From assembly GCA_015061185.1 (NCBI GenBank), contig SUWZ01000034.1, positions 1-38,923 on the forward strand: a stretch of DNA of 38,923 nt. Direction: 5' to 3'. Position numbers and translations under genes: made by a program. Source of the DNA: Bacteroidales bacterium. Lineage in GTDB: Bacteria; Bacteroidota; Bacteroidia; Bacteroidales; Paludibacteraceae. Below the pieces are notes generated by a model that saw only the letters and a list, made by a program, of their open reading frames with translations, searched no databases and was not told where the DNA came from. Below, in pieces: positions 1 through 38,923 of this stretch (within the stretch, counting starts at the first letter, position 1; every line of letters starts with the position of its first letter).

Positions 1-142
1 GGCAACCGTTCTATTTCATTACCTTGCGTTTCTTTGCTAAATTGCCATCGTTACTATTTCCGAGGTTTTCTGTTTAATGCGTTATGGCTCAGTTCAAAAC
101 GCAGAAATTCACCTTTTTTGCTCCGAGAACCGTATTTTTTAA

Positions 143-163
143 AATAAAATTTAAACAGCTTCT
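143..163 (+). repeat. solo terminal sequence of the ~190-bp dispersed repeat
   Basis: The 21 nt match exactly the right-hand end (AATAAAATTTAAACAGCTTC plus T) of the full elements at 14632-14822 and 26813-27007. The sequence to its left does not obviously match their interior, so this is a remnant or a diverged relative. Confidence 0.6.
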
Positions 164-206
164 TAACGTAGGAGAGAGACCATGAAAAGCTCCTACGTTA
201 AAAGCT
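157..206. repeat. inverted repeat / hairpin upstream of holB
   Basis: Arms 163-174 (TTAACGTAGGAG) and 190-201 are perfect 12-bp complements around a 15-nt loop. Five more base pairs (157-161 with 202-206) extend the stem past one bulged base. It starts inside the solo repeat end. No T-tract follows, so an intrinsic terminator is not clearly supported. It could be an insertion relic or a protein-binding palindrome. Confidence 0.6.
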
Positions 207-309
207 CATAAAATCGCAAATAATAACATATTTAAAGAAAATATCCCTTCTACAAACTGCCTCAACGCCCCCAACTTCTTAAATATACATAAAACATCTT
301 ACTTCTTTT

Positions 310-340
310 TTTCAAAATTCAGTAGAAATAACTAAATTTG
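310..340 (+). promoter_or_regulatory. putative promoter of holB
   Basis: TAAATTTG at 333-340 fits the Bacteroidota -7 consensus TAnnTTTG and lies 20 nt before the holB start. The box 19 nt further upstream (310-313, TTTC) is one base off the -33 consensus TTTG. Confidence 0.45.
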
Positions 341-360
341 AAGCATTTTAGAGATGTTGT

Positions 361-1488
361 ATGCGATTTATTGATATATACGGACAAAATGAGATAAAAG
401 AGAGGCTTATTCACTCGGTTCAAACCGGGCGTATGCCTCATGCGCTCCTATTCCATGGCCCGCAAGGTACAGGGAAGTTGGCTTTGGCTATCGCATACGC
501 CCAATATATCTCTTGCGAAAATAGAGGTGAAAACGATTCTTGCGGTCAGTGCCCATCTTGCATACAATTCCAAAAATTGATTCACCCCGACCTACACTTC
601 ACGTTTCCGGTTATTGCTACTCAACATAGAGTAAGCAACGGGGCTATCAAAGAGTGGAGGGAATTTGTGCTGAAGTCTCCGTACATTTCGTATGATTTAT
701 GGAGTTCCTTTCTATTACAAGGAGGAGGTGGGGCTACTCCTCCAATAATTCCGGTAACCGAAGCAACTGAAATCGTTAGTGAACTTAATAAAACACCCTA
801 CAAGTCGGACTTCAGAATTCAAATTGTCTGTTTCCCGGAAAAGATGAACGTCCAGTGTGCCAATAAACTCTTGAAAATTATTGAAGAGCCGTACCCCAAT
901 ACGCACTTCCTTTTTGTTTCGGAGAATTCGGACCAAATTTTGGGTACCATCCTCTCTCGTTTACAAAGCATCTATGTTCCGGCATTGCCTCCGGACGTAG
1001 TGACAGAGATACTAAAAAAACAGTATCCGACAGCTACTGAAAAGGCTATAACAGACACCGTTCACATTGCTAATGGGAACATCATCAAAGCATTTGATGT
1101 AATCGAGAATGGAGAGGAAACCCAAATGTTCTTGACCAACTTTATCTATATCATGCGTACATGCTATACAAAAAATATACTTGGCATGAAAAAATGGAGC
1201 GAAGAGGTTGCCAAATGGTCGCGCAAACAACAGATAACATTCTTGAGCTATGCGCAAAGAATGATTAGAGAGAATTTCATATTCAATATCAGACAGAAAG
1301 AGTTGAATTATATGACCTCCGATGAGAGTGGATTTTCGGAGAAATTCTCGCCCTTTATTAATGAAAGAAATATCTGTCAATTCTTATCGGAATTGGAATT
1401 GGCAGAACGACATATCGAACGAAACGGTCAGGCCAAAATTATATTGTTTGACTTGGCTCTTAAAATAACGATGTTATTAAAAATGTAA
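361..1488 (+). CDS. holB: DNA polymerase III subunit delta' (clamp loader)
   Basis: This is an AAA+ clamp-loader subunit that helps load the beta sliding clamp during replication. The 375 residues show a Walker A motif GPQGTGK (33-39) followed by a four-cysteine zinc module (C52, C61, C64, C67). Further on come the KLLKIIEEP segment and TILSRLQSI, which corresponds to the SRC (arginine-finger) motif of the family with Leu in place of Cys. The length is usual for bacterial delta'. The ATG at 361 fits the conserved N-terminus, in which 'MPHALLFHGPQGTGK' follows about 25 residues in. It is the first gene of a same-strand run, 26 nt before the RicT gene. It could be confused with the gamma/tau subunit, but the short length and lack of a C-terminal extension favour delta'. 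Confidence 0.93.
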   Translation: MRFIDIYGQNEIKERLIHSVQTGRMPHALLFHGPQGTGKLALAIAYAQYISCENRGENDSCGQCPSCIQFQKLIHPDLHFTFPVIATQHRVSNGAIKEWREFVLKSPYISYDLWSSFLLQGGGGATPPIIPVTEATEIVSELNKTPYKSDFRIQIVCFPEKMNVQCANKLLKIIEEPYPNTHFLFVSENSDQILGTILSRLQSIYVPALPPDVVTEILKKQYPTATEKAITDTVHIANGNIIKAFDVIENGEETQMFLTNFIYIMRTCYTKNILGMKKWSEEVAKWSRKQQITFLSYAQRMIRENFIFNIRQKELNYMTSDESGFSEKFSPFINERNICQFLSELELAERHIERNGQAKIILFDLALKITMLLKM

Positions 1489-1514
1489 ATTCCATAACGA
1501 TTAAAATTATAAAT

Positions 1515-2840
1515 ATGAGCATAGAGGAAGGATGCAAAATGAATCAAAAAGGATGCAGCAAAAAGAGTGACCAAAAATTGGATACATTCGATTGGCTGTG
1601 TGACATTCCTGAATCATCCAGTGTAACCGACTTGGTGGAGGTTACATTCAAGAATACTCGCAAAGGCTATTTTCGCAATTCAAACGAATTAACCTTGGAG
1701 AAAGGGGATATAGTGGCGGTTGAAGCTTCTCCGGGGCATGATATTGGCATTGTTTCCATGACCGGACAATTGGTGTTGGCGCAGATGAAAAAGTACCATA
1801 TCGACCAAAGCCGGATAGAGATAAAACGAATTTATCGGAAAGCGAGGCCAAACGATTTGGAGCGATTTGAAGAGGCTAAAAGCAGAGAGCATGAGACAAT
1901 GCTCAAATCTCGCAAAATTGCTGAGGATTTGAAACTAAACATGAAAATTGGAGATGTGGAGTATCAAGGAGACGGCAATAAGGCTATCTTCTACTACATT
2001 GCCGATGAACGTGTTGATTTTCGCGAGTTAATCAAAATTTTAGCAGACACATTCCACGTCCGCATCGAGATGAAACAGATTGGCGCAAGGCAGGAGGCAG
2101 GACGCATTGGCGGAATCGGTCCGTGTGGTCGCCCTCTTTGTTGTTCAAGTTGGATGACGAAATTCAGTTCTGTCGCAACCAGTTCTGCTCGCTACCAAGA
2201 GATTTCATTGAACCCTCAAAAGCTTGCCGGACAGTGTGCAAAATTGAAGTGCTGCCTCAACTTTGAAGTGGATTGTTATGTGGAAGCACAAAAGAATATT
2301 CCTGCACGAAACATCGAATTGGAGGCTATGGATGGCACCTATTATCACTTTAAAACAGATGTTTTTGGAGGAATTATGCAATACTCGAGTGCTCCTAACA
2401 TGGCCACCAACTTGGTCTCTATCCCTATCGAAAGGGTAAAAGAGATAATAGAACTCAACAAGCAAGGCATCAAGGTTGAATCTCTGTTAAAAAGAGAGGA
2501 TGACGCAGAAACTAAAAAGGCAGACTATGAAAATGTGGTAGGTCAAGATAGTTTAACTCGCTTTGACAAGAAAAAGAAGAAAAAGAGAAAGGGTGGTCAG
2601 CGCGACAAACAAGAAGAGAACAAGGGAGAACAAATGCGCAATCGAGAAAACAAGGATGATAACAATCGAAGCGAACGTCCGGACACCCCTACTTCCTCCA
2701 CTTCCGAAAAAGAAGAAAATGGAGGAAAGGAGAATCGAAATCAAGAGGGAAGACGTAATTTCAGAAATAGAAACAATGGTCGTCGCAACAGAAATAATAG
2801 AGGTCGCGAAGAGGGAAGGTCTAATAATGTAAATGAATAA
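1515..2840 (+). CDS. ricT: RicT/YaaT-like PSP1-domain protein
   Basis: The 441-residue protein contains the PSP1 C-terminal domain. The cysteine clusters typical of RicT are C204, C209 and C210 (in GPCGRPLCC), then C241, C246, C247 and C254. In Bacillus the RicAFT complex binds Fe-S clusters through such cysteines and affects RNA processing; the role in Bacteroidota is not established. From about residue 345 the protein becomes a very charged low-complexity tail rich in Lys, Glu, Arg and Asn, with RRN/NRN repeats like RNA-binding tails. A second ATG at 1539 has GAGGAAGG 7 nt upstream and may be the true start. The 3' end overlaps gldH by 8 nt, implying translational coupling. In this phylum the gene commonly precedes gldH. 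Confidence 0.85.
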   Translation: MSIEEGCKMNQKGCSKKSDQKLDTFDWLCDIPESSSVTDLVEVTFKNTRKGYFRNSNELTLEKGDIVAVEASPGHDIGIVSMTGQLVLAQMKKYHIDQSRIEIKRIYRKARPNDLERFEEAKSREHETMLKSRKIAEDLKLNMKIGDVEYQGDGNKAIFYYIADERVDFRELIKILADTFHVRIEMKQIGARQEAGRIGGIGPCGRPLCCSSWMTKFSSVATSSARYQEISLNPQKLAGQCAKLKCCLNFEVDCYVEAQKNIPARNIELEAMDGTYYHFKTDVFGGIMQYSSAPNMATNLVSIPIERVKEIIELNKQGIKVESLLKREDDAETKKADYENVVGQDSLTRFDKKKKKKRKGGQRDKQEENKGEQMRNRENKDDNNRSERPDTPTSSTSEKEENGGKENRNQEGRRNFRNRNNGRRNRNNRGREEGRSNNVNE

Positions 2841-3315
2841 TGCAATGAGATATATACAATACATACTTCTTATGTTGGCACTTTCTGCTTGTCATAACAA
2901 TGAAGTATTCAATGATGCCAAAATACTTCCGGAAACGGGTTGGCACAAAGAGAACATTGTACGATTTGATTACTTGGCCAATGACACCTCATCGACCTAC
3001 AATATAATTGTAGATATACGAAACGACCATGAGTATCCCTACCAGAATTTTTGGTTGTTTGTTCAATCCATCTCGCCGGACTCCATAGTCTATAGTGATA
3101 CCCTTGAATGCGTTTTAGCCGATAATTATGGACGCTGGATTGGGAACTCCTCCGGGTCGTCGTATCACCTCCCCGTGCTATTTCTGAGAGAGGTAAAATT
3201 TATTCAACCCGGGCACTACAATTTTGCGATTGTACAGGGAATGCGAAATGACACCTTGAAAGGAATCAAAGAGGTGGGACTAAGAATAGAGAAAGTAGAA
3301 GAAAAAGAAGAATAA
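2833..3315 (+). CDS. gldH: GldH-family lipoprotein
   Basis: This 160-residue protein has a short hydrophobic signal peptide ending in the lipobox LSAC (Cys20), so it should be a lipidated envelope protein. Size, position directly after ricT and the 'W.k.n...F' start of the mature part match GldH. GldH is needed for gliding motility in Flavobacterium but is also kept in non-gliding Bacteroidales, where its role is unclear. The first ATG overlaps ricT by 8 nt. The ATG at 2845 (Met5) gives an equally good signal peptide and starts just after the ricT stop. It is followed 11 nt later by trmB. Confidence 0.8.
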   Translation: MNNAMRYIQYILLMLALSACHNNEVFNDAKILPETGWHKENIVRFDYLANDTSSTYNIIVDIRNDHEYPYQNFWLFVQSISPDSIVYSDTLECVLADNYGRWIGNSSGSSYHLPVLFLREVKFIQPGHYNFAIVQGMRNDTLKGIKEVGLRIEKVEEKEE

Positions 3316-3326
3316 ATAATTGAATT

Positions 3327-4115
3327 GTGGGAAAAAATAAATTAGCGAAATTCAGCGAAATGGAGACGTTTCCACACGTCTTTCAGTACACCTACTCCGC
3401 CTTGCACGAATCGGAAGAACGATTCCCGTTGAAAGGGAAATGGAGCGATTTTTTTGGCAACGACAACCCGATAGTTCTTGAGTTAGGATGCGGAAGAGGA
3501 GAATATACAGTGGCATTAGCACAACTATTCCCGGAAAAGAACTTTATCGGTGTGGATATTAAAGGATCTCGAATGTGGGCAGGAGCCAAAGAATCTCATC
3601 TGAAAGGGATGAAAAATGTGGCATTTATTAGAACCAACATTGAGATAATTTCCGAGTTCTTTTCGAACGATGAAGTAGCTGAAATTTGGCTAACTTTCCC
3701 CGACCCACAAATGAAAAAAGTTCGGAAACGTCTCACCTCCACCCGATTCATGGAGTTGTATCAACAGTTTGTTAAGGAAAATGGAATCATTCATCTTAAG
3801 ACTGACAGTAACTTTATGTTTCAATACACGGTGGAGATGATAAAAGCCAACCAATATCCGGTGATATTCCAAAATAACGATCTGTACCACTCGGACTTCT
3901 CAGATGACAAAATATTGAGCATCAAGACATTCTACGAGCAACAATGGTTGGAACGAGGTTTAACCATCAAGTATATAAAATTCAATCTACAACATAAAGA
4001 ACAATTTATTGAACCGGATGTAGAGATTGAGTATGATAGTTATCGCAGCTATAATCGCAGCAGACGCTCAAACAGCGAAGCAAAAACGTCTAACAACAAA
4101 ATTGAAGAGATATGA
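3327..4115 (+). CDS. trmB: tRNA (guanine-N7-)-methyltransferase
   Basis: This enzyme makes m7G46 in the variable loop of tRNAs using S-adenosylmethionine. The 262 residues show the SAM-binding motif [17 protein letters not shown], the following acidic FIGVDIKG motif, and the TrmB signature [11 protein letters not shown] with RLTSTRF downstream. The start is GTG at 3327; an ATG at 3360 would remove 11 residues but keep all motifs. The C-terminal ~25 residues are Ser/Arg/Asn-rich and not typical. The stop overlaps the next start by 4 nt (ATGA), so the two genes are coupled. Confidence 0.92.
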
Positions 4116-5089
4116 ATAAAGATATAAAACTTTGGCAAAAAGAGATTGAAAATGAGATCGATAAATTAAATTGGGAGATTGAGCCAAAAAATCTATATGC
4201 ACCAATTGAATACACATTAGCATTAGGAGGAAAAAGGATTCGCCCCATCTGCTTATTATTAGCCAATCATATCTTTTCCGGTGACCATTCCAAAGCCATC
4301 AATTTAGCATTGGCAATAGAGGTATTTCACAACTTCACCCTACTCCACGATGATATTATGGATAAAGCAGATATGCGAAGAGGCAAACCCACTGTTCACA
4401 TTAAATGGAACGAAAACACCTCTATCCTATCCGGTGATGGTATGTTAATCAAAGCCTATCAATTATTGGCAGAGTACAAGGGAGAAAACTTCCGAGAGAT
4501 ATTAGATCTATTCTCACAAACTGCCTTAGAAGTCTGTGAGGGGCAACAATATGACATGGAGTTTGAGAATCGTAGCGATGTAAAAGAAGAGGAATATATC
4601 GAAATGATTCGATTGAAAACAGCAGTATTATTGGCAGCAAGTTTAAAAATAGGAGCATTAAGCGGAGGAGCAACAGCAACAGAAGCACAAGCTCTATATG
4701 ACTTTGGAATCAACATCGGATTAGCCTTTCAATTAAAGGATGACCTTTTAGATGTCTATGGAGATGAAGCCACTTTCGGCAAAAACATTGGAGGAGACAT
4801 CTGTTGTAACAAAAAAACATACCTACTGATAAATGCGCTGAATGGAGTTGAAGGAGCAGAGAAAGAGAAGTTAAATAGTTGGATTGCAAAAGAGAGGTTT
4901 GACCGAGCAGAAAAAGTAGAAGCCGTCACCAACATCTACAACCAATTGAACTTGAAAGAGAAAACAGAAAAGGTGATGAATGACTACTATCAAAAGGCGA
5001 TTAAAAGCTTAGATAACATTCAAAACGATTCTTTTGCACTAAAAGTCCTATATGACTTAGCCGGCAGTTTGATGCAAAGAGAGAGTTAA
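4112..5089 (+). CDS. polyprenyl diphosphate synthase (trans-isoprenyl)
   Basis: The protein condenses allylic diphosphates with isopentenyl diphosphate. The 325 residues show GGKRIRP near the N-terminus, the first Asp-rich motif LLHDDIMD with MRRGKPTVH after it, and the second Asp-rich motif [11 protein letters not shown]. The residue five positions before the first Asp-rich motif is Phe, which in related enzymes tends to go with short-chain products (C15-C20). This is an inference, and chain length is not certain. It overlaps trmB by 4 nt. Close alternatives are geranylgeranyl, farnesyl or octaprenyl diphosphate synthases, so no gene symbol is given. Confidence 0.88.
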
Positions 5090-5138
5090 GAGAAACATTA
5101 TCAATCTCAAAAGGAGAAAACATATAAAAGTATGAACG

Positions 5139-5846
5139 ATGCCATATAGAAGATTACCCAAAACCAACCAAGCACGCTTACGGTCGCTCCGTAAGGCAGT
5201 GGGCATGGGAGAGATGGTCAACTTATATGAATTGTCCTACTCTTACAAATTATGGGAGGATGCAAAAGGATTTCTGACACGTTACGAGAGAGCATTATTT
5301 GAGAACAAGCAATGCTCTGAAAAACAGTTTAGTACGAGTAAAAAGCAGCAAGAAATAGCTCGAAATGCACGGATGTATATATCCCACTTTATTCAGGTAC
5401 TAAACATGAGCGTAATAAGGAATGAGATAAAAAGAGAGCAAAAAACATTGTACGGATTAGATCCGGAAAACAACTTAGTTCCGGACTTAACGGGAGATGA
5501 AAACCTCATAAAGTGGGGCAAAAATATTATTGAAGGAGAACAGAAAAGATTGTTGCAAGGAGGAGTGCCGATATACAACCCTGCCATAGCCAAAGTGCGA
5601 GTACATTACGACATCTTTTTGGAGGGATATAACAATCAAAAAGTTCTTCAAAACAGCACTTCACGAACGATTGAGAGCATATCCGAATTAAACAAAGAGG
5701 CTGACACATTGATATTAAATATATGGGATGAAGTGGAGGCATTTTACGCCCATTTACCCATAGAAGAAAAGGTAAACAATTGTAAAAAATATGGTTTGAT
5801 TTATTACTATCGCAAAGGAGAAATAGAGATGGACGATAATGAATAA
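5139..5846 (+). CDS. conserved hypothetical protein (Bacteroidales type)
   Basis: This is a 235-residue soluble protein with no signal peptide or membrane segment that I can see. It begins MPYRRLPKTNQARLRSLRKA and is rich in charged, probably helical segments (for example EKQFSTSKKQQEIARNARMY). I recognise the N-terminal style from Bacteroidales conserved hypotheticals but know of no function. It lies 49 nt after the prenyl synthase and 23 nt before malQ on the same strand, so it is probably co-transcribed. An upstream ATG at 5132 is out of frame and ends after five codons. Confidence 0.8.
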   Translation: MPYRRLPKTNQARLRSLRKAVGMGEMVNLYELSYSYKLWEDAKGFLTRYERALFENKQCSEKQFSTSKKQQEIARNARMYISHFIQVLNMSVIRNEIKREQKTLYGLDPENNLVPDLTGDENLIKWGKNIIEGEQKRLLQGGVPIYNPAIAKVRVHYDIFLEGYNNQKVLQNSTSRTIESISELNKEADTLILNIWDEVEAFYAHLPIEEKVNNCKKYGLIYYYRKGEIEMDDNE

Positions 5847-5869
5847 ATCAACTACAAAAGATTACTACA

Positions 5870-8548
5870 ATGAAAATAAGCATTCTTCTTAACTACGCCA
5901 CCTCATTTGGCGAAGATTTGTACATTACAGGAACTATTCCAGCATTAAAAAAAGCGGATGGTTCGCCATTACCAATGGAATATAGTGCGCAAGGTTGGAA
6001 AATAACCTTTAAGACCGAAGCTAAAAATTTTCGTTATTCATTTTTAATGAAAAAAGAGGGAAATTTTATCCGTTGCGAGAGAGAAGATGCACACGAATTC
6101 GGTCCGTTTGACAAGGGGTATAAAAACATACTGATATTAGAACACATCAGATGGGATGAAAAGTCTCCTCGCATGATGCAATCTACTGTTTTCACTCATG
6201 CCTTGCGTCCGGATTCCGTCTCTAAACAAAAAAGCATTTCCAAGGCCAAAGTTCCCATTCTATTTCAAACACGAACCGACAAGACCTTTGGTTCCAATCG
6301 AATTGGAATTTTAGGGAACGACAAACTGTTGGGGAATTGGTTGGATTCCGGCATTCAAGAGATGAATTCATCTAAAGGAATCGTTTATAACACCTTTATC
6401 GATGCAGACAAAGTAAAATTTCCTCTCGAATACAAATACGTTATATACAACGATAAAAAGGAGTGTATCATATCATGGGAAGAGGGTAAAAATCATCACC
6501 TGAATCCTGAACTTTCAATAGGGACAGACCTAATCATCGTAAACGATGCCGCACCCCAATTCAATCTTCCTGCCTTCAAAGGAGCCGGAACAGCCATACC
6601 TATATTCTCTCTACGTTCTAAAAAGAGTTTTGGCTGCGGAGAATTTTTAGATTTGAAGTTATTGGGAGATTGGTGTGCCAAGAGCGGTCAAACCATCATA
6701 CAAACACTTCCAATCAATGACACCTCTGTATTTGGAACATGGAAAGACTCCTATCCATATAGTGCCATTTCTGTCTATGCACTACACCCTATCTACTTAA
6801 ATTTAGAGGCGATGGGACTCTCATCCAAAGAGAAGGAGTACCAGCAAAAGCGAAACGAATTAAACCAATTAGAGTTTGTAGATTACGAAGAGGTAATGCG
6901 CCTAAAATGGAGTTACATCAAAAGGTTATACCAAGAACAAAAAGAGAGTCTGTTCGACAACGAGGAATATCAAATATTCTACGAAGAAAACAAAGATTGG
7001 TTAAAACCCTATGCCGTATTCTGTTTCCTACGCGACAAATACCACACTTCCGACTATACACGTTGGGAAGATGATGCACACTACAATTCTAAGCGAATAG
7101 ATCAATATTGTCAATCCAAACATAAAAATTTCGACGAGATTGCATTACACTTTTTTACTCAGTATCACCTTGACAAACAGTTGAGTGAAAGCATTAAATA
7201 CCTGCATAAAAAAGGAATCGCAATAAAAGGAGATATACCCATTGGGGTGAACCGTCACAGCGTGGATGTGTGGGTACAACCGGAATTGTTTGATTGCAGC
7301 GGTTGCGCAGGAGCTCCACCCGACTATTTTGCCAAAACAGGGCAAATTTGGGGTTTTCCTATCTACAATTGGAACTTGATGGAAAAAGATAATTATGCTT
7401 GGTGGGAAAAACGATTTAAAAAGATGGCTCGTCACTTTGATGCCTATCGAATCGACCATATATTGGGATTCTTCAGAATATTTCGCATTCCAAGCAATGC
7501 ACGTTTGGGATTATTAGGTCAATTTGTTCCGGCACTTCCCCTTAGTAGTAAGGAGATTGAACGATATAATTTAGGCATAAGTCCCAAAGATTTCTGTCGC
7601 CCGATAATAACCGATGAAATCATCGAAAAAATAGCAGGGAAAGAGTTTACGGAGGAGATAAAGAGTAAATATCTAATTGCGACCGAAAACGGAAGATATG
7701 AGCTTAAACAAGCCTATTCAACACACGAAAAGATTGAGAAGAAGTTCCAAAACAAGAACAAAGAGGAGCAAAAAATAGCAGAGATATTGATGCTGCTTCT
7801 ATGCCAAGTCTATTTTGTGGAGGATTACAAGGAAAAGGGGAAATTTCATCCCCGTATTGCGATTGAGCAGAGTGAGCTTTACGAGACATTGGACAGCGTC
7901 AGAAAAAAGAACATAAAAGAGTTGTATGATTACTTCTACTATTTACGTCACAACGACTATTGGAAAGCAGAAGCAATGAAAAAACTAAGCTCTTTGATAG
8001 GTAGCACAGAGATGATGGTATGTGGAGAAGATTTAGGAATGGTGCCACCGTGCGTACCCTCTGTTATGGAAGAGTTAGAGATTTTAAGTTTAGAAATACA
8101 ACGGATGCCTAAAGAACTATTTGTAGAATTTGGTTCTTTAAAAAGAGTTGGCTATCCAACAGTATGCACAACATCGACGCACGACATGAGTACAATGAGA
8201 CAATGGTGGGAGGAAGATAAAGCAACAACTCAACGATACTATAGCAACGAGTTGAAACAATTTGGTCCTGCCCCATTCTTCTGTGAGCCGTGGATTTGCC
8301 AACAAATTATAGAAGACCACCTTCACACCAATGCTGCTTGGGTAATATTGCCATTACAAGATTGGATGGGAATTAGTGGCGAATTACGTTGGAATAAAAC
8401 GTTTAAAGAACGAATAAACGACCCCGGGAATCCGAACAATTACTGGAGATACAGAATGCATATCACACTCGAACAGCTTAATGAAAACAAATGGTTCAGC
8501 CTACAAATTAAGAGTATGATCGAAGGAAGTGGAAGGTATGCAGAATAA
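5870..8548 (+). CDS. malQ: 4-alpha-glucanotransferase (GH77, amylomaltase) with N-terminal CBM20 modules
   Basis: The enzyme transfers alpha-1,4-glucan segments between maltooligosaccharides in glycogen and starch metabolism. The 892 residues include two N-terminal starch-binding (CBM20-like) modules at about residues 1-115 and 130-240. The GH77 barrel follows. Visible GH77 motifs are GDIPIGVNRHSVDVWVQPEL, the nucleophile region YRIDHILGFFRIFRIP, the acid/base region CGEDLGMVPPCV and the third acid in TSTHDMSTMRQW. The long form with two CBMs is the usual Bacteroidetes and plant DPE2-like architecture. There is no signal peptide, so it is cytoplasmic. It is the last gene of the same-strand run. 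Confidence 0.93.
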   Translation: MKISILLNYATSFGEDLYITGTIPALKKADGSPLPMEYSAQGWKITFKTEAKNFRYSFLMKKEGNFIRCEREDAHEFGPFDKGYKNILILEHIRWDEKSPRMMQSTVFTHALRPDSVSKQKSISKAKVPILFQTRTDKTFGSNRIGILGNDKLLGNWLDSGIQEMNSSKGIVYNTFIDADKVKFPLEYKYVIYNDKKECIISWEEGKNHHLNPELSIGTDLIIVNDAAPQFNLPAFKGAGTAIPIFSLRSKKSFGCGEFLDLKLLGDWCAKSGQTIIQTLPINDTSVFGTWKDSYPYSAISVYALHPIYLNLEAMGLSSKEKEYQQKRNELNQLEFVDYEEVMRLKWSYIKRLYQEQKESLFDNEEYQIFYEENKDWLKPYAVFCFLRDKYHTSDYTRWEDDAHYNSKRIDQYCQSKHKNFDEIALHFFTQYHLDKQLSESIKYLHKKGIAIKGDIPIGVNRHSVDVWVQPELFDCSGCAGAPPDYFAKTGQIWGFPIYNWNLMEKDNYAWWEKRFKKMARHFDAYRIDHILGFFRIFRIPSNARLGLLGQFVPALPLSSKEIERYNLGISPKDFCRPIITDEIIEKIAGKEFTEEIKSKYLIATENGRYELKQAYSTHEKIEKKFQNKNKEEQKIAEILMLLLCQVYFVEDYKEKGKFHPRIAIEQSELYETLDSVRKKNIKELYDYFYYLRHNDYWKAEAMKKLSSLIGSTEMMVCGEDLGMVPPCVPSVMEELEILSLEIQRMPKELFVEFGSLKRVGYPTVCTTSTHDMSTMRQWWEEDKATTQRYYSNELKQFGPAPFFCEPWICQQIIEDHLHTNAAWVILPLQDWMGISGELRWNKTFKERINDPGNPNNYWRYRMHITLEQLNENKWFSLQIKSMIEGSGRYAE

Positions 8549-8674
8549 TGGGAACTGATTACTTCGAAAGACTTTTCTTTTGGTGATTTTTATATTTGCA
8601 GGAGGAGCGTTTCTTAAGTAATCGACAATGCCTTCATTGACGCATTGACGTTGACGGTGCGGAAAAATAGGTTA

Positions 8675-8689
8675 GTTCTATAAATTCAC
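8675..8689 (+). repeat. end-like sequence of the second repeat family
   Basis: The start GTTCTATAAATTCA is also found at 14429-14442, and similarity continues (about three in four bases) for roughly 50 nt. No matching inverted partner was found before the next gene, so this looks like a remnant. Confidence 0.45.
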
Positions 8690-8726
8690 CGTTTAAGATT
8701 TAAAAAGTTAAATTGGAGGTTGATAA

Positions 8727-8900
8727 ACTTTTCAGTTGAAACACAACAAAAGCGCAGGAAGCGCATTGCAACAGATAAAGGAGAAAAACTATTGTCAGGC
8801 ACTCAACAGCTACAAAGGTGACCTCCTTTTTGTAGGCGTTAATTACGACGAAAAGACGAAGGAACACAGTTGTAAGATAGAGCGGGTGATGACTGAGTAG
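8727..8900 (+). pseudogene. C-terminal remnant of a PD-(D/E)XK / AAA-ATPase-like family protein
   Basis: Read in frame from 8727 to the TAG at 8898-8900, the DNA encodes about 57 residues. They include SALQQIKEKNY and, further on, LLFVGVNYDEKTKEHSCKIERV. This is the pattern with which the common Bacteroidales AAA-ATPase/PD-(D/E)XK nuclease-like proteins end (ALQQIKEK.Y ... GVNFD....W.I E). An in-frame stop lies just before 8727, and no N-terminal part is present. The fragment sits between malQ and a convergent gene and has no start of its own, so it is a decayed gene end. Confidence 0.6.
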
Positions 8901-8908
8901 TCGCAAGT

Positions 8909-10192
8909 TTATGCCTCCCCAGTCTCGTCCACTTTCGTAACCAAAACCTTATCTACTCGCACACCATCCATATCAACAACCTCCATTTTAAACCCTTTCC
9001 AAACGACAGTCTGTCCGGTTTTAGGGATACTCTCCAGATAGTGCATAATCAAACCGGCAACAGTATTGTAGTCGGAGTCCTCCAAAAGATCACAAGAATC
9101 AAAATAAGTAAGGAAGTCCACAACAGTTGTCTGACCGGAAACCAACCAACTATTATCAAGACGTTTTACAATATCCGGTTCCTCATCATGATTATCAATA
9201 TTACCAACCAATCCTTGAAGAATATCCTTCAGAGTGATGATTCCCACGCAAGTTCCAAACTCGTCACAAACCAAAGCTCTACTCAGTCCCTTCTGTTTCA
9301 TCATCTCCAATGCCTTGTACACACTCATATTTTCATGAAAGAAGGTAGGCTCATGCACCAATTTAGAAAGGTTAAAATCAGGTTGATTCAAGCACATAAC
9401 CAAGTCTTTTAAAGAAATAACCCCCACTAAATGGTCAAAATCGCCATCAATCACAGGGTAAAACTCATACAAAGCAGACTTAATTATCTCTTGCACTCCT
9501 TCTGCATCAGCAGAAACATCAATGCTTACCACATCATTCTTATGGGTCATAATAGAAGCGACTTTGAGGTCACCCATTAAAAATACGCGACGCACAATAT
9601 CTTGTTCCACAGGCTGAACCTCACCATCTTCAGTCCCTTCTTGGATCATAGTTTTAATCTCCTCTTCAGTCACCTTGTTATCCTCCTCCTTAAATCCGAA
9701 CAAAGAGAAGATAAAGGAGGTGCTACGGGATAATAACCAAACGAATGGATAGGTAATTTTAGACAAGAATTTCATTGGACGAGCGACCACACAAGCCACT
9801 TTTTCTGCAGAAGCCATACCAATACGTTTTGGCACCAACTCACCCAACAAAATAGAGAAGAAAGTAACCAAAACCACGATTAACGTTTGCGATACAAATC
9901 CTGCATAGGCAGAAGGTATTCCCCACTCCAACAAGAGATCAGAGAAAATATGAGCAATCTTGTTACCGGAAAAGATACCGGTCAACAACCCAATAAGGGT
10001 AATCCCGATCTGAACTGTAGAAAGAAAACGGTCCGGTTGATTAGCTAAATCCAAGGCCACTTTAGCAGATCTTTTGCCTTGCTTGACATCGGTCAACAAC
10101 TTCGCCTTACGTGCAGATATTAAAGAGACCTCAGACATAGCAAAAACACCGTTTAACAAAATCAATGCTAAAATGATAAACAACTCTTCCAT
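8909..10192 (-). CDS. CorC/HlyC-family CNNM membrane protein with CBS pair
   Basis: The 427 residues follow the standard order. An N-terminal CNNM (DUF21) transmembrane domain covers about residues 1-190, with the family motif starting at residue ~20 (SEVSLISARKAKL). A CBS pair (about 205-330) contains IMTHKNDVVSID and YPVIDGDFDHLVGVISLKDL. A CorC_HlyC C-terminal domain ends the protein. Related proteins act in divalent cation (Mg/Co) export or resistance; 'hemolysin' is a historical label. A -7-like box (TATCTTTG, minus strand, 10225-10232) lies about 33 nt before the ATG. It is convergent with malQ and its remnant neighbour. GldE is a relative, but I cannot assign it. Confidence 0.88.
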   Translation of the reverse strand: MEELFIILALILLNGVFAMSEVSLISARKAKLLTDVKQGKRSAKVALDLANQPDRFLSTVQIGITLIGLLTGIFSGNKIAHIFSDLLLEWGIPSAYAGFVSQTLIVVLVTFFSILLGELVPKRIGMASAEKVACVVARPMKFLSKITYPFVWLLSRSTSFIFSLFGFKEEDNKVTEEEIKTMIQEGTEDGEVQPVEQDIVRRVFLMGDLKVASIMTHKNDVVSIDVSADAEGVQEIIKSALYEFYPVIDGDFDHLVGVISLKDLVMCLNQPDFNLSKLVHEPTFFHENMSVYKALEMMKQKGLSRALVCDEFGTCVGIITLKDILQGLVGNIDNHDEEPDIVKRLDNSWLVSGQTTVVDFLTYFDSCDLLEDSDYNTVAGLIMHYLESIPKTGQTVVWKGFKMEVVDMDGVRVDKVLVTKVDETGEA

Positions 10193-10224
10193 TCGTGTCT
10201 AAATTTTCATAAATTATTATCGTA

Positions 10225-10232
10225 CAAAGATA
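10225..10232 (-). promoter_or_regulatory. -7 box of the CorC/HlyC-family gene
   Basis: TATCTTTG on the minus strand fits TAnnTTTG. I see no good -33 TTTG at 19 nt, only a T-run. Confidence 0.4.
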
Positions 10233-10328
10233 AAAGTTTAAATAAAGAAAAAAAAAGTTTTAACCAAGTTTATAAAGAGAGATTAAAATTTATTGGTCTC
10301 AGGAGCGCAATTTCAGGTAAGTTCTATA

Positions 10329-10506
10329 AGAAGTTACTTAAATTTTATTTCGAGCATATTTGAGTGCGATATCAAGGAGGGGGCTATAAATTCATTTCAA
10401 GGGATTTTTGAATCTATAGAACCCTCCTAAGAAGAATTTCAAAAATACTGAAAATAAGGGTGTGGAACTCTAAAATATTTCTTTCAATAAAATTTAAACA
10501 ATTTCT
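10329..10506 (+). repeat. diverged copy of the ~190-bp dispersed repeat
   Basis: Both ends match the family (AGAAGTTACTTAAATTTTAT ... AATAAAATTTAAACAATTTC plus T). The first ~35 nt and last ~80 nt align with the copies at 14632 and 26813, while the centre differs. The centre is a hairpin (arms 10376-10394 and 10409-10427, around GGAGGG.. / ..CCCTCC) containing CTATAAATTCA, a sequence shared with the second repeat family. This may be a nested insertion. Confidence 0.6.
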
Positions 10507-10661
10507 AAATTCCAAAGCATCCGAAACAGAATTTATGAACCGTAAATAGAAAATAGAGATTTATAGAAGTTGCCTAAAAAAAAGTTCGTCATAACCCAAA
10601 GGAGTAATGCTCCGACAAAAAAAATTAAGGAAGAACACACAAAATATTAATTCCGATTGTT
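10507..10661. other. AT-rich intergenic DNA before the DUF1015 gene
   Basis: No gene is seen. The short sequence AATTTATGAACC at 10531-10542 resembles an inverted end of the second repeat family (GTTCTATAAATT) and may pair with GTTCTATA at 10321, flanking the repeat copy between them. Confidence 0.4.
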
Positions 10662-10669
10662 TATCTTTG
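10662..10669 (+). promoter_or_regulatory. -7 box of the DUF1015 gene
   Basis: TATCTTTG fits the Bacteroidota -7 consensus and lies 26 nt before the ATG. A -33 TTTG is not evident. Confidence 0.45.
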
Positions 10670-10695
10670 TAAAAAAATAAATAACAAAATACATT

Positions 10696-11940
10696 ATGGC
10701 TATAATTAAACCATTTAAAGGCATTCGTCCTCCCAAAAACTTGGTAGAACAAGTTGCATCACGTCCGTATGACGTACTCAACTCAGAAGAGGCTCGCAAA
10801 GAAGCTGAAGGAAACGAGAAATCATTGTATCATATCATCAAACCGGAAATAGATTTTCCGGCAGGAACAGACGAACACGATGCGTGTGTCTATGACAAAG
10901 CAGCCGAAAACTTTGCCATGTTCCAAGAAAAAGGCTGGTTGGTACAAGATGAGAAGGAAAAATACTACGTCTATGCACAAACCATGAATGGTCGCACTCA
11001 ATATGGATTGGTTGTTTGTGCGTATGTAGATGACTACATGACCGGAAAGATAAAGAAACACGAATTAACACGCAGAGACAAAGAAGAGGATCGCATGAAA
11101 CACGTTCGCATCAACAATGCTAACGTAGAGCCGGTATTTTTTGCCTATCCACATAAAGATGAGATAGATGCCATTGTTGCAGAGGTGGTAAAAGGGGATG
11201 CAGAATATGACTTTGTGGCACCGGATGGCTTTGGACATCATTTTTGGCTGATTGAAGATGAGAAAACCATCAACCGAATTACTGAAATATTCGCAGGAAT
11301 CCCTTATCTATACATTGCTGACGGTCACCATAGAAGTGCTGCAGCTGCACTGGTAGGAGACGAAAAGAGAAGAGAAAATCCTAATCACAAAGGTGATGAA
11401 GAGTATAACTATTTCTTGGCTGTTTGCTTCCCAGACAATCAGTTAAATATCATCGACTATAACCGTGTTGTAAAAGATTTGAATAATTTATCTGACGAAG
11501 AGTTCTTGGCAGCTTTGCAAAAGAACTTCATCGTGGAAGAAAAAGGAACAGAGATATACAAACCATCTCAATTGCATAATTTCTCTCTATACTTAGGCGG
11601 AAAATGGTATTCTTTGACTGCAAAAGAGGGCACCTACAACGACAATGATCCAATTGGAGTGTTAGACGTTACTATCTCTTCTAATTTGATATTAGACGAG
11701 ATTTTAGGCATTAAGGACTTAAGAAGTGACAAACGTATTGATTTCGTTGGAGGAATCAGAGGTTTAGGAGAGTTGAAAAAACGTGTGGATAGTGGCGAAA
11801 TGAAAGTGGCTTTAGCTCTTTATCCGGTATCTATGAAACAGTTGATCGACATTGCTGATAGTGGTAACATCATGCCTCCAAAAACAACTTGGTTTGAACC
11901 TAAATTACGTTCCGGATTGGTTATACATAAATTGGTGTAA
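10696..11940 (+). CDS. DUF1015-family protein
   Basis: The 414-residue protein starts with MAIIKPFKGIRPPKNLV followed by SRPYDVLNSEEARKEAEGN, the hallmark of DUF1015 (COG4198). It also has the family's YIADGHHRSAAA core around residue 210. In Bacteroidales the gene often sits beside the serine biosynthesis genes serC and serA, and a link with that pathway has been suggested. Those neighbours are absent here, so it stands alone. The reaction is unknown to me. It has its own promoter-like box upstream and an intrinsic terminator downstream. Confidence 0.88.
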   Translation: MAIIKPFKGIRPPKNLVEQVASRPYDVLNSEEARKEAEGNEKSLYHIIKPEIDFPAGTDEHDACVYDKAAENFAMFQEKGWLVQDEKEKYYVYAQTMNGRTQYGLVVCAYVDDYMTGKIKKHELTRRDKEEDRMKHVRINNANVEPVFFAYPHKDEIDAIVAEVVKGDAEYDFVAPDGFGHHFWLIEDEKTINRITEIFAGIPYLYIADGHHRSAAAALVGDEKRRENPNHKGDEEYNYFLAVCFPDNQLNIIDYNRVVKDLNNLSDEEFLAALQKNFIVEEKGTEIYKPSQLHNFSLYLGGKWYSLTAKEGTYNDNDPIGVLDVTISSNLILDEILGIKDLRSDKRIDFVGGIRGLGELKKRVDSGEMKVALALYPVSMKQLIDIADSGNIMPPKTTWFEPKLRSGLVIHKLV

Positions 11941-11961
11941 TTTATCAATTGAAATTTAAAA

Positions 11962-11998
11962 AGAGGGTGTATCAAATTTGATATGCCCTTTTTTATTT
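11962..11998 (+). terminator. intrinsic terminator after the DUF1015 gene
   Basis: The stem GGGTGTATCA/TGATATGCCC (11965-11988, with two G-T pairs) is followed at once by a T-rich tract. Confidence 0.75.
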
Positions 11999-12065
11999 GT
12001 CAAGGTGATTGGTAATCACACAATATAACCGGATATCGGCAAAATAATTTCTATGATACTATTAA

Positions 12066-12111
12066 CGCAAAGAGGTCGATTGCCATAACAACAATCGACC
12101 TCCCATTTGCG
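12066..12111. terminator. palindromic hairpin between convergent genes
   Basis: Perfect 11-bp arms GAGGTCGATTG (12072-12082) and 12092-12102 are extended outwards by CGCAAA/TTTGCG (12066-12071, 12106-12111). It sits between the DUF1015 gene and the stop of rprY. No strong T-run follows on either side, so it may be a weak or factor-assisted terminator for rprY. Confidence 0.5.
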
Positions 12112-12137
12112 AGAAAGATTCCCCTTGCAAGGAGATG

Positions 12138-12848
12138 CTATGCCTCTATGGTAATCTCGTCCGGTATAATAATCTTATATCCCTTACCATGAATATTGAT
12201 AATCTCTATAGATGGATCTGCCTTCAAATGTTTTCTCAACTTAGTGATATAAACATCCATACTGCGAGCATTGAAGTAGTTATCGTCAATCCAAATGGTT
12301 TTCAACGCATAATTACGCTCCAAAATATCGTTGGCATGAGCACAAAGTAAAGCAAGCAATTCCGACTCTTTAGTAGTCAATTTCGTTGACTTATCACCTA
12401 TGGATAACAACTGTTTTTGAGTATCAAAAGTAAATTGTCCCATTTTATAAACAGAACCCTCTTTAGTTTTTTTACCTTTCACACGACGCATAATAGCCTC
12501 AATTCTCATCAATAACTCCTCCATACTGAAAGGTTTAGTCATATAATCATCAGCACCAATCTTAAATCCCTCCAAGATATCTTCTTTTAAAGTTTTAGCC
12601 GTTAAAAAGAGGATAGGCACTTCAGAGTTAATTTGACGTATCTCTTTAGCCAACGTAAAGCCATCTTTCTTAGGCATCATCACGTCCAACACGCAGATAT
12701 CATATTTATTTTTAATAAAAGCCTTATATCCGGCTTCTCCATCCGGCATCAATTCTGTTTGATACTCTTTTGCGTTTAGGTACTCCCAAAGCAAGGTTCC
12801 GAGATTCTCGTCATCCTCGCACAATAAGATTTTTGTCTTTTCCTCCAT
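12138..12848 (-). CDS. rprY: response regulator, OmpR/PhoB type (RprY-like)
   Basis: The 236-residue two-component regulator has the acidic pair ED at 11-12, the phosphoacceptor Asp55 in DICVLDVMMP, the conserved Lys in DDYMTKPFS, and a C-terminal winged helix with RSMDVYITKLRKHL and IINIHGKGYKI. It is co-transcribed with the sensor kinase directly upstream (2-nt gap). Size, partner type and sequence style match RprXY of Bacteroides and Porphyromonas, which has been linked to stress responses and sodium or metabolic regulation. The regulon here is not visible. Confidence 0.88.
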   Translation of the reverse strand: MEEKTKILLCEDDENLGTLLWEYLNAKEYQTELMPDGEAGYKAFIKNKYDICVLDVMMPKKDGFTLAKEIRQINSEVPILFLTAKTLKEDILEGFKIGADDYMTKPFSMEELLMRIEAIMRRVKGKKTKEGSVYKMGQFTFDTQKQLLSIGDKSTKLTTKESELLALLCAHANDILERNYALKTIWIDDNYFNARSMDVYITKLRKHLKADPSIEIINIHGKGYKIIIPDEITIEA

Positions 12849-12850
12849 GG

Positions 12851-14362
12851 TTATTCAGTTTTTATAGGTATTGACATAATAAATTTTGTTCCTTTTTCAT
12901 ACTCACTCTCAACCCAAATTCGGCCTTTATGGTCTTCTACCACTTTTTTAACGTAGGCAAGTCCCAAGCCAAAACCTTTGACATTATGCACACTTCCTGT
13001 AGGCACACGATAAAACTTATCAAAGATTCTTTTTAGGTTATTTTTCTTGATACCGATACCATTATCTTCGATAGAGATTAATAAACGAGATCTTTCGTTC
13101 CACGTTTTTACTCTCAGTATCAATGGTCCATTACTATATTTAACCGCATTATCCAACAAATTATAGATAATGTTGGTAAAATGGACCTCATCTACACAAG
13201 CCACAGCTTCATCTGCATCCAATTCGGTCTGAATTTCCCCTCCTGTTTTTTCTACTTTTATAGAGAATACAGAAGCAATTCCCAGTATCAAATCGTTGAT
13301 ATCCATCTCTTCCAACTTAAGAGCAGAACTCTCTTTTTCGAAGATAGACATCTGTAAAACTTTTTCAATTTGCTGCATTAAACGCTTCGTCTCTTCACTG
13401 ATGGTTTTAGAAAGTTGAGCAATCATTCGAGGCGATTTGGTGATCGACTCATCGTTCAACATTTGAGAAGCCAAGGAGATGGTCGAAACAGGCGTTTTTA
13501 ATTCATGCGTCATATTGTTCATAAAGTCGGTACGCATCTCTGAAAGTTTCTTTTGTCTTGATATAATTACCATCGAAAAGATGAAGGTAAATAGCAACAA
13601 GAGAATAAAGAATACAGAGGGCAAAAAGAGCATTCCGGAGAAAATATAATTAGATCTCGTTGGAAAAAAGACCTTAAGATAATTTCCTTGAGGAACAGGG
13701 TCATTCGCAAATAATGGCTGAGAATAACTCTGTACATCTAAGTTTGCCGGGTCATAATTGGCACTCTTAAACAACTCTTTTCCGTCCTTATTCATAACAC
13801 AGAAAAAATAAGGAATGTTCACACCATTTTGCTCAAATTCACTATCCAAAACAGATTCTAAAACAGAAAAATCTATTCTCTCCTCAATGGGACGAACATA
13901 GGTTTCACTCAAGAGCCTAATCAACGCATCGTCAAACAATTGTCTGTTTCTGACGTATGTTTCACGAATCCTATTTTGCATCTGCTTTGACGATTCTGAA
14001 ATTGAGTTGACACCATGTTTAACCGATATAAAAACCTTTGGCCGAACTCTAATATTTGACTTATTGACCGAACTATCTTGCAAAGAGCGCAATTGAGGTG
14101 TGGATTCTACTCGTTTAAACGATGCACTACGAGAAACCGCAACTCCTTTTTCCTTTGTTTTTAAATTGTTGTCCAAGTATAAAAACAATTCATCTTCTGC
14201 CAACGATTTTGCAACACTATATAAGGAACGCCTAACCTCCTCTGAGAATTGATCCATACGCATCTCAGCAGTAAGCCTCATATAGTAAGCCTGTAAAGAG
14301 AATAGCCCAAAAAATGAAATGGCCATCACTCCGCCTAATAGCAATAACGTTTTATTCTTCAT
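12851..14362 (-). CDS. rprX: sensor histidine kinase (RprX-like)
   Basis: This 503-residue inner-membrane kinase has a first membrane helix at about residues 5-25 and a periplasmic sensor region to about 240. A second helix (FFILLLLFTFIFSMVII) follows, then the HisKA box MTHELKTPVSTIS with the phosphorylated His. The N box (IIYNLLDNAVKYS), G1 (IEDNGIGI), F box (IFDKFYRV) and G2 (GFGLGLAYVKK) are all present, so it should be active. It precedes rprY in the same operon. Upstream lies a -7 box only 6 nt from the ATG. Confidence 0.9.
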   Translation of the reverse strand: MKNKTLLLLGGVMAISFFGLFSLQAYYMRLTAEMRMDQFSEEVRRSLYSVAKSLAEDELFLYLDNNLKTKEKGVAVSRSASFKRVESTPQLRSLQDSSVNKSNIRVRPKVFISVKHGVNSISESSKQMQNRIRETYVRNRQLFDDALIRLLSETYVRPIEERIDFSVLESVLDSEFEQNGVNIPYFFCVMNKDGKELFKSANYDPANLDVQSYSQPLFANDPVPQGNYLKVFFPTRSNYIFSGMLFLPSVFFILLLLFTFIFSMVIISRQKKLSEMRTDFMNNMTHELKTPVSTISLASQMLNDESITKSPRMIAQLSKTISEETKRLMQQIEKVLQMSIFEKESSALKLEEMDINDLILGIASVFSIKVEKTGGEIQTELDADEAVACVDEVHFTNIIYNLLDNAVKYSNGPLILRVKTWNERSRLLISIEDNGIGIKKNNLKRIFDKFYRVPTGSVHNVKGFGLGLAYVKKVVEDHKGRIWVESEYEKGTKFIMSIPIKTE

Positions 14363-14367
14363 CAGTA

Positions 14368-14375
14368 CAAATATA
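14368..14375 (-). promoter_or_regulatory. -7 box of rprX-rprY, very close to the start codon
   Basis: TATATTTG on the minus strand fits TAnnTTTG and ends 5 nt before the rprX ATG. If used, the transcript would be leaderless or nearly so. No -33 TTTG is found at 19 nt. Confidence 0.4.
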
Positions 14376-14428
14376 AGAAAAGGATTTTAACATTTCACTT
14401 ACTTAACTAATTTTAATTATTTTAGGTG

Positions 14429-14615
14429 GTTCTATAAATTCATCGTTTTAAATTTAAAAGTGTAAATCGCAGGATGACTTACTTTTCGGTTCTTTTTGAA
14501 TTATTTCAGCAACTTGCTGTTTATCAGGCAGTCACAATACTTCACCGATCCTCTCTTGCGCTATTCAATCTACTCTGAATGTATTCAAAAATTCCGCAAA
14601 ATGAATTTATAAAAC
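14429..14615 (+). repeat. second-family repeat with inverted ends (~187 bp)
   Basis: The ends GTTCTATAAATTCAT (14429-14443) and ATGAATTTATAAAAC (14601-14615) are inverted repeats with one mismatch in 15. The interior has no open frame. A related left end lies at 8675. It abuts the first-family element at 14632. This is MITE-like by structure; no target duplication was recognised. Confidence 0.5.
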
Positions 14616-14631
14616 GCTCGTTAACATTTTA

Positions 14632-14822
14632 AGAAGTTGTTTAAATTTTATTTCGAGCATATTTGAGAGAGATTTTTAAATCTATTTTTAGTCTTCTTTT
14701 GCAGAAAATAGTGGACTATTATCAAAAAAGGAGAATAAAAATAGGTTAAAAAGAATCTCAAAGATGCCGAAAATAAGAGAGTGAAACTCTAATTTTTTTT
14801 TAATAAAATTTAAACAGCTTCT
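14632..14822 (+). repeat. ~190-bp MITE-like repeat, copy in + orientation
   Basis: Terminal inverted repeats of about 21 bp (AGAAGYTGTTTAAATTTTAT, one mismatch) bound a non-coding interior. The reverse complement of 26813-27007 is identical for about the first 160 nt and differs only in a short T-rich patch near the right end. A diverged copy is at 10329-10506. The ends, size and lack of coding capacity suggest a non-autonomous mobile element. Confidence 0.75.
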
Positions 14823-15167
14823 AAATTATATTTCCTAAATTCACAACTGTTTCTTAGAAGCTGTTTGAAATCTGGCTATTTTAAACGAACGTAAAAACAA
14901 AAATATTTCAACATTCTCCTGTATATTATGCTTTTTAAACATTTTTTGATATTTTATTGCCTACACGCTTCCTTTCTATGATTTCAAAGCTAACGTACTT
15001 ACTTCGCAGGGGAGAATTTAACTATCTTTCTTATAATCACACTATTAGACTATTTCGTTAAATAAAGTCTGAATAATAAAAATTGGCTCAATCTTCTCAT
15101 TACTAACTACTAACAAGTTTTTGTAAAAATTAAAGAAAGTTGATAAAAAAAATCAAAAACAATTATT
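14823..15167. other. AT-rich intergenic DNA before the antiporter gene
   Basis: No gene is seen. It includes AGAAGCTGTTT at 14856-14866, a partial end of the ~190-bp repeat family. Confidence 0.5.
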
Positions 15168-15175
15168 TACCTTTG
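15168..15175 (+). promoter_or_regulatory. -7 box of the antiporter gene
   Basis: TACCTTTG fits the TAnnTTTG consensus and lies 26 nt before the ATG at 15202. No TTTG is found at the expected -33 spacing. Confidence 0.45.
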
Positions 15176-15201
15176 CAGTACAGACAGAATTGCTTTTATA
15201 T

Positions 15202-17484
15202 ATGCATATACCGCCGCTTATACACGATTTGGCTTTGCTTCTTATTTCGGCAGGAATAACAACCATTATCTTCAAATGGCTGAAGCAACCTGTCGTCTTG
15301 GGTTACATCGTGGCTGGTTGTTTGGTATCTTCTCAGATATCTTTAACTCCGGACATCTCCGGCACTTCTGACATCAATAGTTGGTCTGAATTGGGAGTAA
15401 TTTTTCTTCTGTTTAGTTTAGGAATCGATTTTAGTTTCAAAAAACTGATAAACGTTGGGAAAACGGCTGCTATCGGGGCGTGCGTCATTGTAAGTTCCAT
15501 GATTTTGGCGGGCTTCATAGTTGGATTACTCATCGGCATGAGTAGCTCTGCAAGTCTTTTGTTGGGATGCATGATTTCGATGTCATCAACTGCTATTATC
15601 GTCAAGGCATTTGATGATGCCGGCTTGCAAAGTCAACCTTTTGCAAAAAATGTTTATGGCATTCTGATTTTTGAAGATTTGATTGCCATCGTCTTAATGG
15701 TCTTAATCAGCACTTTAGCAGGAAGCAATTCTTTCGAAGGTATTGAGATTTTTATTGCTGTAGTCAAATTGTTCTTCTTCTTGGTAGTATGGATGATTTC
15801 GGGTATTTATTTCTTTCCTACTCTCCTTAAAAGAGCTCGGGAGGTGATGAATGATGAGACTCTATTGATCGTTTCCATCGGATTTTGCTTCGGAATGGTG
15901 ATATTTGCCATGCAAGTGGGCTTCTCGTCGGCTTTGGGTGCCTTCATTGCAGGCTCTGTGCTGGCAGAGACCTTAGAGGCTGAGCAGTTTGAAAAATTAA
16001 TCAAACCTATCAAAGATCTATTTGGGGCCATCTTCTTTGTTTCTGTGGGTATGATGTTGGACTTTACAACGATTTCTGATCACTGGAGTACAATTCTCAT
16101 ACTTTCCTGCACCGTCATCATCGGACAAATTGTTTTTGCATCGAGCGGATTATTAATTGCGGGGCAATCAATAAATTCTGCGATTCAATCGGGATTTTGC
16201 CTAACTCAAATCGGAGAATTTGCTTTCATCATTGCTATGTTGGGTATCAATATGGGACTTATCGACTCCCACATCTACCCTATCATCGTGGCGGTCTCTG
16301 TTCTGACTATCTTCTTGACTCCCTACATCATGAAGCTATCCGGACCGGCGTACAGACTGATAGAAAAACATCTTCCGGAAAAATGGATAAATGGTTGGGA
16401 GGAAAAAAACAGAGTAAAAAGTTCTACTCGGGAAAACAGTCTATGGGAGAGATTGTTGACTGATTTATGCAAAATCATCGCCATCTACTCTATTCTTATC
16501 ATCGCGATTATAATGTTGATGACCAACTATTTATCTCCATTCCTCTCCTCCCTCATCGGCGAAAAATGGGCAACTCCGATTGTAGCTATCCTCACTGCCA
16601 CCTTGACGGCTCCTCTGATTAGGGCTATCATTGCAAAAAAGAATCACTCGCACGAATATAAAACACTGAGAAAAAAAGGGAAAAACAATCAAAATATCTT
16701 ATTGGCTCTTATCATCTTCAGAGGATTAATTGGAGGAGGTTTCATCTGCTACATTTGTTATAATTTCTTGAATCTTCACTTCATCACCTCTGTTCTCATT
16801 TCTTGTGCCTACATTGCCTTGATTATGCGCTCTCGACGGATAAAATTTTTCTCTATCCGCTTGGAACGTATCTTTTTACTCAATCTTTACTCTCGCGAGT
16901 ATCTGCAAACCAATCTTAAAAAGGATTTTAACAAAAACAGGCTATACAATCAATTAGAGGATTATGACATCCATTTTAGCGACTTCGAGATAGATTCAAC
17001 TCACACTCCTTTGATTGGGAAACGTCTTAAGGATTTGAAGTTTCAGCAAAGGTATGGAGTTCACTTGGTCTCCATCATTCGCGGTACAGCCCGCATTAAT
17101 ATACCGGGTGGTAATGAAGCACTCTATCCATCGGACAAAATTTTGGTATTGGGAACCGACAAGCAAATTGAGAAGTTCGAATATCAATTCAAAAAACTGA
17201 GCAATATTCGTAGTCGGGAAGAGAAGATGCATGGGGTGCGTATCTCACAGTTTACCATCTCATCCAACTCTCATTTAAATGGAAAAACTATCTTAGAATC
17301 GGCTATCAGAGAAAACTTTCGTTGTATGATTGTTGGTATCGAAAAAAAGGGTATTGCTACCATGAATCCTGCCGTCAACACGCTCTTTGAAGTGGGAGAC
17401 GTTGTTTGGATTGCCGGCGAAACTGCCAAAATAAAAACCTTCTTGAAAGGAGAAGAGAGTCTCTCCATCACAGATGAGCAATAA
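15202..17484 (+). CDS. CPA2-family monovalent cation/proton antiporter (Kef-like) with RCK_C domains
   Basis: This inner-membrane antiporter exchanges K+ or Na+ for protons. About twelve hydrophobic segments fill residues 1-390, with the CPA2 features LKQPVVLGYIVAG, ELGVIFLLFSLGIDFSF, SMSSTAIIVKAF and GILIFEDLIAIV. Further membrane segments lie at about 425-540. Two cytosolic RCK_C (TrkA_C) modules follow, starting near LIGKRLKDLKFQQRYGVHLV and LNGKTILESAIRENFRCMIV. There is no full RCK_N NAD domain. The open frame also allows a TTG at 15190, but the ATG at 15202 (MHIPPLIHDLALLL) suits the promoter position and family N-termini. It converges on tamL with a 25-nt gap. Confidence 0.9.
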   Translation: MHIPPLIHDLALLLISAGITTIIFKWLKQPVVLGYIVAGCLVSSQISLTPDISGTSDINSWSELGVIFLLFSLGIDFSFKKLINVGKTAAIGACVIVSSMILAGFIVGLLIGMSSSASLLLGCMISMSSTAIIVKAFDDAGLQSQPFAKNVYGILIFEDLIAIVLMVLISTLAGSNSFEGIEIFIAVVKLFFFLVVWMISGIYFFPTLLKRAREVMNDETLLIVSIGFCFGMVIFAMQVGFSSALGAFIAGSVLAETLEAEQFEKLIKPIKDLFGAIFFVSVGMMLDFTTISDHWSTILILSCTVIIGQIVFASSGLLIAGQSINSAIQSGFCLTQIGEFAFIIAMLGINMGLIDSHIYPIIVAVSVLTIFLTPYIMKLSGPAYRLIEKHLPEKWINGWEEKNRVKSSTRENSLWERLLTDLCKIIAIYSILIIAIIMLMTNYLSPFLSSLIGEKWATPIVAILTATLTAPLIRAIIAKKNHSHEYKTLRKKGKNNQNILLALIIFRGLIGGGFICYICYNFLNLHFITSVLISCAYIALIMRSRRIKFFSIRLERIFLLNLYSREYLQTNLKKDFNKNRLYNQLEDYDIHFSDFEIDSTHTPLIGKRLKDLKFQQRYGVHLVSIIRGTARINIPGGNEALYPSDKILVLGTDKQIEKFEYQFKKLSNIRSREEKMHGVRISQFTISSNSHLNGKTILESAIRENFRCMIVGIEKKGIATMNPAVNTLFEVGDVVWIAGETAKIKTFLKGEESLSITDEQ

Positions 17485-17509
17485 GCCGATTTCATCGAAA
17501 AAAATCACT

Positions 17510-19810
17510 TTAAAAGGGGTATCCTACAGCAAAATGCAGAGCAAAATCATCCCAAAAATTGAGATGAGAAAAGGTCCATCTACCCTCGCCTGCCGGATCA
17601 TAGAGTTTCATTCCGGCATCCAATCGCAAGACTACAAATTTGAAATTAGGACGAATGCCTACACCCCACGAAAATGCAATCTCCTTGTAAAAGCTATTCC
17701 ACCGAAATGCACCTCCGGGTTGATTGGGATAATTTCTGATTGTCCATATATTTCCGGCATCCAAGAAAAAAGCCAATTCGATGACCGAACGTGTTCGTAA
17801 CCTATACTCTACATTCAACAATAGCTTGACCTCACCTGTTCTGTTCAAAAAATCATCGCTCTTATCCGAAAGATAACTACCCGGACCCAATGTGCGAGTA
17901 GCCCATCCGCGAACAGAGCTTGAACCACCTGCATAGAATCTTTGTTCATAGGGAATTACAACAGAATTGCCGAATGGAGAGGCAAATCCCAATGCGCCAT
18001 GAAGAACCAACGAGTTTTTTCCCACTAAAGGGAAAGAGCGAACAGCAGAGAGTGTCATTTTCAAGTATTGAGCAAAGGGTATTCCCAAAATGTTGTAAGC
18101 TCCGTCTCGCTTTGAAACACTGAAAATCCTGCAAATCAATGCCGGCAACGTTCCTGCCATCTCCACCGCACCTTGAAGAGAATAGGAGTTATCAAACCCC
18201 AAAGCATAATCGCGATGGTAAAGAAATGAATAGGAGCTTCGCGTGATAAAAAGATCTTTGTACGACTCCTTGAGAATGATATTTTCCGGCTTATTCAAAT
18301 AGTCTTGAAACCAAGAGGAGGTCCATGGTGCAGCCACATAATTGATATTGTAGAGGGTAAATATTTGAGACAATCGTTGTTTAGAGCCCTTCCAATTGTA
18401 CTTCCAGTCCCAAGTTAAAAACCGACGATGATATTCAGGTCTCTTCCGCCAATCTGCACCAAACGAAAAAAGGGTGGCAGCCCCCACTTGTTGCTTAAAC
18501 CGTTCCGGCAAACCCGGCAAAAGAAGTCGCGGAATAGTTAGCGAAACCTCCCCGCCATACTCATAATAGTTATCCTCCACCACCGAATAGGCTGCATTGG
18601 CATTGACATGTTCAAATGCCCCTTTCACCTTCAGTTTTAGCACCTCAGAGCCTCCAAAGAGGTTTTTATGCTGAAAAGAGAGATGGGTGGAGACTCCTAA
18701 ATCACCGGCGGTATTGGTGCCATCTATTCCCCACTGAAAATAGTAGATTTTGGAGGGTGCAAGAGTGACTATCGCATCCAAACGGGAAGAATCCTTCAGC
18801 AAGGGTCGAAAACGCACATTCACCCTATCAACGGCTCCCAACGAGTTGAATGAGGTGTAGGTATTATCCACAGCCCTATCGCTGTAAAGGGCTCCGGGCC
18901 GAATAAAATTGTGATAATAAAGAATAGAGGGTCTGATCAAATTTTTCCCAAAATTAATTACATTCAAACCCTTATATTGAAAGGTATCAGCCATAAAGTA
19001 TCGTTTCCGCATCAGAGTATCAAAATAGTCGTATCCATCGTAAAAATAGAGCTGACTGATATGACATTGCGTGAGCGATAAATCTCGCTCGACACCTCGA
19101 ATTTTAGTTGGAATAGAGCGATAGTGCAACCCCACGTCCACTTGCTGATTTCCAATCATTGTATCCACTAAAAAATAAAAATTCTCATCCGAGAGGTAAT
19201 AAAATCCAAAATTACGCAAAGTAGTTGTCAATTCTTTAAGCATAACATCTAAGCGTTTGGCTTCGAAAGGATCTCCGGATTCCACACCAGATAGGAAACG
19301 AAAGGTTCTCTCTTTGAAGAGCCGCCTCAAAAATTCTTGCTCCACTTCAACAGAGAAATTCCGAATAGAATATCGTTTACCGGTTACGATATAGTAGGTC
19401 ACATCCACCTTACGTCCTTTCTTAACCGGCATAGCCCAAACGGAGTTGCGGAGATACCCAAGATTGGTTAGTTCTTGCTCTAACTGCCGAACCGATTGTT
19501 CTGTCAATAGGGAGTCATAAACGACCGGAGGCGACCCTATTTTCTTTAAAATTCGATTAATGGCTCGCGATGAATCTTTGCCGGATAACGAATAGATTTT
19601 GAGCCTTAACTTGGGAATAAAAAGAAAGTTGGAATTGGGCTTCTGGCGGATAAATTCCTCCAAGGGCGAAGTGTGAATTTTTTCACCCAACACCTTCATT
19701 TCCATTTTATTCAAAAGATACTCATTCTCTTGCAGATAACGTGTGGTGCTGCATGAGAAAAGAGCGATAAAAAGGGATAAACCGATTGTATGTAAAAGAT
19801 ATTTTCTCAT
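17510..19810 (-). CDS. tamL: TamL: lipoprotein of the BamA/TamA outer-membrane family
   Basis: The 766-residue outer-membrane protein has a signal peptide ending at the lipobox FSC (Cys20). POTRA-like segments (about 30-220) follow, then a C-terminal surface-antigen beta-barrel that includes RFYAGGSSSVRGWATRTLGP, the typical barrel loop motif. It ends in Phe, as expected for a barrel recognised by BAM. TamA homologues in Bacteroidota are lipoproteins (TamL) and work with TamB in outer-membrane protein or lipid transport. It lies 12 nt after tamB in the same operon. Confidence 0.88.
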   Translation of the reverse strand: MRKYLLHTIGLSLFIALFSCSTTRYLQENEYLLNKMEMKVLGEKIHTSPLEEFIRQKPNSNFLFIPKLRLKIYSLSGKDSSRAINRILKKIGSPPVVYDSLLTEQSVRQLEQELTNLGYLRNSVWAMPVKKGRKVDVTYYIVTGKRYSIRNFSVEVEQEFLRRLFKERTFRFLSGVESGDPFEAKRLDVMLKELTTTLRNFGFYYLSDENFYFLVDTMIGNQQVDVGLHYRSIPTKIRGVERDLSLTQCHISQLYFYDGYDYFDTLMRKRYFMADTFQYKGLNVINFGKNLIRPSILYYHNFIRPGALYSDRAVDNTYTSFNSLGAVDRVNVRFRPLLKDSSRLDAIVTLAPSKIYYFQWGIDGTNTAGDLGVSTHLSFQHKNLFGGSEVLKLKVKGAFEHVNANAAYSVVEDNYYEYGGEVSLTIPRLLLPGLPERFKQQVGAATLFSFGADWRKRPEYHRRFLTWDWKYNWKGSKQRLSQIFTLYNINYVAAPWTSSWFQDYLNKPENIILKESYKDLFITRSSYSFLYHRDYALGFDNSYSLQGAVEMAGTLPALICRIFSVSKRDGAYNILGIPFAQYLKMTLSAVRSFPLVGKNSLVLHGALGFASPFGNSVVIPYEQRFYAGGSSSVRGWATRTLGPGSYLSDKSDDFLNRTGEVKLLLNVEYRLRTRSVIELAFFLDAGNIWTIRNYPNQPGGAFRWNSFYKEIAFSWGVGIRPNFKFVVLRLDAGMKLYDPAGEGRWTFSHLNFWDDFALHFAVGYPF

Positions 19811-19822
19811 AACAAAAATTGG

Positions 19823-22800
19823 TCAGGGTCGATTGGGAGACAATGGCGGACGAGAGGGAGCAGCGGTGGAATCGGACTTTACGACATCGATTGACGGTTT
19901 TGAAGAACGAAATCGGAATAAATCTCTCAACCGTTTTGCCTCTTTTACAAATAAAAAACCGATGCCCTGCGTATTGTTGGCAGTGCGGTAAAAATCGTTG
20001 TTGGTATGATTGTAGATTTTTATTCGAAACATTCCGGACTTCGTAAGCAAATATTCGGCATCAAAATTTCCCAAGAAGGAGGTTTCACCATTGTCGGCAG
20101 ACTGAGATTGGTAGCCCAAACTCGACTTTAAGAGGAGACGGTCTTTAAAAAATTTGGTAGAGACGGTTACATTCATCTCCAAATCAGAAAAATCCTCTTT
20201 AGAAGAGCTGAATCCTGCCCCCAACTGCACCTTATTTCCCAAAACATTTGCCAAAGAGTTGTTCAAGGCAGAAGAGATAGAAGAGGAAGCTAAAGAGGAG
20301 AAGGCATCACCCCTTGCTCTTCCGGATGGGTCATAAAACATTCCCACCCCTAACAAGTAGGCAAACTCTTTAATTTTTATCGCATCACTATTGATTATAC
20401 TATTCATATTTTCCACAATTTCATCGGAAGAATCGGGTAATTTCACCTCGTAAGAGAGATTCATCTTGTCCAGATTCCCTGCCGCATTCAATTCGCACCA
20501 TACCGGAACCCTTGTGGTACTCAATCCCATAGATGAAAAAGAGGGACTGAGAGTGGATAGATCAGCGGAGAGCTGATATACGGCTGTGGCATCAAACCGC
20601 AACTTCATTGGGTCGCCGATAAACTCTACAAAACTTCCTTGTTTGATCATAAAGTTTTTGGAGGGCAAGCCAGATAATTTCATCTTCACATATCCATCTT
20701 CTGCCTGAAAACGGTTATATAGAGCCAATTTACTATCGTCATAGAGCAATCGGATTCGTCCATTTCCTCTAATCATCGCCCCATCAAAAAGAGAAACATA
20801 AAAGGTGGATTTATCACTCAAATTAACCATCATATCCACCGTCCAATCAAAACTCTTATCTCTAACAGAGGGAGGAGCAGCCAAAAGAGTATCTCCTGCC
20901 GGTTCCACATACACAATTGAACGATATGTGGTTGCCTCCACCGGCATTTCCGGCAAATTGATGTAAAGGGTTGATTGATTGGAGTTGCTGAACTCTCCTG
21001 TTAAAACAGCACCCTCTTCATCTCCTACCAAACGGATATTGGTTGCATTAGCATAGAAGTGCCCCGACAAGAGATTGTGGGGTGAGCGTGCATTGTTAAA
21101 CAAAAGAAAATCATTCATATTTAGGGTTAGCTTATAATTGAATTGACGAAAAGATTGGTGCTTTATCTCGCCATTTAAAAGAAGATTCTTCCCCTTTTCA
21201 TCGAAAATTCTAAAGTTAGACAATTTCAACTTATCACCTTCCAACAAGAGAGTATCCGGCAAGAAATAGGAAGTGCCGGTGTATCGTATCCCGACATTGG
21301 CATCTCGAAAAAAGATTTTCCCCCTCAACGAGAGATCCGGGAGAGCACCTCGCACTTGCAAATTAGCCACTCCTAACCCATTGATAGCAAAAAGATAGTC
21401 TGACAAGAATGGGGTAAAAAGTTTCAACGGAATCGAGTCCAAAAGTGCGTCTAACGCTAACTCTCGAGTTGGCGGATGGTAAATCCCTCCCATCTTCATG
21501 ATTTCTCTATCTGCATTTTGTAAAACCAACTGAGTGGAAACACCTCTGTTAAAATTATCCCAAAGGGCATTCAGGGTCAGATTTCCCCAATAGAACGAGT
21601 TGTAACTCACAGAATCTGCCACGAAATTATCGGTATAAAACCTCAACTCCTTACCTAAAATGGCAGAGGCATAAATATCTCCGTTCAAAAGTGCATCGAA
21701 ATGAAGCTCATCAGGCAACCAAATCGACAAGAGATTTTTCAGTTCCAACTGCCGAAAAGAGAGTCGCAATGTATCTTGTAGAGAAGCGGAGATTGTTCCC
21801 TCTATCGAAACCAAATTTTGCAACCCTCGGTGCAACGAGAAATTGGACAATTGGAGACGATTGGCACTCCACTGCAACAGAGAATTGGAGAACCTCATAG
21901 GCTGACTATTGAGGTAGAATGAGGTGGAGTCTAACTCCATAAAAGCTGCGATTTCATCGTTATTATCTTTCATCAATGCAATATTTGTGCGAAGGGGAAG
22001 ATAGAGTTGCTGACTATCCGGACGAGCAATAAGAATGAGATTCCCGAAAATATGATTTTTGGTAGCTGCTAACCGAAAATTCCCCTCCAACGCACTCGTA
22101 TCCTCTTCCAACAAATGATAATGAAAATCGGCTTTCAAAGAGAGAGAGTCCGATTGTTGATTCAGAGAAAAATCGGGTACTTCAACCACTTTATCTTCCC
22201 ATCTCAAAGAAGGAATCGAAAGGGCTAAAAAAGAGGAATCATAAGCCAAACCTAACCTCATCTGCAACGTATCGGACAACGAACAATCCCACCCGAAGAG
22301 AGAGACAAGAGAATCAATTTGATAGAGTTGAAAGTCTGCCTGAAATTGATTCGTCAACTCTGCTGCCGGGAGGGGATTATGTTGCAAAACCGGAAGCGAC
22401 CGTTGCGCCGTCCACAACAGTTGTTCATAGAGTTGAGTAAAATCATAATTTCCATAGAGGCTCGCTTTGAGGAAGGGAGAAGTGAGTGTCAATGCTTGTT
22501 GCCCGGAATGCATTGGACGTTGTTCCAAAGCTATTTGCTCTGCAAAAAAAATTTTTTCATCACGTTTCAAAAGAAGAGAATCTATCAAAATCTCTCCATT
22601 CCATCGTCTCCAATCACTCCCTTTCCCATTCATAACAATCTCGGCATCCATCTGCCAATCTGTTGTATCGTTCAACCAATGTAACGAACGGGGAGCAAAA
22701 TTTTTGAGATCTCCTTCCAACAAAAGATGAAGGGAGTCTGACATCCAACTCAACATCTCAGCCGCAAAATTGGCCGTGAGGGCAGAATCGTCCATCGCCA

Positions 22801-24232
22801 AATGAAGCATCAAGGCTTCCTTTTCTTTGATGGAAAGGTCGATAACAACGGGAGAATAGAGATAGTTTTTGAAGGCGATTTGTTCGATTTGAGCATGCAA
22901 TTGAGCAGTTGGGAGGCGATTCCATCTCCACTCTCCCGAAAGATCACACTGCCCATCGGCAGGATGTCGGTCAGACAAACTTGCCCATTGCTGCCAACGC
23001 AGCGAGTCAAAAGAGAGCAAAAGATGAAAATGAGATTTTCGGTCAGAGAATGAGTGGGAAGATGTGCTTTCAACACTACAATTACCATCAGGAGTAGAGC
23101 ACTTCATATCCAAAATAAGTCCTTTTGCCCCTCCGGTTGCAGAGAGAGCTATAGAGGAGGGAAAGAGAGCGAATGAGGAAGGAAGAGAAACACCCCAATC
23201 AGTTAGAAGTTGCGAAAAAGAGCTATGCAACAAAATGGACGAGTTTTCGATTTGATACTCTGCCAACTGCCAATCAGAAAGGTCGGAAGAGGAGATTCGA
23301 GGTAAGGTTAAGTGGCAAAAATTTCCGTAGGAACAAGTGAAATCCTCCACCATCATAGCCGGCACATCGCCGGAAAGTTTGGCAGAGAAATGGAGAGGAG
23401 AAGTATAGTTGGTGAAATGGGTAATATATCTGCTCAACTCCGGAAGAAGTATGTCCGCCACCTCGATTTCACCGCCATAACGACCCGTTTTCAGAGCATA
23501 AAAAGCCGATGGAATGGATAGAAACGATTGAGGGAGAGCTAAATAAAACGCATCCACCATCAGCACAGAATCAGCAGTAGAGGAAAATCGGAAGGAAAGC
23601 GAATCGATTGCCAAACCGGAAGAATCCTTTGCTGACAACCTATACATCTGAGCATCAAAGTGTTGCAGATTAATAGAGCCGACTTTCAAATGGGCATTAA
23701 TAGCTGAAACACAATAATTGGCAGCCTCATAACCATCTGCACGGATTTGATGAGAAAACCGGCTCTCCCATAGGGTAGCTGCTTGGATTGTCAAATCAAA
23801 CTTCGACGGGGTTTTAGGGGAGGTTGTATCGGAGGGGAAAGCCTCAGAAAGGAAGTGATAATTGTAGAAAGAATCAGGTGACGCCTTATAGAGATTGACG
23901 TAGAGACGGGAGAGAGAAACAGAATCCAAGGTTAACCTGCCATTGCGGTAAAGTTGCGTTGGCGAAAAATCGGCATAGAGAGAATCAACGAACAGCAAGG
24001 TATCACTCCTGCCATCGCGCAGAAGCAACTGATTCAAACGGAGAGAGCCCAAAGGAGAAAGAACAATCTCCCCCACATACAACTCGGCTCCTGTTTTGCT
24101 GGTAAACCACGAAGAGAAACGATGAACCAAGAGGAGTTGAACAGGCGAGAGAAATAGAGAAGAAAGAAGCAATATTATCACGAGAAAAATAGCTCCGACA
24201 ACATACAAAAACTTTTTATTCTTTGACTTCAT
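19823..24232 (-). CDS. tamB: TamB translocation/assembly module protein
   Basis: This very large envelope protein has an N-terminal membrane anchor (FLYVVGAIFLVIILLLSSLF) and a long periplasmic body of repetitive beta-strand segments. Its C-terminal DUF490/TamB domain contains AIKIKEFAYLLGVGMF and GNKVQLGAGF, and ends with EYLLTKSGMFRIKIYNHTNND. TamB-like proteins form hydrophobic grooves bridging the inner and outer membranes and probably carry lipids. The start is set at the ATG at 24232 (MKSKNKKFLY, giving 1469 residues), because the 20 residues from the upstream ATG at 24292 precede the anchor without resembling the family. It is the first gene of the tamB-tamL operon. Confidence 0.9.
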   Translation of the reverse strand: MKSKNKKFLYVVGAIFLVIILLLSSLFLSPVQLLLVHRFSSWFTSKTGAELYVGEIVLSPLGSLRLNQLLLRDGRSDTLLFVDSLYADFSPTQLYRNGRLTLDSVSLSRLYVNLYKASPDSFYNYHFLSEAFPSDTTSPKTPSKFDLTIQAATLWESRFSHQIRADGYEAANYCVSAINAHLKVGSINLQHFDAQMYRLSAKDSSGLAIDSLSFRFSSTADSVLMVDAFYLALPQSFLSIPSAFYALKTGRYGGEIEVADILLPELSRYITHFTNYTSPLHFSAKLSGDVPAMMVEDFTCSYGNFCHLTLPRISSSDLSDWQLAEYQIENSSILLHSSFSQLLTDWGVSLPSSFALFPSSIALSATGGAKGLILDMKCSTPDGNCSVESTSSHSFSDRKSHFHLLLSFDSLRWQQWASLSDRHPADGQCDLSGEWRWNRLPTAQLHAQIEQIAFKNYLYSPVVIDLSIKEKEALMLHLAMDDSALTANFAAEMLSWMSDSLHLLLEGDLKNFAPRSLHWLNDTTDWQMDAEIVMNGKGSDWRRWNGEILIDSLLLKRDEKIFFAEQIALEQRPMHSGQQALTLTSPFLKASLYGNYDFTQLYEQLLWTAQRSLPVLQHNPLPAAELTNQFQADFQLYQIDSLVSLFGWDCSLSDTLQMRLGLAYDSSFLALSIPSLRWEDKVVEVPDFSLNQQSDSLSLKADFHYHLLEEDTSALEGNFRLAATKNHIFGNLILIARPDSQQLYLPLRTNIALMKDNNDEIAAFMELDSTSFYLNSQPMRFSNSLLQWSANRLQLSNFSLHRGLQNLVSIEGTISASLQDTLRLSFRQLELKNLLSIWLPDELHFDALLNGDIYASAILGKELRFYTDNFVADSVSYNSFYWGNLTLNALWDNFNRGVSTQLVLQNADREIMKMGGIYHPPTRELALDALLDSIPLKLFTPFLSDYLFAINGLGVANLQVRGALPDLSLRGKIFFRDANVGIRYTGTSYFLPDTLLLEGDKLKLSNFRIFDEKGKNLLLNGEIKHQSFRQFNYKLTLNMNDFLLFNNARSPHNLLSGHFYANATNIRLVGDEEGAVLTGEFSNSNQSTLYINLPEMPVEATTYRSIVYVEPAGDTLLAAPPSVRDKSFDWTVDMMVNLSDKSTFYVSLFDGAMIRGNGRIRLLYDDSKLALYNRFQAEDGYVKMKLSGLPSKNFMIKQGSFVEFIGDPMKLRFDATAVYQLSADLSTLSPSFSSMGLSTTRVPVWCELNAAGNLDKMNLSYEVKLPDSSDEIVENMNSIINSDAIKIKEFAYLLGVGMFYDPSGRARGDAFSSLASSSISSALNNSLANVLGNKVQLGAGFSSSKEDFSDLEMNVTVSTKFFKDRLLLKSSLGYQSQSADNGETSFLGNFDAEYLLTKSGMFRIKIYNHTNNDFYRTANNTQGIGFLFVKEAKRLRDLFRFRSSKPSIDVVKSDSTAAPSRPPLSPNRP

Positions 24233-24292
24233 TGAATCTGTCTTTTGGAATAAAACAATTGAAAAGTGATTTTGTCTAAAAACAGGTGGCAA

Positions 24293-24483
24293 ATTCTAAA
24301 AGAAATGATTGCACACCTGCCAATTTATCTGACGCTTTGAAGTATCGCTATTAGGTAAATAAAGAGGTTGAGAGGAATAACAATAATCGCTACGGAATCT
24401 ACTCTCTGCATTGCTATTAGGCACGAAAAGAGGTAAAACGAAATCAAAAAACGACAGAATTTCAAAAAAAACACCGAAAAAAA
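24293..24483. other. intergenic DNA between tamB and tRNA-Lys
   Basis: No gene is evident. A short imperfect direct repeat (GCTATTAGG..AAAGAGGT) occurs near 24347 and 24412, of unknown meaning. Confidence 0.4.
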
Positions 24484-24514
24484 TTTGGAAGTTAAAAAAA
24501 ATGTCGTACCTTTG
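24484..24514 (+). promoter_or_regulatory. consensus Bacteroidota promoter of tRNA-Lys
   Basis: TTTG at 24484-24487 and TACCTTTG at 24507-24514 are separated by exactly 19 nt. This is the best promoter match in the window and lies about 32 nt before the tRNA. Confidence 0.8.
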
Positions 24515-24546
24515 CATCGCTTTTGAGAAATAAAGCACTTGAGGGA

Positions 24547-24619
24547 GAGCTAGTAGCTCAGCTGGTAGAGCACATCCCTTTTAAGGATGGGGTCTTGGGT
24601 TCGAGCCCCAACTGGCTCA
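24547..24619 (+). tRNA. tRNA-Lys (anticodon UUU)
   Basis: It folds as a complete 73-nt cloverleaf. The acceptor stem is GAGCTAG/CTGGCTC with one T-G pair, followed by the D-arm GCTC..GAGC. The anticodon stem CATCC/GGATG encloses the loop CTTTTAA (anticodon TTT). The T-arm is TTGGG-TTCGAGC-CCCAA and the discriminator is A. CCA is not encoded. It is flanked by its own promoter and terminator. Confidence 0.96.
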
Positions 24620-24622
24620 CTT

Positions 24623-24656
24623 AAACGGTCGAGAAAATTCTCGACCGTTTTTCTTT
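24623..24656 (+). terminator. intrinsic terminator after tRNA-Lys
   Basis: Perfect 13-bp arms AAACGGTCGAGAA (24623-24635) and 24638-24650 with a 2-nt centre run into a T-rich tail. Confidence 0.88.
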
Positions 24657-24668
24657 TGTAATAAAAAT

Positions 24669-25300
24669 GGATCACCGTAAATTTTCGGTGGAGATGTAAA
24701 AAAAATTAGGCAAAAATAGTTTTTAGTCTAAAGAGGAAGAAAGGTATGTCGCTGACACCTCGGAATTGATTTCTAAAAGCCTTTACTTTTGCATTGAAAC
24801 TCTCGGCTGAAGCGTTTGTTGATCTGTTCTCAAAGTAATTCGCTATTGTTCCGTAGTTGTTTTGCATAGTCTGAATTACGGAGTTGAAAAACTTACAATT
24901 CAATCTTTCTACTTCATTATACCATTGGGACAATTTTGTCAAGGCTACATTTTTCTCGCATCGAGTGTTAAATATCTGTGTTAGTTTCATCGATATAGAG
25001 TATGCCTCCTCAATAGCAGGGTATTCCCTAAACAATATTTCGGCTCTGCGCTTTTGCGAGTCTGTCCACTTCGAGAAATGTTTCATTACGATATGTCGAG
25101 AGCGAGCGAGGAGCTGACGGCGAGTATCGCCATTCTCAAAAGTGTGAGGTATAAACTTCCTTCCAACTTCCTTGGCTAAAGCTATCTCCTGATTCTCTTG
25201 GTCTATAGCCTTCCAGCGGTAATCTAGGATCACCGTAAAATTTCGGTGGAGATGTAAAAAAATTAGGCAAAATAGGGATCACCGTAAAATTGGGATCCCC
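24669..25300 (-). mobile_element. remnant of an ISL3-type insertion sequence with three copies of one end
   Basis: The IS end GGATCACCGTAAATTTTCGG and following ~30 nt at 24669-24719 recur at 25227-25275, and the first ~15 nt recur once more at 25276-25290, all in the same orientation. Between the first two copies lies a truncated transposase. The arrangement suggests a copy that was cut by, or recombined with, a second copy of which only the end remains. Confidence 0.65.
24706..25233 (-). pseudogene. truncated ISL3-type DDE transposase (C-terminal part)
   Basis: About 175 residues remain of a transposase that is normally over 400. They contain YFENRSTNASAESFNAKVKA, in which the Glu matches the last catalytic residue of the DDE triad in ISL3-type enzymes. 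The two upstream Asp residues are lost. The apparent GTG start at 25233 lies inside the inserted end copy, so it is an artefact of the junction. The protein is not expected to work. Confidence 0.75.
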
Positions 25301-25471
25301 TATAAGCATAGAAGAAGGTTCATCCCATAATTCTGCAAAAAAATCACAACTTATTCCGATTCGCTTTGAACAAATTACGGGATTCCTCTGTATTAATTTC
25401 CACTTTGAACAATGAAAAATTATCACTAACTTAGTAGCTCAAATGTATAACTGTTTAAATTGATTATAATT

Positions 25472-26173
25472 ATGAATGGATGGAAAATCGAGTCGCTTAT
25501 TTTAGCGATTGGTATGGTTGTTTTAGGCTGTTTTATTAAATTCGGATTAGACAACTTTGCAGGGAAAGATCGTGTAGTTACCGTCAAAGGGCTGTCAGAA
25601 GTGGAGGTAATGGCAGACAATGTCACTTGGCCTCTTATGTACAAAAAGGTGGGGAACGACCTGAGTCAGCTCTACAACGAAATCAATAACACCAACAATC
25701 AAATTAAGGCGTTTTTATTGAAAAAAGGGATCGAAGAGTCGGAAATCAGCATTGGTGCACCGGAAATAATCGACATGGCGGCAGAGCGTTACAACAACTC
25801 CCCTGTCCCATTCCGCTACAATGTCACCAACGTCATCACCGTTACCTCTCAAAAGGTGGAATTGGTGCGCAGTTTGATTCAAGAACAGAGCGAACTCCTC
25901 AAACAGGGCATTGCCATCACCGGCGGAGACTATCGCTACAACGTGCAGTACGAATACATGAGCCTCAACGAAATTAAACCTCAAATGATTGAAGAGGCAA
26001 CCAAAAATGCTCGGGCTGCCGCAGAGAAATTTGCGAAAGACTCTGATAGCAAATTGGGCAAAATCAAACGGGCCAACCAAGGACAATTCAGCATCGGAAA
26101 TCGCGATGAAAACACCCCTTACATCAAAAGAATACGCGTGGTAACCACCATCGACTACTCTTTGGAAGATTAA
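25472..26173 (+). CDS. SIMPL-domain (DUF541) protein
   Basis: This 233-residue protein has a single N-terminal membrane segment (LILAIGMVVLGCFIKFGL), followed by the SIMPL domain with DRVVTVKGLSEVEVMADNVTWPL. Domain members (for example the periplasmic protein OMP28/BP26 of Brucella) assemble into oligomers, and their function is not settled. The upstream TTG at 25460 is possible but the ATG at 25472 is preferred. The anchor may be a non-cleaved signal. It lies directly after the IS remnant and 42 nt before the flavin-reductase-like gene. Confidence 0.8.
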   Translation: MNGWKIESLILAIGMVVLGCFIKFGLDNFAGKDRVVTVKGLSEVEVMADNVTWPLMYKKVGNDLSQLYNEINNTNNQIKAFLLKKGIEESEISIGAPEIIDMAAERYNNSPVPFRYNVTNVITVTSQKVELVRSLIQEQSELLKQGIAITGGDYRYNVQYEYMSLNEIKPQMIEEATKNARAAAEKFAKDSDSKLGKIKRANQGQFSIGNRDENTPYIKRIRVVTTIDYSLED

Positions 26174-26215
26174 TTATACCTCGTTAGATTTTACTTCAAA
26201 TTTTAATTATTGAAC

Positions 26216-26785
26216 ATGAAAAGTTTTGGACAAAAATCGTGGATGCTTCCACAACCGGTTCTGATTATCGGGACTTACAACAATGATGGAACACCTAATG
26301 CCATGAATGCTGCTTGGGGCGGACAATGGGATGCTAAAGAGATTGTAATCTCCATGGGTGCACATGCCACTACCGAGAATTTGAATAATTGTGCCGATTT
26401 CACCGTAGCTTTTGCCACCAAAGAGACAATGGTGGCAGCAGACTATGTAGGTATCGTCAGTGCAAAAGATCAACCAAAAAAAATCGAAAAAACAGGATGG
26501 AACGTGGAGAAATCCACCAATGTTAATGCGCCTGTTTTCACCAACTTCCCCATGACATTAGAGTGCCGCTTGGTGAGAAAAATAGATGAGAGTGCCGAAG
26601 GGTACTACATCGTGGCAGAAATCGTCAACATCTTGGTGAATGAGAATTTCTTGGCAGAAGATGGCAAACCCGACGTAGAGAAAATGCAATTGATCACCTA
26701 CGACCCTATTCACCACGGATACATACAATTGGGCGAACGTGTGGGGAATGCATTTGCCGATGGAAAACTTTTGATAAAAAGGTAA
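26216..26785 (+). CDS. flavin reductase-like FMN-binding split-barrel protein
   Basis: This 190-residue cytoplasmic protein has the flavin-reductase-like pattern. PVLIIGTYNNDGTPNAMNAA near the N-terminus is followed by VISMGAHATTENL, and a C-terminal segment contains YDPIHHGYIQLGE. Such proteins bind FMN or FAD and reduce flavins or quinone-like substrates; the true substrate is unknown. The ATG at 26216 (MKSFGQKSW) is chosen over a TTG at 26210. It is followed by a short hairpin and then a repeat element. Confidence 0.88.
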   Translation: MKSFGQKSWMLPQPVLIIGTYNNDGTPNAMNAAWGGQWDAKEIVISMGAHATTENLNNCADFTVAFATKETMVAADYVGIVSAKDQPKKIEKTGWNVEKSTNVNAPVFTNFPMTLECRLVRKIDESAEGYYIVAEIVNILVNENFLAEDGKPDVEKMQLITYDPIHHGYIQLGERVGNAFADGKLLIKR

Positions 26786-26787
26786 AA

Positions 26788-26807
26788 TCAGGCATACACT
26801 TGCCTGA
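26788..26807 (+). terminator. short hairpin after the flavin-reductase-like gene
   Basis: Arms TCAGGCA/TGCCTGA (26788-26794, 26801-26807) lie 2 nt past the stop codon. No T-run follows, so this is at best a weak terminator. Confidence 0.35.
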
Positions 26808-26812
26808 ATATA

Positions 26813-27007
26813 AGAAGCTGTTTAAATTTTATTGAAAAAGAATACTTTAGAGTTTCACTCTCTTATTTTCGGCATCTTTGAGATTCTTTTTAACCTATTT
26901 TTATTCTCCTTTTTTGATAATAGTCCACTATTTTCTGCAAAAGAAGACTAAAAATAGATTTAAAAATCTCTCTCAAATATGCTCGAAATAAAATTTAAAC
27001 AACTTCT
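26813..27007 (-). repeat. ~190-bp MITE-like repeat, copy in - orientation
   Basis: This is the inverted counterpart of 14632-14822, with the same ~21-bp inverted ends and a nearly identical interior. It differs in a 15-25-nt patch near its left end, where it is closer to the copy at 10329-10506. No open frame and no clear target duplication are seen. It sits in the gap before a small lipoprotein gene whose promoter box begins 30 nt after it. Confidence 0.75.
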
Positions 27008-27037
27008 AAAAACAACTTTTTTTAAAAATAGAATGAT

Positions 27038-27045
27038 TACCTTTG
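27038..27045 (+). promoter_or_regulatory. -7 box of the small lipoprotein gene
   Basis: TACCTTTG fits TAnnTTTG and lies 28 nt before the ATG, just outside the repeat element. A T-run stands where a -33 box would be. Confidence 0.5.
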
Positions 27046-27073
27046 CGGCTTAATTAAAATTATAAGTTGAGTT

Positions 27074-27490
27074 ATGAAGAAATTATTTTATTTATTGCCG
27101 ATCCTATATTTTATTTTATCTTGTGAAAAAGAGGAACCAGAAGCAGAAAAAGAGACCACTATCGAATTTAGCCGTCACTTTGGATACAACCAAAAGGATC
27201 CGCTTGTAGTTGATGCCTACCTTTACGGATACAACGCCAACAACGAAAAGATTTTTGAACATCCTTTAAAGGGAAGCCAAGACAATAAAGTTTATTCAAT
27301 CTCGGCTCCTACTGATGTAAAAAAAGTAAAAGTATATTGCGTGATACTACACGAAGGAGACAGAGGATTGAGTAACGATGATTGGACAGAGAAATTTTGG
27401 GTTGACTACATAACTTACCTCATCCCGAACAAAGCCAACACAATCTCAATTGATGAAAATACCTTCAGATCAGAGTCGGAACCGGAATAA
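27074..27490 (+). CDS. small lipoprotein of unknown function
   Basis: The 138 residues begin with a lipoprotein signal ending at the lipobox LSC (Cys17), then an acidic stretch (EKEEPEAEKE). This is the acidic segment after the cysteine that in Bacteroidetes can act as a surface-export signal, so surface exposure is possible. The mature part looks like a single beta-rich domain. I do not recognise the family. It has its own promoter box and terminator, so it is a single-gene unit. Confidence 0.75.
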   Translation: MKKLFYLLPILYFILSCEKEEPEAEKETTIEFSRHFGYNQKDPLVVDAYLYGYNANNEKIFEHPLKGSQDNKVYSISAPTDVKKVKVYCVILHEGDRGLSNDDWTEKFWVDYITYLIPNKANTISIDENTFRSESEPE

Positions 27491-27522
27491 CGTTCCCAAG
27501 GCATTTTCACAATCCTGCAACC

Positions 27523-27582
27523 AAAAAACTATCTATGGTTAGGAGCCTTCCTTAGGAAGAATCCTCCTTGGGTAGTTTTTTT
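27523..27582 (+). terminator. intrinsic terminator after the small lipoprotein gene
   Basis: A long imperfect stem pairs AAAAAACTATC (from 27523) with GGTAGTTTTTTT (to 27582) around an inner CCTTCC/GGAAG hairpin. It ends in a T-run. Confidence 0.6.
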
Positions 27583-27694
27583 CTATACAAAATTCTATAG
27601 TTGCCGAAGAGTTTATTAACTTGCGACTTATTCTTATTTATAAAGATTAAATTTATAGTACTCGCTTGATATAAGCGATTCTAAATTTCTTGAT

Positions 27695-27985
27695 ATGCAG
27701 ATTGTTATAGGTTACTTAATCATCATCAACATTGTCACCTTTGCAGTATATGGCATAGATAAGATAAAAGCCCAAAAGGGGGCATGGCGAATTCCTGAAA
27801 AGAGTTTGCTCCTTTTAGCCTTTATAGGAGGTAGTCTGGGAGCTGCCGCCGGTATGCGATTTTGGCGACACAAAACCCTGCACCCTCAATTTAAATGGGG
27901 TGTACCGCTTATGCTTCTTCTCCACCTCGCACTTTTTGCATGGCTGTTTAATGGAGATTTACATCAATTCATCGTTCATAATTGA
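27695..27985 (+). CDS. DUF1294 small membrane protein
   Basis: The 96 residues have an N-terminal membrane helix (VIGYLIIINIVTFAVYGID) and the DUF1294 pattern DKIKAQKGAWRIPEKSLLLL. A GGSLGAAAGM segment, FRHKT-like WRHKTLHPQF and a last helix follow. Members occur alone or fused to cold-shock domains; their function is unknown. There are about 200 nt of non-coding DNA upstream, with no strong promoter box seen. Confidence 0.85.
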   Translation: MQIVIGYLIIINIVTFAVYGIDKIKAQKGAWRIPEKSLLLLAFIGGSLGAAAGMRFWRHKTLHPQFKWGVPLMLLLHLALFAWLFNGDLHQFIVHN

Positions 27986-28034
27986 GAAGATTAAATCACG
28001 CAGAGTGACTTTTCGTAGAATTTGTAGTACTCCC

Positions 28035-28760
28035 CTAAAACCGAAGAGCCAACCCTAAACCTAAATCGCTCACCACGATGGCAGGAACAACCGCAGCCGA
28101 GGTCTCCGTCCGGCATTGTTGATTAAACAACTCCATCGACTCAGCTTCAGTTTTCAAACTCCTTTGCTTCATTCCGGCAGATGCACAAAGTTCTATTAGC
28201 CCCACAGTAGTAATAGAAACCGGCACGGCAATAGAATAGTTACCCCGTTCCATGCTCGAATAAACCAATCCCACAATCACACCTACGCCTAACATACCTA
28301 AACCCAATCCCATAACAATTTTTGAGGAGCGATAAAGCCTCCTACCCTCTGCATACATTTGATAGGCATCCGGACAAAAAGTTTTAGTAATTTGTTCATA
28401 CTCACCACGAGAGATTTGGTCATCACCATGAAAGAAATGAGAGACGAGTCCACGTCTTACTCTGAAAATTGAATCGCTCAGTAAAGGAGAAAACTCAGGA
28501 ACGGAAGGTTGATCCAAATCATCAGCAGCCTGACCAAGAAAATTGATCACCTCACCATTTTGCAGAACAATCACGTGGAAGTTCTCCTTTAAGGTAGAGA
28601 AAAGCACAGAGCTACCCTCTTTCCGATATTTCACCTCAGTATCAGTGATTTCCACCACTTTCCCTTTGATTGTACGATTATCTTTTGTTATCATCACATC
28701 CACCGCTTGGGCAGACAATGCAACAAAGAAAAATACAAAAAATCCAATTAACTTTTTCAT
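28035..28760 (-). CDS. putative envelope protein of unknown function
   Basis: The 241-residue protein starts with a cleavable signal peptide (MKKLIGFFVFFFVALSAQA). A small beta-rich part (ITKDNRTIKGKVVEITDTEV..YR) follows, of a type common in Bacteroidales proteins of unknown role. A linker then leads to one or two hydrophobic segments (IVMGLGLGMLGVGVIVGLVY and the stretch after YSIAVPVSITTVGLIEL). The combination suggests an inner-membrane or periplasmic protein. It is convergent with the DUF1294 gene and divergent from cas3. Confidence 0.75.
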   Translation of the reverse strand: MKKLIGFFVFFFVALSAQAVDVMITKDNRTIKGKVVEITDTEVKYRKEGSSVLFSTLKENFHVIVLQNGEVINFLGQAADDLDQPSVPEFSPLLSDSIFRVRRGLVSHFFHGDDQISRGEYEQITKTFCPDAYQMYAEGRRLYRSSKIVMGLGLGMLGVGVIVGLVYSSMERGNYSIAVPVSITTVGLIELCASAGMKQRSLKTEAESMELFNQQCRTETSAAVVPAIVVSDLGLGLALRF

Positions 28761-28918
28761 AAATTTTATTTTTTATCTGGTCCAAAAAATTCACGGCGCA
28801 AGTTACAAAACTTATTTGACAATAAGAGGGGAAAGAGGGATTAATTTTTTTTGGGGAGGAGGAGGGAATAAAAAATGACAAAAAAACATTAAAACTTCAA
28901 ACTTTTATAAAAAAAGAC

Positions 28919-28926
28919 TATCTTTA
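28919..28926 (+). promoter_or_regulatory. possible -7 box of the cas operon
   Basis: TATCTTTA is one base from TAnnTTTG and lies 62 nt upstream of cas3. The -33 region (28896-28899, TTCA) is poor. The 227-nt region before cas3 is very AT-rich and no better candidate was seen. Confidence 0.3.
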
Positions 28927-28987
28927 ACAAAATTGATATAAAATTGTATTTTTTAATTGAAAATATTAATTTAGTTTTGAAAATAAA

Positions 28988-31183
28988 ATGAGTATGGAAG
29001 ATACACTCACATATATAGCTCATTCTGTAAATTCCAATGGCATTTTACAGACGATGAATGAACACTGTTCAGGAGTCGGAAAGATTATGCGAGGGTTCGC
29101 TTTGGATAAGTCTTTTGCAGATTTGTATGAATTTTGTGGAATAATTCATGATATGGGTAAGTATTCGGATGATTTTCAACGATATATTGCAGGTGATAAT
29201 ATTAAGACGAAACATTCCATATATGGAGCATTATATGCATCTGAAAATAAACATATAGAGCTTTCCTTACCCGTTTTTGGCCATCATGCAGGACTTCCCA
29301 ATAGTCCAGAGATGAGATTACAATTGAAGGCTGAATTTACTTGTGAAAAGGAAAAATATAACTGTATCTGTAAAAGATGGCTCAGTGACATTGGAAACCA
29401 ATTTTGTTTACCAAACAATGAAAATTTTCTAGGCTTGTCGAATGTTCTGATGCAGGAGTTATTTGTTAGAATGTTATATAGTTCTCTAGTTGATGCAGAT
29501 AGCCTTGATACAGAAAGACATTTTGATACAGAAAAGTTCAAGACAAGGACAAGTCCTTCATTTGATGCACAATTACTTTTGAATAGATTGCAACAGACTT
29601 TAGATTCGTTTAAGGCTAATTCTGAGAATAGTGGAATAAATCAGTTACGTAATAATGTGCGTAAGTATGCAGAATCTAAAGCAAGTATGTCTCAAGGCTT
29701 TTTCTCGTTGACTCTTCCTACAGGATTAGGTAAAACTATTTGTAGTATTAATTGGGCATTGCATCATGCACAATGTCATGATAATATAAAGAGAATCATT
29801 ATAGTTTTACCTTTTATAAGTATCATAGATCAAACTGCGGAAGTCTTGAAGAATATATTTGATGATGATAACTGTTGTTATGTCCTTGAACATCATTCTA
29901 ATGTAAATTATTTAGAGAATGAAAATGAAGACAAGTATGATTCAAAATTGTTAGCTACTGAGAATTGGGATTATCCAATTATTGTCACTACGAATGTGCA
30001 GTTTTTTGAGTCTTTATTCAGCAACAAAAGATCATCTTGTCGAAAATTACATAATATTCAAGATTCTATTATCATTTTTGACGAAATACAAACATTACCT
30101 TTGGGTATAACGGAACCTACATTGACGATGTTGGAGAACTTGCAACAAGTTTGTAGATGTAGTATGCTCTTTTGTACGGCAACTCAGCCTGATTTTGAAT
30201 CAAGGGATGGCTTTAGCGGAATAAAACATATAGAGTCATTAGTAGAAAATCCTCTGTTGATATTTGAACAAACAAGACGAGTAACTTATCATCCTATTAA
30301 TGATTATAAAGAAATAGCTATATCTGAATTATCAGATATGGTTGCCAAAAATCATCAGTCTTCACTTGTTGTTTTTAACACGAAGAAGAAAGCACGATTG
30401 TTCTTTGAAGAAATGAAAGATTGTTCTCAGTATCGGTTATTTCATTTATCAACATCTATGTGCCCGGCTCATAGAAAGAAAGTTATTAAGGAAATAAGAA
30501 ATGCTTTACTTCTTGGAGAATATATTGTGGTGAGTTCTACACAGCTTATTGAAGCTGGAGTGGATATGGATTTCCCAATAGTATATAGGGAACTTGCCCC
30601 TTTGGAGTCTATCATACAATCGGCAGGTAGATGCAATAGAGAAGGAAAGATGAGAGATGAAAACGGAAGTGAGAAAAAAGGAGTCGTATATTTGTTTTCA
30701 TTGACGGAGTCAGGTCAACCAAGTAGGCAATATCGTTCTTGGTCTGAGTTTGCAAATCTTCTTTATAAAGGGAATGAAGAGAAACTATACACACACGATT
30801 TTTATAGTTACTATTATAGAGAACTTATTAGTAATTTTGCAAATACAGATAAGTTGAGTATAACAAATGATAGAAAGAAACTACTATATCAGACCGTTGC
30901 CGAAAAATATAAAATTATAGATGATAAAACTCAGTCAATCTTCATTTTCAATTATAATGAAGAAAGTTTAGAACTATATAACTGTATAAAGAATCGAGAA
31001 TTCCTTACAAGACAAGAACGTCAACTTGTATCTCAATATAGTGTTCAAGTTTATGATAAATTCTTGAAAGAGAATAAGTCTTTTGTAAATATAGAAAAAT
31101 GTAGTATTTTAGTATGGTATGGCTCATATTCTGAAGATTTTGGATTGCCTTTTATACAGGATTTCAGTACGATAATAATATAA
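28988..31183 (+). CDS. cas3: Cas3 HD nuclease-helicase, type I-C
   Basis: Cas3 is recruited by the target-bound surveillance complex and unwinds and degrades the DNA. The 731 residues carry an N-terminal HD domain with H54-D55 in IIHDMGKYSDDF, H76, H99-H100 in FGHHAGLP and D169. A superfamily 2 helicase follows, with Walker A LPTGLGKT (243-250), the DEAD-type box DEIQ (365-368), CTATQP, and SAGRCNREG as motif VI. All nuclease and ATPase motifs look intact. It is the first gene of the cas operon; cas5c follows after 10 nt. Confidence 0.95.
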   Translation: MSMEDTLTYIAHSVNSNGILQTMNEHCSGVGKIMRGFALDKSFADLYEFCGIIHDMGKYSDDFQRYIAGDNIKTKHSIYGALYASENKHIELSLPVFGHHAGLPNSPEMRLQLKAEFTCEKEKYNCICKRWLSDIGNQFCLPNNENFLGLSNVLMQELFVRMLYSSLVDADSLDTERHFDTEKFKTRTSPSFDAQLLLNRLQQTLDSFKANSENSGINQLRNNVRKYAESKASMSQGFFSLTLPTGLGKTICSINWALHHAQCHDNIKRIIIVLPFISIIDQTAEVLKNIFDDDNCCYVLEHHSNVNYLENENEDKYDSKLLATENWDYPIIVTTNVQFFESLFSNKRSSCRKLHNIQDSIIIFDEIQTLPLGITEPTLTMLENLQQVCRCSMLFCTATQPDFESRDGFSGIKHIESLVENPLLIFEQTRRVTYHPINDYKEIAISELSDMVAKNHQSSLVVFNTKKKARLFFEEMKDCSQYRLFHLSTSMCPAHRKKVIKEIRNALLLGEYIVVSSTQLIEAGVDMDFPIVYRELAPLESIIQSAGRCNREGKMRDENGSEKKGVVYLFSLTESGQPSRQYRSWSEFANLLYKGNEEKLYTHDFYSYYYRELISNFANTDKLSITNDRKKLLYQTVAEKYKIIDDKTQSIFIFNYNEESLELYNCIKNREFLTRQERQLVSQYSVQVYDKFLKENKSFVNIEKCSILVWYGSYSEDFGLPFIQDFSTIII

Positions 31184-31193
31184 ATGATATACT

Positions 31194-31955
31194 ATGCTTG
31201 ATAAAGAAACAGTTAGATTGAAGGTTACGGGAGACTTTGCATGTTTTACCCGTCCCGATTTGAAAGTGGAACGTATGAGTTATCCGTGCATGACTCCATC
31301 TGCAGCACGCGGCATCTTGGAAGCAATTCTTTGGAAAAAAGAATTTCAATGGGTCATTAAAAGAATTATAGTTCTCAAACCCATCAAGTTTGCTTCAATT
31401 AAAAGAAATGAGATAACGAAAAAACAAAGTTATAAAAGTGGACCTATTGATATAACAAAGGAAAATAATCAAGGGAAGCCAGAAAATCGTGTTCAACGAA
31501 ATAGTATAGTGCTAAAAGATGTTGGCTATATTATTGAGGCATCGATTTATGTCGAAGAAGATGTTATAAGAAAGACGAAAAATAGTGAACATCCTATTAC
31601 CGTAAAGAAATATCGTGAAATGTTTGAACGTCGAGTGAAAAAGGGACAATGTTGGCATCAACCATGTTTGGGAACAAGAGAATTTGTTGCGGATTTTTCT
31701 ATTCCTGAAGAACACGATAAACCATTGGATATAACATATCCAATAGGTAGTATGCTTTACGATATGTATTATGATGAAAAAGGGAACGCAACACCTTTGT
31801 TTTTCTATGATGTGGCTATTGTAGATGGTGTTCTTGATTGTCCTGAAGATAAGTCCATGAAAATGTTGTCGTCTTCTCATCTTCAGCCTAAACAATCAGA
31901 TGAATATAATCGTGTTGTTTACGAACATTATAAAGAAGAGGAGGCTGATATATGA
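31194..31955 (+). CDS. cas5c: Cas5c (Cas5d), crRNA-processing subunit of type I-C
   Basis: In type I-C, Cas5 replaces Cas6. It cuts the repeat RNA and stays on the 5' handle of the crRNA in the complex. The 253 residues begin with the Cas5 RRM fold (VRLKVTGDFACFTRPDLKVE), then PCMTPSAARGILEAILWKKE. Later they show the type I-C signature KGQCWHQPCLGTREF (about 150-164). By eye alignment, the Tyr and His reported as catalytic in the Bacillus halodurans enzyme are Leu46 and Lys139 here, while Lys138 is kept. The stop overlaps cas8c by 4 nt. Confidence 0.93.
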   Translation: MLDKETVRLKVTGDFACFTRPDLKVERMSYPCMTPSAARGILEAILWKKEFQWVIKRIIVLKPIKFASIKRNEITKKQSYKSGPIDITKENNQGKPENRVQRNSIVLKDVGYIIEASIYVEEDVIRKTKNSEHPITVKKYREMFERRVKKGQCWHQPCLGTREFVADFSIPEEHDKPLDITYPIGSMLYDMYYDEKGNATPLFFYDVAIVDGVLDCPEDKSMKMLSSSHLQPKQSDEYNRVVYEHYKEEEADI

Positions 31956-33637
31956 TACAGGAATTGGTAGAGTTTGGGAAACGAGTGACTAAAGGTAAAA
32001 GTCGTGCTTTGAAAGAAGATACTTATTCTATTATTCTTGTAATAGATGAATTGGGCGTATTCCAAAAATTTATAATTGGAGAGAAACAGGATATCTTAGC
32101 AGAAGCCATTACTGCTAAGAAAGGAAAATCACGATTCCTACTTGATAAATGTGAAGAAGTTCTTGGTATAGGAGAAGGTGATGTTAATAAGAAACATGAA
32201 CTTTTTTTGAAGAAACTTGAATGTTATAAGACTTTGCCTGTCCTTGAGCCAATAATCAAATTCTATGATGAAAATAATATTAACGGTCTTAGAAAAGCCA
32301 AAGCTGATTTTGAAAAATTGGACAGGAATGACCAAAAAGGTAATATCACTTTTATGGTGGGTGCTTCGCTTTTATTGAAAACTGAAGAAGTTAAAAATTC
32401 CATTATCAAGCGCTTTGAGGAAGAGGAACAGAAACTGGTCAATGGAAGGATATGCTCCATTTGTGGTTCTTCTCAAATACCAGTTTTAGACGAACCTCAC
32501 GGATTAGTGAAGATGCCTAAAGGACAATCGGCAGGTAGTGCTTTAGTATCATATAACGATAAAGCCTTTGAATCATATGGTTTAATAGGAAATCTTAATT
32601 CTTCTATATGTAGAGAGTGTGCAAGAAATTACATTGATGGATTAAGTTTTTTATTGTCAGATGGTCATAAAGTAGAAGATGATAACAAGAAAAAAACTCA
32701 CTTCCAATATAACCATAGGTTTAAGATAAGCGATAATACAGTCGCTCTATTTTGGACTAAGCAGGAGACTGAAGAGATTAATCCTTTTATGATAGATGAT
32801 GAGCCCAGTGAGTCAGAGGTGAAAAGTCTATTTGAATCTGTGCGGAGCGGAGACAATAGAATGGTATCTGTTGCAGAAGTCAATATGTTTTATAGTTGTA
32901 CGGTTTCTTCTGCCGCAGCTCGAATTGCTGTTAGAGATTGGACTGCAATTAGTTTGGAAGACTATAAGTGTAACCTTGCGGATTGGTTCCAAGATATAGA
33001 AATACAGGACTACAATGGTAAACTAATATATAGCCCTTTGAAATTGCTTATTAGTGCGTTTCAACGTCGTAAGGAACAAGGAGAGAGAGCTAAATCAGAC
33101 TTGGTTTCCAAGGCAAGAATCGGTTCAATACTTTGGAATGCTGCGATAAAAGGTCGGTCATATAAGATTCCTCTTGAGATACTGCAATCAGTATTGAATA
33201 GAATATATGTTGAAGGAGAGTTTTCTCCATATAGAGCCGCTATAATTAAATTGATTATTAATCGTAATACAAATAAAAATATGAAATCACATTTAGATGA
33301 GTCTAATAGAAGTATTGCCTATATGTGTGGCAGATTGTTTGCCGTCATTGAGTCAATGCAGAGGAAGGCTATAGGTAACGTTAATAGTGGTGTCAAAGAA
33401 CGTTTTTTTGCTGCAGCCGCGTCCCAACCGGCATATGTTTTGGGGACATTATTGACAAAGAATGTGCCAATCTACCAACATAAAATAGGTGGATACTTAG
33501 CAAAAGAACTGAATGATATTGCAGGATTTATTAGTGAGAGAGGAAGTTTCCCTCAACGTTTTTCCCTTATTGAACAAGGCGATTTTGCGTTAGGTTATTA
33601 TTTCCAACGGACTCATAAAGTTGACAACGAAAAATAA
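31952..33637 (+). CDS. cas8c: Cas8c (Csd1), large subunit of the type I-C complex
   Basis: Cas8c recognises the PAM and helps open target DNA. In I-C, an internal start is known in some systems to give a separate small subunit (Cas11c); whether that occurs here is not visible. The 561 residues have four cysteines (C168, C171, C220, C223: ICSICG ... SICREC) that probably bind zinc. The C-terminal helical region is rich in Arg and Lys, as in Csd1. It is coupled to cas5c by an ATGA overlap and followed after 30 nt by cas7c. Confidence 0.92.
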   Translation: MIQELVEFGKRVTKGKSRALKEDTYSIILVIDELGVFQKFIIGEKQDILAEAITAKKGKSRFLLDKCEEVLGIGEGDVNKKHELFLKKLECYKTLPVLEPIIKFYDENNINGLRKAKADFEKLDRNDQKGNITFMVGASLLLKTEEVKNSIIKRFEEEEQKLVNGRICSICGSSQIPVLDEPHGLVKMPKGQSAGSALVSYNDKAFESYGLIGNLNSSICRECARNYIDGLSFLLSDGHKVEDDNKKKTHFQYNHRFKISDNTVALFWTKQETEEINPFMIDDEPSESEVKSLFESVRSGDNRMVSVAEVNMFYSCTVSSAAARIAVRDWTAISLEDYKCNLADWFQDIEIQDYNGKLIYSPLKLLISAFQRRKEQGERAKSDLVSKARIGSILWNAAIKGRSYKIPLEILQSVLNRIYVEGEFSPYRAAIIKLIINRNTNKNMKSHLDESNRSIAYMCGRLFAVIESMQRKAIGNVNSGVKERFFAAAASQPAYVLGTLLTKNVPIYQHKIGGYLAKELNDIAGFISERGSFPQRFSLIEQGDFALGYYFQRTHKVDNEK

Positions 33638-33667
33638 GAAGGAACAAAAACTTAAATAATAGTGAAT

Positions 33668-34585
33668 ATGGATAATTACATTCAAAATCGTTATGATTTC
33701 GTTTTCCTTTACGATGTGAAGGATGGAAATCCAAATGGAGACCCTGATTTTGATAATCAGCCAAGAATTGATTTCGAAACAAGAGAAGGCCTTGTATCAG
33801 ACGTTTGTATTAAGCGTAAGGTTCGCAATTACGTTCAACTTAAAGTTGAAGCAGGAGAACTTTCTTCGGATAAATATGATATTTTTATTCGACAAGGAAA
33901 TGTTCTAAACAACATTATCAGCGAGGAGAGTGAAAAAGCTAGTGGCGATGAAAAGAAAGGTCGCATAGCTATGTGTGACAAGTATTTTGATGTTCGTACA
34001 TTTGGTGCTGTATTAAGTACTGGTAGTGAAGAAGCTAAGGAAGAGGACAATTCTGAGGTAACAAGTTCTAAAGAAAAAAAAGAGAAAGGAAAAAAGAAAA
34101 GAGCACTTGGAGTTGTTCGTGGTCCGGTGCAATTCGTGTTTTCGAGAAGTATAGATCCAATTGATAGTAGAACACATTCTCTTACAAGATGTTGCGTAAC
34201 CAAAGAAGCAGACAGGGATAAAGAAAGTACTTTTGGAAATAAATCAACTGTGAGTTATGGACTCTATCGTATGCATGGATATATTTCGGCATTTGATGGT
34301 GAGAAATGTCATTTTACAGAAGATGATTTGAACCTCTTGTGGGAAGCTCTTAGAAATGCGTTTGAACATGATCATTCGGCAGCTCGTGGAGAAATGAATG
34401 CTCGTGCCTTAATCGTGTTTAGACATGAATCTAAATTAGGGAATGCTCGTTCCTCACAATTGTTTGACCTTGTCAAGGTTAATAAACGAACGGAGGTAGA
34501 ATATCCTCGTCAATTTGAAGATTATGAAATCAGCATCGATGAAAACAACCTTCCAACAGGTGTGGTAATTGAAAAACATATTTGA
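33668..34585 (+). CDS. cas7c: Cas7c (Csd2), backbone subunit of the type I-C complex
   Basis: Several Cas7 copies line the crRNA in the complex. The 305-residue protein has the Cas7 start YDFVFLYDVKDGNPNGDPD, VRTFGAVLSTG, VRGPVQFVFSRSIDPI and the later SRTHSLTR-like segment (about residue 160). Residues 120-146 are a Lys/Glu/Ser-rich insert between FGAVLSTG and VRGPVQ that I would not expect in a typical Csd2. The ATG at 33668 is chosen; a GTG at 33662 would add two residues. The next gene (RhuM) starts 6 nt after the stop. Confidence 0.92.
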   Translation: MDNYIQNRYDFVFLYDVKDGNPNGDPDFDNQPRIDFETREGLVSDVCIKRKVRNYVQLKVEAGELSSDKYDIFIRQGNVLNNIISEESEKASGDEKKGRIAMCDKYFDVRTFGAVLSTGSEEAKEEDNSEVTSSKEKKEKGKKKRALGVVRGPVQFVFSRSIDPIDSRTHSLTRCCVTKEADRDKESTFGNKSTVSYGLYRMHGYISAFDGEKCHFTEDDLNLLWEALRNAFEHDHSAARGEMNARALIVFRHESKLGNARSSQLFDLVKVNKRTEVEYPRQFEDYEISIDENNLPTGVVIEKHI

Positions 34586-34591
34586 TTCCTC

Positions 34592-35626
34592 ATGCCAAAA
34601 CGTCGAGAAATAAGAAACAGTACTGCCGAGTTCCTTATTTTCCAATTGGAGAATAAGGATCAAGGTGTTGAGGTGTACTACAAGGATGAAAATGTGTGGG
34701 CAACTCAAAAGGCTATGGCTACGCTGTTTGATTGTGATAGAAGTGTTATTACCAAGCATATTGGGAATATATTTGCTTCTAATGAACTGAAGGAAGAAAC
34801 AGTATGTGCAAAATTTGCACATACTGCCACTGATGGTAAAAACTATAACACTCAATTTTATAGTCTTGATGCTATTATCGCAGTTGGCTATCGTGTTAAC
34901 AGCATCCGTGCTACACAATTCCGTCAATGGGCTACAAATGTTCTTCGCCAATATGCTATCCGGGGCTACGTGGTTGACCGCAAGCGTATGGAGAATGGTT
35001 CTTTCCTTGGGGAGGATTATTTTGAGCATCTGCTAGCTGAAATACGAGAGATTCGTCTTTCGGAACGTCGCTTCTATCAGAAATTGACGGATGTATATGC
35101 TACCAGTATGGACTATAATAAGGATGCTCCCACTACACGACTGTTTTTTCAGCGAATACAGAACAAAATGCATTATGCAGTACACGGGCGTACAGCTGCT
35201 GAACTGATAAAGGAAAGAGCCGATGCAAAAAAAGAACACATGGGACTGACTACTTGGGAGAATGCTCCAGATGGTAAAATTGTCAAGACAGATGTGTCGA
35301 TAGCGAAGAACTATCTTAAAGAGATGGAACTGGAGGACATGGGACGCATTGTGACGGCAGTCTTGGAGTTTGCTGAAAGTCGTGCTAAGCGCCATATTCC
35401 GATGACAATGGAAGACTGGGCAAAGCGTATTGATGCTTATCTTTCAAGTGACGAGCGTCCTATATTGACTGATGCTGGAAGTGTGAGTCATGAGGAAGCT
35501 GTGTTGCATGCTGAGACAGAGTTTGAAAAATATCGTATTGTGCAAGATAGATTATTCCAAAGTGATTTTGATAGATACTTGGTGGCTCTGCCATTTGAAA
35601 ATGACGATTCAATTAAAACAGAATAG
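34592..35626 (+). CDS. RhuM-family protein embedded in the cas operon
   Basis: The 344-residue protein belongs to the Virulence_RhuM family (COG3943). An N-terminal DNA-binding-like part has VWATQKAMATLFDCDRSVIT, YSLDAIIAVGYRVNSIRATQ and FRQWATNVLRQY, the pattern also seen at the start of phage antirepressor-like and Fic-associated proteins. The C-terminal half contains RLFFQRIQNKMHYAVHGRTA and AESRAKRHIPMTMEDW, both typical of full-length RhuM. The name comes from a Salmonella pathogenicity-island gene; the biochemical role is unknown. From memory, such genes are also found inside type I restriction-modification loci. It lies 6 nt after cas7c and 3 nt before cas4, so co-expression is likely. 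It seems to use more CGT and GCT codons than its neighbours, suggesting a separate origin. Confidence 0.88.
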   Translation: MPKRREIRNSTAEFLIFQLENKDQGVEVYYKDENVWATQKAMATLFDCDRSVITKHIGNIFASNELKEETVCAKFAHTATDGKNYNTQFYSLDAIIAVGYRVNSIRATQFRQWATNVLRQYAIRGYVVDRKRMENGSFLGEDYFEHLLAEIREIRLSERRFYQKLTDVYATSMDYNKDAPTTRLFFQRIQNKMHYAVHGRTAAELIKERADAKKEHMGLTTWENAPDGKIVKTDVSIAKNYLKEMELEDMGRIVTAVLEFAESRAKRHIPMTMEDWAKRIDAYLSSDERPILTDAGSVSHEEAVLHAETEFEKYRIVQDRLFQSDFDRYLVALPFENDDSIKTE

Positions 35627-35629
35627 CAC

Positions 35630-36304
35630 ATGATATATGCTGAAGATGATATGCTCATGTTGTCGGGGATGCAACACTTTATGTTTTGTCCCCGACAATG
35701 GGCGTTGATACACATAGAGCAATTGTGGGAAGAAAACAAACTCACAGTTGAAGGACAACTTTTGCACACTAATGTTGACAATCCGTCATATAGGCAAAAA
35801 AATGGTGATACTATCACACTAAGGTCAGTTGCAATAGCATCAAAGAAGTTGGGACTATATGGCTTTACTGATGCCGTGGAACTTATTCCTACTTCCGATA
35901 AGGATAAGGGAATCAAACACAATAAATATCCTGGGTTATGGAAACCTTTCCCCGTAGAATACAAAAGAGGGAAACCAAAATCGAGCATGGCTGATGAAGT
36001 ACAACTCGCAGCACAAGCCATGTGCCTTGAAGAGATGTATGACATTACTGTTGAATATGGAGCAATATTTTATGGAGAAATTAAGCATCGTTCCGTAATT
36101 CATATATCAGAAGATTTAAGGCTATTGACAATGCGTCTTGCCCAAGAGATGCATAGAATATACGAAGAAAGCATTGTTCCAAAAGCGGAAAAAAGTTCAT
36201 GTTGTGGCAAATGCTCATTAATAGATATTTGCATGCCCAAAACGAAGAAACAAAACAATATAGACACATACTTAAAGAAAAATTTATATGAGGAAATTAC
36301 TTAA
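35630..36304 (+). CDS. cas4: Cas4 exonuclease
   Basis: Cas4 is a RecB-like Fe-S nuclease that trims prespacers and helps select the PAM during acquisition. The 224 residues show the first cysteine in MFCPRQWALIHIEQLW, nuclease residues in GFTDAVE, VEYKRGK and QAMCLEEMY, and the C-terminal cysteine cluster CCGKCSLIDIC that binds the Fe-S cluster with the first Cys. All key residues look present. Its stop lies 17 nt inside the cas1 reading frame, so the two are coupled. Confidence 0.94.
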   Translation: MIYAEDDMLMLSGMQHFMFCPRQWALIHIEQLWEENKLTVEGQLLHTNVDNPSYRQKNGDTITLRSVAIASKKLGLYGFTDAVELIPTSDKDKGIKHNKYPGLWKPFPVEYKRGKPKSSMADEVQLAAQAMCLEEMYDITVEYGAIFYGEIKHRSVIHISEDLRLLTMRLAQEMHRIYEESIVPKAEKSSCCGKCSLIDICMPKTKKQNNIDTYLKKNLYEEIT

Positions 36305-37310
36305 TACTTTATATATAACAACGCCCGAAGCCTATCTGAGTAAAGATGGAGAAAACGTAGTTGTATCGGTTAATCAATCCGAAGTGTTCAGAATTCCGAT
36401 TATAAACATAGAAGCGATTGTTACATTTGGATACAAAGGGACTTCTCCAGGATTGATGAAACTCTGTGCAGACAATAGGGTTTCAATTACTTACTTATCG
36501 CCATTTGGAAAATATATTGGCAAATTTGAAGGTCCAATAAAAGGCAACGTATTACTTCGCACGAAACAGTGGGATTTGTCTAAGGATAAAGATTTCTCCT
36601 TAGGTATAAGTAAATTATTTATAGCAGGGAAGATACAAAACTATCGAAACATCCTTTGCCGTTTTATAAGAGACAATGGTCATAATGAAGATGTTGACAC
36701 AACGATAAACTATCTTAAGAGGAGCAAAGAAAGAGCTCTTAAGATTAATGATTTAGATTCGTTGAGAGGGATTGAGGGTGATGCCGCCAATCATTATTTT
36801 GAAATATTTCCAAATCTCATATTAAATCAAAAGAGTGATTTCATATTCAAAGGACGTAGTAAACGTCCGCCTAAAGATGCTGTAAATGCAATGCTTTCTT
36901 TTGTATATACTCTTATTGCATCCGATGTCACTGCCGCCCTTGAAACTGTAGGATTAGATCCTTATATGGGTTTCTTCCATACTCTGAGACCAGGCCGACC
37001 GTCACTTGCTCTCGACATGATGGAAGAGTTAAGGGCTTATCTGGGAGATAGACTAGTATTGTCTTTGATAAATAAGAGACAAATATCCATAAGGGAGTTT
37101 ATTTCGCAGGGAGAAGAGGGAATAACAATGACAGAATCAGGTAGGAAGATCCTTTTGACCGCATGGCAGAATAGGAAAAAAGAAACTATTACACATCCGT
37201 ATTTAGAAGAAAAAATCCCAATAGGGTTAATTCCTTATGCACAAGCGATGCTTTTGGCTCGTTATATCAGGAACGATTTAGATAATTATCCAGTATTTTT
37301 AATCAGTTGA
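36288..37310 (+). CDS. cas1: Cas1 integrase, type I-C
   Basis: Cas1 inserts new spacers at the leader end of the array. The 340 residues have the catalytic Glu163 in GIEGDAANHYF, His231 in YMGFFHTLRPGRPSLALDMM and the acidic residues D243/E246 that follow. This is the usual type I-C form. It overlaps cas4 by 17 nt; cas2 starts 3 nt after it. Confidence 0.95.
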   Translation: MRKLLNTLYITTPEAYLSKDGENVVVSVNQSEVFRIPIINIEAIVTFGYKGTSPGLMKLCADNRVSITYLSPFGKYIGKFEGPIKGNVLLRTKQWDLSKDKDFSLGISKLFIAGKIQNYRNILCRFIRDNGHNEDVDTTINYLKRSKERALKINDLDSLRGIEGDAANHYFEIFPNLILNQKSDFIFKGRSKRPPKDAVNAMLSFVYTLIASDVTAALETVGLDPYMGFFHTLRPGRPSLALDMMEELRAYLGDRLVLSLINKRQISIREFISQGEEGITMTESGRKILLTAWQNRKKETITHPYLEEKIPIGLIPYAQAMLLARYIRNDLDNYPVFLIS

Positions 37311-37313
37311 ACT

Positions 37314-37604
37314 ATGATGGTATTAATAACATACGATGTTGACACAATGTCCGAAACTGGCAGTAAACGACTACGCAAGGTTGCCAAAGAATGTGTAAAC
37401 CATGGACGCAGAGTACAAAATTCAGTCTTTGAATGCCTTTTAACAGAAGCACAGTTTGTAGTCTTAAAATCAAAACTTATAAATATCATAGACTCTGAAC
37501 TTGATAGTATTAGATTTTATTTTTTAGGAAATAATTGGAACAACCGAATAGAATCTATCGGAAAAATAACTACTTTTGCAATAGATTCAGAACTTATAAT
37601 ATAG
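37314..37604 (+). CDS. cas2: Cas2
   Basis: This 96-residue ferredoxin-fold protein bridges two Cas1 dimers during spacer integration. It starts MMVLITYDVDTMSETGSKRL with the first-strand Asp, and has the RVQNSVFEC segment typical of type I-C Cas2. Either of two successive ATGs (37314, 37317) may be used. It is the last gene of the operon, 168 nt before the array. Confidence 0.94.
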   Translation: MMVLITYDVDTMSETGSKRLRKVAKECVNHGRRVQNSVFECLLTEAQFVVLKSKLINIIDSELDSIRFYFLGNNWNNRIESIGKITTFAIDSELII

Positions 37605-37772
37605 ACTTGCGGATTATATGCTTTGCAAAAAACACTAAGTTTTCGCATCGGCTGATAATCAGCAATTTAATACAAATTCAAAAATTTATCAATGTTTTAT
37701 ACCTATAAAAAAAGGTATTTCGCAAAATACAATATTAAACACTTTGATTATTAATCTATTAAATCTCATACA
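37605..37772 (+). promoter_or_regulatory. CRISPR leader
   Basis: An AT-rich, non-coding 168-nt stretch runs between cas2 and the first repeat. It contains the small palindromes GCTGATAATCAGC (37651-37663) and ATACCT/AGGTAT (37699-37704, 37713-37718). The second could be a weak end signal for the cas transcript. Its position beside the first repeat and the repeat orientation mark it as the leader, where transcription starts and new spacers are added. Confidence 0.75.
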
Positions 37773-38922
37773 GTCGTGTCCCTCGTGGGCACGTGGATTG
37801 AAACTTTTTAATTTTCTCGGAAAACACAAAGAAGATTTGTCGTGTCCCTCGTGGGCACGTGGATTGAAACTTATGAGCCTTTAGTTGCCAAAGCTACTGC
37901 AGCGTCGTGTCCCTCGTGGGCACGTGGATTGAAACATGCTTAATAGTTCAAGGACGTGTGGGTAGTCGGTCGTGTCCCTCGTGGGCACGTGGATTGAAAC
38001 ACCACTATACTCTGCTCGATTGCAATAATCTGTGTCGTGTCCCTCGTGGGCACGTGGATTGAAACACCTCATAAAAGAGTTGAAGCGTAAGTACCCAAGA
38101 GTCGTGTCCCTCGTGGGCACGTGGATTGAAACATACGGAGACGAATATTTCTGTGTCTGATATAAGTCGTGTCCCTCGTGGGCACGTGGATTGAAACATG
38201 GTCATAAAGATATAATTTACCCCAGCTATCTGTCGTGTCCCTCGTGGGCACGTGGATTGAAACTCGATAAACTCTTCTTTTGTGAGTTCATCAAAGGTCG
38301 TGTCCCTCGTGGGCACGTGGATTGAAACTAATACCTTTGATTTTCTACGCAAGTCGTTGAGTGTCGTGTCCCTCGTGGGCACGTGGATTGAAACATGATT
38401 ATTAATTATTAGGGTCAAAATTGTTAAAGTCGTGTCCCTCGTGGGCACGTGGATTGAAACTTGATCCAAAGTTTGATTCCCTTAGCAATTTAGTAAGTCG
38501 TGTCCCTCGTGGGCACGTGGATTGAAACTCAACTGCAATCGGGGTGATATTGCTCACTTCAGTCGTGTCCCTCGTGGGCACGTGGATTGAAACTGCAAAA
38601 ACAGGATTAAAATAATCAAAACGGGAGTCGTGTCCCTCGTGGGCACGTGGATTGAAACTGATACCGCCCTTGGTGGTTTGTATGTCGATAAGTCGTGTCC
38701 CTCGTGGGCACGTGGATTGAAACACTAGTACTCGTTTCACAGATAGCAATGTACCTGAAGTCGTGTCCCTCGTGGGCACGTGGATTGAAACATGCCCTCA
38801 ACAGCGCAAGGATTAGGTACTACAAGTCGTGTCCCTCGTGGGCACGTGGATTGAAACACTCGTACTATGCCTTTAGTTGCCCCCATGTTCGTCGTGTCCC
38901 TCGTGGGCACGTGGATTGAAAC
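37773..38922 (+). CRISPR. type I-C CRISPR array, 18 repeats and 17 spacers, continuing past the window
   Basis: The 32-nt repeat starts GTCGTGTCCC and ends GTGGATTGAAAC. All 18 copies are identical. They start at 37773, 37839, 37904, 37969, 38034, 38101, 38166, 38232, 38297, 38363, 38429, 38497, 38562, 38627, 38692, 38760, 38826 and 38891. Spacers are 33-36 nt, mostly 33-34. The repeat folds as CGTG(T)CCC/GGGCACG with a TCGT loop. Cutting at the stem base would leave the 11-nt handle TGGATTGAAAC, as expected for Cas5c processing. The repeat type and orientation agree with the adjacent cas genes. Confidence 0.98.
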
Positions 38923-38923
38923 A

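What the first reader, a model, noticed from the sequence alone, without database searches (positions are those of the whole stretch)
34586..35629. RhuM-family gene built into a type I-C cas operon
A complete RhuM-family gene lies between cas7c and cas4 with gaps of only 6 and 3 nt, on the same strand. The effector genes end before it and the adaptation genes start after it, so nothing is disrupted. Such spacing is hard to explain as a random insertion and implies co-transcription. RhuM proteins have a DNA-binding-like N-terminus, are of unknown function, and (from memory) also occur inside type I restriction-modification loci. It could be an accessory regulator, a guard or abortive-infection partner, or an adaptation cofactor of this CRISPR system. 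The function is inference; the gene order is directly visible.
Basis: partly seen in the sequence, partly recalled or inferred. Interest (0 to 1): 0.75.

Follow-up and report, generated by a model that had tools for sequence, protein, structure and literature searches.

The report
Roaming RhuM gene at CRISPR seam
A small DNA-binding-like gene of unknown function sits, again and again, at the exact joint between the two halves of a bacterial CRISPR immune operon, yet close copies also live alone elsewhere and beside apparent CRISPR ruins, so it looks more like an independent defence gene that settled there than a part of the CRISPR machine.

Summary
An intact RhuM gene (34592-35626; PF13310 E=3e-106, PADLOC PDC-S05 E=1.7e-151) lies 6 nt after cas7c and 3 nt before cas4 in a complete type I-C operon. 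It is not unique: the joint holds RhuM in 5 of 16 I-C genomes of an order-wide sample (about 0.05 copies expected) and in 10 of the 80 nearest relatives. In 12 such loci RhuM joins two effector lineages to several adaptation lineages and its tree rejects both main groupings. The joint also takes other single genes: BRO-N, Y1 transposase, DUF559. But these RhuM proteins are no clade (p-AU 4e-64); close relatives stand alone, beside I-B and II-C genes, and in three apparent CRISPR ruins beside a stub of cas4 or cas7 (two near contig ends), under equal constraint. Best reading: an autonomous, mobile, BRO-N-fold defence candidate that settles at the effector/adaptation seam and is co-expressed there, not a dedicated Cas subunit. 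RhuM in cas loci (II-C; Fic-RhuM in type I) is in print; the I-C seam pattern was not found in the searches made. Function is untested.

The parts
28988..31183 (+). cas3 (first gene of the type I-C operon)
   Evidence: PF22590 and TIGR01587
31194..31955 (+). cas5c
   Evidence: TIGR01876 E=4.1e-37, over cut-off
31952..33637 (+). cas8c/csd1
   Evidence: TIGR01863 E=4.1e-69, over cut-off
33662..34585 (+). cas7c/csd2, last effector gene (start codon GTG as listed)
   Evidence: TIGR02589 E=6.3e-86, over cut-off
34586..34591 (+). 6-nt gap from cas7c stop to rhuM start; same length in 13 of 13 close I-C loci with rhuM, sequence varies
34592..35626 (+). rhuM (Virulence_RhuM, PDC-S05), 344 aa, intact
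   Evidence: PF13310 E=3e-106; PADLOC PDLC04851 E=1.7e-151
34628..34954 (+). part of rhuM for the predicted BRO-N/KilA-N-like winged-helix domain (about residues 13-121)
   Evidence: AlphaFold2 model, pLDDT 75, pTM 0.52; Foldseek viral library, 28 matches E<=0.001
35630..36304 (+). cas4, first adaptation gene
   Evidence: TIGR00372 E=1.2e-34, over cut-off
36288..37310 (+). cas1c
   Evidence: TIGR03640 E=3e-134, over cut-off
37314..37604 (+). cas2
   Evidence: TIGR01573 E=1.4e-15, over cut-off
37773..38923 (+). CRISPR array with a 32-nt I-C-type repeat, cut by the contig end
   Evidence: sequence read

Best explanation
RhuM here is an autonomous, mobile single-gene defence candidate (PDC-S05) that settled at the seam between the interference genes (cas3-5-8-7) and the adaptation genes (cas4-1-2) of a type I-C operon and has been kept there for a long time. 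Shown: recurrent placement at this joint with a fixed 6-nt gap, intact and strongly constrained protein, near-identical protein families alone elsewhere, and intact copies beside stubs of cas genes. Inferred: it is co-transcribed with the cas genes, so it is made when the CRISPR system is made; its BRO-N-type winged helix binds DNA; its conserved helical C-terminal half carries an activity against invaders or the infected cell, as a second layer of defence that does not need Cas proteins. The seam tolerates it because insertion there breaks neither module, and modules are exchanged at that joint.
For: Of the 80 nearest relatives (70-89% identical), 10 are cas7-rhuM-cas4, 1 lies in I-B (L053), 1 in II-C (L037), 2 beside an array (L032, L057), 3 beside cas stubs; for the other 63 no CRISPR trace was found in the DNA held with an array finder and I-C Cas queries, and their neighbours are diverse. 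5 of 16 order-sample I-C genomes have it at the joint; 1 of 30 fetched phylum loci has a far RhuM (48%) there. The same 30 hold BRO-N genes there in 3, Y1 transposase in 2, DUF559 in 1. Of 16 gaps over 400 nt in 23 operons 15 are at cas7|cas4 (10 of the 23 were found through RhuM; in the other 13 it is 5 of 6). dN/dS 0.043; no difference from copies outside I-C in a matched clade. RhuM on 127 IMG/VR stretches.
Against: No experiment seen here shows any RhuM to be a defence protein; PDC-S05 is a candidate label. Only scattered neighbours of non-I-C copies match defence models (112 of 128 chosen neighbours scanned, top 25 of 188 families shown, no background control). The means of movement was not found. 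The strict gap, the clustering of the I-C label on the tree and long residence could also reflect a real partnership. Ruins have limits: L034's match (score 33) barely exceeds the best of 3000 random windows (32) and only 363 nt upstream are held; L033 lies at a contig end, so cas1 and cas2 beyond it cannot be excluded; L047 is the cleanest (35 against 28).
Confidence: 0.55

Rival explanations
1. RhuM is a dedicated CRISPR accessory, most likely in adaptation: a DNA-end-binding protein made just ahead of Cas4-Cas1-Cas2 that shields or hands over prespacer ends, or couples interference to acquisition.
For: Same strand at the effector/adaptation joint in I-C, between cas3 and cas4 in a type I-B locus (L053) and upstream of cas9 in II-C (L037). 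Best solved-structure match is DdrC (E 1.5e-3, prob 0.99), reported to prefer ssDNA, protect DNA from nucleases and anneal strands (abstract of PMC5436757). Lowest median dN/dS of the operon, though other genes have few usable pairs. Small adaptation group not rejected on the RhuM tree (p-AU 0.28).
Against: TM-scores to DdrC are 0.19-0.33. The RhuM tree rejects effector lineage A (p-AU 4e-5) and adaptation group 1 (p-AU 2e-13). Copies outside I-C are equally constrained. L046 keeps rhuM although only 26 codons of cas4 remain and cas1 and cas2 are not in the 8 kb downstream.
Confidence: 0.2
2. RhuM is a selfish or neutral passenger: the cas7c/cas4 joint is a permissive landing site for single mobile genes and RhuM gains expression there without helping the host.
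For: The joint also takes Y1 transposase, DUF559 and BRO-N genes; close RhuM copies lie at many unlike sites; T(A/G)ACC at 9 to 5 nt before the start codon is shared by 7 of 13 I-C and 4 of 86 other copies (P 8e-6 against background), as a moving unit might carry.
Against: All 13 close I-C copies are intact with dN/dS about 0.04 and near-saturated synonymous sites, which a neutral passenger would not keep (a selfish one might); the candidate-defence label and Vsr or McrB-like neighbours of some copies point to defence.
Confidence: 0.18
3. RhuM is a transcriptional regulator of the cas operon (BRO-N-type repressor or antirepressor that senses infection or DNA damage).
For: N-terminal BRO-N/KilA-N-like fold shared with phage repressor and antirepressor proteins.
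Against: The same protein sits under many different upstream sequences and does not follow effector genes in phylogeny; no operator was sought.
Confidence: 0.05

Closest known systems
RhuM-domain ORFs between cas1 and cas9 in Bacteroides fragilis type II-C loci (PMC5704556, passage read)
   Same: RhuM-family genes between cas genes in a Bacteroidales CRISPR locus
   Different: Type II-C, two ORFs between cas1 and cas9; the passage seen says nothing of recurrence, shuffling or ruins
Fic proteins with a Virulence_RhuM domain in type I cas loci (PMC3936711, section 15 read)
   Same: RhuM domain encoded in type I cas loci; link of immunity and dormancy discussed
   Different: There the RhuM domain is joined to a Fic domain; the window protein has only PF13310 by Pfam
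RhuM-like proteins in R-M/PrrC neighbourhoods, proposed toxin domain (PMC3710099, passages read)
   Same: RhuM embedded in a defence operon
   Different: R-M context; the toxin role is proposed there from association and was not tested here
PADLOC phage defence candidate PDC-S05 (and PDC-S13 for the BRO-N gene)
   Same: Window RhuM matches PDC-S05 models nearly end to end
   Different: A candidate label for a single gene; that it means stand-alone is my recall
DdrC of Deinococcus radiodurans (7qvb, 8u0g)
   Same: Best solved-structure match of the RhuM model, first five rows
   Different: No sequence-profile match, low TM-score; a DNA-damage protein described as Deinococcus-specific (abstract of PMC5436757)

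Membership tests
Type I-C CRISPR-Cas operon | cas3, cas5c, cas8c, cas7c, cas4, cas1, cas2 in order with a I-C type array | tested here: met
   All seven cas genes and the array present, rhuM inserted; the repeat type is named from recall
RhuM family (PF13310) / PDC-S05 | Match over Pfam gathering score across the domain | tested here: met
   354.8 bits against 33.7, positions 2-249 of 252; PDC-S05 E=1.7e-151
RhuM family (PF13310) / PDC-S05 | Anti-phage activity | not testable with these tools
   Needs phage challenge
Dedicated CRISPR accessory (Cas) protein | Family, or a clade of it, confined to cas loci | tested here: not met
   15 I-C rows of 111 need 11 changes, at least 4 forced by starred branches; the 13 close I-C rows as one clade rejected among 33 near rows, p-AU 4.4e-64. 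Label still clustered, 5 of 500 shuffles as low
Dedicated CRISPR accessory (Cas) protein | History congruent with a cas module | tested here: not met
   p-AU 4e-5 (effector lineage A) and 2e-13 (adaptation group 1); adaptation group 2 not rejected, p 0.28; Mantel r -0.055 to 0.194, p at least 0.14
Dedicated CRISPR accessory (Cas) protein | Lost or decayed when cas genes are lost | tested here: not met
   Intact rhuM beside stubs of cas4 or cas7 in L033, L034, L047, L034 weak and L033 at a contig end
BRO-N / KilA-N DNA-binding proteins | N-terminal fold | tested here: met
   Foldseek viral library, 28 matches E<=0.001; of those with names most are Bro-N, KilA-N, repressor-domain or antirepressor proteins; model only moderately confident, pTM 0.52
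BRO-N / KilA-N DNA-binding proteins | Sequence match to PF02498 or to the BRO-N proteins of the same joint | tested here: inconclusive
   Pfam lists only PF13310; hhalign against five BRO-N proteins E 0.005 but probability 7
Toxin-antitoxin pair | A small partner gene beside the toxin | tested here: not met
   Gaps of 6 and 3 nt to cas7c and cas4 leave no room for one on that strand
Fic-RhuM fusion toxin | Fic domain | tested here: not met
   Pfam scan of the window protein gives PF13310 only

The most novel reading that the evidence does not exclude
BRO-N-fold proteins (RhuM/PDC-S05 and BRO-N/PDC-S13) form a general 'seam' class of CRISPR-associated genes: DNA-binding proteins repeatedly recruited to the boundary between interference and adaptation in I-C and I-B (and beside cas9 in II-C), where they act on DNA ends or infected cells when CRISPR fires, while their near-constant sequence and position provide the joint at which effector and adaptation modules are exchanged.
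Probability: 0.15. Interest if true: 0.8.

Novelty: new variant of a known kind. Interest (0 to 1): 0.5.

Why it matters
RhuM is a common gene of unknown function (PDC-S05 is counted 3275 times in a set of 6530 rumen genomes, PMC13356809, passages). A recurrent home at one joint of a CRISPR operon, with copies that persist where the operon seems lost, gives a tractable way to ask what RhuM does, and it shows where type I-C modules are swapped and where other genes are added.

Tried and rejected
Unique or chance insertion: rejected. RhuM as a I-C-specific clade: rejected. RhuM inherited with the adaptation module: attractive at first (L041/L043 and L045/L054 share rhuM and cas4-1-2 but not effectors), but adaptation group 1 is rejected on the RhuM tree, while group 2 is not. 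Stronger constraint on I-C copies: overall median dN/dS 0.043 against 0.081 for other copies, but no difference in a matched clade (p 0.64), so dropped. Homologue of known structure by sequence: no meaningful hit. Cas12a for the L047 array: not found, but the control was silent, so no conclusion. A defence-model scan of neighbours gave scattered hits only, with no background control. The first ORF caller missed three rhuM genes and was replaced. Counting L033 as a full type I-B locus was considered and dropped after one search showed its Cas4 ends after 50 residues.

Rows dropped before counts: in the tree, L001-L003 as duplicates of the window, L056 and L057, and rows with a RhuM ORF under 300 aa; in the near-clade test, 33 rows were chosen by hand from the 59-row group (all 13 I-C rows and 20 others); in dN/dS, 3 of 99 rows; 16 of 128 chosen neighbours were left out of the defence-model scan, large ones for the residue limit and some RhuM-like or short ones; L046 was left out of the 12-locus comparison for lack of cas1 and cas2. 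The Mantel test used 4,999 permutations although the script's label said 9999. In the phylum sample 30 loci were fetched for the 34 genomes over the cut-off (one of the 34 is the window's), with about 1.5 kb of flank, so cas4 is not visible in some.

Full report
What is there. Window 28988-37604 holds a complete type I-C operon, cas3-cas5c-cas8c-cas7c-rhuM-cas4-cas1-cas2, all on the + strand, followed by a I-C type repeat array that runs to the contig end. The rhuM ORF is 34592-35626 (344 aa), 6 nt after the cas7c stop and 3 nt before the cas4 start. It matches PF13310 at 354.8 bits and the PADLOC candidate PDC-S05 at E=1.7e-151. Of 17 ORFs of at least 170 aa upstream of cas3, 10 were scanned with Pfam; those with a match are of housekeeping type (TamB, Omp85, DNA polymerase III delta, 4-alpha-glucanotransferase, Na/H exchanger and others) and none looks like a mobile element.

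It is recurrent. A Cas7c (TIGR02589) search of 393 genomes of the order found 16 over the family cut-off. RhuM lies between cas7 and cas4 in 5 of the 16: G000 (the window), G063, G170, G372 (77-81% identical to the window RhuM) and G159 (52%). One of the other 11, G427, shows no cas4 in the fetched stretch. In the window's own family 4 of 358 genomes are over the cut-off; of the other three, G024 lacks rhuM at the joint, G469 has no cas4 in the fetched stretch and in G698 the contig ends soon after cas7. In a phylum sample 34 of 296 are over the cut-off; of 30 loci fetched one (G892, L182) has a far RhuM (48%) at the joint. Among the 80 nearest RhuM relatives in genome contigs, 10 are cas7-rhuM-cas4 (L031, L035, L041, L043, L045, L046, L049, L054, L056, L061); I take L056 to be the same locus as G063 (equal contig length and position). 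Thirteen close I-C loci (window, these 10, G170 and G372) all have exactly 6 nt from cas7 stop to rhuM start. An I-C locus without rhuM (G024, L195) has cas7 stop, 6 nt, cas4 start.

It is more than chance. The 16 order genomes hold 23 full-length RhuM copies in about 60.3 Mb. The operons make up 0.23% of that, so 0.05 copies are expected and 5 are seen (P 2e-9). Counting the related four as one event leaves 2 events (P 0.0013). Of 16 gaps over 400 nt among 23 operons, 15 are at cas7|cas4 and 1 at cas3|cas5. Ten of these operons were found through RhuM; in the other 13 the split is 5 to 1, and of those 5 gaps three hold RhuM, one a Y1 transposase and one (L147) no identified gene.

The joint is a seam between modules. 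The 12 loci compared were chosen for having rhuM and all cas genes. Mean protein identity is 0.86 for RhuM, 0.72 Cas1, 0.67 Cas7 and Cas2, 0.66 Cas4, 0.62 Cas5, 0.50 Cas3 and 0.44 Cas8. Cas7 falls into two lineages about 54% alike; Cas4-1-2 falls into several others, combined differently. Trees agree: Cas7 lineage A is a clade (100/100) but is rejected on the Cas1 tree (p-AU 6e-5) and on the RhuM tree (4e-5); adaptation group 1 is a clade for Cas1 (100/100) but rejected for Cas7 (7e-6) and RhuM (2e-13); adaptation group 2 is a clade for Cas1, rejected for Cas7 and not rejected for RhuM (0.28). So effector, RhuM and adaptation genes have different histories in these loci.

Other single genes use the same joint. 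In the phylum sample L175 holds a BRO-N protein (PF02498; PDC-S13, E=7e-128) and L190 and L194 hold proteins like it (by sequence); L180 holds a Y1 transposase and L181 a protein like it, after cas7 with cas4 outside the fetched stretch; L179 holds a DUF559 gene. In the order sample G280 (L145) has a Y1 transposase. L182 has a short ORF before its RhuM that resembles the BRO-N proteins by eye but gives no Pfam match.

RhuM is not tied to I-C. The tree of 111 RhuM proteins does not unite the 15 I-C rows: 11 changes, at least 4 forced by starred branches; shuffles average 14.2 and 5 of 500 are as low, so the label is clustered but not a clade (a quick tree). Held as one clade among 33 near rows, the 13 close I-C rows are rejected (p-AU 4.4e-64). 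These 13 sit in a starred group of 59. Of the other 46, L053 lies in a type I-B operon between cas3 and cas4, L037 stands before a BRO-N fragment, cas9 and cas1, L032 and L057 (like flanks) lie about 0.6 kb from a 47-nt-repeat array, and L033, L034 and L047 are the stubs below. For the remaining 39 an array finder and tblastn with I-C Cas proteins found nothing; Cas proteins of other types were not sought in all of them.

RhuM beside CRISPR ruins. L033 has rhuM followed after 12 nt by 50 residues of a Cas4 (44 of 50 identical to the I-B Cas4 of L053) and then a stop; only 275 nt after rhuM are held because the contig ends, so cas1 and cas2 beyond it are not excluded, while no effector gene was found in the 8 kb before it. 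L047 has NLPAGVSIT, the Cas7 tail, directly before rhuM; score 35 against a maximum of 28 in 3000 random windows, with no cas4 found after it. L034 has VIYSDDD, the Cas4 start, directly after rhuM; score 33 against a maximum of 32, so weaker, with 363 nt held before it. L046 has effectors and rhuM but only 26 codons of cas4, and no cas1 or cas2 in the 8 kb after. rhuM is free of stops in all four.

Selection. In the 13 I-C loci RhuM has median dN/dS 0.043 (35 of 78 pairs with dS under 2) with synonymous sites near saturation (median pS 0.71), the lowest median in the operon, though the cas genes have only 1 to 14 usable pairs each. Over all rows other copies give 0.081 (280 pairs), but inside one matched clade 10 I-C and 6 other copies do not differ (p 0.64). 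The gene seems kept equally well in and out of I-C.

Structure. A first model (53 sequences) reached pLDDT 69; a second (72 sequences, 61 of them from viral contigs) reached pLDDT 75, pTM 0.52. Against solved structures no match passes E 0.001; the best five rows are all DdrC of Deinococcus (E 1.5e-3 to 0.024, TM 0.19-0.33). Against viral models 28 pass E 0.001; of those with names most are Bro-N, KilA-N, repressor-domain or antirepressor proteins. So the N-terminal part is most likely a BRO-N/KilA-N winged helix, and the helical C-terminal half is of unknown fold and activity. RhuM and the BRO-N genes at the same joint may share this N-terminal fold; the sequence comparison is inconclusive.

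How it most likely works. Shown: position, recurrence, constraint, life outside I-C, module shuffling. Inferred: co-transcription, DNA binding, and an action of the C-terminal half as a Cas-independent second line of defence. The accessory reading (adaptation) is kept at 0.2 because of the place before cas4 in both I-C and I-B and the DdrC likeness.

What is known. RhuM ORFs between cas1 and cas9 in B. fragilis II-C (PMC5704556, passage); Fic-RhuM proteins in type I cas loci (PMC3936711, section 15); RhuM proposed as a toxin domain in R-M neighbourhoods (PMC3710099, passages); PDC-S05 counted in rumen genomes (PMC13356809, passages) and treated in an archaeal survey (PMC12988326, one passage); a rhuM-like gene on a gut prophage (PMC9040807, passages). 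Searches of the held library listed no paper that I recognised as describing cas7c-rhuM-cas4, RhuM in CRISPR ruins, or module shuffling at RhuM; listed papers other than those named were not read.

Noticed in passing
L008, L011, L013, L014, L021 (same-genus genomes): Tandem RhuM pairs: a copy 67-73% like the window's followed by a second copy about 41% like it (34% over a part in L013), 20 nt apart in four of the five and overlapping by 8 nt in L021.
   Followed up: no
L094, L104, L107 (B. fragilis Q1F2 and others): RhuM lies 27 nt after a gene of one cluster whose L107 member is a Vsr endonuclease.
   Followed up: partly
L085, L088: RhuM sits between an AAA_5 gene with restriction-enzyme matches (McrB-like is my reading) and an unidentified 720-aa gene.
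   Followed up: partly
L141:4872-6446: A Schlafen AlbA_2 / RecG-C-like / HTH gene lies between cas3 and cas5 of an I-C operon that also carries rhuM.
   Followed up: partly
L047:328-3089: A 44-copy array with a Cas12a-like repeat core (GTCTACTATTGTAGAT; type recalled, not from a call) about 1 kb from an orphan rhuM; no Cas12a found, with a silent control.
   Followed up: partly
G281, G917, G961, G780, G764: Cas7c matches the family in two pieces within one long open frame (374-423 aa), as if an in-frame insertion follows about residue 85.
   Followed up: no
window 34022-34102: The window's Cas7c (307 aa as listed) is longer than 12 relatives (277-290 aa); a Lys/Glu-rich stretch in mid-protein may be the reason.
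   Followed up: no
L065, L073, L096 just after rhuM; L036, L039, L059, L079 just before it: Similar inverted repeats (GACCATTTGTCC-like) follow some solitary rhuM genes, and some share about 40 nt upstream; possible ends of a moving unit (by eye).
   Followed up: no
L198-L288: RhuM is carried by many IMG/VR contigs (127 stretches in one scan, best 80 kept); no match to the I-C type Cas proteins was found in the 91 loci held from the two scans.
   Followed up: partly
L197 (G698): A partial rhuM match (59%) near the contig end, about 2 kb upstream of cas3 of a divergent cas locus.
   Followed up: no
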